Source: Artemia franciscana
Taxonomy: Eukaryota; Arthropoda; Branchiopoda; Anostraca; Artemiidae
Direction: 5' to 3'
DNA: 64,000 nt
NCBI RefSeq assembly: GCF_032884065.1
Contig: NC_088871.1
Location: 12,810,393-12,874,392, forward strand
Position 1 is the first letter of the stretch. Each line of letters starts with the position of its first letter. The notes under the pieces were generated by a model, which saw only the letters and a program-made list of their open reading frames with translations, ran no database searches and had not been told where the DNA came from. Both the position numbers and the translations under genes were made by a program. Below, piece after piece: positions 1 through 64,000 of this stretch.

Positions 1-1558
1 GTAAAAGCTGCAGTATCTCGTCCCAAGATTGATTACATGTAAATGTAATAAATAAATCTGGACGACCAGAGAGACGAACATACGCAATAGCATCTTGAGC
101 ATATTCATGCATATGACGGGGACTGCCAGCATATGACGAAGGTAAAATTGTTAATCTTCCAACGTTTGTGATATTACCGTCATTTATAACTGCATCTCGC
201 AAATGAATGTATTGTTCAGAGCGGAGCTTGGTCTGATTCAGGCGGATATATAGCAAACGTTCTGATTCAATTTTAGCATACATATCAACGACGAATTGGT
301 GAAACAATTCACAGCATTTTAAAATATAATTTTCTTCATCCTGCCGAATCATTAGTCTATAGGAATAATAATGCATTGCACTGCATTTCTTATTCATTTC
401 TTTGTTAGTGGCTGGATTCATCAATTTGATATTAAAGTGATAGCCGTCGGTTCCTTCCCAAAAAATGATAGGATATTGTAGGGCATCGTAGCATCGATGA
501 GTTTCAGCAATTCTTAACAACTGAGCGTTTCGCTTATGAAGAATAATATCTCGAGGTAAAAACTGATCACCGACCATAACGATTGCCACTTCGTCGATAG
601 TTGGAGCATTGTATCTACGCACATGTTGGCCAGGAGGCGTTTTGTCAGCGGAAATAACAATTTTATGCGTATCAGTAGGCATCAAATCGATGGCTGTTTT
701 GAACAGACGCACTAAATTATTATTTTCGTGGAAAAGATGTTGCAATTGGGAAACGATAGTCCTTTCAACGTTGGGAGAAATTTCGCAACGTGCATTCAAT
801 TCAGAATTTCTATCACTGATGAAGTACAATTGTAAAAATTTATGATTCTCGCCTGAGAATGGTAGAAGGGACCCTGCTCTATGATAAATTTGACCTTTTA
901 CTTTGAAAGTAGACATAAATTGATCTGGATTTTCGATTTGGGCTCCAAACGACGTCATTTGGAAACATGAGTTATATTTTCTGATTTTTGACAAAAAACG
1001 CTTAGATTCTGACGTAGTTCCAGTAAGGAAAGTCTTCAATGGCTCTGGTGGTGCAGCCAATAGAGGAAGTTTAACTTTTCCTGAGGCGCAACACATTCCC
1101 ATTGTTTCACCATTGAATTTCAAGGCCTTGCAACAGGAACAAATTTTAGACATAGTCCCGATTTGAACACATCCACTCAAGCTATAATCATCGACTGGGC
1201 TGTACCTGAATGCTAGGCGATAACTTTCAGGTTGCTCTGATTCCTCGGCACGCTTTCTTTTGGCATTATCTTTTGAAGCCGCAAGCCTGTTTTCACGTTG
1301 CTCTTGTGATTCCTCGGCACGCTTTCTGTTCTTACCTTCTCTATCAGCCGCAAGCCTGTTTTCTCGCTGTTCTTGTGATTCCTCGGCACGCTTTCTTCTC
1401 TTACTTTCTCTATCAGCCGCAAGCCTGTTTTCTTGCTGTTCTTGAGATTCCTCGGCACGCTTTCTTTTCTTACTTTCTCTATCAGCCGCAAGTTTTTTGG
1501 CATAGACTCTTTGAGTAGCTCTTTGAGCACTTTCAACATAATTATTCCAAGTAGACAT
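1..1558 (-). CDS. Helitron Rep/helicase protein, N-terminal 519 codons, cut by the window edge
   Basis: The minus-strand frame from the ATG at 1558 stays open to position 1, with no stop in the stretches I checked by hand. It begins MSTWNNYVES, then has four tandem 23-residue charged repeats (LAADRESKKRKRAEE type, likely coiled coil with basic nuclear-targeting patches). A Helitron-type cysteine cluster follows (CSCCKALKF and MCCASGKVKLP), then the Rep N-terminal domain through RPDLFITFTCNQSWDEI. The catalytic HUH and tyrosine motifs would lie beyond the edge, so activity cannot be judged. The domain order matches Helitron Rep proteins, which nick and rejoin single-stranded DNA. Positions 1..842 are nearly identical to 46952..47793, and similar to 8650..9490 on the other strand. 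Unlike the other copies it shows no stop or frameshift. What is seen is the frame; membership in a Helitron is firm; that it is functional is not shown. Confidence 0.85.
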   Translation of the reverse strand, partial: MSTWNNYVESAQRATQRVYAKKLAADRESKKRKRAEESQEQQENRLAADRESKRRKRAEESQEQRENRLAADREGKNRKRAEESQEQRENRLAASKDNAKRKRAEESEQPESYRLAFRYSPVDDYSLSGCVQIGTMSKICSCCKALKFNGETMGMCCASGKVKLPLLAAPPEPLKTFLTGTTSESKRFLSKIRKYNSCFQMTSFGAQIENPDQFMSTFKVKGQIYHRAGSLLPFSGENHKFLQLYFISDRNSELNARCEISPNVERTIVSQLQHLFHENNNLVRLFKTAIDLMPTDTHKIVISADKTPPGQHVRRYNAPTIDEVAIVMVGDQFLPRDIILHKRNAQLLRIAETHRCYDALQYPIIFWEGTDGYHFNIKLMNPATNKEMNKKCSAMHYYSYRLMIRQDEENYILKCCELFHQFVVDMYAKIESERLLYIRLNQTKLRSEQYIHLRDAVINDGNITNVGRLTILPSSYAGSPRHMHEYAQDAIAYVRLSGRPDLFITFTCNQSWDEILQLL

Positions 1559-1750
1559 CTTATAATTTTCACTAATTCGTGACGAGTTGAAGTCACGCGT
1601 TGAATAGCAGGAACCTAACAAAAAACAAAACTAATTCTAAAATATTCAGGTAATTTTCTATTTTGAAAATAAAAACTAAAAATTATTGCTCAGACAACAT
1701 AAATATTTTTAATGTTTACATAATAGCTTTATTGGTTCTGGACTGAAAAC
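1559..1750 (-). repeat. Upstream block of the Rep gene, shared with 49625..49745
   Basis: AT-rich non-coding sequence upstream of the Rep start. From about 1630 to 1745 it matches 49625..49745 closely (shared words include ATTGCTCAGACAACATAAAT and GGTTCTGGACTGAAAACTA), so it is part of a dispersed Helitron-associated repeat and not unique host DNA. Confidence 0.6.
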
Positions 1751-1758
1751 TATATATA

Positions 1759-1849
<91 letters not shown>
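1751..1849. repeat. (AT)n microsatellite
   Basis: About 99 bp of almost pure AT dinucleotide with one interruption (TTT near 1761). Confidence 0.95.
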
Positions 1850-1851
<2 letters not shown>

Positions 1852-1918
1852 TCCTTTATTTTTAAGTTTTTTTCCTTTTTTTAGTTTTTTTTTGTTTTTC
1901 AGTTTTTAGTTTTTTTTA

Positions 1919-2252
1919 TGTTGCATGTTCAAGAGTCGGTAAACCTGACAATCTATTTATATGTCCCCCAACGGTAGTTTTTATATATATAGATAGATTC
2001 GGTCGTTATTTGTGTCCCGGTGTCCCTGTCTGTAATTTCTCTTTGAGTGTCCCGGTCGTCATTTATATTCCCTGTTTCCTGGTGTCCTGGTCGTCATTTG
2101 TGTCCCGGTGTTCCGGTCTTTAATTTCATCAGTTGACAAACTTGACGTCGTCATAACAAACATGACGACAACTAACTTCATGACGACATACAGCTCAATC
2201 CTAATGACGTCAGTCGACAGACAGACAAACAACTTATTTTTATATATATAGA
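1919..2252 (-). mobile_element. Helitron 5' terminal fragment(s), minus strand
   Basis: Read on the minus strand, the segment begins TCTATATATATAAAAATAAG at 2252, the 5' terminus seen throughout the window. Then come GTC-rich leader, TGACGTCA-like boxes and GACGACC minisatellite. A second TC-TATATATA start lies near 1995 (minus), and a remnant of the helicase C-terminus (plus strand, GTTGCATGTTCAAGAGTC) lies at about 1921..1965, so this is a stack of fragments and not one element. Confidence 0.6.
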
Positions 2253-2265
2253 TATCTATCTATCT

Positions 2266-2407
2266 TCTATATATATATAAAAATAAGTTTTCTGTCTGTC
2301 TGTGGATCAGGTGACGTCATGTTTCTGTGTCGACTGACGTCATGTTTTCGACTGACGAAATTACGAAATCACATTGGGACACAAATGACGACCAGGACAC
2401 CGGCACA
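2266..2407 (+). mobile_element. Helitron 5' terminal fragment, interrupted by the next element
   Basis: Starts TC then TATATATATATAAAAATAAG and CTGTCTGTCTGTGG at 2266, followed by two TGACGTCA palindromes and a short piece of GACGACC minisatellite. It is cut at 2408 by another Helitron 5' end. Confidence 0.65.
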
Positions 2408-2486
2408 TCTATATATATAAAAATAAGTTGTCTGTGGATCTGTGGATCGTGGATCAGGTGACGTCACCTGAAAAAACTGGATCAGG

Positions 2487-3003
2487 TGACGTCAAAACTG
2501 AAAAAACTAAAAAAAGGCAAAAACTACAAAAAAAACTAAAAACTAATAAAAAAATAAAAAAGCTAAAAAACTAAAAAAACTAAAAAAAGGCAAAAACTAC
2601 AAAAAAAACTAAAAACTAATAAAAAAGCTAAAAAACTAAAAAAAATAAAAAAAGGCAAAAACTACAAAGAAAAACTAAAAACTAATAAAAAAAATAAAAA
2701 AGCTAAAAAACTAAAAAAACTAAAAAAACTAAAAAAAGGTAAAAAACTAAAAAAACTAACTACAAAAAAAACTAAAAACTAATAAAAAAAATAAAAAAGC
2801 TAAAAAACTAAAAAAAACTAAAAAAAGGCAAAAACTACAAAAAAAATTAAAAATTAATAAAAAAGCTAAAAAACTAAAAAAAATAAAAAAAGGCAAAAAC
2901 TACAAAAAAAACTAAAAACTAATAAAAACTAAAAAAAAATTTCATCTAAAAAACTAAAAAAAACTAAAAAAGGTAAAAACTAAAAGAACTAAAAAAGAAA
3001 AAA
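2487..3003 (+). repeat. CTAAAAA low-complexity tract
   Basis: Irregular tandem arrangement of CTAAAAA, CTAAAAACTAATAAA and GGCAAAAACTACAAA words. The long Lys-rich (plus) and Phe/Leu-rich (minus) frames here are products of composition, not genes. Confidence 0.9.
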
Positions 3004-3279
3004 ATAAATGACGACACTCAAAGAGAAAGCGACCAGGTTAAAAGGAATGTTCGATTAGCAATCAACAAAGCACCGGGACACAGGGAGTATAAATGACGAC
3101 CAGGACATAAGTAAAAAAAAAAACTAACAAAACTAAAAAGAAGGTAAAAACTACAAAAATACTAAAAAGAAAAAAAAACTAAAAACTAATAAAAAAACTA
3201 AAAAATCTAAAAATCTAAATAAACTAAAAAAGAAAAAAAAAGGAAAAAAATAAAGGAGAAAAACAAAACTAAAAAACGA

Positions 3280-3432
3280 ATGTATATACAGACCGGGACA
3301 CCGGGATACAAATGACGACCGGGACACAGGGAATATAAATGACGACCGGGACACAGGGACACAACTACAACGGGGAGACCGGGGGAAACAGGGGGATATA
3401 AATGACGACCGGGACACCGGGACAGGGAATGG
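3280..3432 (+). repeat. GACGACC minisatellite block
   Basis: Tandem copies of a unit containing GACGACCGGGACAC followed by AGGGAATATAAAT, with variants (GGGACACCGGGATACAAAT). The equivalent block in the second duplication copy is 4625..4745. Opposite-strand frames reading PGRHLY repeats are translations of this minisatellite. Confidence 0.85.
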
Positions 3433-3567
3433 TCGATTAGCAATCACCATCAACAAAGCTCAAGGGCAATCATTAGAATCATGAGGTATAGATCTGAATA
3501 CAGATTGTTTTCCCATGGACCATTATATGTTGCATGTTCAAGAGTCGGTAAACCTGACAATCTATTT
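3433..3567 (+). pseudogene. Helitron helicase C-terminal remnant, truncated
   Basis: Degenerate coding sequence for the helicase end: INKAQGQSLE, then a stop (TGA in CATGAGGTATA), then the DLNTDCF and YVACSRV regions. It is cut at 3567 by the duplication junction. Compare the better-kept copy at 56400..56606. Confidence 0.75.
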
Positions 3568-3604
3568 GGATCAGGTGACGTCACCTGAAAAAACTGGATC
3601 AGGT

Positions 3605-4352
3605 GACGTCAAAACTGAAAAAACTAAAAAAAGGCAAAAACTACAAAAAAAACTAAAAACTAATAAAAAAAATAAAAAAGCTAAAAAACTAAAAAAAACT
3701 AAAAAAAGGCAAAAACTACAAAAATAACTAAAAACTAATAAAAAAGCTAAAAAACTAAAAAAACTAAAAAAAGGCAAAAACTACAAAAAAACTAAAAACT
3801 AATAAAAAAAATAAAAAAGCTAAAAAACTAAAAAAACTAAAAAAACTAAAAAAAGGTAAAAAACTAAAAAAACTAAGTACAAAAAAAACTAAAAACTAAT
3901 AAAAAAAATAAAAAAGCTAAAAAACTAAAAAAACTAAAAAACTAAAAAAAGGTAAAAAACTAAAAAAACTAAAAACTAAAAAAAACTAAAAAAAGGAAAA
4001 AACTGAAAAATAAGCTAAAATAAAGGTAAAAACCAATAAAAAACTAAAAAAAAACTGAAAAAACTAAAAAAAGGCAAAAACTACAAAAAAAAACTAAAAA
4101 CTAATAAAAAAAGTAAAAAAGCTAAAAAACTAAAAAAACTAAAAAAACTAAAAAAAGGTAAAAAACTAAAAAAAATAAAAAATAAAAAAAACTAAAAAAA
4201 AGGAAAAAACTGAAAAATAAGCTAAAATAAAGGTAAAAACCAATAAAAAACTAAAAAGAAAAAAAGGAAAAAACTAAAAAAAATTTTCATCTAAAAAACT
4301 AAAAAAAACTAAAAAAGGTAAAAACTAAAAGAACTAAAAAAGAAAAAAATAA
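3605..4352 (+). repeat. CTAAAAA low-complexity tract, second copy
   Basis: Same word set as 2487..3003 in the second half of the tandem duplication, longer by extra units. A shorter tract of the same kind follows at about 4455..4620. Confidence 0.9.
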
Positions 4353-4745
4353 ATGACGACACTCAAAGAGAAAGCGACCAGGACAAAAGGAATGTTCGAT
4401 TAGCAATCAACAAAGCACCGGGACACAGGGAGTATAAATGACGACCAGGACATAAGTAAAAAAAAAAACTAACAAAACTAAAAAGAAGGTAAAAACTACA
4501 AAAAAACTAAAAAGAAAAAAAAAACTACAAACTAATAAAAAAACTAAAAAATCTAAAAATCTAAATAAACTAAAAAAGAAAAAAAAAGGAAAAAAATAAA
4601 GGAGAAAAACAAAACTAAAAAACGAATGTATATACAGACCGGGACACCGGGATACAAATGACGACCGGGACACAGGGACACAACTACAACGGGGACACCG
4701 GGGGAAACAGGGGTATATAAATGACGACCGGGACACCGGGACAGG

Positions 4746-5208
<463 letters not shown>

Positions 5209-6360
5209 AGGGAATATAAATTACGACCGGGACACTCAAAGAGAAAGCGACCGGGACACAAGGAATGTTCAATTAGCAATCACCATCAACAAAACTCCGT
5301 CAACAAACCATCACAAATGACGACCGGGACACAGGGAGTATAAATGACGACCAGGACATAAGTAAAAAAAAAAACTAAAAAAAAAGGTAAAAACTACAAA
5401 AAAACTAAAAAGAAAAAAACAAACTAAAAACTAATAAAAAAACTAAAAAAGCTATAAAACTAAAAAAACTAAAAAATAAAAAAAACTAAAAAAAGGAAAC
5501 AAAAAGAAAAATAAAGGAGAAAAACAAAACTAAAAAAATAAAAATAAAAAAAAACTAAAAAGAAAAAAGAAAAAAAAACTAAAAAAACTAATTAAATGTA
5601 AAAACCAAAAAAAAAACTAAAAAGAAAAAAAGGGGAAAAATACAAAAATTTATTTCATCATTTACCATTTCAAAAACGAATGTATATACAGACTGGGACA
5701 CCGGAATACAAATGACGACCGGGACACAGGGAATATAAATGACGACCGGGACACAGGGACACAACTACAACGGGGACGCCGGGGGGCACAGGGGGATATA
5801 TAAATGACGATGGGGACACAGAGAATGTTCGATTAGCAATCACCATCAACAAAGCTCAAGGGCAATCATTAGAATCATGAGGTATAACTAAAAAAACTAA
5901 AAAAAAGGCAGAAAACTAAAACCTAAAAAAAAGACCAATTCAAAAACGAATGTATATACAGACTGGGACACCGGGACATGAATGACGACCAGGACACCGG
6001 GACACAAGGAATATCAATGACGCCCGGGACACTCAAAGAGAATTCACAGACTGGGACACCTGGGCATAAATGACGACCGGAACACATGGAATATAAATGA
6101 CGACCGGGACACCGGGGGGCACACGGGGATATATAAATGACGACGGCGACACAGGGAATCGTCGATTAGCAATCACCATCAACAAAGCTCAAGGGCAATC
6201 ATTAGAATCATGAGGTATAGATCTGAATACGGATTGTTTTCCCATAGACCATTATATGTTGCATGTTCAAGAGTCGGTAAACCTGAGTATCTATTTATAT
6301 GCACAGACAATGGGACAGCAAAGAATGTTGTATATTCGCAAGTTTTACGTAGTTAAAAAC

Positions 6361-6361
<1 letters not shown>
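5209..6361 (+). mobile_element. Scrambled Helitron interior
   Basis: A mosaic without its own 5' terminus: minisatellite (5209..5345, 5690..5825, 5945..6150), CTAAAAA tract (5366..5640, 5885..5935), a short helicase remnant (5827..5886, cut into the A-rich tract) and a fuller one (6152..6361, with the same TGA). It joins the (AT)n at 6362. No protein can be made from it. Confidence 0.7.

Positions 6362-6428
<67 letters not shown>
6362..6428. repeat. (AT)n microsatellite
   Basis: 67-bp AT run at the same place in the element as 4951..5054. Confidence 0.95.
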
Positions 6429-6430
<2 letters not shown>

Positions 6431-6528
6431 ATATTCACAGGTGGGACATAGGGACACAACTACAATGGCGCGTAACTAATATGGCGCGTAACGACTTACG
6501 CGCGCGGGGGGGCTTGGGGGGGGGCTTC
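6429..6528 (+). mobile_element. Helitron 3' domain, truncated before the terminal hairpin
   Basis: The standard 3' domain through the first hairpin and the G-run. It then passes directly into a Rep-type N-terminal leader (CTTCATTTGTTCACGGAAAA) without the last hairpin or CTAGT. This is a fusion point of two elements. Confidence 0.65.
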
Positions 6529-6544
6529 ATTTGTTCACGGAAAA

Positions 6545-6894
6545 ATGTTTATTTGTAAAATGACTGAAGAACCTACAATGGCAACAGCCGAGGAAGCTGC
6601 TCAAAGAGTTTATGCCAAAAAACTTGCTGCTGATAGAGAAAGTAAAAAAGAAAGCGTTCCAAGGAATCACAAGAACAGCAAGAAAACAGGCTTGCGGCTA
6701 AAGAACGCAAAACCGCGCAGTTAGATGAAAATCCACCTGGACAGCGAGAGTCAAAACATATCAAAACTGAAAATGATAGCGATGATGATTGGGTTTGGGA
6801 TTTTGACTTGGATAAGGTCGTCAATGCCTACCAGATTTAAGTTAAAAAAACAAAGGTTCGTCGATATGTACTTCATAGTGACGCTGAAAAATAA
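6545..6894 (+). pseudogene. 116-codon Helitron ORF (Rep-like N-terminus, WVWD tail), broken copy
   Basis: Starts MFICKMTEEPTMATAEEAAQ and continues into one 23-residue charged repeat. One base is missing in the AGTAAAAAAGAAAG stretch near 6645, shifting the frame. The tail PPGQRESKHIKTENDSDDD, WVWDFDLDKV and HSDAEK can be followed in another frame, with a TAA replacing a leucine codon before VKKTKVRRY. At 350 bp it is one base shorter than the intact copy at 49115..49465. Function unknown. Confidence 0.7.
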
Positions 6895-6954
6895 AGAAGA
6901 AAAAGAAAACTGAAAAAAGAAAAAAGATAAAAAACTAAAAAAAACTAAAAAGAA

Positions 6955-7359
6955 AAAACACTCAAAGAGAAATTACAGACCGGGACACAAATGACGACCG
7001 AGACAGAGGGAATATAAGTGACGACCGGGAACCTCAAAGCGAAATTACAGACTGGGACACCCGGACACAAATCACGACCGGGACACAGGGAATATAAATG
7101 AAGACCGGGACACAGGGACACAACTACAACGGGGACGCCGGGGGCACAGGCGGGATATATAAATGACGACCGGGACACAGGGATTGTTCTATTAGAAATT
7201 ACAGACCGGGACACCGGGACACAAATGACGACCGGGACACTGGGACACAGGGAATATAAATGACGACCGGGACACTCAAAGAGAAATTACAAACTGGGAC
7301 ACCGGGACACAAATGACGACCGGGACAAAGGGAATATAAATGACGACCGGGACACAGGG
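6955..7359 (+). repeat. GACGACC minisatellite block
   Basis: Long run of the composite unit. GACGACCGGGACAC alternates with CTCAAAGAGAAATTACAGAC, GGGACACCGGGACACAAAT and AGGGAATATAAAT words. Confidence 0.85.
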
Positions 7360-7530
7360 ACACATCATTAGAATAATGAGGTATAGATCTGAATACGGAT
7401 TGTTTTTCCCATGGACAATTATATGTTGCATGTTCAAGAGTCAGTAAACCTGACAATCTATTTATATGCACAGACAATGGGACAGCGAAGATTGTTGTAT
7501 ATTCGCATGTTTTACGTAGTTAAAAACATA
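7360..7530 (+). pseudogene. Helitron helicase C-terminal remnant
   Basis: Begins inside motif V (ATCATTAGAATAATGAGG) and runs to TTTTACGTAGTTAAAAAC. It carries a stop in the same place as the other remnants (TGA in AATGAGG). Confidence 0.7.
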
Positions 7531-7544
7531 TATTTATATCTATC

Positions 7545-7696
7545 TCTATTCACAGGTGGGACACAGGGACACAACTACAATGGCGCGTAACTAATATGGC
7601 GCGTAACGACTTACGCGCGCGGGGGGCTTGGGGGGGTGCGAAGCGCCCCACCAACTAGGTGTTGGGGTGGCGCGAAGCGCCACCCCAACAGCTAGT
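7545..7696 (+). mobile_element. Helitron 3' terminal domain ending in CTAGT
   Basis: CTATTCACAGGTGGGACACA, hairpin 1 at 7599..7618, hairpin 2 (GGGGTGCGAAGCGCCCC, imperfect) near 7634..7650, and perfect hairpin 3 at 7661..7689 (13-bp stem, GAA loop), then AG and CTAGT ending at 7696. Only ATA separates it from the 5' TC of the next element at 7700. Confidence 0.85.
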
Positions 7697-7743
7697 ATAT
7701 CTATATATATAAAAATAAGTTGTCTGTGGATGTGTCTGTCAGG

Positions 7744-7830
7744 TGACGTCATGTTTGTGTGTTGACTGACGTCATGAAGTTAGTTGTCGTCATTTTTGTT
7801 ATGGCGGTGACGTCATTAAAGATATTTAAG
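7744..7830 (+). promoter_or_regulatory. Helitron leader with three TGACGTCA palindromes and TATA-like box
   Basis: TGACGTCA at 7744..7751, 7767..7774 and 7808..7815, then TATTTAAG at 7823..7830, about 27 bp before the Rep ATG at 7857. TGACGTCA is the CRE/bZIP consensus, so this is a likely polymerase II promoter. The same layout recurs at 51432..51503 (minus) and 53369..53449. Transcription itself is not shown. Confidence 0.5.
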
Positions 7831-7856
7831 ACATGCGTTCACGTAGAAATCTATTA

Positions 7857-10167
7857 ATGTTTAACTTTAAAATGACTGATGAACTTACAATGGCAACAGC
7901 CGAGGAAGATGCTCAAAGAGTCTATGCCAAAAAACTTGCTGCTGATAGAGAAAGTCAGAAAAGAAAGCGTGCCGAAGAATTAAAAGAACAGCAAGGAAAC
8001 AGGCTTGAGGCTGATAGAGAAAGAAAGAACAGAAAGCGTGCCGAGGAACTACCAGAGCAACGCGAAAGCAGACTTGCTGCTAAAAGAGAAAGTGAAAAAA
8101 GAAGGCGTGCCGAGGAACTACCAGAGCAACATGAAACCAGACTTGCTGCTAAAAGAGAAAGTGAAAAGGAAGGCGTGCGGAGGAATCACAAGAACAGCAA
8201 GAAATCAGGCTTGATGCTGATAGAGAAAGTAAGAAAAGAAAGCGTGCCGAGGAATCAGAGCAATCTGAAAGTTATCGCCTGGCATTCAGGTACAGCCCAG
8301 TCGAAGATTATAGCTTGAGTAGATGTGTTCAAATCGGGACTATGTCTAAAATTCGTCCCTATTGCAAGGCCTTGAAATTCAATGGTGAAACAATGGGAAT
8401 GTGTTGCGCCTCAGGAAAAGTTAAACTTCCTCTATTGGCTGCACCACCAGAGCCATTGAAGACTTTCCTTACTGGAACTACGTCAGAATCTAAGCGTTTT
8501 TTGTCAAAAATCAGAAAATATAACTCATGTTTCCAAATGACGTCGTTTGGAGCCCAAATCGAAAATCCGGATCAATTTATGTCTACTTTCAAAGTAAAAG
8601 GGCAAATTTATCATAGAGCAAGGTCCCTTCTACCATTCTCAGGCGAGAATCATAAATTTTTACAATTGTACTTCATCAGTGATAGAAATTCTGAATTGAA
8701 TGCAGGTTGCGAAATTTCTCACAACGTTGAAAGGACAATCGTTTCCCAATTGCAACATCTTTTCCACGAAAATAATAATTTAGTGCGTCTGTTCAAAACA
8801 GCCATCGATTTGATGCCTACTGATACGCATAAAATTGTTATTTCCGCTGACAAAACGCCTCCTGGCCAACATGTGCGTAGATACAATGCTCCAACTATCG
8901 ACGAAGTGGCAATCGTTATGTTCGGTGATCAGTTTTTACCTCGAGATATTATTCTTCATAAGCGAAACGCTCAGTTGTTAAGAATTGCTGAAACTCATCG
9001 ATGCTACGATGCCCTACAATATCCTATAATTTTTTGGGATGGAGCCGACGGCTATCACTTTAATATTAAATTGATGAATCCAGCCACTAACAAAGAAATG
9101 AATAAGAAATGCAGTGCAATGCATTATTATTCCTATAGACTAATGATTCGGCAGGATGAAGAAAATTATATTTTAAAATGCCGTGAATTGTTTCACCAAT
9201 TCGTCGTTGATATGTATGCTAAAATTGAATCAGAACGTTTGCTATATATCCGCCTGAATCAGACCAAGCTCCGCTCTGAACAATACATTCATTTGCGAGA
9301 TGCAGTTACAAATGACGGTAATACCACAAACGTTGGAAGATTAACAATTTTACCTTCGTCATATGCTGTGTGTCCCCGTCATATGCTAGAATATGCTCAA
9401 GATGCTATTGCGTATGTTTGTCTCTATGGTCGTCCAGATTTATTTATTACATTTACATGTAATCAATCTTGGGACGAGATACTGCAGCTTTTACTTCAAG
9501 GACAATCGGCGGTTCATAGACATGACATTACGGCCCGTGTCTTCCGGCAAAAGTTGAAATCACTGATAAACTACGTAGTAAAACTTAAAGTGTTTGGGTC
9601 AGTGCGATGCTGGATGTACTCAGTGGAATGGTAAAAACAAGGTTTGCCACACGTACATATACTAATCCCACGTGCAATATTTCCAAATCATCTGGGATGG
9701 GTAAAGTATTGCAGCAATGCAAACTTATTATTTGGGATGAGTGCACAATGGCACAAAAAAAATCGGTCGAGGCTCTGGATCAATGCTTGAAAGATTTGCG
9801 AGGGAAGTCGAAACCCTTTGGCAGCACATTAATATTGCTTGCGGGAGATTTCAGCCAAACATTACCTATAATACCTAGATCAACTCCTGCAGACGAAATG
9901 AATGCTTGCCTGAAAAATTCTAATTTATGGGCTCACGTAAAAACATTAAAATTGACTACAAATATGCGTGTCCGATTGCAAAACGATGACTCTGGTCAAA
10001 CATTTTCAGATCAATTGCTGGCAATTGGAAACGGAAAGCTCCCAGTAGACTCAATTTCAAGGCGTATACAACTACCTGCTGATTTCTGTAATTTAGTGAC
10101 GTCCAAAAATGAATTGATTGAAAAAGTATTTCCGAATATTCTAAAAAATTATTTTTACGTAGTTTGA
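7857..10167 (+). pseudogene. Helitron Rep-helicase, internally deleted and frameshifted
   Basis: Starts MFNFKMTDELTMATAEEDAQ, then five charged repeats. One lost A near 8168 shifts the frame. The Rep N-terminal domain (cysteine cluster MCCASGKVKLP, FITFTCNQSWDEI) continues in the frame used from 8315. A TAA replaces the glutamine codon after SVEW at 9632..9634, just before the HUH motif. Almost immediately the sequence jumps to helicase: NISKSSGMGKVLQQ, motif II IIWDECTM, motif III LLAGDFSQTLPIIPRST, and LTTNMRV. After NELIEKVFPNIL a second deletion leads to the 3' domain. HUH, the catalytic tyrosines, helicase motif I and the C-terminal motifs are all missing, so it cannot be active. Confidence 0.85.
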
Positions 10168-10189
10168 AACACATATATAAATCTATCTA

Positions 10190-10795
<606 letters not shown>

Positions 10796-10929
10796 TGTCC
10801 CGGTGTCCCGTCGTCATTTGTGTCCCGATGTGTAATTTCGTCAATCAATAAACATGACGTCAGTCGACACACAAACAAGACGTCACTCGACACACACACA
10901 CACAGACAACTTACTTTTATATATATAGA
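10796..10929 (-). mobile_element. Helitron 5' fragment, minus strand
   Basis: Second minus-strand 5' terminus (TC at 10929, then TATATATATAAAAGTAAGTT) followed by leader with two TGACGTCA boxes and a scrap of minisatellite, cut by the 10795 element. Confidence 0.6.
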
Positions 10930-10959
10930 TAGATAAATAGATATATATATTTTTAACTA

Positions 10960-11285
10960 CGTAAAACTTGCGAATATACATCATTCTTTGCTGTCCCATT
11001 GTCTGTCCATATAAATAGATTGTCAGGTTTACCAACTCTTGAACATGCAACATAATAATTGTCCATGGGAAAACAATCCGTATTCAGATCCATACCGCAT
11101 TTTTCTAACGATTGCCCTTGAGTTTCGTTAATGATGATTGCTAATCGAACATTCCCTGTGTCCCCGTCGTCATTTACATATCCCCATGTGCCCTGGCGTC
11201 CCCGTTGTAGTTGTGTCCCTGTGTCCTGGTCGTCATTTATATTCCCTGTGTCCCGGTCGTCATTTGTGTCCCGGTATACCTGTAG
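10960..11285 (-). mobile_element. Helitron internal fragment, minus strand
   Basis: Helicase C-terminal remnant (10960..11150, end motif TTTTACGTAG read on minus) preceded on that strand by GACGACC minisatellite (11150..11285). This is the right border of the first Helitron nest. Confidence 0.65.
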
Positions 11286-11302
11286 CCAACGTATAATTAA
11301 CT

Positions 11303-11420
11303 ACTGAGACAGACAGGCAGACAGACAGACACGACAAACAGATAGACAGACCAGACATACAGGACAGACAGAAAGACAAACAGACATTCAGACAGACAGA
11401 CAGAAAGACAGACCAGACAG
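11303..11420. repeat. Degenerate (GACA)n microsatellite
   Basis: Imperfect GACA/CAGA tetranucleotide run with several interruptions. Confidence 0.85.
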
Positions 11421-11571
11421 ACGGACCTGCACCAGAACTGATGCACCCCTTGTAACTGCAACCAGCTCACAGCTCCCCCTTCTAGTTACCGGCAGTCAAA
11501 TTTCAGCACCCCAGATACCTGCAGCCAGTCTACAGCTCCTTGGGTACATACTTTGCAATTGTATTGTATCA

Positions 11572-11698
11572 GATTAACGACGCTTCTTGACTACTAAGAT
11601 CCTTGCGTCGGCCCTGCAGTGCATTGCTGCAGCATAATTTGATCTCTGGGTCCCGTATTACCAAGCTAAGGTCAAACCCACTGCGCCACCACAGGACC
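11572..11698 (-). repeat. tRNA-derived SINE, copy 1
   Basis: Read on the minus strand it starts GGTCCTGTGGTGGCGCAGTG. TGGCGCAGTGGG (11677..11688) is a perfect polymerase III A box. The B box region (GAGATCAAATTA) is degenerate. The 3' half has CGACGCAAGGATCTTAGTAG and ends GCGTCGTTAATC. A second copy is at 45501..45628. Confidence 0.65.
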
Positions 11699-12379
11699 AT
11701 ACTTTGCGAATTCAGTACTCGTTTTGCATTGGAACTGTCAACATCTATATGATTTTAAGCCGGGTTAACTTTTGAATATGTTTAGGTTTATTGCAGTGAC
11801 TGTCAGTGATTTTGTGGTTTACTGGATAGCAGCTTTGAATATCACAGTACTGTCATAAATTCTAGCTGGTCTCCATAGTCGACCAAGCCACTTATCAAAC
11901 AAGTGATAGCCACTGCACACCCGGGGCTTGCTCAAATACAGGCAAGTTTATTATTACACTTTTTATTTTTGCCTTTAGACAATCAATTTGATAGTTTCAA
12001 ATGAACACCCGCTTTGGCCAGTAATAATTGTAGTCGTTAATACCCAATCAGAAAAAGCACCAACATTTCTAGTCTCTGTTAGGATCCCATGATCTTTAAA
12101 CAGTCTTAGAAGTGAATTTGGTCCTCTGTGCGGAAAATTCTAAAGAGGCATCACAGTCCTCTGTGCGGAAAATTCTAAAGAATCATCACAGAAACAGAAC
12201 GGAGCATTAACAAAGCATTTCAGGAGCTGGCGATTTTCCCGGATATCTACTTACAACATTCCAAAATAAACTTCATCCGTGCAAACCTGCCCAAGTTCTG
12301 AAAATTGATCGGTATCTGTTCATGTTGAAAATTTAGTTTCTACGGAAAGGTAGCACAAAATAATAGTATTAACCTAGGT
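11699..12379. other. No recognised feature
   Basis: About 680 bp without coding signal. It has a short direct repeat (GTCCTCTGTGCGGAAAATTC near 12120 and again near 12157). Confidence 0.6.
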
Positions 12380-12969
12380 ACTGCTGAACAGATAATATCC
12401 CAAGTTTGTGATAGAATATCAGTTGAAGAAAACTTGATCAGATTGGTAAAGTGCTTAAGGGATAAAGAGCTCAAATTGAGTCACTTGAAAATCGTATTAC
12501 CAAAATGGAAGATACACTTGATGAATATCAACAAGAATCTGAGCTTGATTCCCTTGTATTCGTAGGGGCCATACATGCCCCTGGTGTTGACCTAAAAGTA
12601 ACAATACATAGTATTATACAAGGTAAATAGGCTTAAGTACTCTTATGAGTGATTCAAATTCTTTCTTTAAAACGATTTTGTTTACCCAGCCTTACAGCTC
12701 AGAATACAGATGAAAGTCGATTTGCCTCTGTGATCGTCAAATTTTCTAACAAAGATGTTGTGCATACTCTCTTTAAATCGGAGTTTAAGCTTGCAAAATC
12801 TGGTATTTTTGTAAATGAATATCTTACAAAGCAGCGCAAGATTTTCCTGGATAGTGCTAGATATAAGTACGGAGCAAAGAACGTTTGGTCGGATCTAGGC
12901 CTTATTTTTGTTTGCCTACAAGGTGAATCTACTTCTAGGAGACTTTGGAAGGTTGAAGACAATTTCTAG
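12380..12969 (+). pseudogene. LINE ORF1-like remnant
   Basis: The first part (12380..12610) translates, with frame breaks, to a coiled-coil stretch containing LENRITKMEDTLDEYQQESE, then VFVGAIHAPG. The second part (12649..12969) is open: DESRFASVIVKFSNKDVVHT, then IFVNEYLTKQRKIFL and YGAKNVWSDLGLIFV. This order (coiled coil, 'sites and region' domain, FVNE-LT motif, W-x-GxIFV) is typical of ORF1 proteins of CR1/Jockey-like LINEs, which bind RNA. It has several stops and is not functional. The RT remnant follows at 13020. Confidence 0.65.
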
Positions 12970-13019
12970 ATTGAACATTTTCTTGATTTTCTGAACAAAT
13001 CAATGGATAACGGTGAAAT

Positions 13020-14010
13020 GATTTTTTGGTTTATATAGATTTTAAAGAAGTGTTTGACACGTTTGATTTTGAAATTTTAATTAATAGGCTACGGTCACTT
13101 GAAGTCACAGGTAGCATTGGTAGTATTTTAGGGAGTTTTAATATTATTTGATAGGAAGGTTGATGCTTGGATGTTTTAATAATGTTATTTCTAATAAATT
13201 TTTATAAGGTCTGGTGTACAGCAAGGTTCTGTCTACGGTAATTTGTTGCATCTTGTTTATATAGACACTATGTGGTGTTATGTTCCGGGTCTGTTAATAC
13301 TTCTTTTGCCGATTACAGGGTATTGCCAACTGCTGCATGTAATGCTGATATTCTTGTGGGGAAAGCTTTGAGGCATATTTTAATTTTTAAAAAGATTAGT
13401 TGCTTATCAGTTAATATTTTAAAACCTCATTTTGTGTTGTTTAGTCAGAAAGGAAGTCCAATTGATTTAAGTGGAAAAGCATTTCTTCGTAATAGGCCAT
13501 TGAAGCAAATAGCTTTGACGAGAAACCTGGTTTTTAGCTTGATCAAAATGTGAGCTGGAAAGCACATGGTGATTAGGTGGCAGCTAAGGTATATAGAGGG
13601 CTTGGTCTAATTCGGTGGTTGAGAAATCAGTTACTTCGTACTGCCCTTTTAAATCATTATCATGGTATTCTCATGCCTTACATTCCTAATGGTTGTGTGA
13701 TATGCCTATGGGATTTTATATGAATTTGAAATGTGTTCAGGTTTTACAATGGTGAAAATAATAAAATTAATTGTTAAAGGAAACTCATGATTCTTAATGT
13801 TAGCCAACTTCATGAGTATCAACTTGCTATTTTTGTGTTCAATAATATATATGGTTCGTTTCCTGAAATTTTTCACTAAATGTTTACAAGCAATTCTTCG
13901 TAGTAGAATCGTTGAGCAGTAGTAGGGAATTCTTTACCAACGATTATAAGGTTCTCGGAAAATGTTAGCCAGTTTAAGAGCAGGCTGAAGCATCACCTTC
14001 TGGGAAGAGA
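13020..14010 (+). pseudogene. LINE reverse transcriptase remnant
   Basis: Decayed reverse transcriptase in the same orientation as the ORF1 remnant. RT motif A survives as VYIDFKEVFDTFDFEILINR (13030..13090), motif B as SGVQQGS (near 13208), and motif C as SFADY in place of FADD (near 13305). C-terminal sequence follows (AHV--RGLGLIRWLRNQ, 13560..13640, and MPYI near 13675). Frameshifts and small deletions are frequent. Fused to 12380..12969 it is one old LINE copy. Confidence 0.65.
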
Positions 14011-14429
14011 TTAAGTAAATAATTTAAATGGGATAGCTTATTGTCTTGTTATGGAACTTGGTATCAACCAAGTGTTATGTACTATATCTTGTTGGTAATA
14101 TAGTACCTTTGGTTGGTTCTCAATCCTACGCCTGAACGGAAGCGAGAGCTTGGCTACTACCATAGTTTATTTTACATAGCTAAACTAGAAACATAAATAC
14201 ATCAAAATATACTCAAATTTAGGTTCACTTAACTGAACTTGAAATTCAACTGCACTGATGAAATCACTCCCCTAATCTATATATACCCAAACTGACATAC
14301 CCAAACGAAACCCACAAGATATTCTAAGGAAATGACATAAATGATAAACTACCCCAGAAACTAAAGTGAAAGTGACACTGGCATCTATTTAGAATCTACT
14401 TAACCCGGAATAAACCCTAGCGTACAACA

Positions 14430-16125
14430 CAAGTGACATTTGGCGATCGTAAATTCTGTCGGTCTGTCGTTCTGTCTGTCCCGGTTTTGCTACTTTAGGC
14501 CTTTCCAGGTAAGCTAGGACGATGCAATTTGGCGGGCGTATCAGGGACCGGACCAGATTCAATTAAAAATAGTCGTTTTCCCGATTTGACTATCTGGGGG
14601 GGGGGGGGGGGGTAATTGGGCCGATTCATTCGGAAAAACAGAAAAAATGAGGTATTATTAACTTACGAATGGGAAATGGGATCTTAATGAAATTTGATGT
14701 TTGGAAGCATATTGTGTCTCAGAGCTCTTGTTTTAAATCCCAACTGGATCTGGTGACACTGGGGGAGTTGGTGGGGGGATCCTAAAATCCTGGAAAACGC
14801 TTAGAGTGGAGGAATCAGGATGAGACTTGGTGGTAAAAATAATACTAAGTTCTAGATACGTGATTGATATAAGCGGAATGGATCTGCTCTCTTCGGGGGA
14901 GTTGGGGAAGGAGGGTTAATTCTGAAAAAAAAAAATGAGGATGTTTGGAAGAATATCGTGTCTTGGAGTTCTTATAATAAATTCCAACCGGATTTGGTAA
15001 CATTGGGGGGAGTTGGGGGGGTACCTAAATTCTTGGAAAACGCTCGAAGTGGAGGGATCGGAATGAAACTTGACGGGAAAAATAATTTTAAGTCATAGAT
15101 ACGTGAATGACATAACCGATACGGATCCGGTCTCGATGAGGGAGTTGGGGGGAGATGGTTAATTCTGAAAAATTAGAAAAATGAAGTATTTTTAACTTAC
15201 GAAGGAGTAATCGGATCTTCATGAAATTTGATGTTTGGAGGGATATCATGTCTCAGAGCTCTTATTTTAAATCCCGACCGGATCTGGCGAAGGGGAAGTT
15301 GGTGGGGGACCTTAAATCTTGGAAAACGCTTAGAGTGGAGGGATCGGGATAAAACTTGGTAGCAAAAATAAGCACAAGTCCTAGATACACAAGTGACATA
15401 ACCGGAATGGATCTGCTCTTTTTGGGGGAGTTGGGGGGAGGGTTAATTCTAAAAAAATATAAAAAGTGAGGTATTTTTAAATTGCGAAAGAATGATCGTA
15501 TCTTAATGAAATTTCATATTTAGAAGGACCTCAAAACTCAGATCTCTTATTTTAAATCCCGACCGGATTCATTGTCATTAGGGGGGGGGATCTTGGAAAA
15601 CGCTTAAAGCGAAGAAATCAGGATGAAGCTTGGTGGAAAGAATAAGTACAAGTCCAAGATAGGTGACTGACATAACCGGACCGGATTCGCTCTCTTTGGT
15701 GGAGTTAGGGGGGGAGTAATTCGGAAAAATTAGAAAAAATGAGGTAATTTAACTTACGAACGGGTGATCAGGTCTGAATGAAATTTGATATCTAGAAGGA
15801 TCTTGTGCCTAAGAGCTCTCATTTTAATCTCGACCAGATCTGGTGACACTGATGGGAGTTAGAGGGGGAAACCGGAATTCTTGGAAAACTTGAAAAATGA
15901 GGTATCTTACGAATGGGAGATCAGATCTTAATTAATTTTGATATTTAAAGGATCCCGTGGCTCAGAGCTCTTATTTTAAATCCCGACCGGCATTAAACCT
16001 CGGATTTTCCTTTTAAAGCAATCTATTGATTCTTAGAATTTTCCTAGAGCTCATATCTTATGAGTTCTTGGCTCTTCTGACCTCGTCACAAGTGCCATAT
16101 GAGCTCTTAACTCTTGTTTTTAATT
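14430..16125 (+). repeat. Non-coding element built from ~300-bp units, copy 1
   Basis: Starts AAGTGACATTTGGCGATCGT and TCTGTCGGTCTGTC, then CCCGGTTTTGCTACTTTAGG. Diverged units follow, each holding CTTACGAA-GGGTGATCGGATC, GAGCTCTTATTTTAAATCCC, GACCGGATCTGGTGACA, a G-run, GGAAAACGCTTAGAGTGGAG and TAGATACGTGA words. GAGCTCTTATTTTAAATC landmarks fall near 14720, 15258, 15540, 15810 and 15970. It ends CGTCACAAGTGCCATATGAG and CTCTTAACTC. No ORF. The longer copy is 28097..31215. Confidence 0.75.
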
Positions 16126-18183
16126 AGGATTTTTTTTTTCCTTCTTTTTTCTTTGTCTTTTTTTTAAATTAATTAAATCGAATAGTTTTGGGCATCAAGT
16201 CTAGTCTAATTGTGGAAAAAGACAGATAGTCCAATCGAGTGAGAAGCAAATTTACGACTGTGCCCCCCCCCCCTTATTAGGATTGTATAAAAATGATGTT
16301 AGTTGATTTGTTAATGGATAGATATGTCTATCTATTATCCGTCCAAGTGTCGTTCCTAGGGCAGTAGAACTAAGGTAGATAAGTCATAGAACTTATGGTT
16401 TTCCAAGTGTTTGGTTAAATGACACGGGTAAACGGCAGCAGTAGGTGTGCCTTCCGCTCTTATTGGACCAATACTTGTTTGTTGTCTTTTTGCATGTCAC
16501 GCCTGCCCAGAGTCTCAGGTAGGTTGACCAAGAATTTAGAATTGATGTAAGACCATTAGATTGCCTGGAATGGGAGATAAAAAGGCACGCCTACTTATGG
16601 TTTTAGGCAGGTTCAACCAACAATTTAGAAATGACTTTGATTTATCGTTTTTTTTATTCTCTCTCTCTTCTTTATTTTCCTTTTTTCTTCACCTTTTTGT
16701 CCCATTTCATTTTTTTTAGTGAAGTCAGTATTGCTGTTCATTGAATATTCATCAGCCATTACTAACAAGTCTTTGACTTTCTAAAGTGACTGATGTGGTT
16801 CTTTTGTATATTGATATTATGTATACAAAAAGGTTCTCTCTGTAAAAAATAGTAAATAAAAAACCTAAACACTCCAGATGGTAGCACAAAAGATTTTTTA
16901 ATTATAGATTACTTTCAAGCCAGGTTCATTTAAGTTTACTAAGCATAGTGTACGTAATACTAACTTAAATCAATTACATTTTTATATATGTATTTTATTG
17001 TCGTGGATATACTTTTATGAGACAAATATCTCAGACTTTATGTTGACCATTCTTGATTCAACCGTGAATAGTTGAAAATATCCCTTTCTACCAGTATAAT
17101 ATTGATTTCAGTACCCTACGATTAAAGTGCTTTAATAATGTTTGTAAATTTGCTTATCAATATAACTTGTGTGTACAATAAAAGTCAAAAAATGAACAAA
17201 ATATAGAATCGAGTACCGTGTCATGTGTCCCTTTTAATTTACCTCTAAAAACGCTTTAATTTACCTCAACGGACTGAATTTCTCATCATTTGTGCAGACA
17301 ATCCTCGATTAAACGAGGTTAGAGTTGCAAATATGTTTTCTAACATTTTCTAACATTGTAATATAAGCTTGTAGTTAGGAGGGGGAAGGGGCAGATGCCT
17401 TGAAGGGTGCATTTTAATATAAACATCCAAACTCTTATTGAGCCTTCAGATAAATACAGAATTAGTTCTAAGGAAGGGGAGTGGATGTCTAAATTAGCAC
17501 GTATCATTCTGGATTGCCGGGAATATTTCTGGTCTACGCCATAATTATGAAAGTAAAAGTAACATTAAATCCAAAACGAGTAGAATTTATTCCGTGGATA
17601 AGAAGGGTGGGCCTCCGTTCAGATTACAGACGCATTTTGTATAACTGAACAATCATGGAGAAGATTAAGGGCATATTTTTTTGAAATAAAAAATAAGTAA
17701 GCCTGCAATAGTAGTTTTCCCACATCTTATGAATCTCATAAAGGATGTAAAGACATAGTATTAATGGGAAATGCTCGGGAGGAAATTGTTGTTAATCTAA
17801 GCTTTCAAACTAAGTTCAAGCTATTTAAATTGTCGCTCCTGTATCGCAAGTTTGACATTTCCGAAGAACACAGGTCTTACGGAACATTGACTTTTTTATA
17901 CAACAAATATGAATATAGTGTGTCTTGGGTTTAAGCTTGAAGACGTTCTCATGGCCATATACAAATTTGATTTAGGAAATCTACATTAAAATGCAAATAG
18001 CTTGAAATCCTATGGGGCTTGCACCTTCAGTAAATTATTGAAAAAGACAGACGGTTATATCTATAGATCTTTGGCAATAGGGGTATTTAACTCCTGGATA
18101 CGACCTTGGTTGTTATATTAATAATGTTTTGTATTATATTATAGTATATTATATTATAAAAATTATTTTTGCATGCTGACTAA
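16126..18183. other. No recognised feature
   Basis: About 2 kb of AT-rich DNA with no open frame of note. It includes a C-run near 16263 and no clear splice-bounded exon. Confidence 0.6.
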
Positions 18184-18400
18184 TGGTCTGTGTAGTGCAG
18201 GCACCGATCTGCTGATTCTCTGCCTTCAGCCGGGAGTGCGGGTTGGGGGCAAATCATCCGACACTTCCCGTGTTTTCCCCCAGGTTTCTCCAGGCACCCA
18301 TTTTGTGCTGGGTCGACTTTGGCTGAGCTTGTAGAGTCACACCGCTGACTCCCTTTCCAAACAGAATAACCAGCGACATCAGGACTCGAACCCCTGTCTT
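18184..18400 (-). repeat. Candidate SINE or tRNA-derived repeat
   Basis: GC-richer than its flanks. On the minus strand a consensus-like B box GGTTCGAGTCC lies at 18382..18392. It is followed by GACGTCGCTGG-like sequence and a core with GGAGAAACCTGGGGGAAAAC and AACCCGCACTCCCGGC. I see no clear A box, so this may be a 5'-truncated or older SINE. Confidence 0.35.
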
Positions 18401-18962
18401 CATATTGTATTATTTAAGTACTATAACGCTTTTAGAATTATTGTATCTGATTTGGCGTACAATACAATAAAGGGTATCTGGATACAAAAACTCTTGGAGT
18501 TTTTGGACTTAGTACATGGAGTTTTAATCTTACACATAAACACCTTCTCTTTTTTTGAATAAACCGGATTGATTTTTAACGGATTGATTTCTGTTTGTAG
18601 AAGGAATTTGCCTGAAAACCTAACTACTGGTGCCCCACACAGAGAACCAGAGACATCACATGTGTTAAATCATATGGTTCAAACGCTTGAAGTTTTACAA
18701 AGACGATCCAATCAGCTTTTAGAAAACATGTCTGTTCAAATCTGTTAAAATGGACAGATAAGACTTCTGTTTCTGACGTACGTTTTGTAAATAAAATAAT
18801 TGGGTCACATCTGAGTATTCGTCACAAAATAATTCTCATGTTTTGGGATAATGTTATAGAAAACTGATATTTCTGGCCCTCTAAGGTACCACTTTTTATC
18901 TATAAAATATATTATTTTCCTTAAATTCATACAATTTTTTTCCTCAACAAATCAAAAGCAAA
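18401..18962. other. No recognised feature
   Basis: AT-rich, no gene seen. It lies downstream of the host gene's last exon (minus strand). Confidence 0.55.
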
Positions 18963-18968
18963 TTTATT
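18963..18968 (-). promoter_or_regulatory. Probable polyadenylation signal AATAAA
   Basis: AATAAA on the minus strand, about 55 bp after the stop codon of the terminal exon 19024..19328. Confidence 0.45.
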
Positions 18969-19023
18969 GATCCGAAAGTAAAAAAGAAAAACACAAAAAA
19001 CACAAAAAAAAAGATAAAAAGAA

Positions 19024-19328
19024 TCAACTTAAGGTTGACATTACATCTGAAATTTTCCTCGATGGTATAATTTGAAATCGCTTATTCCCTTGGGAGCCTT
19101 GAGGCTTTTGAATCACTCTAATTTCTGGTTTTGCACCATTTACCACAGTTCCAGTTTTTAACCTCTGGTAATAAACTACATTTGAACTTTTGAATAAATG
19201 ATCCGTATTTGGTTTAGATATAATTGGTCCTCCAGGAGCAGTGGTGGATGTATCAATTGAACTGGCAATTCTGCCATAGCCTGGCCGTGGAACTTTGTGA
19301 ATCATCGGCGCTTTCCCACTATTTTGAC
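19024..19328 (-). CDS. Unrecognised host gene, terminal coding exon
   Basis: Minus-strand exon after a strong acceptor (AATATTTTTCAG at 19329). Its first two bases complete a glycine codon split with the exon at 22568..22679. Then come QNSGKAPMIHKVPRPGYGRI and 80 further residues to a stop, ending ISDVMSTLS (100 residues). The text is rich in Pro, Ser, Lys and Arg, with no transmembrane segment or catalytic motif that I recognise. Low complexity is absent and the frame matches across the splice, which argues for a real gene. Such a basic, flexible C-terminus would suit a nuclear or scaffold protein, but that is a guess. AATAAA follows 55 bp downstream. Confidence 0.65.
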
Positions 19329-22300
19329 CTGAAAAATATTTTTAGCAGATTGAAATTAAAAAAAACACGGTTTGTGGATACACCACATCACTAATTAGGA
19401 ATTCTAAAACCATATTCTATGCATTATTATGCATTCTGTGTTAATCGTCTGCTCAACTCTGAAAATTAGCTTAACTGACGTTCTGTGTCAATCGCTATTT
19501 GACAAGCTTAGGGTTCTACAAAAATTAATGGAAATTTTCAATTCTTCACAATATTTCCGCCCGGCTCTAAAACACTCATGAGAATTACGATTAGCATAAA
19601 CATCTTTGCCAGCTTTAGATCACAAAAGACCGAGCCTAGAGGGGAGGGGGGGGGTCTCTTTTATTAACTTCCAATACTCCAGGAAATCCCCCGCATTTTT
19701 ATTGAGGGGGAATATGAGTCCCTATCCGGATAGTCAAGGGACATGGGATGTATATTAAGTTTTTCTCCTCATTATTAGAGGGGGAAAATGTCCCCTCCAA
19801 ACGACGCCCCTACCGTGCTTCGGCCCCTAAAAAAACTTGAAGCACACGAGTAAATAATATGAAATACCAATTTGTTATATTGTAACCATTTCAAAAACAT
19901 TTCAAACACCCTTCCCCCCTTTGGGTAGTTTGAACAGTCTGGTTACTCTCTATCTAAGAGCTATGTTTTACACTTTATCTTCTTATTGCTTTCCCTCTTG
20001 AAATTGTCTTTGTTGGTGCCCTCTTTCCAAGACTAAAATAATGCTTAGGTACGTTCACGAGTTATACCTCTAAAGAGGGCGAGATGAAGGAGATTTGACA
20101 GCCTCGGGTGACTTAGCGCTGCAATGACTATTTATCAGTAGTAATCAACTGATTACCACATAGAAAGGAAGGGCTATAGTTATACCTATAGTTATAATAG
20201 TTTTTTCTGCAAATTTTCTTTCATTTTTTGGGGGGTGGGGGGAATTGTCCTCCGAAAAAAATGACGCCCCTAGAAGGAATTTTTGTACCAGGCTACAAAA
20301 ACTGAATGACTATAAACGAACATCAGAAACCCGAAAACATCAAACTCATTAGAAACATTAGTAATTTAGAGTAATTTAGAGTAATTTAGAGTAGAGTTCA
20401 TGACAGAGAAATGATTATAAAGCTTGAAAAATGTCAAGTGTTGCCAAAAGCTAGATGGCGTTGAGGTTTATTACCGACTTTATTGTAAGTTTCCACTTTT
20501 ATATGGTATCCATACTCTTTGAACTGAATGCTGTCTTAGGGTCGTGGCCTTGCAATTACATTACCCGCAAAATCAAGCCATATGATATACCCTGGCGCGT
20601 TCAGTTATCAGCTACATATAATATGAGCAATTACCTGATTAAAAGGTAGAAATGATTTTATACCGTTACTTCAGTGGTTTATCCATGCCAAGGTCTACTG
20701 TGTAGTTGGTTTGTTTTTGCCGTTAATTTAAGAGCAAGGCTAAGTCCTCAAGACAGAATTTTGATAACAAAATTTATGTGGCGGTATAATGACAAAGATC
20801 TGGTGATAAGTTGCGCTATATTTTTTAAAACTAATAAATTAACTAAATAAAAAAATTACATAAATAGAAACATGTAAATATACGCTGAGCCCCCCCCCCC
20901 CTCACCCAGCGTGCGTCCCTTGATAGACTGAGATAGCTATTTTGAGATAGCTATTTTGCTCATCATAGTTGAGCTATGATCTTATACTGAAGACTGGCTC
21001 CAATTGTTATAAGTCTTTTGTGCCTCAGTCTCTAAGAGTGAATTGGTGGTCTTAGGCTTAGCCGTGAGATTCCCTCCTAAGAAGCTAGCAAGGCCATCTA
21101 GAATAGTTACAATGAGGCGAATATTCTGCTGAGTCTTGCGAGAGGAAAAACTAGGTTATCACTGGATTATATTTATTGGTTCTAAGAATACAAACGAGAT
21201 TATGGCTCATCTAAGGTTTTACAGGCAAACAACACCAACATTTAATCAATAAATAGCACTCGTCTAAGATTAACGTCTAAAGATTTACAGGCAAAAAATA
21301 TATGATAAAACTATGATGTAGTTGAGAAGTCCAGCTCCATTCGTCTTTTTTCCTATTTTTCTGTACTTATTTCAGTAGAATTGTTTTTGTTAATGTCGTG
21401 TCTAATCCCTTACGGACTATAGCCTCTGGGCATTGTTATTGGTGTGTATATTTCTTTTTGTCAATAAACACAATTAATATTATTTTCTGTAAGAATTTTT
21501 ATGTCGAATTATTTTCGAAGATGACTACGAGTTTGATCTTTGTGAGACATTACTTGCTGTCCCATTTAGGTCCCGGCTATTCTCCTGGGACATTTTGAGG
21601 ACATTCCTACTAGCTCATGTGTAAGAGCTCAGTACTTTATTCTTTTTTGCGCAGTGGGTTGTAACTGGACTCTCTTAACGTTGGAGATTTTGTCTGTCCG
21701 TCGTTTGCTTGGCTGCCTTGTATACGAAGACCAGACATCTTCAGACAAGGACGCCGGAATTCATAAAGAAATTTCACTTGGTGGCTTTTGCTTGTAACGT
21801 GTCGTGTAACGTTTATCGTCTCTTGACGTCCGTCATGTTCGTGGCCAGCCCTGTACACTAAGGCCAGAGATAATTTAACAAACTTTTCGCGTAAAAATTT
21901 AACGTCTCGAGTAAGTATTAACATCTCGCAACGTCCGCTGTGTTCTTAGCCTGCCCTGTATAGGAAGGCCAGAGATGATCTGACAAGGCAGCTGACCCTG
22001 AGTCTACTGGGTACTGCCCGTTAAAGAAAAAATTAGTTCCGTAATGTTACATAACGCAACACATTGTCTTAAGATATACTAATGTGAATGGTTCTATGAC
22101 GTAGTGTGAAAGGCGCTGTTTTTTGTCTTTTTGTTAATGAAATATAAAAGTAGACTCGATTACTTAACAAGTAAAAAGCGCTTAAAAAAATTATTTAAAA
22201 AAACTTGTCCCCGTGCTATATTCGTGTAGACTTTTATTTGCTTGTTTGAAAGTTTATCGCCCTTGTTGCGTGATTATTTTATAGCGTGGCAATAGCTTTA

Positions 22301-22567
22301 ACGTTTCTCCAGCCATAAATCTTACCTTAATCCTTTATTTTATCCAAGTAATTTGTGTCAGGGCACACCCCTAAAGCCTCTAGGTGGGGGCACAGGTCTA
22401 AAAAACCCACTGCATCCACATCCCTCCCCTAAAAAACTTCTGATGAATACCTTTCAACTTAATTAAGTTTTGCATGTTCGGAATTATCATCTAGGTAATT
22501 GGAATTCAATCTAGGGAGCCAATGACCCGGCAAACAACGCCATTGAGAGAAAGTACAGGCAACTTAC
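19329..22567 (-). other. Intron of the host gene (3239 bp)
   Basis: Bounded by donor GTAAGTT (22567 downwards) and acceptor TTTTTCAG (19329). It has small local repeats (GTAATTTAGA repeated three to four times at 20360..20395; GAGATAGCTATTTT twice near 20930), homopolymer C and G runs, and the ~120-bp repeats at 21690..21990. No gene seen. Confidence 0.55.
21690..21990. repeat. Three diverged copies of a ~110-120-bp tandem unit
   Basis: The phrase CCCTGTA-A--AAGGCCAGAGAT (or CCTTGTATACGAAGACCAGACAT) recurs near 21715, 21850 and 21955, each preceded by a CGTCCG(T/C)-TGTTC word. Copies are diverged. Confidence 0.5.
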
Positions 22568-22679
22568 CATTTAGCGCTCTTAATTGACTCTCAGTAACTC
22601 TGACAACTTTCCTATTTTCTAAGTTTGAAATTGGCCTAATTGTTGGAATGATCTGCTTCTTAACAGGAGGAGAACCAGC
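22568..22679 (-). CDS. Unrecognised host gene, internal exon
   Basis: 112-bp minus-strand exon between acceptor TTTTTTTTCAG (22680) and donor GTAAGT (22567). It reads AGSPPVKKQIIPTIRPISNL then ENRKVVRVTESQLRALN (37 codons), plus the first base of a split glycine codon completed at 19328. The phases at both ends agree with the neighbouring exons. No domain recognised. Confidence 0.65.
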
Positions 22680-23689
22680 CTGAAAAAAAAGTTGTTTTTT
22701 TTTTACATCAAAGCTAATGCAAGAAAGACTGTTGTCATAGAAGGTCTACCATGACAGCCCCTCACCAAAGTCGTTAGTTTGGTCAACGCTGTTACCATAG
22801 TTTCAATAATAGCAAATAGCATAGTCCCCTCCCCTCCTCCATACAATTCATATTGCCATTCAGTTCGGGTTTCTAGTGTGCATTTTACAGCAGAGGTTTC
22901 CAGGGATTCCATTGTGCACGAAGACCCAAAATTTCCGTCTTTGCCACTAAAATATTTAATAGGAGACATCACATTTCAGAAAAGGAAAATGAATTTCAGA
23001 AAATCTAATTTTAGGACAACCTACTTTTATCCACTCGGAAGTCTCAGTATTAAAAAGAATGAAGTCAAGCTGTAAAAAAAACAAAAAAACTATGTTTCTA
23101 CAGTCCTCCTAAAATATTACAACAGTTATTTCCAAAGAACTTCTGTTTAAAAAGTCAAGTCCTTTTTTTATCTCTGCAGTTGAAATAATTAAAGCATCTT
23201 TGAATGAGAACTGAATTACTACATCACGTTTATGATACTGAATGGCTTGGTTCCAGCCTACCCAGGTTGCCCTGGGGACAACTGGTGAACTTTCACATCT
23301 CCAATGTATTCTATGATTTTTTTTTCTGTTATTTATGGTGTAAAATTCCAATGTGTCTTATTAAACGGTGTAGCACGTAAGGCCCTGGGTTACCTTCCCT
23401 TTGTCACGATCTTTCCACACTACCGTTATTTGTTATGCTAGTTTTTTGTTTTTATGTAGGATCCAAATCTGTCTCATTAAAGGCTGGAAAGATATAACAC
23501 GGAATGGAGACAATTGTAAAAGTGCTTAGCATTAGCTAAGGCCGACGTATTGCATAATAATATCTATACACAGCGTTGAAGTTAAGGTCAGCCATGAACG
23601 ATGGAAAAACCATTTTTAAATGTAGTGCATCAAATAGCATGAGATAGTGCACAGGATGTAGCCGCAGCTCTTGATAACTACATCAAAGT

Positions 23690-25219
23690 TGCACCATGAG
23701 AGAGAGAAAGATGGGTTTATTAATATAAATAACACAACAAAACAAGCAAATGGCCCGAAGCAAAGCTTGTTTGGGCTTACAACCCCAATACACATACATA
23801 TAAAACAATACGAAAAAGAAGAAAAAATAAAAAGAAAAGAAAAGGAAAAGAAAAAAGAAAGAAAGAAGAAGAAGAAAAAATCAATTACCCTGCATTTCAA
23901 TCGAAACGGATTTACACTTCAAAAGAGACAAAACAAAAAGAAACTAAAACCACATAACCAGTATCGCCAAAATCAAAACCAACATCTTGGCTCCACTTGA
24001 GGTCCACTCAACTATCAAAACCATAAATATTAAGGCAAAATAGCTTTAATTCCCGCCGAAATTCAAGAAAGCTATCCAAGTTTCTCAAAGTCGTAGGTAA
24101 ACAATTCCATGCATGGGGTCCTAGATGCCGAATAGAGAATTGAGATCTACGAGTAATAGTAAGCGGACGACGAATTATATCGGACTGTCTCGTAGAATGT
24201 GTATGAATATCACTTCCTAATTCAAACATACTTTTAAAACATATTGGTAAACAATTTTGAAAATATTTATATATAAACAGGCTTCGATAAAAAATAATAA
24301 GTCCTGCTAAAGGCAAGATTTTGCATTCTATATACCTCTTTTGTACCGAGCCTTTAAAACCTACACCACATAACACTCGAAGCGCTTTATTCTGCAAAAC
24401 TCGAACACGATCGAGATGAGAAGGAAATGTACTATCCCAAACATTGCAACAATATAGCAGATAAGGATGAATTAAGGAATAATACATTGTTCTTAAAATA
24501 TCTCTTGGGAAAATATACTGCAACTTTCTTAAAATGCCAACATTCCTAGCGAGTTTAAGACTAATATAATCTATATGTTCTCTAAAGCTGAGACATTCAT
24601 CAATTAAAACTCCTAGATATTTTGTACAATTCATTCTTAGAATACCCATATCAGCAATATTAAGTCTATCTATCCAAGGGTAATAATTTGAGCTCCTACC
24701 ATACAATAAAAAGCAAGATTTACTATAATTCAAATTTAACTTATTAACCTTCATCCAATTGTGTACAAACTCCAAACAAGAACTAATACGACTCAACAGC
24801 TGAATTCCTGTTCGTGCAGCCACAGTTATATGAGTGTCATCCGCAAAGCTGGGAACAATTACTTTTTCCCCGTCACATCCAATGTCAAGATCATACGAAA
24901 TCATATTAAAAGCTCTACATAAATCATTTATAAAAATTAGAAATAACAGGGGACCAAGAACAGATCCTTGAGGTACTCCAAATTTAACACTACTGACTGA
25001 AGAAACATTATCTCCTAGTTGTACATATTGAGTTCTTTCTTTTAAAAACGAGGACAGTAATTCAAGAAATGGTCCTCTAAAACTGTAATTTTCTAATTTG
25101 GCAATGAGTATAAAATGGTCAACGCAGTCAAAAGCTTTTACAATATCAAGAAAAACAGAAGCGACTTTCATACCATTATCCAACGCATCATGAAACGGAT
25201 AGAAGTTCCAGACTGACAT
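23690..25219 (-). mobile_element. 5'-truncated CR1/Jockey-type LINE
   Basis: The minus-strand reverse transcriptase end (24008..25219) is followed by a 3' untranslated part with C/T-rich and A-rich simple sequence (23815..23880) and the conserved-looking TTGGGGTTGTAAGCCCAAAC and GGGCCATTTGCTTG. AATAAA (minus, 23716..23721) and a short GAGA run end it near 23695. No long poly(A), as is usual for CR1-like elements. Confidence 0.75.
24008..25219 (-). CDS. Non-LTR reverse transcriptase, C-terminal 403 codons (5'-truncated)
   Basis: Open for 403 codons. RT motif A VFLDIVKAFDCVDH (residues 22-35, catalytic Asp25), motif B GVPQGSVLGPLLF (81-93) and motif C SFADD (124-128, Asp127/128) are intact. 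YLGVLIDE and the RT-connection/thumb part (LIHPYLLYCCNVWDST) follow. The endonuclease domain, RT fingers and ORF1 are missing, so this is a dead-on-arrival insertion that happens to keep its frame. The in-frame ATG at 25219 is probably incidental. The thumb sequence fits the CR1/Jockey group better than RTE. It sits antisense-free (same strand) in the host gene's intron. Confidence 0.85.
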   Translation of the reverse strand: MSVWNFYPFHDALDNGMKVASVFLDIVKAFDCVDHFILIAKLENYSFRGPFLELLSSFLKERTQYVQLGDNVSSVSSVKFGVPQGSVLGPLLFLIFINDLCRAFNMISYDLDIGCDGEKVIVPSFADDTHITVAARTGIQLLSRISSCLEFVHNWMKVNKLNLNYSKSCFLLYGRSSNYYPWIDRLNIADMGILRMNCTKYLGVLIDECLSFREHIDYISLKLARNVGILRKLQYIFPRDILRTMYYSLIHPYLLYCCNVWDSTFPSHLDRVRVLQNKALRVLCGVGFKGSVQKRYIECKILPLAGLIIFYRSLFIYKYFQNCLPICFKSMFELGSDIHTHSTRQSDIIRRPLTITRRSQFSIRHLGPHAWNCLPTTLRNLDSFLEFRRELKLFCLNIYGFDS

Positions 25220-26059
25220 TAATCCTATTTATTAAATTTCTCAAGAAAGATGTAAGAAATTATTATAAAATTTTTTCACTTATACAACTATCATTTGCTG
25301 AATAATAATTAACAATCACAAAAATAGCTATATTTATTGATAGAAATAATAAAATCGCCTGAGATTTAAAAAGATTTAGATTCCAAACAGTTTTTTTTTC
25401 TAAAAAACTAAGTTGTTGCAAACATTTTAATGATCAGCAAAAACAGTTCCATCCAAGTCAGGAATTATTATCCCAGGTAGAAAAAATCTAATATTGGATA
25501 GTTTTATAATATTGATTTACATCCAGTTCATCTAGCGGGCGGGCAATTTATACCCCTCATCCTGGAGGCCAAAACATGTATAAAAAGTGCTTAACTCTGC
25601 GATACTTATAAGAAATAGTACCCTTCCGAGATTAAGCGTCTGTTACAACCTCATACCATCCCCACTTCTTCTTCCCAACAAAAATTTCTAAAATTTTTAC
25701 AAGCTTCTTTAAGCCGGTACAATTGATTTTTTGATAGCAATCTTAAGCAAGAGAAGGGATAAACACATGTTTATCAGTTGCAAAAAATATCTTACCATTG
25801 GTAGACGCCCAGTAGAAGAAATCATCAGAAGAAATAAAAACCTACAATAACTCAAACTCTAAACGACCAGAAATTACTATTCAAGAAACTTCTTGGGTTG
25901 TTTTAAAGATAAACCTTGCAACAACAAACGACTGATCTTCCCCTCTGGATCAAACCAGTTGGTCCTACAACCTAACTTGGGCTCCCAGTCGGGTGAATTT
26001 TTGCTGAATAGTAATTTATACTATTGGGTTATTTCAGGGTTAAAGAAGCTTTGGTAAAT

Positions 26060-26420
26060 GTATCAGAGTTCATATAATTGACTTATCAATAAACTGAACA
26101 TACCACTCGATGCCATTTTTATGCTCTTTACGAATATAATAATCGCTTCTATCGCAAATTCAAATTTAAGCACTTTTTGACCTAACCCAACCTAACCTAA
26201 CTATAAATAATTTTGACACTGAGAAAACATAGTATTATTTTTTCGAAAACAACCGATAACTCATACTTTAATTCAAAGTTAATCATTTTTAGGAGCTCAA
26301 AAAGTGCTTAAATTTGAATTTGCAATAGAAGCGATTATTATATTCGTAAAGAGCATAAAAAAAGGCATCAAGTGGTATGTTCACTTTTTATTGATAAGTC
26401 AATTATATGAACTGTGATAC
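26060..26420. repeat. Foldback (inverted-repeat) element
   Basis: The arms 26060..26180 and 26297..26420 are near-perfect reverse complements. For example AGTTCATATAATTGACTTAT and ATAAGTCAATTATATGAACT, and GCTCTTTACGAATATAATAA with its complement. They enclose a ~116-bp centre. This fits a MITE or foldback transposon. No transposase, and no target duplication I can be sure of. Confidence 0.75.
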
Positions 26421-26571
26421 GTCTACCGGAGCCTCTTGTACCTAGTCGGGTACAATTTTTGGTAAGTCGTTAGTCATCTTTAACAAACATTCGTTTTAAT
26501 TTGAAAGGGATTTCTTCATTATTATCATATATTAAATTCATATAACACCGAAATACAGCAATTAATCTTAC

Positions 26572-26723
26572 CTCCATTCCAGTTGAAGACATTGCCAGAC
26601 GACCAGCAGCTGTGAGTATGACTTTGTGTCCACTCGCCACTGCATTTGAAACAATATTATTAGGCTCTTCGGGTGTAACAAAAATACCTTCGGACTCTAA
26701 AAGTTTCACTGCCGCAGCACTCT
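26572..26723 (-). CDS. Unrecognised host gene, upstream exon
   Basis: 152-bp minus-strand exon between acceptor GGGTTATTTTAG (26724) and donor GTAAGA (26571). It starts with two bases of a split codon, then 50 codons: SAAAVKLLESEGIFVTPEEP, NNIVSNAVASGHKVILTAAG, RLAMSSTGME, ending in phase 0 where exon 22568..22679 resumes. Upstream exons must exist beyond 26723 but I could not place them with confidence. Product unknown. Confidence 0.6.
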
Positions 26724-28096
26724 CTAAAATAACCCAAAAAAATTCAGATAGTAAAATATTTTCTCAATTTCTCAATTACCAAGGACAGTGAAAACGAAAT
26801 CTGAATGTTTTAACTGGTCCTGCCCCCAGACGCACATATGATTGTTTTAACTGGTTAAGTGGAATTTTGAGTTTGTAAAGACCCCTGCCCCCAGACGCAC
26901 ATATGAAGAACCACCTATCTCACCCCTAGAACCTTGGTGCGCAACTACGTAACACCCTGTATTCGTTAGCTTAACTGTGTTTATTCTCTGTAATAGCAGT
27001 TTTATTTTTATCGAATACATGGGGACTTATTTATGGGAACGAAGGCGCTACTGCTCGTCAATACGACCTCTGAAACTGAAAGTTTTTAAAGCAGCCTTTC
27101 GATATTTGTTGATCGTTGATAATAATGTTGATCGTATTCACGCCAAAGCTGCTGTTATGCGAGGAAAACAGCATTTTCCCGTGGCATTACCTCTTGTTAC
27201 TTAAAAGGGGCACTAGAACTATATATTTCCACACGCACAAACCCTTTCCTGATAATCTAGGATCATTGGTTCGGTAAATCCTGTTAATAAAACCATGGTA
27301 AAAACATCAACAAATAAACATGTATTCGTTCGTGACCATCCCTGTCGGAAAAACAAAAAAAATAGTATTTTTCCAGACGCGAGCGCAAAATCTCTGCTTT
27401 GGGGACATATCACAGATATACTGAGTTAGATAGGAAAATTCCCATTAAGTTCGACCTCTCCTCCCCTTCGGAGGCGTTTTCCCTATTTTCAAAAATCATG
27501 CAAATGTTGTGATTTTCCCATTGAGTTGACCCCCCCCCCTCGGGGGTGTTTTTCCCTTTTCAATAATTATTCAAAGGTTCTGATTACAATAGATTTTGCT
27601 ACGTAACTTAAAGCTTCATGAAAAGAAAATTTTGCTTTGATAAGGAAACTCTCTTGGCAAACATATTATTATCAAAATTCTTTTTTGGAGTTTTGGTTAC
27701 TACTGTTAAGGGCTGTTCTTTACTAAAAGTTTGTTACCTCGAACTGTTTGATAGATCAACATTTGAAGTTTAACATAAAATATATATGGTTATTCAAAAC
27801 AGACTTTATTTATGACATATAATTATATGAATAAATATAATTACATAACCATATATATAATACAATCAAATTATTAATGATATCATTTCAACATAATTAC
27901 TGAAATATATTTACTGAAAACGGGAAATGTCTTTGGGACCCTAAACTTATATGCGTTTAATTATTTATGCGATCTTAGTTTCAACGAGACATAATATGTT
28001 CACCTTTCAATTACTAATTAGATGTAAAATGAGTCATTTGCATAGTTTTAGAAATTAGATTTCCTTTCAATCAATTTTTCAAGAAAATCTCAAGTT
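26724..28096. other. No firmly recognised feature
   Basis: Contains a short direct repeat (CTGCCCCCAGACGCACATAT near 26820 and 26886). A 75-codon plus frame (26977..27204) ends CATTACCTCTTGTTACTTAA and may belong to a dispersed repeat. AT-rich DNA follows. No gene supported. Confidence 0.5.
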
Positions 28097-31000
28097 TTTA
28101 TGACACTCGGTATTAACCAAGTGACATATAGCAATCGCCAATTCTGTCGGTCTGTCTCTCTGTCGGTCCCGGTTTTGCTACTTTAGGCACGTCCAGGTAA
28201 GCTTGGACGATGAAATTTGGCAAGCGTATCAGGGACCGGACCAGATTAAATTAGAAATAGTCGTTTTCCCGATTTGACCCTGAGGGGCCGGTTAATTCGC
28301 AAAAAATAGAAAAAATGAAGTATTTTTAACTTATGAGCGGGTAATTGGATCTTAATGAAATTTAATGTTTGGAATGATATTGTGTCCCAGAGCTCTTATT
28401 TTAAATCCCGACCAGATCTGATGACATTGGGGGGAGTTGGAGGGGGGAAACCTAAAGTCCCGGTTTTGCTACTTTAGGCACTTCCAGGTAAGCTAGGACG
28501 ATGAAATTTGGCAAGCGTATCAGGGACCGGACCAGATTGAATTAGAAATAGTCGTTTTCCCGATTTGACCATCTGGGGAGGAGTGGGGGGCCGGTTAATT
28601 CGGAAAAAATAGAAAAAATGAAGTATTTTTAACTTATGAGCGGGTGATGGGATCTTAATGAAATTTGATGTTTGGAATGATATTGTGTCTTAGAGCTCTT
28701 ATTTTAAATCCCGACCGGATCTGATGACACTGGGGGGAGTTGGAGGGGGGAAACCTAAAGTCCCGGTTTTGCTACCTTAGGCACTTCCAGGTAAGCTAGG
28801 ACGATGAAATTTGACAAGCGTATCAGGGACCAGACCAGATTAAATTAGAAATAGTCGTTTTCCCGATTTGACCATCTGGGGAGGAGTGCGGGACCGGTTA
28901 ATTCGGAAAAAATAGAAAAAATGAAGTATTTTTAACTTATGAGCGGGTGATGGGATCTTAATGAAATTTGATGTTTGGAATGATATTGTGTCTCAGAGCT
29001 CTTATTTTAAATCCCGACCAGATCCGATGACATTGGGGGGAGTTGGAGGGGGGGAAACATAGAGTTTGGAAAACACTTAGAGTGGAGGGATCGGGATGAA
29101 ACTTGATGGGAAAAATAAGCACAAGTCCTAGATACATGATTTACATAATTGGAACGGATCCGCTCTCTTTGGGGTAGTTGGGGGGGGGGGGGGGGTAGGG
29201 GTAATTCTGAAAAATTAGAAAAAATGAGGTATTTTTAACTTACGAACGGGTGACCGGATCTCAATGAAATTTGTTGTTTAGAAGGATATTGTGTCTTAAA
29301 GCTCTTATTTTAAATCCCGACCGGATCTGGTGACATTAGAGGGGGGGGGGGGGTTTGGGGGGGAAACCTAAAACTTGGAACAACCTTAGAGTTGATGGAT
29401 CGGGATGAAACTTGGTGGGAAAAATAAACACAAGTCCTAGATACATGATTGACATAAACGGAACGGATCCGCTCTCTATGGGGTAGTTGGGAGGGGGGGG
29501 GGTATTTCTGAGAAATTAGAAAAAATGAGGTATTTTTAACTTACGAATGGGTGATCGGATCTCCATGAAATTTGATATTTAGAAGGATATCGTGTCTCAG
29601 AGCTCTTATTTTAAATCCCGACCAGATCTGGTGACATTAGGGGGGGGGGGGTTGGGAGGGGGAAACCTAAAACTTGAAAAACACTTAGAGTGGAGGGATC
29701 GAGATAAAACTTGGTAGGAAAAATAAGCCGAAGTCCTAGATACATGATTGACATAATTGGAACGGATCCGCTCTCTTTGGGGTAGTTGGGGGAGGGGTTA
29801 ATTCTGAAAAAAAGAGGTATTTTTAACTTACGAACGGGTGATCGGATCTCAATGAAATTTGATATTTAGAAGGATATCGTGTCTCAAAACTCTTATTTTA
29901 AATCCTGACCAGATCTGGTGACTTTGGGGGAAGTTCGGGATGGGGGAACCTAAAATCATGGAAAACGCTTAGATTGGAGGGATCGGGATGAAACTTGATG
30001 GGAAAAATAAGCAGAAGTCTTACATACGTGATTTACATAATTGGAACGGATCCGCTCTATTGGTAGGGGGGGGTATTAATTTTGAAAAATAAGAAAAAAT
30101 TACGTATTTTTAACTTACGAAGGAGTGATCGGATCTTCATGAAACTTCATATTTAGAAGGACCTCGTAACTCAGATATTTAATTTTAAATCTCAACCGGA
30201 TCAAGCGTAATTGGGGGGGGGAGGGGAGGGGCAGTTGGGGGGACCGGAAATCTTAGAAAATACTTAAAGCAGTGAGATCAGGACGAAACTGGATGGGAAG
30301 AATAGAAACCTATCTAAGATACGTGAATGACATAAACGGACCAGATCTGCTCTCTTTGGTGGAATTGGGGGGGGGGGGGTGGGGTAATTTTGAAAATTGA
30401 GGTATTTGTAACTTACGAAAGGGTGACCAGATCTTAATGAAATTTGATATTTAGAAGGATCTTGTGCTTTAAAATTATAATTTTAAATTCCGACCAGATC
30501 CTGTGACATTGAGGGGAATTGGAGGGGGAAACCGGAATTCTTGGAAAACGTGAAAATTGGGCTATTTTTATCTTACGAATAGATGATCGGATCTTAATGA
30601 AATTTGATTTTTAGAAGGAATTCATGTCTCAGAGCTCTTATTTCAAATCCCGACCACATCTTTGGACATTGGGGGGAGTTGGAGGGGGAAATCTTGGAAA
30701 AACACTTGAAGTGGAGGAATCGGGATGAAGCTTGGTGGATAGAATAAACAAATGTCCTTGATACGTGATTGACAGAATCGTTCTGGATTCGCTCTCTTTG
30801 GAGGAGTTGGGGAGAGGTGTTCAGTGATTTGGCGAGTTTGGTGCTTCTGGACGTGCTAGGACGATGAAAATTGGTAGGCGTGGCAGGGAGCTGCACAATT
30901 TGACTTGATAAAGTCGTTTTCCCAGATTCGACCATCTGTGGGGCTAAAGGGAGAGCAAAAACTAGAAAAAATTAGGTATTTATAACTTACGAGTGGGTGA

Positions 31001-31215
31001 TCGGATCTTAATGAATTTTGATATTTAGAAGGACATCGTGACTCAGAGCTCTTATTTTAAATCCTGACCGGCATTAAGCCTCTTATTTTCCTTTTTAAAT
31101 CAATCTATTGATTCATAGAATTTTGTTAGAGCTCATACCATATGATCTCTTGGCTCTTAGCTCTGCTCGCCTCGTCACAAGTGCCATATGAGCTCTTAGC
31201 TCTGGTTTTTTTCAA
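28097..31215 (+). repeat. Non-coding element built from ~300-bp units, copy 2 (full-looking)
   Basis: Starts CAAGTGACATATAGCAATCG and CTGTCGGTCTGTCTC, ends CGTCACAAGTGCCATATGAG and CTCTTAGCTC, like copy 1. The CCGACC landmark after TTTTAAAT falls at about 28407, 28710, 29013, 29316, 29617, 29904, 30191, 30490, 30650 and 31053, a spacing of 303, 303, 303, 301, 287, 287, 299, 160 and 403 bp. The first three units are nearly identical and each repeats CCCGGTTTTGCTAC-TTAGGC. Later units are diverged. Units contain variable G-runs. No ORF of substance. Confidence 0.8.
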
Positions 31216-32243
31216 GTAGTGTCCGAAAAATTTTTGTTTCTACAATGGCGTAGTAACTGTTTCTTCTATTATTTAGACATGAATTATTTTATATAATAAG
31301 TGCTTTTCTATACATTTAGGCCCTTACTTTATACAAAGACAAAAAGTACAAGCATTAGTTTGCCTTCAGAACAAAAAAAATTGATAAAATAATGTTTCTC
31401 ATTACAATGTAGAATGGCATTTCAATTTCAATCCCAGGTCACGTTTTGCCATAGCGGGGGGCCCCAGACAAAAAGGTGAAAAAGGGGTCTAGTTACCAAC
31501 CAATCAATTCTTACTCATAAAAAGGACACTAAAAATCGCAATTTAAGCTTCAAAAATATTTCTTCCAATACTCTACGACAATCAGTTCGATATGAGCAGC
31601 TTTTTTTTCGGAATTAAAGGCTAAATAAGTAAAAGGGGTGTAGAGCCCTTCAATCTTACAGAACTACATCTGATCTCGATTTTTAATTCCAAATGTTACA
31701 ATATCCTTGTTTGTCTAATAAAATTTCAACCCACTAGGGCCTATAATATGGGATGTACATTAAAAACGAAATGCCCATAAGATCTTTGTTTCATAAAAAA
31801 CTTCCATGTGATTCAAACTCTGACAAGGTATGAATTATCACCATTACAATACGATTCGCAGACATTCTTTATCATTTGAAAAACCTACAATACTATTTAG
31901 AAAAATGGTATTAAGATAACAAGCTGAACAATGTATAAGAAAATTAATAAATAAGTTTCACCTCCCGAATATTACTGAAAAGCTGACTGGTTTACACAAA
32001 AAGATTTCGGAAACAGCGTACCGGCGATTGGCGCCTCATCATGGCTCAATTCGTTTTTTTTTATTTAAAATTGATTATTTAATGTTATTGTTGTTTAATT
32101 GTTTTTGGTGGTTTATTGTGGTTTGTTTTTTTGTTCTCTGTTTTTGTGTGTGTAATATTATTGATTTTCGCTAATGTTTACTCCACTATTTATATTCTTA
32201 TGTAAGTGGGTTATAAATAAGTGTAATGTACTGTTGAGTACCA
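31216..32243. other. No recognised feature
   Basis: AT-rich DNA with no supported gene. Confidence 0.55.
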
Positions 32244-32867
32244 ACTCCCGATTGATATGAAGCGACACATTATTCTTAAATCTCTTTACAGTAGGATGCA
32301 AAGCCATTCGACATAAAGAAAGATACGGCCTTGGCCGTTATAATAGATGACAAGCCGGTATCTTCATCGCAACTCTAAGCTATTTCAGTGCCACCAAATG
32401 AGGCAGACATAAGATTGTTGACAGATGAATTGGCATCATTGTTAGGATACTTCATATAATGTTGTGTGGCTGCTAGCAATAAGGCAAACATTTATAGCGT
32501 TGGTAAAGGAGTCTTGATTTTTGCCGAGTACAGCAATGGAAATAAAATTATTCCATTTGGACGCATGTATCATACCCTTCATCTGTCTCTCTGTCTCCGG
32601 GGAACAGTGATAAGTGATGCCACCCTTTTGATGCTTATACATGCCACAGCACTGTCACTGTCCAACCTTTTTATCTTGGAACTGCACTTCCTTGGGCTCT
32701 ATTTAACAGCACAGAAACGTTTCAGTCTTTCATTTATAACACATACCGTCTTTGAACTCCTTTATTGCGTTGATATATTTCATTTTTTTTTATTTCGGAA
32801 AACGATTGACTTTCAGTCCTTATTTCTCGTATATAGTATTCAACTGCACAATGTAATATAATAAGTA
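32244..32867. repeat. Duplicated ~620-bp segment, copy 1
   Basis: From CCGATTGATATGAAGCGACA to CGTATA-AGTA-TCAAC the segment matches 36436..37057 at high identity with small indels. On the minus strand both copies share a short open stretch ending MSASFG(G/D)TEIA. Too short and broken elsewhere to call a gene. Confidence 0.65.
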
Positions 32868-34133
<1,266 letters not shown>

Positions 34134-34240
34134 AATTTTTGGGTTTCAGAACCATGTTTAACCATTGTTATCACCTTAGCTTCCAATTTTCTAATCTTAG
34201 TTCACAGACCTATCTTCCTATTCTTCCAAACTTTTCTTGA

Positions 34241-34241
<1 letters not shown>

Positions 34242-34293
<52 letters not shown>
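34242..34293 (+). repeat. 52-bp poly(A) run
   Basis: Uninterrupted A homopolymer, next to LINE-derived sequence. On the minus strand it is a T-run that interrupts or abuts the RTE remnant at 34294..34470. Confidence 0.9.
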
Positions 34294-34297
<4 letters not shown>

Positions 34298-34470
34298 GAG
34301 CCACTATTCTACTTTAAACATCTTCACTGCATCCACCATCCTTACTAATAAAACTACGCGGGTAAGAGAAGCTATCTAGATCGATATTCTCGTTTTCCAA
34401 CATCACATTTTCACCTTCATTTATTCTCAGTCCAAGCAACTTGGTTATCTTAACCACAAATTTCAAGCCT
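34294..34470 (-). pseudogene. RTE-type LINE reverse transcriptase remnant (thumb)
   Basis: Minus-strand translation reads LLGLRINEGENVMLENENID then SFSYPRSFISKDGGCSEDV. This is the familiar FxYLGSIISKDGGCSEDV region after the RT active site in RTE-like elements. A stop follows (V-stop-SRIVA). Confidence 0.6.
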
Positions 34471-35130
34471 ATTCTTGCGCCCCGAGGTCCCGGTTATAAA
34501 CTCTACCCCTATAACCCTTAATCAAAGGCAGATTCAAGTTGTTAATAAATTCAAGTATCTCGGATCGTACATTGACATCAACAGCGGATGTAGTGAAGAA
34601 ATTCAGTGCCGCATTGCATCAGCTTCCGCTGTCTTTGCACAGCTGTGGAAGCCACTATGGAAAAGGAAGGAAATCCACCGGAAAACAAAAATCTGTATTT
34701 ACGTTGCCCTAGTCCGATCGGTCTTACTGTACGGCTGCCAGACGTGACCGTTAAAAGTCACCAAGGCACATGGTCCAACACATTTGAACACAGATGCCCG
34801 AGGAGCATACTGGGGTTACATCTCAGCAACCGAATCCCAAATACGATCATCCGCCAACGATGTGACCAGAAGTACGACATCACATCAATCATTCGACACC
34901 ACCGTTTGTCCTGGTCGGCAATGTTTGCCGAAGACCGGCCGAGACTTTTACGGATCAAAGCCTACGCTGCAAACCAGCACTTGATTGGAGAAAACGATAC
35001 GGAGGACAAGCCAAAACTTGGCTCAGCACCGTCAAATCAGACTCGAGCCGATTGGCGGATTCCAGATTAGCGGACAAAGTCGCGGATAGGACCCTTCATG
35101 GCTCGACATTATCGCCAAATTAACCCAAGA
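34471..35130 (+). pseudogene. LINE reverse transcriptase C-terminus
   Basis: Plus-strand frame 34475..34747 reads VVNKFKYLGSYIDINSGCSE, EIQCRIASASAVFAQLW, and VALVRSVLLYGCQT, then TGA where tryptophan is expected. Frameshifted continuations give HRCPRSILGLHLSNRIPNT, DQKYDITSIIRHHRLSW and LRIKAYA up to about 35100. This is the thumb and C-terminal end of an RTE/CR1-like LINE, in the opposite orientation to the RTE pieces around it. Decayed. Confidence 0.7.
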
Positions 35131-35224
35131 CTGTAACCTGTGGAATTCAACAGTCTGTCGTATCCTGTCGCCAGCGAGAGCTACTTAGCTTGTGCCCTGA
35201 TCCAGGTACAAGTAAAGCACAAGT

Positions 35225-35520
35225 AACTACCACTAATCACTTTAATGTATTTATCTGATACACCATACAACAATAAGACCTTCGCTAGAGCTTTTCTATC
35301 GGCGGAATAACATCACCTATAATCAATGGGGCTAAGGACTAAAGGGGTCTGACGACTCAGGCACTTCTCAATTATTAGTCTTAAGAGTAAAAATTTCATT
35401 GATGCATCGTCTCCCCTTCCTAAAACCACACTGTTCTTCCCTAAAAACTTTATTCACAGGATCTCTAAGTCTAAAAAGTATGAGCGGCAGTGCCAAAAGG
35501 AGAAAGTGCCACCCCCCCCC
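35225..35520 (-). pseudogene. RTE-type LINE reverse transcriptase remnant (fingers)
   Basis: Minus-strand frames give FREEQCGFRKGRRC, IFTLK and, after breaks, a degenerate PL-L--IDY region and YIKV. FREEQCGFRKGR is the RT region just before motif A in RTE elements. It probably belongs with 37040..38725 and 34294..34470 to one disrupted element. Confidence 0.55.
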
Positions 35521-36435
35521 CCCTCTACAGTTTTCTTTAAAATAATTGAATTAAGGCTTGAATTAAGGTTCGCTATCGACATAACACGAGATCAACTGGC
35601 TCACTTTGCCACTTGCACGAAGCATTGGAAAACTTTGTCGAGAACGTGATGGCCACTAAACATCGATATCCGTTGGCCAATCAGAGGCGACCCCTGTCAA
35701 AGAAAAGGTTACGCACTCGTTGCCTGTTGGATTTGGTGAGTTGTAATATTTTCGATAGTTCTTTGATACCATCACGGTGTTATATGTTTGCAATATAAGA
35801 TGCATAGATAATCTAAGCGTCTGGACATCAACGTGAAAGGCTCCTATAGAAACAGGACAAAAAAAAAATATCGAAAAATCCTCTCTGAAAATACAATGTT
35901 TGAGAACGAACCCATTGTTTAAATGAAAATTTTTGAGGATGAGGGGGTTATTTCTAATGTTGTTACCGGTACTTTTGGCAAAGGTACTCTAAAGCGAAGA
36001 AAAGGGGCAAGGAATAAGAAAAGGCCTAATTAGTTGGCTGGGGAAAATAGCAGAAGATAAACAGTGTGTTTTGATGCAGTGGACAACAAACTCTTGAGCC
36101 AGTTTGATTTTTTGTCCAAAATTGTTCTCTATAAGACTAGAAGAGAACTTAATCAAGTTTAAAATGCGATGTCAAGAAAAAAGGACAATGGGCAAAGGGG
36201 GTGATAAATGGTGCTAGTATGCCTAGCCCTAGTAGCAAGAAATGCATCTTCCAAATAATATTACTGCTCAAAAAACCTCGTTGAGGTACGCCAGAAAGGA
36301 TAGTTGGCCTTATGGTGCCCTGCAACGGCTTCCACTTGTGAGAAAAAAATAAGTATAACCAGGTCTCATGTCAAGGGAAATAGACTCACCTAACTATTGA
36401 CAGAGACTTGGCGAAAGAAATTGAGGAGTGAAATT
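35521..36435. other. No recognised feature
   Basis: AT-rich DNA. One 61-codon plus frame (35613..35798) has no recognisable family. Confidence 0.5.
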
Positions 36436-37057
36436 CCCAACTACCGATTGATATGAAGCGACACATTATTCTTAAATCTCTTTACAGTAGGATGCAAAGT
36501 CATTCGGCATAAAGATATACGACCTTGACCCTTATAATAGATGACAAGCCGGTATCTTCATCGGAACTCTAAGCTATTTCAGTGTCACCAAATGAGGCAG
36601 ACATTAGAGTGCTGGCAGATGAATTGGCATCATTGTCAGGATACTTCATATAATGTTGTGTGGCTGCTAGCAAGGAGGCAAATATTTATAGCGTTGGCGA
36701 AGGAGTCGGCGAAGGAGTCTTGATTTTGCTGAGTACAGTAATGGAAATAAAATTATTCCATTTGAACGTATTTATTACATACCCTTCATCTGTCTCTCTG
36801 CCTCCGGGGAACAGTGATAAGTGATGCCAATCTTTGGATGCTTATACAGGCCACAGCACTGTCACTGTCCAAACTTCTTGTCTTGGATCTGCACTCCCTT
36901 GGGCTCTATCTAACAGTACAGAAGCTTTTTCAGTCTTGCGTTTATAACACATACCGTCTTTGAACACCTTTATTCCGTTGATGTATTTCTTCTTTTTTCA
37001 GAAAACGATTGACTTTCAGTCCTTATTTCTCGTATACAGTACTCAACAGTATGATTT
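36436..37057. repeat. Duplicated ~620-bp segment, copy 2
   Basis: Counterpart of 32244..32867. It contains a 12-bp tandem slip (GTCGGCGAAGGA repeated near 36700). Its right end borders the RTE remnant, suggesting it was inserted into that LINE. Confidence 0.65.
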
Positions 37058-38725
37058 AGGAAGTATTCTTAAAAAATTCACTGGGAGGGAAACGATCACC
37101 CCCATCACCACCCACTTGTATCCGTGCTTGACTCTTGTCACCTATCTTTTAGAAAACGTGCTTCGCCTTTTTACAAAATCTCATTCACCATCTTCAGTAA
37201 TTTATTTCTAGCTTTACAACCACCATAATTTAAGAACTTATTTACCACACTATCAGAGCCTGGGACCTTGTTATTTTTAATCCTTTTAGTTCTGTTTCTA
37301 ATTCTTCCACGCAAAATATGTCTTCCTTCACTTCAAGAGTGTCATAAACTTTTTCATTCTTTTCTATACCTTTTGTTGATACTCTCTCACGATTTAGCAC
37401 ATTCTCAAAATGTTCTGCCTGTTTTTCTTAAACTTTTTCCTTATAACCAATTCTGCCCCCCCCCCCGCTCCTATCTTTAACTGGGACAAGTCCAGATTCA
37501 CTATTACTTCTCAAATATTTAGCATGACAAGACAGTATTTAACTATTATGCCACCTGGCTGAATCTTCTAGATCTCCAGCAATTTTATTCATGGGCTCTA
37601 CTTCACACCACCTCAATTCACATTTTACTGCTTCCCCTACTTCTCTTACATTCCTCTTATTTTTATAAGATCTATCACTCAAGTACTTGTTGTACAAGCC
37701 CCTCTTCTTCTCTATTAAACATAAAACATTTTCACTAAAATTCGTAGCTGCGTTTCTAACTTTCCCCCTAAGACACCATCCGCTACTTCACAAATTATTT
37801 TCCTGAAATTATTCCATCCATCTTCTACATTGTCCAATTTTAGACTCTTTAATTTAATATTCAACTGTACCTGGAAAATTTCTCTCACATTCTCATCTTG
37901 GAATCTACCAACATCATAACTTCCCGGAAGATAGTTAACCTTCCTCAGTTTCAGATTAAACCTAGACACTACTAGATGGTGATCTTTACTTTTAACATCA
38001 ACAACGACACTCCTATATACTCAAGTATTTTGTATTGATCCTGCCAGTCTTCTGTTTACAATAGCATAATCAATAAGGTTGGTCGTCTTACCATTACGTG
38101 AGTACCATGTTCACTTCTGGCCATTTCATGACCAGATACTGTATTGGTTATAACTAGATTGTTATACCTACAAATTTGCAACAGTCTATAAAAGTTACTT
38201 TTTTCTTTTCCTTTACCAAATTTACTTAGGCTACGATACCATCTATCCCTATTTCCATCAACCTGGGCATTAAGATCTGCTACCCTATTTCTACCAAGGA
38301 TCTCGTCTATTTGTTCCTGTATCTGAAAGTCAAATTTCCCGAGTTACTACTATCCCATTAGTCGGTTCTACAGGAGTATACACTACTATGGCTAATACCT
38401 TGCATTTTTTAGTCATAAAATGAGCAACTAGCACTATACCACTGACACTTTCCCAGCCTAGACAAGACTTAGCATCTCCCTCACTCATCGTGAGCCTTAC
38501 TCCCTGCCTAGGCACACCCTTATTCCTGCCTGAGTAAATAAATCCTATACCACCTAAATGTTTCCTACCCCTGGGATGAGTTTCTGAAACTCCTAATAAT
38601 TCCAGTTCAAAATGTCTGAATTCACCAGTAAATATGTCAATACGATAGTTGCTTTTACACGTTGTAACGTTCCAAGTTACAATTTTCACATTACATAAAA
38701 TATTGTTCAAAATGTTATGGCCTCT
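37040..38725 (-). pseudogene. RTE-type LINE: endonuclease, linker and start of RT
   Basis: Minus strand from about 38710: NVKIVTWNVTTCKSNYRIDI and ELELLGVSETHPRGRKHLGG match the N-terminal part of an apurinic-type endonuclease. GFIYSGRNKGV and IVVYTP follow. After frame breaks, 37969..37715 gives YDVGRFQDENVREIFQVQLN and VEDGWNNFRKIICEVADGVLG (the linker). Then, again broken, LKG-LK-NKVPGSDSVVN and LNYGGCKARNKLLKM (RT start, near 37220..37320). A C-run at 37456..37465 and several stops show decay. Confidence 0.75.
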
Positions 38726-39245
38726 TTTTACGACGTCTCAGCTTTGAAAAACAGTAACGTGTTAAAACAAGAGAATTTTAGCTCAAAAGTAAAGGTTTGC
38801 TCATGTTTTTTCTAGGAGGCTAAGTTACACACTCCAAACCATGTTTGCCCTTTCTCAAAATGTGATTTCAAAGGACAAGCCTCCGGGAGAGGGAAGTTTT
38901 AGCTTCGGTCAAATCAGTTAACAATAAATAATATTACTAAGTGTTTGCTCCAAATGTGATTGATTAGCCAAAAACAAAGGATAAAGAGCCCCAGAGTCAT
39001 TAATGGGCACAAAGGGTGCCGAATGGACTAACACCAACTTATTGCACATTCAAAACGTAACCCAAAAGACAAAAACACAAGAAAATAGCTACTATCTGCA
39101 TATTGCGGAGGAATAATAAATAATTGGTGACAATTCGATATTATCAGTTGAACCATCAGGGAATTTTGTAGGCTAATTGTATGTTGTTTTTTTTTTGGGG
39201 GGGGGGGATTCCAGGCCCGTTTGATAACCGTATCACTATTAGACC
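38726..39245. other. No recognised feature
   Basis: No supported gene. G-run near 39197. Confidence 0.5.
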
Positions 39246-39574
39246 CTAAAAATAAAAAAATAGAGCTGGAAACAACATACAACTAAACTGTTGACTCAGA
39301 GCAAAAAAAAAAGAAAAAGAAAATAAAGTGCTGTCTTGTGAAGAAATAAGGGCCCAAAAATTATCCATATCTTTGAGTCCGTTACAGATAGCGCCAGTCC
39401 TGAATACAAATGATGCTTTATTTGAGCTCGAATTTGTCACAATAGAAGACAAACCTGATATAGACTCCTTGGTAAGATGGTCAAGTTTGCTTAATTCAGG
39501 AAAATCACCCGATTCACAGAAATCTATAGGTCCTTGTGCTTTGGACTTCTTGTTGTTAACTAGTTCAGCACGCA
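39246..39574 (-). CDS. Candidate exon of an unrecognised gene
   Basis: Minus strand, after a strong acceptor (TTTGTTTTTTTTTCAG at 39575). The frame VRAELVNNKKSKAQGPIDFC, ESGDFPELSKLDHLTKESIS, GLSSIVTNSSSNKASFVFRT, GAICNGLKDMDNFWALISSQ looks protein-like to about 39330. It then runs into low-complexity Phe/Ser and a stop at 39246. A possible donor (CAG/GTTTGT near 39432) would leave one extra base, the phase that exon 26572..26723 needs, but it lies 12.7 kb away and coding appears to continue past it. It may be a terminal exon, or part of an old element. Confidence 0.3.
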
Positions 39575-41365
39575 CTGAAAAAAAAACAAAAAAACAAAAA
39601 AAAAACATAAAACGTAAAAATATTTATGTGAAAAAACGTAAAAACTTTTAAGAATTTTAAAAAACAAACACTGAAGAGAACACATAAAGTTTTTTGTTCA
39701 TGGACAAGACCACAAAGTTGATATTCCTGTAAGGCTTTAGAGGAAAAAAAGAAACTTTACCAATTACACAACTTACACAACAAATTAAGAGAGAATTCAC
39801 ACTTGACACAGCATATAAACTCAAATTAAGAAGAAAATTCCTCTCATAGAATAGTCTGATATCATCCGAATATATATATAATCATTTCTCCTAATAGAAG
39901 TCGACGCTATACCTCTAGTTTAATTTACAAACTTGGTACCATCTTAGTTTGATAGGTGGATTTAGGTCAGATCGCAAGTAGGATGGGATTGGGAAGATGG
40001 AAATCAGAGCATTTTTTCTTGGGGGTGGGGGAGGGGTAAAAAAACTGAATTTTTCTGGTAATTATTCTTTGTTTTCCAAGGGGAAAGGTCCTTTGAAGTA
40101 ATCAAAAGGCAGAAAACACCCCGTGGATAAATGACACGGCTTCATACTATTTCTGTTTATAGTTCTGTTGGAACTATAACCAATATGCTGAAATCAATTT
40201 GGTGCACGAATTACACAAAAACTTCAGCCTAGAGTCGTCAAGAGAGAAACCAAATATTTCAAAAGTTTCAAAAACGATCCAACAGATAAAATTTTTTAAA
40301 GAAAAACGAGAGTGACGAGGTTCGACCACTGAACCCATACCTCCTGTGCTCAGAGCCAAGGGACCCAACTGCACCTGTTACCGTAATCCTGGGCGTCACT
40401 TTCAGGGCTAACTCCAGAGATCTCATTTATTAGTTTGCGACGATTGGGTTTCTCTCAATCTCAGTTAAAAACTGTTCAAATCACGTATCTGCGCAACCTC
40501 CTAGAATATACGCGCACTGTTTGGGACCACAAGCTCATAATACGGGCTATCTGAAAGATGATCCAGAGGCGGTCCAAAAAGGGCGCTAAAAATTATAATG
40601 AACCAGAAGAATACCGCTTATGAAAATAACCTTTCTGCCCTACCTAGGTGACAGGCGTTTCCAATTAACACACAGGTTCGGAGAGTCCGTTCTTCCTTCG
40701 AAACTTTTTTCCTCCATCCTCCCCTTCCCCATTGTCCACTACTCCCTCTCTGACTGCACTGAACGAATGCCACAAGAATCGACTTGTGTCGTCCAAATGC
40801 AGGACAAGCGCCTTTGTTTATTTTGCCATTAAGAAACAATACAGCCATTTACTCTGGTTCAGGCAATGACTATCATTGTTGTTTTCTTAATAAGTCATTC
40901 TCCTTTTCAAGTTTCAATTTCATAGAAAATAAGGTCAGGTCAACAAGGCATTATCAAGTTTTGTCCCTTTTCACTTAAGTTTTTTGCCCTTATCTTTATT
41001 TAGAAGAAGTATTCTCTTTCATGTTTCAATTATCTAAAATGCCTATTTCAAGAATTCATCTTTCATTTCCTAGGTATTCCTTCTTGATAAAGAGTTCTCC
41101 TTCATGCATCATTTTAGTGTAATTAAAATAAAGATGTAGAGGAATATTGGGATTCTTTGGAGCCCTAAACACATTTTTCTGGGTCGATTCTTATAGATCC
41201 ACTATGTGGATGGCCATTTTTTTCTTCCTTTCTAATACCACTCTATTACAAATGAGCGATGGACCTTATCTTTGAAAGAAAATAGTTCTGTTGATGAGTC
41301 GTTATTTGATTTGGAGCGTTAACATCCTTTAACATTAATTGCTTTTCTTTTTTTTTCAACTACAC
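39575..41365. other. No recognised feature
   Basis: Short frames on both strands (for example 40618..40848) have no recognisable similarity and no clear splice borders. Confidence 0.5.
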
Positions 41366-42040
41366 AGTATTATTCCTAAGGCCGTCAGAACTGGTCCATC
41401 TCTTGTCTCTGATTATTCTACTTATCAAACTCGTAATTATGGGAACATTTGAGTTTCATTCACTCCATTGGTCAGACAAACTTCGAACCTTCGACTAATA
41501 CTGGCTGAGTCAGTTAAAATATATCACCCGTTTGGTTCCCACATAAACCTTTTTTAAGACTTTTAGTTTCTCAAATTTTCTTCGATGTCCGCGAGCGTTG
41601 AATTGCACTATGCCAAGTTGGAAATGTATGTTTGTATTTTCATTGTGCATGGCACTTACCCCGAGCTTGGTTTTCAGCGGGTTGTCAGTGGCTTTTCCTA
41701 CAGTGTTATTCCCACGGTCGTCAGAACTGGTCCATCTCCTGTCTCTGACCATTCTACGTATCATCCTCGTAATTATGCGAACGTTTGAGTTTCATTCACT
41801 CCATTGGTCAGATCGGACTTCGAACCTATGACTAATACTAGCTGAGTCAGCTCAAAAATACTACCCATTTAGTTCTCGATTTCTTAGTTTCTCTCGAAGA
41901 GAGTTTTAGTTTCTCGATTTTTTTTTTCAATGTCCACGAGCGTTGAACTGCACTATGCCAAGTTGGAAATGTATGTTTGTATTTTTATTGTGCATGGCAC
42001 TTATCCTGAGCATGGTTTTCAGCGGGTTGTCAGTGGCGGA
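41366..42040. repeat. Tandem duplication of a ~336-bp unit
   Basis: CGTCAGAACTGGTCCATCTC at 41383 recurs at 41719. The shared text runs through GAGTTTCATTCACTCCATTG, TGCACTATGCCAAGTTGGAA and TTCAGCGGGTTGTCAGTGGC in both units (second ends near 42036). The copies are moderately diverged. Confidence 0.75.
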
Positions 42041-43329
42041 TGGTTGTTTGTCATTTCCTTTTTTTAGTGTGCGAGTGTTTTTTTTTCTTAGTCTTTTTTT
42101 CTTTCGCCCTGCATTCGTGGTCATATAGCCTTTTTGGGTTTACAAGAGGATGAATTTGTTTTTACAGTTCAAATCTTTTTCTTAAATTAACTTTAAAATA
42201 AACCATTAAACCACTTTAGCTTAAGTGAAGATTAAGCAATAGTGACAATAGCAATAGTACTCCAAAGCACTACAAGGGATTGAGAGGACCGTAAGGGTAT
42301 AAACATGCTAGTGATACCGAACCAACAGGAACACTAGAAGATACAACAACAAAATGATCTCACTTGGTCGGTAAATAAAACCATGACATATTTAACATAT
42401 CTCAGGTGGACATAAGCAACCATCTCTTATCTTTATGCTTTACGTGATTATTCATTTTAATTTCTGTTTCTATTGCGTTCTATTTATTCAATAATAATTA
42501 TTTCCTTTTGTGTTAAGTTTAAATTATTACATGACTTTACTTCTGCTCACTTTATTTTTGAATAAATGAATAGTCATTTACTTTACAATTAAATGATTTA
42601 CATGACGGCTCTTTACTTTACTTGAAAACATTTTTTTTGAAAAACCTTTCTTTAAATCAATGCCCAGAAAACTTCACTATACGACGATGATTGGGATGCT
42701 GGGTTGATATTATGAGAAATGTCTTAAAAACTCTGAGATTTCTTGCGAGGTGGCAAGAGCTTTAATGGAATTAGAATGGCGGAAGTGTTCACTCATTCCC
42801 TGGCGTCATGCGACGTAATGCTGCACAAGAGTTTGCAATTAGTAGTAGTAATATGAGGAATATTTAGCGTTGTAGACTGAAAATAATAAAAAAGAACCAA
42901 TAGCTACATAACAGTATCATTTTGTTAGTAGTTTTATTTATTTTATTTTTTATTTTTAGAATAGTTTGGCACAAAGAGTGAAAATGGGAGTGAGAAAAAA
43001 GTAACGGAGAACAAAATAGGAAATAGAACAATATATATAAGGACATAGAGAAACGAGAGAAAAGAAATGAACGGAGGAGCCATATAACATGTAAAAACGA
43101 AAGGAAGAACAAAAAGAGGATGGAAAAACCCCTTTAGCTCAATAGAAAGATAGCACAACAATAATTTGAGTTTTCCCAGCTTTTCATTGGTGGAAAGAGA
43201 TACTAGTCTACAAGGCCGTATCCAGCGGGTACTACTAAAGGCTGAGGATACTGAAATAAACATCTGAGGAAACGTTGAGGGGAAAGCTGAACTATATCAA
43301 AGCATGTTATGAGCATACAGATTGCTGAT
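42041..43329. other. No recognised feature
   Basis: AT-rich; low-complexity Phe/Ser frames only. Confidence 0.5.
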
Positions 43330-43590
43330 ATGAGTCCAAAGGGTGTAATTCAGGAATGACTGAGTATATTAATTTTGAACTTTCAGGAAATGATAATGGA
43401 GATGATCAATTGACCATAAAGAAAATATTTGCACGCTACTATTACTATCACGAAAACTGCTACTTCTGTAGAAGGTACTACGAAGACTAAGGATATGACT
43501 AAGGAGTAACTCAGCAATGAATGAGTATATTAGTTTGAACTTCCAGGAAATGATAATGGTAATGATTATTACACTTATGAAGGGAGTTTC
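43330..43590. repeat. Tandem duplication of a ~161-bp unit
   Basis: TGAGTATATTA-TTTGAACTT and CCAGGAAATGATAATGG-style words recur with a period of about 161 bp (43361 and 43522). Confidence 0.55.
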
Positions 43591-44340
43591 CTCTTTGAAA
43601 CCTCGCTCTTTAGGCTAAAGCTTGGCTTTTTGCCCCAGTTCCTTAAGAACGGCTCCCGAATCCAGGGGTTGGTTAATCAAAACAATAGAAAACCTTTTTT
43701 TTTAATTACTTAAAACTTTAACATGAAGAACGAGGCATTGAGGAGGGACAATCCCTCCATATACGCAGCAATTCATGCTCGTTCTAAGCTTCAATGTTGC
43801 TCCTTACTTTCAGTTAAAAAACTTGCTTTTCTATTTATTTAATAAATAAAAACCCCGAGGCTTGATACCTGCACTAATTACAAAATACAAGAGCAAACCA
43901 TACCTATTTACAATATATTTACAACTAATTTACATCATAGATTCCCAAAATGATGTTTTGGTTTGTTAGTTTGTTTTAGACCAGGGCTTTTCGCATAGAA
44001 GGAGTTGTAAAGACTTGAAAAAGAGCTCATTCGATTAGAAATTGAAAAGGCTAGTGCACTTTTTAAGATTCGAAAGTGATGGGAGGGCAACCAACTCTCC
44101 TCCCAAACCCATCATTTACTCAAACACGTCCCTTCAAAATTCTGAGATAGCCATTCTGTTCAGCGTAGTTGAAAGGTACATGAATAATTTCTTCGAGGAC
44201 GACCCCCCCCCCAGAGCTCTCAGGACAGGGGTTGTAAGTTCTGACCTTCGGGCATTTAAGGTTTTTATAGAAAGTGTGGTCACATATGGAAAGGGATTTT
44301 TCGCCCCACCCCCGAAAAAAAAAATCCTGGATTAGGCCCT
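43591..44340. repeat. Probable dispersed repeat sequence
   Basis: Carries motifs such as CCTCGCTCTTTAGGCTAAAG and its near-complement AACGAGGCATTGAGGAGGGA about 140 bp apart. A 97-codon plus frame (44042..44335) is interrupted by C- and A-runs. It looks like repeat-derived DNA, but only one copy is in the window. Confidence 0.3.
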
Positions 44341-44769
44341 GCTAGCCCAGATAAGTTTACGAATGAGTGACAGACTGGATTATGCAAATAATTTTTGGAG
44401 AAATCAGACCCCAATCCTTAGCACTTATTACGATTGATTACAAAAGCATGGAATGCCTTATTGAATCCAAACAACTACTGTCCTCTATGGGATAACCACA
44501 GGGGACATTTAATTAATTAGACCTCTAAACACTTGGAGAGCAAATTCAGTAGACTAATAAATATGACTTCCACTTAATAAATATGTAGTTATAATTATTT
44601 CTTCTTCTTCTTGCTTTATTATTTAGTGACTCCAATGCATAATCCTTATCCAGGATATAGTCTCTATGGCATGTGAGATCGAGCTTTATGTCCCGCATTA
44701 CCTGGCATATATTTATTCCCTTGTGCCACCAAATGGTAGATCTTTCTTTTTCTTTTTGTTTGGTTTGTT
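44341..44769. other. No recognised feature
   Basis: AT-rich, no gene seen. Confidence 0.5.
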
Positions 44770-44996
44770 ATGGAGACACTTTCGCATAATCTTATCACCG
44801 GAATCAAATTCCAGATCCTACAGCGGGCTGCTCCAGTTGAGTTCCAACTCCAGAACCCGTATTATGAAGCTCAGATCCAAGCCAATGCGGCACTACATGA
44901 CACAAACACGGTAGAAAAAGATACAATTGGAATTTTCTGTCCAAATAAGGAAGTCTTGAAGTTTACTGTGCTATCAAGCACAGTAAGAAAAAATTA
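44770..44996 (+). CDS. Unassigned ORF, possible exon
   Basis: Open plus frame reading ITGIKFQILQRAAPVEFQLQ, NPYYEAQIQANAALHDTNTV, EKDTIGIFCPNKEVLKF. It is less AT-rich than its flanks and free of low complexity. ATTCCAG at 44812 could be an acceptor and CACA/GTAAGA at 44984 a donor. I do not recognise the sequence. It could equally be a relic of a transposon gene. Confidence 0.25.
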
Positions 44997-45500
44997 ATGG
45001 TAATGTTGCGACACCCAATCATGACACTAAAAACAAAATCAATGGACTGAGACACTGAAACCCTCTTAGAACGCGAAATATAAAAAAAAGTTAATAGCAA
45101 CAAGCACTGAAGACATTCTTACGATCATATCGACAAGTGTGGATATATTTTGAAGACCTGTTTCGGTTAATATTATGAGGAATAACAAAAATGCCATTTC
45201 TCCGAAACTAGTCATAAATCCACCACTTCATGCTATTCCTCCGTCATTTTACTTATTACTTTTATTCATTGTTTTACATTGGCGTTTCAGGGAGGCATCC
45301 CAAAGGCGGCAAATTTTGATGCCTTTTTTGGCAGTTAAATATTCTTTTAGGAAGAAGAAGAATAGAATTTAGAAATATAAAAAATATAGAAATACTTTTA
45401 TTGGTCGGGTACTAATATCAATTTATACAAAGATAGATTATTTCAACTGTTTCGTTGTTGTTAAGCCTAAAGGACGGTAAGTAGTAGTAAGTAAGTAATG
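44997..45500. other. No recognised feature apart from a simple repeat
   Basis: (GTA/GTAA)n sequence at 45478..45498 may be the tail of the SINE that follows. Otherwise nothing seen. Confidence 0.5.
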
Positions 45501-45628
45501 GGATTAACGACGCTTATTGACTACTAAGGACCCTGCGTTGGACCTGCAATGCGTTGCTACAGCAATGTTCGATTTCTGGGTCCTGTATTACCAAACTAAG
45601 GTCATAACGACTGGACCACCACAGGACA
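45501..45628 (-). repeat. tRNA-derived SINE, copy 2
   Basis: Minus-strand copy of the 11572..11698 family: GTCCTGTGGTGGTCCAGTCG (A box one or two bases off consensus), AATCGAACATTG (B-box region better kept than in copy 1), and the end GCGTCGTTAATCCC. A GTA-type microsatellite lies at its 3' end. Confidence 0.65.
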
Positions 45629-45925
45629 ACCTAAAGGTCGTATCTGACGTTTTGTAATTTTTGAAGTAATTGTCAAAAATCGTTTTCAGCTTTGGGGGAG
45701 TTGTTTTCAAGTAATTGCCAAAAATCGTTTTCAGACCGCCATTCAATGGGAGGATCAGCATGGCAGTTACACACTTCAATCCTTCCGATCCATCTCATTG
45801 TGCTGATTATCCCTTTGAGAACAGCTAACCAAACGGATTTGGCAATTAACTCATACCCGTGAAAATGTCGGATACGATATTAAGGCATAACAACCAAGAT
45901 TTGTTCACTTTGGACTTTTTTCCAA

Positions 45926-46025
45926 NNNNNNNNNNNNNNNNNNNNNNNNNNNNNNNNNNNNNNNNNNNNNNNNNNNNNNNNNNNNNNNNNNNNNNNNNNN
46001 NNNNNNNNNNNNNNNNNNNNNNNNN
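45926..46025. other. Assembly gap, 100 N
   Basis: Exactly 100 N, a conventional placeholder, so the true distance is unknown. It falls just outside the (AT)n and Helitron 3' end. Confidence 0.99.
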
Positions 46026-46044
46026 CTGACAATCTATTTATATG

Positions 46045-46047
<3 letters not shown>

Positions 46048-46104
<57 letters not shown>
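46048..46104. repeat. (AT)n microsatellite
   Basis: Corresponds to 10341..10435 in the other copy, shorter here. Confidence 0.95.
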
Positions 46105-46106
<2 letters not shown>

Positions 46107-46277
46107 TAACTGTTGGGTTGGCGCTTCGTGCCACCCCAACACCTAGTTGATGGGGCGCTTCGCGCCCCTCCAAGCCCCCCCGCGCGCTTAAGTCTTTACG
46201 CGCCATATTAGTTACGCGCCATTGTAGTTGTGTCCCTGTGTCCCACCTGTGAATATAGATAGATTTATATATGTGTT

Positions 46278-47794
46278 TCAAACTACGTAAAAATAATTTT
46301 TTAGAATATTCGGAAATACTTTTTCAATCAATTCATTTTTGGACGTCACTAAATTACAGAAATCAGCAGGTAGTTGTATACGCCTTGAAATTGAGTCTAC
46401 TGGGAGCTTTCCGTTTCCAATTGCCAGCAATTGATCTGAAAATGTTTGACCAGAGTCATCGTTTTGCAATCGGACACGCATTTTTGTAGTCAATTTTAAT
46501 GTTTTTACGTGAGCCCATAAATTAGAATTTTTCAGGCAAGCATTCATTTCGTCTGCAGGAGTTGATCTAGGTATTATAGGTAATGTTTGGCTGAAATCTC
46601 CCGCAAGCAATATTAATGTGCTGCCAAAGGGTTTCGACTTCCCTCGCAAATCTTTCAAGCATTGATCCAGAGCCTCGAGCGATTTTTTTTGTGCCATTGT
46701 GCACTCATCCCAAATAATAAGTTCGCATTGCTGCAATACTTTACCCATCCCAGATGATTTGGAAATATTGCACGTGGGATTAGTATATGTACGTGTGGCA
46801 AACCTCGTTTTTACCATTCCACTGAGTACATCCAGCATCGCACTGACCCAAACACTTCAAGTTTTACTACGTAGTTTATCAGTGATTTCAACTTTTGCCG
46901 GAAGACACGGGCCGTAATGTCATGTCTATGAACCGCCGATTGTCCTTGAAGTAAAAGCTGCAGTATCTCGTCCCAAGATTGATTACATGTAAATGTAATA
47001 AATAAATCTGGACGACCATAGAGACGAACATACGCAATAGCATCTTGAGCATATTCATGCATATGACGGGGACACCCAGCATATGACGAAGGTAAAATTG
47101 TTAATCTTCCAACGTTTGTGGTATTACCGTCATTTGTAACTGCATCTCGCAAATGAATGTATTGTTCAGAGCGGAGCTTGGTCTGATTCAGGCGGATATA
47201 TAGCAAACGTTCTGATTCAATTTTAGCATACATATCAACGACGAATTGGTGAAACAATTCACGGCATTTTAAAATATAATTTTCTTCATCCTGCCGAATC
47301 ATTAGTCTATAGGAATAATAATGCATTGCACTGCATTTCTTATTCATTTCTTTGTTAGTGGCTGGATTCATCAATTTAATATTAAAGTGATAGCCGTCGG
47401 CTCCATCCCAAAAAATTATAGGATATTGTAGGGCATCGTAGCATCGATGAGTTTCAGCAATTCTTAACAACTGAGCGTTTCGCTTATGAAGAATAATATC
47501 TCGAGGTAAAAACTGATCACCGAACATAACGATTGCCACTTCGTCGATAGTTGGAGCATTGTATCTACGCACATGTTGGCCAGGAGGCGTTTTGTCAGCG
47601 GAAATAACAATTTTATGCGTATCAGTAGGCATCAAATCGATGGCTGTTTTGAACAGACGCACTAAATTATTATTTTCGTGGAAAAGATGTTGCAATTGGG
47701 AAACGATTGTCCTTTCAACGTTGGGAGAAATTTCGCAACGTGCATTCAATTCAGAATTTCTATCACTGATGAAGTACAATTGTAAAAATTTATG
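46278..47794 (-). pseudogene. Helitron Rep-helicase, truncated and internally deleted
   Basis: The Rep N-terminal domain from HKFLQLYFISDRNSELNARC to VEW and TAA runs 47794 to 46811. The central helicase part with IIWDECTM, LLAGDFSQTLPII and LTTKMRV runs to 46278. It carries the same stop and the same two deletions as 7857..10167. The chance start MRMGQ at 47809 belongs to adjoining repeat sequence. It lacks HUH, tyrosines and helicase motif I. Confidence 0.8.
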
Positions 47795-48470
47795 CTGTCC
47801 CATTCTCACATGTTCTCACATGTTGTCCCAGTCACAGCAACATTCTTTGCTGTCCCATTGTCTGTGCATATAAATAGATTGTCAGGTTTACCGACTCTTG
47901 AACATGCAACATATAATGGTCCATGGGAAAACAATCTGTATTCAGATCTATACCTCATGATTCTAATGATTGCCCTTGAGCTTTGTTGATGGTGATTGCT
48001 AATCGACCATTCCCTGTCCCAGTGTCCCGGTCGTCATTTACATCCCCCTGTTTCCCCCGGTGTCCCCGTTGTAGTTGTGTCCCTGTGTCCCGGTGTTTTT
48101 AACTACGTAAAACTTGCGAATATACAACATTCTTTGCTGTCCCATCGTCTGTGCATATAAATAGATTGTCAGGTTTACCGACTCTTGAACATGCAACGCA
48201 TAATGGTCCATGGGAAAACAATCCGTATTCAGATCTATACCTCATGATTCTATTGATTGCCCTTGAGCTTTGTTGATGGTGATTGCTAATCGACCATTTC
48301 CTTTGTTGCCGTCGTCATTTATATATCCCCCTGTGCCCCCAGCGTCCCCGTTGTAGTTGTGTCCCTGTGTCCGGGTCGTCATTTATATTCCCTGTGTCCC
48401 CGTCGTCATTTGTGTCCCGGTGTCCCAGTCTGTGATTTCTATTTGAGTGTCCCGGGCGTCATTTATATTC
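47795..48470 (-). mobile_element. Helitron interior: two helicase remnants and minisatellite
   Basis: On the minus strand the helicase C-terminal remnant occurs twice (47845..48010 and 48110..48300), each with the common TGA. Minisatellite follows (48010..48095 and 48300..48470). A 265-bp repeat period is consistent with a local duplication. Confidence 0.7.
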
Positions 48471-48474
48471 GTCA

Positions 48475-48680
48475 GGATATTGTAGGGAATCGTAGCATCG
48501 ATGAGTTTAAGCAATTCTTGTCAACTGATTGTTTCGCCTATAAAGAATATTATCTCGAGGTAAGAACTGATCACCGACCACAACGATTGCCACTTTGGTG
48601 ATAGTTGCGTATCAGGAGGCATCAATTCGATTGCTGTTTTTAAGCAGAAGCACTAAATTATTATTTTTGTGGAAAAGATG
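48475..48680 (-). pseudogene. Diverged Helitron Rep fragment
   Basis: Similar to 47426..47690 (GGATATTGTAGGG-ATCGTAG, TATCTCGAGGTAA-AACTGAT, AAATTATTATTTT-GTGGAAA) but clearly more diverged and with an internal deletion after ATAGTTG. An older Rep copy than the others here. Confidence 0.7.
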
Positions 48681-48710
48681 ATATATATAAATATATATAT
48701 ATATATATAT
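48679..48710. repeat. Short (AT)n microsatellite
   Basis: About 32 bp with one AAA interruption. Confidence 0.9.
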
Positions 48711-48771
48711 TTTCTTTTTAGTTTTTTTGTAGTTTTTACCTTTTTTAAATTTTTTCTTCTTTTGTATTAAT

Positions 48772-48851
48772 GCTAAAGCCAAGGTTCAAACCTGGAGCCT
48801 CTCGGACCTAGAACCTGAAACATAACGCTTTACCAACTCAGCTACTTCGGC
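48772..48851 (-). repeat. tRNA-like segment inside the Helitron, copy 1
   Basis: 80-nt minus-strand segment with A box TAGCTGAGTTGG and B box GGTTTGAACC. It has an acceptor-like GCCGAAG/CTTTAGC pair (6 of 7) and a T-arm CCAGG/CTTGG with a 7-nt loop. The anticodon arm does not fold properly and no isotype can be given. See the copies at 50523..50602 and 63010..63089. Confidence 0.6.
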
Positions 48852-49114
48852 GTGAATACATTCGTTTTGAGCAGCTTCCTCGGGTGTTGCCATTGTTGTC
48901 CTGGTCGTCATTTATATTGCCTGTGTCCCGGTCGTCATTTGTGTCCCAGTATCCCAGTCTGTAATTTCTCCTTGAGTGTCCTGGTCGTTATTTATATTCC
49001 CTCTGTCCCGGTCGTCATTTGTGTCCCGGTCTGTAATTTCTCTTTGAGTGTTTTTTCTTTTTAGTATTTTTTAGTTTTTTACATTTTTTCTTTTTTCAGT
49101 TTTCTTTTTCTTCT

Positions 49115-49465
49115 TTATTTTTCAGCTTCACTATGAAATACATATCGCCGAACCTTTGTTTTTTTAACTAAAATCTGGTAGGCATTGATGACCTTATCCA
49201 AGTCAAGATCCCAAACCCAATCATCATGGCTATCATTTTCAGTTTTGATATGTTTTGACTCTCGCTGTCCAGGTGGATCTTCATCTAACTGCGCGGTTTT
49301 GCGTTCTTTAGCCTCAAGCCTGTTTCCTTGCTGTTCTTTTGATTCCTCGGCACGCTTTCTCTTCTGACTTTCTCTATCAGCAGCAAGTTTTTTTGCATAG
49401 ACTCTTTGAGCATCTTCATCGGCTTTTGCCATTGTAAGTTCATCAGTCATTTTAAACTTAAACAT
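49115..49465 (-). CDS. 116-residue Helitron ORF, intact copy (Rep-like N-terminus, WVWD tail)
   Basis: Uninterrupted. The N-terminus MFKFKMTDELTMAKADEDAQ and one charged repeat (KKLAADRESQKRKRAEESKE) match the Rep protein of the same family. The tail differs: LDEDPPGQRESKHIKTENDS, WVWDLDLDKVINAYQILV, KKTKVRRYVFHSEAEK. It is acidic in the middle and basic at the end, with no membrane segment. Four copies of this ORF occur in the window and this one is intact. It could be a Helitron accessory protein, or only the stump of a differently spliced or deleted Rep. I recognise no known domain in the tail. It sits directly behind the Helitron leader, as Rep does. Confidence 0.55.
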   Translation of the reverse strand: MFKFKMTDELTMAKADEDAQRVYAKKLAADRESQKRKRAEESKEQQGNRLEAKERKTAQLDEDPPGQRESKHIKTENDSHDDWVWDLDLDKVINAYQILVKKTKVRRYVFHSEAEK

Positions 49466-49620
49466 TAATAGATTTCTGCGTGAACATATATGTCTTAAAT
49501 ATCTTTAATGACGTCACCGTCATAATAAAAATGACGACAACTAACTTCATGACGCCAGTCGACACAGAAACATGACGTCACCTGATCCACAGACAGACAA
49601 CTAATTTTTATATATATAGA
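49466..49620 (-). promoter_or_regulatory. Helitron 5' terminus and leader (minus strand)
   Basis: TC-TATATATATAAAAATTAG at 49620, CTGTCTGTC, TGACGTCA at 49573..49580 and 49509..49516 (the middle box is mutated to TGACGCCA), TATTTAAG-like box, then the ATG at 49465. Confidence 0.6.
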
Positions 49621-49749
49621 TAGATATAATTCTAAAATTATCAGGTAATTTTCTATTTTGAAATAAAAACTAAAAATTATTGCTCAGACAACATAAATAT
49701 TTTTGATATTTACATAATAGCTTTAGTGGTTCTGGACTGAAAACTAAAT

Positions 49750-49892
49750 ATGCTAATCAAATTGGGAATTGCAATCTTTTAGGTTGAAAAGGCAGCTCCA
49801 TTGGAATCATGAGAATGCGTGGAATAAGAAAAGCCTCACCCTCAAAAGGCCCTGTCAAGATTGTTGCCTCTATTACGTTATAACAGACATAA
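49750..49892 (-). pseudogene. Helitron helicase fragment (upstream of motif V)
   Basis: Minus-strand VIEATILTGPFEGEAFLIPR and LPFQPKRLQFPI, then TGA for arginine (CGA to TGA), LA. The same region is better kept at 56290..56420. Confidence 0.75.
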
Positions 49893-50073
49893 CACGTCAT
49901 TTGTGTCCCGGTGTCCCGGTCTATAGTTTCGTTAGTCGACAAACATGACGTCAGACGACAAACAACTTCATGACGACATACAGCTCAATCCTTATAATGA
50001 CGTCAGTCGACAAACATGACGTCAGTCGACACACAAACATGACGTCAGTCGACAGACAGACAAACAACTTATT
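49893..50073 (-). mobile_element. Helitron leader fragment
   Basis: Contains several TGACGTCA/GTCGAC words and CTGTCTGTC on the minus strand, ending in a 5' terminus swallowed by the (AT)n at 50074..50165. Confidence 0.6.
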
Positions 50074-50076
50074 TAT

Positions 50077-50165
<89 letters not shown>
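50074..50165. repeat. (AT)n microsatellite
   Basis: AT run directly outside the CTAGT end of the element 50166..51543. Confidence 0.95.
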
Positions 50166-50167
<2 letters not shown>

Positions 50168-50415
50168 TAGCTGTTGGGGTGGCGCTTCGCGCCCCCCAAG
50201 CCCCCCCGCGCGCGTAAGTCGTTACGCGCCATATTAGTTACGCGCCATTGTAATTGTGTCCCTGTGTCCCACCTGTGAATATAGATAGATTTATATATGT
50301 GTTTCAAACTACGTAAAAATTGCGAATTTCCCACTACTGGGAGCTTTCCGTTTCCAATTGCCAGCAATTGATCTGAAAATGTTTGACCAGAGTCATCGTT
50401 ACAGAGACAGACAAC

Positions 50416-50464
<49 letters not shown>

Positions 50465-50522
50465 CTTTTTAGTTTTTTTGTAGTTTTTACCTTTTTTAGT
50501 TTGTTTCTTCTTTTGTATTAAT

Positions 50523-50602
50523 GCTAAAGCCAAGGTTTAAACCTGGAGCCTCTCGGACCTAGAACCTGAAACATAACGCTTTACCAACTCAGCTACTTCG
50601 GC
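50523..50602 (-). repeat. tRNA-like segment inside the Helitron, copy 2
   Basis: Same 80-nt segment as 48772..48851, with the B box reading GGTTTAAACC and the A box intact. Confidence 0.6.
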
Positions 50603-50755
50603 TTGAATACATTCGTTTTGAGCGGCTTCCTCGGGTGTTGCCATTGTAGGTTCTTCAGTCATTTTACAATTAGAAATTTCTCTTTCAACGGTCTTCTTAC
50701 AATTAAAAATTTGTCTTTGAACGATATTCTTAAATACCTGTGTCCTGGTCGTCAT
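50537..50755 (-). CDS. 72-codon ORF ending in the tRNA-like segment
   Basis: Reads MTTRTQ (from minisatellite), then FKNIVQRQIFNCKKTVEREI, SNCKMTEEPTMATPEEAAQN and ECIQAEVAELVKRYVSGSRS, ERLQV. The central MTEEPTMATPEEAAQ part is a duplicate of the Rep N-terminus. The last ~20 residues are encoded by the tRNA-like segment. The copy at 62857..63075 is equally open and differs at only three residues. A small expressed peptide is possible but not shown. Confidence 0.35.
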   Translation of the reverse strand: MTTRTQVFKNIVQRQIFNCKKTVEREISNCKMTEEPTMATPEEAAQNECIQAEVAELVKRYVSGSRSERLQV

Positions 50756-51016
50756 TTATATTCCCTGTGTCCCGGTCGTCATTTGTGTCCCGGTATCCCA
50801 GTCTGTAATTTCTCTTTGAGTGTCCCGGTCGTTATTTATATTCCCTCTGTCCCGGTCTGTAATTTCTCTTTGAGTGTTTTTTCTTTTTGGTATTTTTTAG
50901 TTTTTACATTTTTTCTTTTTTCAGTTTTCTTTTTCTTCTTTATTTTTCAGCGTGTCCTGGTCGTCATTTATATTCCCTGTGTCCCGGTCGTCATGTTTTT
51001 TACAATTTTTCTTTTT

Positions 51017-51388
51017 TCAGTTTTCTTTTTCTTCTTTATTTTTCAGCTTCACTATGAAATACATATCGCCGAACCTTTGTTTTTTTTTAACTAAAATCTG
51101 GTAGGCATTGATGACCTTATCCAAGTCAAAATCCCAAACCCAATCATCATCGCTATCATTTTCAGTTTTGATATGTTTTGACTCTCGCTGTCCAGGTGGA
51201 TCTTCATCTAACTGCGCGGTTTTGCGTTCTTTAGCCTCAAGCCTGTTTCCTTGCTGTTCTTTTGATTCCTCGGCACGCTTTCTTTTCTGACTTTCTCTAT
51301 CAGAAGCAAGTTTTTTGGCATAGACTCTTTGAGCATCTTCATCGGCTTTTGCCATTGTAAGTTCATCAGTCATTTTAAACTTAAACAT
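51017..51388 (-). pseudogene. 116-codon Helitron ORF, frameshifted near the end
   Basis: Same protein as 49115..49465 up to AYQILVKK. The A-run has nine A where the intact copy has seven, so the last ~18 residues are read out of frame and a different ending is used. The original stop would be at 51036..51038. Confidence 0.7.
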
Positions 51389-51431
51389 TAATAGATTTCT
51401 ACGTGAACATATATGTCTTAAATATCTTTAA

Positions 51432-51503
51432 TGACGTCACCGTCATAGCAAAAATGACGACAACTAACTTCATGACGTCAGCCGACACAGAAACATGACG
51501 TCA
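51432..51503 (-). promoter_or_regulatory. Three TGACGTCA boxes in the Helitron leader
   Basis: TGACGTCA at 51496..51503, 51473..51480 and 51432..51439 (minus-strand order). Spacings of 23 and 41 bp are identical to those at 7744..7815. Confidence 0.5.
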
Positions 51504-51554
51504 CCTGATCCACAGACAGACAGACAACTTATTTTTATATAGATAGATAGATAG

Positions 51555-51713
<159 letters not shown>

Positions 51714-51779
51714 TCTATATATATAAAAATAAGTTGTCTGTGGATCTGTGGATCTGTGGATCTGTGGATCAGGTGAAAT

Positions 51780-52590
51780 AAAAAAGCTAAAAAACTAAAA
51801 AAACTAAAAAAAAGGCAAAAACTACAAAAAAAACTAAAAACTAATAAAAAAATAAAAAAGCTAAAAAACTAAAAAAACTAAAAAAACTAAAAAAAAAGTA
51901 AAAAAAAGGAAAAAACTAAAAACTAAAAAAAAACTAAAAAAAGGAAAAAACTGAAAAATAAGCTAAAATAAAGGTAAAAACCAATAAAAAACTAAAAAAA
52001 AAAACTGAAAAAACTAAAAAAAGGCAAAAACTACAAAAAAAATTAAAAACTAATAAAAAAAATAAAAAAGCTAAAAAACTAAAAAAACTAAAAAAACTAA
52101 AAAAAAGTAAAAAACTAAAAAAACTAAAAACTAAAAAAAAAATAAAAAAAAGGAAAAAACTGAAAAATAAGCTAAAATAAAGGTAAAAACCAATAAAAAA
52201 CTAAAAAGAAAAAAAGAAAAAACTAAAAAAAATTTTCATCTAAAAAACTAAAAAAAACTAAAAAAAATTTTCATCTAAAAAACTAAAAAAAACTAAAAAA
52301 GGTAAAAACTAAAAGAACTAAAAAAGAAAAAAATAATTGACGACACTCAAAGAGAAAGCGACCAGGACAAAAGGAATGTTCGATTAGCAATCAACAAAGC
52401 ACCGGGACACAGGGAGTATAAATGACGACCAGGACATAAGTAAAAAAAAAAACTAACAAAACTAAAAAGAAGGTAAAAACTACAAAAAAACTAAAAAGAA
52501 AAAAAAACTAAAAACTAATAAAAAAACTAAAAAATCTAAAAATCTAAATAAACTAAAAAAGAAAAAAAAGGAAAAAAATAAAGGAGAAAA
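51780..52590 (+). repeat. CTAAAAA low-complexity tract
   Basis: Same word set as 2487..3003 and 3605..4352. Confidence 0.9.
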
Positions 52591-52614
52591 ACAAAACTAA
52601 AAAACGAATGTATA

Positions 52615-52755
52615 TACAGACCGGGACACCGGGATACAAATGACGACCGGGACACAGGGAATATAAATGACGACCGGGACACAGGGACACAACTACAACG
52701 GGGACACCGGGGGGCACAGGGGGATATAAATGACGACCGGGACACCGGGACAGGG
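52615..52755 (+). repeat. GACGACC minisatellite block
   Basis: Same unit as 3280..3432, nearly the same order of variants. Confidence 0.85.
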
Positions 52756-53312
<557 letters not shown>

Positions 53313-53368
53313 ATCTTCTATATATATAAAAATAAGTTGTCTGTCTGTCTGTGGATCTGTGGATCAGG

Positions 53369-53449
53369 TGACGTCATGTTTCGGCTGACGTCATGAAATT
53401 AGTTGCCGTCATTTTTGCTTTGAAGGTGACGTCATTCAAGTTATATAAG
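53369..53449 (+). promoter_or_regulatory. Helitron leader: three TGACGTCA boxes and TATATAAG
   Basis: TGACGTCA at 53369..53376, 53386..53393 and 53427..53434. TATATAAG at 53442..53449 lies 27 bp before the ATG at 53476. The last two boxes keep the 41-bp spacing seen in other copies. Confidence 0.55.
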
Positions 53450-53475
53450 ACATATGTTCGCGTAGAAATCTATTA

Positions 53476-55962
53476 ATGTTTAAGTTTACAATGACTGATG
53501 AAGATGCTCAAAGAGTCTATGCCAAAAAACTTGCTGCTGATAGAGAAAGTCAGAAAAGAAAGCGTGCCGAGGAACTACCAGAGCAACGCGAAAGCAGACT
53601 TGCTGCTAAAAGAGAAAGTGAAAAAAGAAGGCGTGCCGAGGAATCAAAAGACCAGCAGGGAAACAGGCTTGAGGCTGATAGAGAAAGAAAGAACAGAAAG
53701 CATGCCGAGGAACTACCAGAGCAACGCAGAAGCAGACTTGCTGCTAAAAGAGAAAGTGAAAAAAGAAGGCGTGCCGAGGAATCAAAAGACCAGCAGGGAA
53801 ACAGGCTTGAGGCTGATTGAGAAAGAAAGAACAGACAGCATGCCGAGGAACTACCAGAGCAACGCAGAAGCAGACTTGCTGCTAAAAGAGAATGTGAAAA
53901 AAGAAGGCGTGCCGAGGAATTACAAGAACAGCAAGAAATCAGGCTTGCTGCTGATAGAGAAAGTAAGAAAAGAAAGCGTGCCGAGGAATCACAAGAACAG
54001 CAAGAAATCAGGCTTGCTGCTGATAGAGAAAGTAAGAAAAGAAAGCGTGCCGAGGAATTAAAAGAACAGCAAGAAATCAGGCTTGCTGCTGATAGAGAAA
54101 GTAAGAAAAGAAAGCGTGCCGAGGAATCAGAGCAATCTGAAAGTTATCGCCTTGCATTCAGGTACAACCCAGTCGATGATTATACCACAAACGTTGGAAG
54201 ATTAACAATTTTACCTTCGTCATATGCTGGCAGTCCCCGTCATATGCATGAATATGCTCAAGATGCTATTGCGTATGTTCGTCTCTATGGTCGTCCAGAT
54301 TTATTTATTACATTTACATGTAATCAATCTTGGGACGAGATACTGCAGCTTTTACTTCAAGGACAATCGGCGGTTCATAGGCATGACATTACGGCACGTG
54401 TCTTCCGGCAAAAGTTGAAATCACTGATAAACTACCTTGTAAAACATGAAGTGTTTGGGTCAGTGCGATGCTGGATGTACTCAGTGGAATGGCAAAAACG
54501 AGGTTTGCCACACGCACATATACTAATCTGGCTACATAAAAAAATTACTTCAAACGAAATTGATGATGTGATTTCCGCTGAAATACCTGATAAAAATGTC
54601 GATAAGGGGTTACATGATATTATTGTAAAAAATATGATACATGGACCTTGCGGTGCACTGAACGAAAATTCACCATGCATGGCCAAAGGAAGGTGCACAA
54701 AGCAATATCCTCGACTTTTAGTACCCAAAACAATTACTGGCAATGATGGTTACCCACAATATAGAAGAAGATCTACTGAAGATGGCGGTAAAACAGCAAT
54801 AATAAAGAAGCGTAACGGTACCACCATCGAAGTAGATAACCAGTGGGTTGTTCCATATTCCCCATTATTATCAAAAACATTTAATGCACACATAAACGTT
54901 GAATACTGTAACTCCGTAAAGGCAATCAAATACATATGTAAATACGTCAACAAAGGCAGTGACATGGCAGTTTTTGGCTTGCAGTCCGAAATCAAAGATT
55001 TCGATGAAATCGTAGAATATCAGGCTGGAAGATACATAAGCAGTAATGAAGCTGTTTGGCGAATTCTTTCATTTCCGATACATGAACGTAGTCCAGCTGT
55101 TGTTCACTTAGCGGTACATTTACAGAATGGTTAACGTGTTTATTTCACGGAAACCAACGTGCAACAAAGAGTCCTGAATCCACCGGATACAACATTAATA
55201 GCTTTTTTTTCGCTTTGCAAAAATGATTCTTTTGCAAAAAAACTGCTGTATACTGAAGTGCCTTCGTATTACACGTGGAATACTAAAAATAAAGTATTTG
55301 AACGTCGAAAACAGGGTAAGTCAGTCGACGGCCAACCTACCATCTTCAAAGATACCACGATAGGAAGACTCTACACCGTTCACCCCAATCAACATGAATG
55401 CTTCTTTCTACGCCTGCTTTTGGTGAATGTACCCGGTCCGACATCCTTTGAGTATTTGAGGACTGTAAATGGTGCTATACATGACACTTACCGTAGTGCA
55501 TGCCAAGCTCTGAATTTATTGGAGAATGACCAACACTGGGATAACTGCATCAATGACGCGTGCGAAACGTCAACCCCAAGTCAAATTCGTGCATTGTTTG
55601 GCATCATTTTAACAACTTGCTCTCCATCAGCTCCTACAGAGTTATGGGAAAAATATAAGTCAAAAATGTCCGAAGATATACTTCATCGAAAACAGTTAGA
55701 GACTTCAGACATGACTTTTGATTTTACATCAGAAATTTATAACTACACTTTAGTTGTTATAGAAGATATTTGCATAAGTATGGCAAACAAACCTCTTCAG
55801 GGTTTGGGAATGCCTTCACCTAACCGTATCGCTGCTGTTTCGACATGTGTAGAATTGGATCGTGAACAAAGTTACAGTACGAGTGATCTAAGGTCGTATG
55901 TACAAAATAACATTTCCAAGTTAACGTCGGAACAAAAAATCATTAGAAAAATGTGGTATTGA
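53476..55962 (+). pseudogene. Helitron Rep, in-frame deletion, two stop codons
   Basis: One frame of 829 codons from the ATG at 53476. It has nine 23-residue charged repeats, TGA at 53818..53820 (AGA changed), then RLAFRYNPVDDY joined in frame to TTNVGRLTILPSSYAGSPRH. The ~340 residues between them in other copies are missing. The catalytic core is present: HUH motif GLPHAHILIWL (His346, His348) and the two-tyrosine motif KYICKYVNKG (Tyr486, Tyr490). A TAA at 55132..55134 replaces glutamine after HLQNG. The inter-domain region then stays open (RALFGIILTTCSPSAPTELW, KYKSKMSEDILHRKQ) to 55962, where a deletion removes helicase motifs I to IV. It is the only copy here with the nuclease motifs. 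Inactive as it stands. Confidence 0.9.
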
Positions 55963-56100
55963 TCTTAATACTGATTGTTTTTCCCATGGACAATTGTACG
56001 TTGCATGTTCGAGGGTCGGTAAACCTGACAATCTATTTATATGCAGTGAGAATTGGACAGCGAAGAATGTTGTATATTCTCAAGTTTTACGAAGTTAGTT
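55950..56100 (+). pseudogene. Helitron helicase C-terminal fragment, first of two
   Basis: After the deletion the sequence continues [11 protein letters not shown] in another frame, then [20 protein letters not shown] and VVYSQVLRS. This duplicates the end of the helicase, placed in front of the longer copy that follows. Confidence 0.75.
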
Positions 56101-56103
56101 TGT

Positions 56104-56608
56104 ATTTCGGAACCAAATGAAGCGGTTAATTATCCATCTGAATTTTTAAATTCCATAGATCCTTCAGGGTGTCCACCACACCTGCTACAACTAAAAATAG
56201 GCGTACCAATAATACTTTTAAGAAATATCAACCCACCAAAGCTTTGCAATACCACGCGACTTGCCGTAAAAAAAAAACAATGGAAAACCTAATAGATGCC
56301 ACAATCTTGACAGGGCCTTATGAGGGTGAGGCTGTTCTTATTCCTCGCATTCCCATGATTCCAACGGATCTGCTTTTTCAATTTAAAAGATTGCAATTCC
56401 CAATTCGATTAGCATTTGCAACCACCATCAACAAAGCTCAAGGGCAATCACTAGAAAAATGCGGTATAGATCTTAATACAGATTGCTTTACCAATGTACA
56501 ATTGTATGTTGCATCTTTGAGGGTCGGTAAACCTGACAATCTATTTATACGCACAGACAATGGGACAGCGAAGACTGTTGTATATTCACAAGTTTTACGT
56601 AGTTAATT
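56104..56608 (+). pseudogene. Helitron helicase C-terminal part, best-kept copy
   Basis: [45 protein letters not shown], then a frame change in a run of ten A (56268..56277). [40 protein letters not shown] (motif V), [13 protein letters not shown] (motif VI, where other copies read YVACSRV) and VVYSQVLRS to TAA follow. PIF1-type helicase, C-terminal half only. Confidence 0.85.
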
Positions 56609-56809
56609 TGTATTGTATCTATCTATCTATCTATCTATATAAAAACGAGTTGTGTGTATGCATGTTTGTTTGTTTGTAAAAAGAGCGTTTGCATATGACG
56701 TCATTATTAGTACATACGGCTTTGTATATGGACAGACAATGGGAAAGCCAAGAATGTTGTATATTCGCAATTTTTACGTAGTTTGAAACACATATATAAA
56801 TCTATCTAT

Positions 56810-57195
<386 letters not shown>

Positions 57196-57229
57196 TGTCT
57201 TCGAACAACATACAATTTAAGACAATTTG

Positions 57230-58560
57230 CTGTCTTTTCAAACTAATGTCTTTTCAAAGATATTTAATTGTCAGAAGAAATCTGATTTCTAACAACGATA
57301 TCTACTAGGCTTCAAACTTTTGGTTTTCTTTCTTAAAGTTTTTGAAATGTTGTAGCTCCTTGTCAAAATACATTCAAATATTTTTGCAATTACCAGCCAC
57401 CGAGACCCAGCATTTGGAACGCGTCGGGCTTCTAAATATGAATTCTTATTGTTGCTTGTCTTCAAACCACATGCAATTTGAGACAATTTGATTTCTTTTC
57501 ATACAAACGTCTTTTCAAAGATATTTGATTGTTGAAAGAAGTCCGATTTCTAACAACGATATTTACTAGACTTCAGTCTTTTGGTTTTCTTTTTTAAGGT
57601 TTTCGAATTGTTTTAACCCCTTGTCAAAATATATACAAATATTTTTGCAATTACCAGTCACCGGGTCCTGGCATTCGGCATGCGGCAGGCTTCTATATAT
57701 GGATTCTCATTGTCGCATGTCTTCAAAACACAGAAAATTTGCTGTTTTTCATACTAAAGTCTTTTCAAAGATGTTTCATTATTAAAACAAATCCAATTTC
57801 TAACAACAATATCTACAAGGCTTCTAACTTTTGGTTTTCGTTTTTAAAGTTTCTGAATTATTGCAATCCCTTGTTAAAATATATGCAAATATTATCTTAT
57901 TTCTTGCTCTTTGTGCAATTTAATGTATTTTCATATTATTGGTTTTCAAAGATATTTTATTATTAAAGAAAATCCAATTTCTCTCAAAGATTTCAACTAA
58001 TCTTTAAACTTTTAGTTTTCTTTTTTAAGGTTTTTGTTGTAATGCCTCGTCAAAATCGAGAATCATTATTTGTAGGAATTATAAACTTTTGTTTTTTGGG
58101 CCTACCTACTGACATTGCATAACTGGTTGCGTTCAAACATGTAAGGTTTATCTGGTGGTGAGTTGATTCTATCCAAAAAAAAATAATAATAAATTTTAAA
58201 TTTTCATGTTTATCTAGTTCGAATTAAAACATTAAAATTAATGCTAAGGCATTGTAAATATTTTTTTAATCTATAAAATAGCTTTGGCGATTCTGAACGG
58301 AACTAAAAAACTCAACTTTTTTTCCATGTCTTAAAAAAATATTATTCATACTTATATGACAAGAAATTCGGTACTGATGTTTTTTTAACAGCGATTTCTA
58401 CTAAGCTTCAATCTACCGGTTTTCTTTGTTAAGGTTTTTGAATTGTTGTAATCCCTTGTTAAAATTTACACAAATATTTTTGCAGTTACCATTTTTCTCG
58501 CTCTTTATGCAGTTTATAGTCTTTTCCTTCTGATATCTATTCACATATATTTGACTAAAT
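57230..58560 (+). repeat. Tandem array of a ~260-bp unit
   Basis: TTTTCAAAGATATTT recurs at 57251, 57511, 57771 and 57942. Each is followed by TTTCTAACAACGATAT-TACTAG, TTTTGGTTTTCTTT-TTAA and CCTTGTCAAAATATAT-CAAA. The fourth is shortened (171 bp) and a further diverged unit lies at 58381..58560. No ORF. It lies between the Helitron nest and the ankyrin gene. Confidence 0.75.
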
Positions 58561-59285
58561 ATATGCAAATATTGTATTAATTGCCAGTTCTTTACTCTTT
58601 AAGTAATTTCATAAGAACTTCTCAATACATGAAAATCTTCAATTTTTCCACACGAGTGTGGCAACATCATCCCAATTCTTATGTATATAAAAATAATGTT
58701 ATTCATGTAAATATTTTTCCAAACTTAACGAATTTTCTACAAATTTTGACCCATATAGATCTTTTTTTAAGCCAGAATATCCCAGGATGCCAATTTTCCC
58801 GTTAAAATATAACTTTTTTTGAGAAAAAATAAATAAATGCATTAATAAATGCTTAAATAATTGTTGTGCAAAATGAAGTACTTTTTCTCAAATGTTTAAA
58901 CAAATCTGATTTTGTGAATTAAAACTACCATAATTCCTGAAAATTATCAAAAAGATAATTTTATTTCATCTCTGGGCTTAAATTTGGGATTGTCTGTGTA
59001 ACCAAACTTTTCTTGGCCGAAGAACGAACCTAAACGTTTTCTTTATTTCTCTAGTGAAAAAGAACAATTTAAAAACAATTATATATTTTTTAGTTGTAGG
59101 TTCAGAATTGAAGAGATTAGTATGTAAACTGCAAAAATATTTATGACATACGAATAATAATTTTAAACTTTTAATTCAAACTAAAAAAAAAATACCTAAA
59201 AATTTTTAAATTAGTTTTGATTTTTGTTTGGTTTATCGAGCTCAACCAGTCACTTTATTGGTAAATCATTGAATTGAAAATTAAA
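58561..59285. other. Upstream region of the ankyrin gene
   Basis: Very AT-rich, no gene. Many TATA-like words, so no single promoter element can be singled out. An in-frame TAA at 59262..59264 closes the gene's frame upstream. Confidence 0.5.
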
Positions 59286-61184
59286 ATGCTAATGCATCGA
59301 ATACATAATTTGACTAAGAGATCACGGGCATATTGTGCTGAGAAAGAAAAATTACATTTGTATAAGCTGTTGATTTCAAATAGGACTAATTTAAATATCC
59401 TTAATTTATTTCACGACACACCCTTACACTTTGGAGCCAAAGGAAAATTAGGCGTTTGTAAGCTGTTGATTTCAAATGGTGCCAACGTAAATGCTTTAAA
59501 CAAATTGAATCAAACCCCGTTACATTATGCTGCTGAGCTAGGAAAAGTAGCTACTTGTAAGTTTTTGATTTCAAAAGGTGCTAATATAAATGCCTTAGAT
59601 CATTTGAATAACACAGCCTTACATTTTTCTGCTCAGCAAGGAAAGGTTAATGTTTGTAGGCTGCTTGTTTCACATGGTGCCAGAATAAATTGTGTAAGTA
59701 ATTATGGGTTCACACCTTTACATGCATTGTGTATATCTGCACAACGTAGATATATATATGAAAGTTGTGAAAATAAATTTACCGGGGTTCAACGTAAAAG
59801 GTACATTTATGATTATCATCATCCGCTACTAAAGTCAGAGGAAGCTAAAAAAAGAAAATTATCTGTTTGTATGATGCTGATTTCAAACGGTGCCAACGTA
59901 AATGCCTTAAACTGTTTAAACGAAACCCCGTTAGACCTTGCTGCCATGCTAGGCTATGTAGATATTTGTAAGCTGCTGATTTCACATGGCACCAATATAA
60001 AGGCCTCAAACAATGTTAAACGATGGAAACCACCACCGTTAAACTGTGCTGCAGGTGATGGATACATAGCTATTTGTGATCTGCTGATATCAAATGGCGC
60101 TAATATACATTTGCTTGATGTTGGTGAAAAAACACCGTTACACTGCGCTGCTTCTAGAGGAAAAGTAGCTGTTTGTAGGCTACTGATTTCAAAAGGTGCC
60201 AACGTAAATGCCTTAAACTGGTTAAACGAAACCCCGTTAAACTGTGCTGCACGTGAAGGATACATAGCTATTTGTGATCTGCTGATATCAAATGGTGCCA
60301 ATATACATTTACTCGGTCATGGTGATAACACACCGTTACACTGGGCTGCTTCTGGAGGAAAAGTAGCTGTTTGTAAGCTACTGATTTCAAAGGGTGCCAA
60401 TATAAATGCCGTCAATAAAATGAATATGACACCATTAGATTATACTATCCATGAAAATGAAAGTACCATCGTGTATAGGAGTTTTTATTCGAGTGATTCT
60501 ACCTGGTCAAGACAGGTTGATGTTTTCAAGCTGCTGGTGGTAAATGGCGCCAATGTAAATAATTCTTGTTTTAAGAATTGTGATACACCATTACACTTTG
60601 CTGTTAGACACAAACTACTTTCTGTTAGCAAGCTAATTATTTCAAAGGGTGTAGATGTAAACAGTTTAAACGGTAAAAATGAGACGCCCTTAATGCTATC
60701 TTTTTCAAAAAAATATGTTGCCTTAACGGAATATCTTCTTGAAAACAAAGCATCTTATTGTCCTGGAGGAAGAGAATATGGAAGGGATATATATTCTTCA
60801 ATGCTTACTTGGCTAGTAAAAGAGGTTAGTTTAGAAAAGGCAATAACTAAGAAGTGGTTTTGGAGACTAGGTAACCTTATCTTTAAAACCTATGACTTCA
60901 GCGCATCTACTCTGAAATTGAGTTGCCGGAAAAGGATTAGGGAAGATGAACCTCATATCAAAATAGGCAATAATTTTAAAAATGTTCATATTCCAAAAAC
61001 ATTAAAAGAATACTTAATACACCTAGGGGAACTTGTAGATTTGTTTGAAGAAAATATCTGTGCAGAAATCTCATCTCAAGCTCAAGTTTTGTTTGAAGAA
61101 ACCTCATCTGCAGAAACCTCCGCTCCTAGGAACAAAAAACGAAAACTGACGAATAAGGATGAACAAGTGAATAAGAAAGTCTAA
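59286..61184 (+). CDS. Intronless ankyrin-repeat protein (632 residues)
   Basis: ATG at 59286 is the first after an in-frame stop at 59262. About 13 ankyrin repeats fill residues ~22-485, with the usual TPLHxAAxxGKxxVCKLLISxGANVNALN pattern. The fifth repeat is split by a ~45-residue insert rich in Tyr and Lys. Two repeats (66 residues) are duplicated at DNA level with a 198-bp period (60036.. and 60234..). Residues ~490-610 form a non-ankyrin domain (SMLTWLVKEVSLEKAITKKW, TLKEYLIHLGELVDLFEENI) that I do not recognise. The end (NKKRKLTNKDEQVNKKV) is basic and could direct the protein to the nucleus. No signal peptide or membrane span. Ankyrin repeats bind other proteins; the partner is unknown. 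Single-exon structure and a position between repeat arrays and Helitrons fit a retrogene, a captured gene or a member of an expanded family. Intact, so probably young or under selection. Confidence 0.8.
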   Translation: MLMHRIHNLTKRSRAYCAEKEKLHLYKLLISNRTNLNILNLFHDTPLHFGAKGKLGVCKLLISNGANVNALNKLNQTPLHYAAELGKVATCKFLISKGANINALDHLNNTALHFSAQQGKVNVCRLLVSHGARINCVSNYGFTPLHALCISAQRRYIYESCENKFTGVQRKRYIYDYHHPLLKSEEAKKRKLSVCMMLISNGANVNALNCLNETPLDLAAMLGYVDICKLLISHGTNIKASNNVKRWKPPPLNCAAGDGYIAICDLLISNGANIHLLDVGEKTPLHCAASRGKVAVCRLLISKGANVNALNWLNETPLNCAAREGYIAICDLLISNGANIHLLGHGDNTPLHWAASGGKVAVCKLLISKGANINAVNKMNMTPLDYTIHENESTIVYRSFYSSDSTWSRQVDVFKLLVVNGANVNNSCFKNCDTPLHFAVRHKLLSVSKLIISKGVDVNSLNGKNETPLMLSFSKKYVALTEYLLENKASYCPGGREYGRDIYSSMLTWLVKEVSLEKAITKKWFWRLGNLIFKTYDFSASTLKLSCRKRIREDEPHIKIGNNFKNVHIPKTLKEYLIHLGELVDLFEENICAEISSQAQVLFEETSSAETSAPRNKKRKLTNKDEQVNKKV

Positions 61185-61440
61185 AGTGAACAAATGATAA
61201 TCTGAGTTTCATCTCTTATTGTTTCAAACAAGAAAATGCCATAGGCTTTTCTTGTTTGGAACAATTTAAATTCTTATTGGTTCAAACAATACAAATTCTT
61301 GTTCAACAAAACAAATTCTTGTTTGTGGCACAACAGGAACACGTGGGTGTCAGTATTTTTTTCATGCCCCAGCAAAAGGTTGTAACATACCTGCCATGCG
61401 TTGCTGTAGTGCTACACGCCCCAGAAACACGTATGAAAGG

Positions 61441-61648
61441 TGCTAACTTTTAACTGTGTAAAACTTGCGAATGTACAATATTCTTCGCTGTTGTAAATGC
61501 TAATCGAATTGGGATTTGCAATCTTTTAAATTTAAAAGGCAGATCCTTTATATATATCTATATTCACAGGTGGGACACAGGGGCACAACTACAATGGCGC
61601 GTAACTAATATGGCACGTAATGACTTACGCGCGTGGGGGGGGGGGCTT
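61441..61648 (+). mobile_element. Helitron fragments: helicase scrap and truncated 3' domain
   Basis: 61445..61555 matches helicase end and pre-motif V sequence on the minus strand (LPFKFKRLQIPIRLAF). 61556..61648 is a plus-strand 3' domain up to the G-run, without hairpin 3. The next 5' end follows at 61654. Confidence 0.7.
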
Positions 61649-61653
61649 GTATA

Positions 61654-61759
61654 TCTATATATATAAAAATAAGTTGTTTGTCTGTGTGTCTGTCTACTGA
61701 CGTCATGTTTGTGTGTCAGCTGACGTCATGTTTGTCAACTGACGTATCTATATCTATCT
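61654..61759 (+). mobile_element. Helitron 5' fragment
   Basis: TCTATATATATAAAAATAAG at 61654, two TGACGTCA boxes, cut by the next 5' terminus at 61760. Confidence 0.7.
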
Positions 61760-61877
61760 TCTATATATATAAAAACAAGTTGTCTGTGTGTCGAGTGACA
61801 TCATGTCATCAGGTCGTCATGTCGTCATTATGACGATTACGTCAATAAAGGTATTTAAGACGTTCGTTCACGGAAAA

Positions 61878-62198
61878 ATGTTTAATTGTAAAATGACTGA
61901 AGAACCTACAATGTCAACAGCCGAGGAAGCTGCTCAAAGAGTCTATGCCAAAAAACTTGCTGCTGATAGAGAAAGTAAGAAAAGAAAGCGTGCCGAGGAA
62001 TCACAAGAGCAACGCGAAACCAGACTTGCTGCTAAAAGAGAAAGTGAAAAAAGAAGGCTAAAAGTATTTAAGAAAATCGTTCAAAGACAAATTTTTAATT
62101 GTAAGAAGATCGTGGACGGAAAAAAGGTTAATTGTAAATTGACTGAAGAACCTACAATGGCAACAGCCGAGGAAACTGCTCAAAAGACAAATTTTTAA
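61878..62198 (+). CDS. 106-residue ORF made of two Rep-N-terminus copies
   Basis: MFNCKMTEEPTMSTAEEAAQ, KKLAADRESKKRKRAEESQE, one further charged repeat, then KVFKKIVQRQIFNCKK and a second, degenerate KLTEEPTMATAEETAQ start. It looks like repeated duplication of the leader-plus-start region (the word ATTTTTAATTGTAAGAAGAT recurs at 62090 and 62189). Protein value doubtful. Confidence 0.35.
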   Translation: MFNCKMTEEPTMSTAEEAAQRVYAKKLAADRESKKRKRAEESQEQRETRLAAKRESEKRRLKVFKKIVQRQIFNCKKIVDGKKVNCKLTEEPTMATAEETAQKTNF

Positions 62199-62223
62199 TT
62201 GTAAGAAGATCGTGGAAGGAAAA

Positions 62224-62574
62224 ATGTTTTATTGTAAAATGACTGAAGAACTTACAATGGCAACAGCCGAGGAAGCTGCTCAAAGAGTCTATGCCAAAAA
62301 ACTTGCGGCTGATAGAGAAAGCAAGAAAAGAAAGCGTGCCGAGGAATCACAAGAACAGCAAGAAAACAGGCTTGCGGCTAAAGAACGCAAAACCGCATAG
62401 TTAGATGAAAATCCACCTGGACAGCGAGAGTCAAAACATATCAAAACTGAAAATGATAGTGATGATGATTGGGTTTGGGATTTTGACTTGGATAAGGTCA
62501 TCAATGCCTACCAGATTTTAGTTAAAAAAACAAAGGTTCGGCGATATGTATTTCATAGTGACGCTGAAAAATAA
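62224..62574 (+). pseudogene. 116-codon Helitron ORF with one stop codon
   Basis: Same length (351 bp) and sequence class as 49115..49465. TAG at 62398..62400 replaces the glutamine in KTAQLDE. The rest (PPGQRESKHIKTENDSDDD, WVWDFDLDKVINAYQILV, KKTKVRRYVFHSDAEK) is in frame to the common TAA. Confidence 0.75.
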
Positions 62575-62856
62575 AGAAGAAAAAGAAAACTGAATAAAGA
62601 AAAAAGGTAAAAAACTAAAAAAAACTATTCAGAAAAACACTCAAAGAGAAATTACAGACCGGGACACAAATGACGACCGGGACAGAGGGAATATAAATGA
62701 CGACCGGGACACTCAAAGAGAAATTACAGACTGGGAACAAATGACGACCGGGACACAGGGAATATAAATTACGACCAGGACACAGGTATTTCTCGAAGAG
62801 AAATGACAGACTCCGATACCGGGAAACAAATGACGACCAGGACACAGGGAATATAA

Positions 62857-63075
62857 ATGACGACCAGGACACAGGTATTTAACAATATCGTTCAAAGACA
62901 AATTTTTAATTGTAAGAAGATCGTTGAAAGAGAAATTTCTAATTGTAAAATGACTGAAGAACCTACAATGGCAACACCCAAGGAAGCTGCTCAAAACGAA
63001 TGTATTCAAGCCGAAGTAGCTGAGTTGGTAAAGCGTTATGTTTCAGGTTCTAGGTCCGAGAGGCTCCAGGTTTGA
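62857..63075 (+). CDS. 72-codon ORF ending in the tRNA-like segment, second copy
   Basis: Open from minisatellite-derived MTTRTQ through IVQRQIFNCKKIVEREISNC and MTEEPTMATPKEAAQN to AEVAELVKRYVSGSRSERLQ V. Only three residues differ from 50537..50755. The shared reading frame across both copies is notable, though recent common origin explains it as well as selection. Confidence 0.35.
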   Translation: MTTRTQVFNNIVQRQIFNCKKIVEREISNCKMTEEPTMATPKEAAQNECIQAEVAELVKRYVSGSRSERLQV

Positions 63076-63089
63076 ACCTTGGCTTTAGC
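63010..63089 (+). repeat. tRNA-like segment inside the Helitron, copy 3
   Basis: Acceptor GCCGAAG (63010..63016) against CTTTAGC (63083..63089), D-arm GCT/AGC with A box TAGCTGAGTTGG (63017..63028), T-arm CCAGG/CTTGG around TTTGAAC with B box GGTTTGAACC (63069..63078). The anticodon arm does not pair. It is followed by CATTAATACAAAAG and an A-rich tract, much like a SINE. Confidence 0.6.
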
Positions 63090-63102
63090 ATTAATACAAA
63101 AG

Positions 63103-63405
63103 AAGAAAAAAACTAAAAAAGGTAAAAACTACAAAAAAAAGTAAAAAGAAAATACTAAAAAAAAACTAAAAAGGCTAAAAAAGCTAAAAAACTAAAAAAA
63201 CAAACAAAAAAAGGTAAAAAACTAAAAACTAAATAAGAAAAAAACTAAAAAAAAACCTAAGAAAAAGGTAAAAACTGCAAAAAAAAACTAAAAAGAAAAA
63301 AAAACTAAAAACTAATAAAAAAACTAAAAAAACTAAAAACTGAAAAAAAAAGACTAAAAAAAGGAAAAAAACTGAAAAATAAAGGAGAAAAAGAAAACTA
63401 AAAGC
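63103..63405 (+). repeat. CTAAAAA low-complexity tract
   Basis: Same composition as the other A-rich tracts. Confidence 0.9.
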
Positions 63406-63685
63406 CGGGACACAGGGAATATAAATGACGACCGGGACACTCAAAGAGAAATTACAGACTGGGGCACTGGGACACAAATAACGACCGGGAGATATAAATG
63501 ACGACCGGGACACTCAAAGATAAATTACAGACCGGGACACAGGGACACAAATGACGACCGGGACACAGGGAATATAAATCTCGAACGGGACGCTCAAAGA
63601 GAAATTACAGACTGGGACACTGGGACACAAATGTCGACCGGAATACTGGGAATATAAATGACGACCGGGACACAGGGAATGTTCG
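63406..63685 (+). repeat. GACGACC minisatellite block
   Basis: Composite unit as at 6955..7359. Confidence 0.85.
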
Positions 63686-63885
63686 ATTAGCAATCACCAT
63701 CAACAAAGCTCAAGGGCAATCATTAGAATAATGAGGTATAGATCTGAATACGGATCGTTTTTCCCATGGACAATTTTATGTTGCATGTTCAAGAGTCGGT
63801 AAACCTGACAATCTATTTATATACACATCAATGGGACATCGAAGAATGTTGTATATTCACAAGTTTTACGTCGTTAAAAACATAA
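63686..63885 (+). pseudogene. Helitron helicase C-terminal remnant
   Basis: GATTAGCAATCACCATCAAC through the common stop (AATGAGG) to GTTTTACGTCGTTAA. Confidence 0.75.
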
Positions 63886-63957
63886 ATTGACTTTGCATCC
63901 AGTTGAACTTTATCCTTTTCAATCTTACACATCGTGACGGATGAAAACTCGGAACAA

Positions 63958-64000
63958 TCTATATATATAAAAATAAGTTGTCTGTGTGTGTGTGGGTCTG
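63958..64000 (+). mobile_element. Helitron 5' terminus running off the window
   Basis: TCTATATATATAAAAATAAG then TTGTCTGTGTG at the right edge. Confidence 0.75.

Follow-up and report, generated by a model that had tools for sequence, protein, structure and literature searches.

Truncated transposases are known to repress P elements, and the KP product of the P element is a repressor-type truncated transposase which retains the transposase N-terminus and from which the catalytic domain is absent. Non-autonomous Helitrons, such as DINE-1 and the HelibatN families described in PMC4778049, have a 5' TC terminus and a 3' hairpin followed by CTAG, possess no intact Rep-helicase and occur as many young copies. 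According to the same source, DNA binding by the bat Helitron transposase requires the N-terminal domain of the protein, and Helitrons capture gene fragments (PMC4778049). STPR is the DNA-binding domain of the silkworm protein FMBP-1, for which the binding site is described as ATNTWTNTA (PMC4821344). Helitrons are reported at 8.81% for the published Artemia franciscana assembly (PMC11492255).

The locus described here lies in a 64,000-nucleotide stretch of A. franciscana contig NC_088871.1 (the window), in which a short ORF recurs in elements that share with known non-autonomous Helitrons the 5' TC terminus, the 3' hairpin with CTAG, the absence of an intact Rep-helicase and the many young copies. 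These elements differ from other non-autonomous Helitrons in carrying a recurrent open chimeric ORF, which joins a Rep start to a block common to several fronts. As in STPR proteins (FMBP-1; PF21107), one Rep-bearing partner has an array of 23-aa repeats that scores over the Pfam cut-off, but this array lies at the start of a Helitron Rep, and the short ORF keeps about one unit, which is unrecognised by the profile. The predicted product resembles KP in being short and in having a transposase N-terminus and no catalytic domain; in contrast to KP, substitutions in the ORF fit neutrality, purifying selection on the truncated product being not significant (dN/dS ~0.8, p = 0.39). We consider it very probable that non-autonomous Helitrons carry the ORF as a passenger, a truncated relic within elements that would be mobilised in trans, and the peptide is most likely not needed.

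Copies of the ORF in the window

49115..49465, minus strand: intact 116-aa ORF, class A, the focal copy
49310..49465, minus strand: N-terminal 52 codons of the focal ORF, common to the Rep start of Rep-bearing elements, with about one STPR-like unit
49115..49309, minus strand: tail block of the focal ORF, codons 53-116 and stop, without detectable similarity to Rep
51036..51388, minus strand: further class A copy with two more bases in its A-run, reading frame open as far as 51017 (123 aa)
62224..62574, plus strand: class B copy with one stop, at codon 59
6545..6894, plus strand: class B copy, frameshifted at about codon 35, in which a TAA follows NAYQI in the tail

The sequence-only reading had placed four copies with a Rep-like start and a common tail in the window. 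All four are present, and over their full length the other three are 98.0, 93.7 and 92.6% identical in DNA to the 49115 copy, far above chance. One copy is intact as claimed, namely the open 116-aa ORF at 49115..49465 on the minus strand. Lesions had been ascribed to each of the remaining copies; these were seen in the 62224 copy (stop) and the 6545 copy (frameshift and TAA), but the 51036 copy is still open, two additional A residues in the A-run near its end giving a 123-aa ORF (51017..51388) with a different C-terminus. The fusion of a Rep N-terminus to an unrelated tail in non-autonomous Helitrons was borne out, and the join recurs genome-wide.

Elements that carry the ORF

49466..49620, minus strand: 5' leader of the 49115 copy, starting with the Helitron 5' TC terminus
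50167..51547, minus strand: element around the 51036 copy, with its 5' TC terminus at 51547 and its 3' hairpin and CTAG end at 50167

A 26-mer of the leader occurs at 3,481 exact sites across the genome, and a match to TCTATATATATAAAAATAAGTTG opens most of the copies checked, approximately 155 bases upstream of the ATG. The 5' TC terminus is common to the Rep-bearing elements and has 15 matches in the window at up to three mismatches, where the mean expected is 0.00; the termini of the two minus-strand copies are at 49620 and 51547. The ORF had been said to lie behind the same leader as Rep. This applies to the 49115 and 51036 copies on the minus strand, which align with the leader of the Rep-bearing element starting at 7700, but not to the 62224 and 6545 copies, whose upstream DNA is rearranged. 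At the other end, a 3' hairpin followed by CTRR is present for the 51036 element (hairpin and CTAG, 50167), and a hairpin with a CTAG end was found within 4 kb in some of the copies checked; for the 49115 copy no hairpin with a CTRR end was found between 46138 and 49115.

Downstream of the ORF, the aligned class A elements contain filler repeats, a tRNA-like stretch, a decayed Rep fragment and a helicase end. The decayed Rep stretch is present in seven of the eight elements aligned (L026 is the exception), and only remnants of Rep-helicase, with no intact gene, were found among them.

The tRNA-like stretch lies 3' of the ORF in all eight of these elements. ARAGORN located such stretches, with anticodon CTA, at 48771-48842 (minus strand) and 63019-63090 (plus strand) and called them tRNA-Pyl under the bacterial code; they are possibly captured or SINE-derived.

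The N-terminus and the STPR array of Rep

53476..53820, plus strand: STPR array starting a Rep-bearing copy, PF21107 39.9 bits, cut-off 27
7833..8318, plus strand: STPR-like region opening a Rep-bearing element, 21.7 bits for PF21107, under the cut-off of 27
8342..9634, plus strand: Rep ORF of the same element as the 7833..8318 start, with a profile match to Helitron_like_N

In alignment, the first 52 codons of the short ORF are the start of the Rep-bearing elements. This region had been taken for an N-terminal coiled coil. The beginning of an STPR array describes it better, since the array of one Rep-bearing copy scores 39.9 bits against a curated PF21107 cut-off of 27, the other three of the four Rep-bearing stretches staying below it at 21.7, 25.8 and 17.7 bits. 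The weaker stretches in the window are at 1277-1528 (minus strand), 7833-8318 and 53941-54186. The array is made up of 23-aa repeated units, of which the short ORF keeps about one, and neither the short ORF nor its first 79 aa matched PF21107 at E up to 1. Judged by these alignments and scores, the start of the short ORF would be the edge of an STPR array, a DNA-binding repeat.

The Helitron 5' terminus contains ATATATATA, which matches the FMBP-1 site and may do so by chance in TA-rich DNA. Because DNA binding by the bat Helitron transposase needs its N-terminal domain (PMC4778049), the STPR array of the full Rep is the more promising lead, one on DNA recognition by these elements; a limited literature search found no paper naming both Helitron and STPR. 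A scheme in which several Helitron families of this genome recognise their TA-rich ends through STPR repeats that open Rep, and in which the short STPR-tail peptide, as a product of many non-autonomous copies, modulates this recognition in trans, appears very improbable.

One tail block behind several fronts

The tail forms a block some 200 bp long, and one 41-mer from it occurs at 3,947 exact sites in the 1.27-Gb genome. It was found behind fronts A, B, C and E, and in type D with no N-terminus:

Front A: MFKFKMTDEL
Front B: MFNCKMTEEP, with either one repeat unit or two, each length being represented by nine copies
Front C: MNxDKLKNIEKDRM, in units of about 495 bp
Front E: MTEETAEEAAQ
Type D: tail block after A-rich filler, N-terminus absent

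The majority tails of classes A and B differ at three of about 200 sites (<2%), one of them still polymorphic in B, whereas the majority fronts differ at 10 of 141 sites (7.1%). Since the tails are nearly alike and the fronts more diverged, front and tail have had separate histories. Two copies, L150 and L151, appear to combine A and B parts.

In L009 (4612-5431), two class C tail ORFs stand in tandem in units about 495 bp apart, an architecture unlike that of A and B, and the class C start pattern of this locus has 264 exact sites. Three of the four type D loci (L055-L058) have two tail copies 0.8 to 1 kb apart.

The tail, for which the sequence-only reading had proposed a search of protein profiles, had no match in Pfam, NCBIfam or PDB (Pfam at E up to 10). 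For the whole ORF, matches in Pfam and NCBIfam were weak and stayed under the cut-off (CCDC71L, E 0.1; RipA, E 0.28), and PDB gave none; with the 123-aa form, CCDC71L reached E 0.055, and the other matches were weaker and all below the cut-off. Several identities for the tail were tried and rejected. As a diverged stretch of Rep it scored no better than shuffles (protein P 0.67 to 0.85, DNA P 0.48 and 0.90), and as a degenerate STPR repeat, in three segment versions, it was equalled by shuffles (P 0.25 to 0.45). In the 9-A frame we took it to resemble a chromo or chromo shadow domain (PF01393), for which there was no Pfam match at E up to 10 and no PDB match; the chromo shadow family has two matches in the genome. 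Pattern matches to the ORF in viral or prokaryotic contigs were obtained, and none was confirmed.

Tentatively, the tail may derive from a host gene of which a Helitron captured a part, and this would account for its lack of resemblance to Rep. Such capture is described for Helitrons (PMC4778049), and the tail together with its E-type extension is no closer to Rep-helicase than shuffles are (P 0.48 to 0.90), but no host gene was found, the tail being unmatched in Pfam, NCBIfam and PDB. The protein-level search of the whole genome scored the best 150 of 15,699 candidates, so that a diverged parent would be hidden. Host capture is compatible with the ORF being a passenger, as the origin of the block.

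E-type copies and the remnant of Rep

In E copies the tail is 23 codons longer, and this extension has 378 sites in the genome with up to two mismatches. Twelve of these sites were fetched which, together with L143, gave 13 copies. The extension passes directly into Rep in 12 of the 13 (11 of the twelve fetched and L143), at VERTIVSQLQHLFH or close variants. An identical 64-bp deletion in Rep was seen, in one alignment, in all six A copies, in six of seven E copies and in L157; the remaining E copy, L171, does not have it. Slightly downstream of the deletion, a TAA is found in all six A copies and in the E copies L163, L167 and L170. Since the 64-bp deletion and the TAA are common to A and E, the A bodies descend from an E-like element. 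What survives as the short ORF appears to be a tail-Rep chimera that was truncated and had its 5' front swapped. The refuting outcome named beforehand, a tail lying inside a longer Rep-helicase elsewhere in the genome, was found in part, as the E-type tail continues into a Rep remnant, but none of the loci fetched showed an intact tail-Rep-helicase.

Alternatively, the tail could be a genuine N-terminal part of Rep in a diverged autonomous Helitron, the E family, which we regard as unlikely. In L162 and L165 the frame of the extension continues into that of Rep, as it does in L168 save for one stop, and L171 is free of the 64-bp deletion; nevertheless, in the other nine of the 12 copies that pass from tail to Rep the two frames do not agree, and the loci fetched contain no intact tail-Rep-helicase. 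In addition, the join omits the N-terminal region of Rep that is found in other copies, and the tail is unlike that region.

Selection on the ORF

The leader sample comprised 80 copies out of about 100 listed of the 3,481 leader sites, chosen regardless of the ORF, and the tail sample comprised 20 copies out of about 100 listed of the 3,947 tail sites; all were on contig C1. Copies obtained as best hits were kept out of the dN/dS analysis, for which 34 of the 35 class A copies were used. The poorly aligned L060 was removed, and L080 and L088, which have a partial tail, were below the 85% alignment limit. The neutral expectation was derived from the spectrum of the same changes.

The tail aligned at more than 85% in 37 of the 80 leader copies, and the ORF was intact in 18 of these 37. 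Of the changes in the 34 class A copies, 64 are nonsynonymous, 25 are synonymous and 8 create stops, which corresponds to a whole-ORF dN/dS of ~0.82 (p = 0.39); the 8 stops compare with 7.1 expected. The dN/dS was 1.03 for the N-terminus and 0.66 for the tail (p = 0.17), with values of 0.58 for tail singletons (p = 0.12) and 0.45 for the last 16 codons of the tail (p = 0.18). The tail estimate is on the side of constraint and is not significant, so that a tail dN/dS clearly below 1, suggested earlier as support for function, was not obtained at the ~1% divergence of these copies. Weak constraint on the ORF is possible in copies so young.

Changes present in at least two copies include 15 nonsynonymous and 3 synonymous ones. 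Between the A and B consensus sequences, the front has 9 nonsynonymous differences and 1 synonymous difference, and the tail has three differences, all nonsynonymous, one of which is still polymorphic in B; between A and C/E (seven copies), the tail has two nonsynonymous differences and indels and zero synonymous differences. The class majorities in these comparisons include some copies picked by protein or DNA match. Among 61 tail copies unselected at the site, the TAA after NAYQI is present in 8 of 12 class B copies, 0 of 42 class A copies, 0 of 4 C/E copies and 1 of 3 others, and a 39-mer carrying this stop has 1,887 exact sites genome-wide. The wide multiplication of this nonsense form argues that the end of the tail, at the minimum, is dispensable.

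A role for the protein as a competitor, dimerisation partner or accessory factor had been put forward and is not supported, given the neutral-like substitutions, the almost exclusively nonsynonymous consensus differences between classes and the multiplied nonsense version. The other possibility raised at the time, a relic (there of one old deletion, here of an old rearrangement), agrees best with the neutral-like substitutions and the spread of the version with a premature stop. There are counterpoints to the view that the ORF is a passenger: the tail dN/dS is below 1, about half of the sampled class A ORFs are intact, and the indel that separates A from two of the three C copies preserves the 7-A frame.

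Another reading is a short protein which, as a trans-acting decoy or repressor, would use its residual STPR unit to bind Helitron ends or Rep and so limit the autonomous element. The Rep N-terminus whose STPR array exceeds the Pfam cut-off, the resemblance of ATATATATA in the 5' terminus to the FMBP-1 site (PMC4821344) and the need of the bat transposase for its N-terminal domain in DNA binding (PMC4778049) are consistent with such an activity, as are the 18 intact ORFs among 37 sampled copies. However, about one of several repeats is left and it has no STPR match, the motif match is possibly due to chance in a TA-rich end, and purifying selection is not significant (dN/dS ~0.8, p = 0.39). The stop-bearing version at 1,887 exact sites also speaks against the activity. 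That this stop falls after the N-terminus, and that copies so young do not permit a strong test, are the chief reasons for giving a decoy or repressor a low probability at all; overall, we consider it very unlikely.

Proposed assembly of the chimeric ORF

With the ORF as a passenger, its two parts would have different sources. The front, consisting of the leader and 52 codons, would be the 5' end of Rep-bearing Helitrons in which an STPR array starts Rep, and the back would be the block of about 200 bp, of non-Rep origin. We infer that the block was first set upstream of a Rep gene without its own N-terminal part, giving the E type. The Rep part may then have decayed, the 64-bp deletion being included in this decay, after which the block would have been shortened and filler inserted behind it. 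Finally, the 5' front would have been exchanged for those of other Helitron families (A and B), presumably by recombination or template switching. Multiplication would depend on a Rep-helicase that acts in trans on the 5' TC end and the 3' hairpin. Mobilisation in trans, the sequence of the steps and the way in which fronts were exchanged are conjectural parts of this scheme; one block behind different fronts, a common deletion and neutral-like substitutions are observed.

The block and its several fronts are a record of module exchange among Helitrons, with the 64-bp deletion as a marker of descent. The locus also illustrates how a convincing, recurrent and often intact ORF can arise from a young transposon burst without clear selection on a protein.

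Two longer ORFs were noted elsewhere in the window. A 632-aa ORF at 59286-61184 presumably encodes ankyrin-like repeats, and a 403-aa ORF at 24008-25219 (minus strand) has what we take to be a resemblance to the reverse transcriptase of a non-LTR element.
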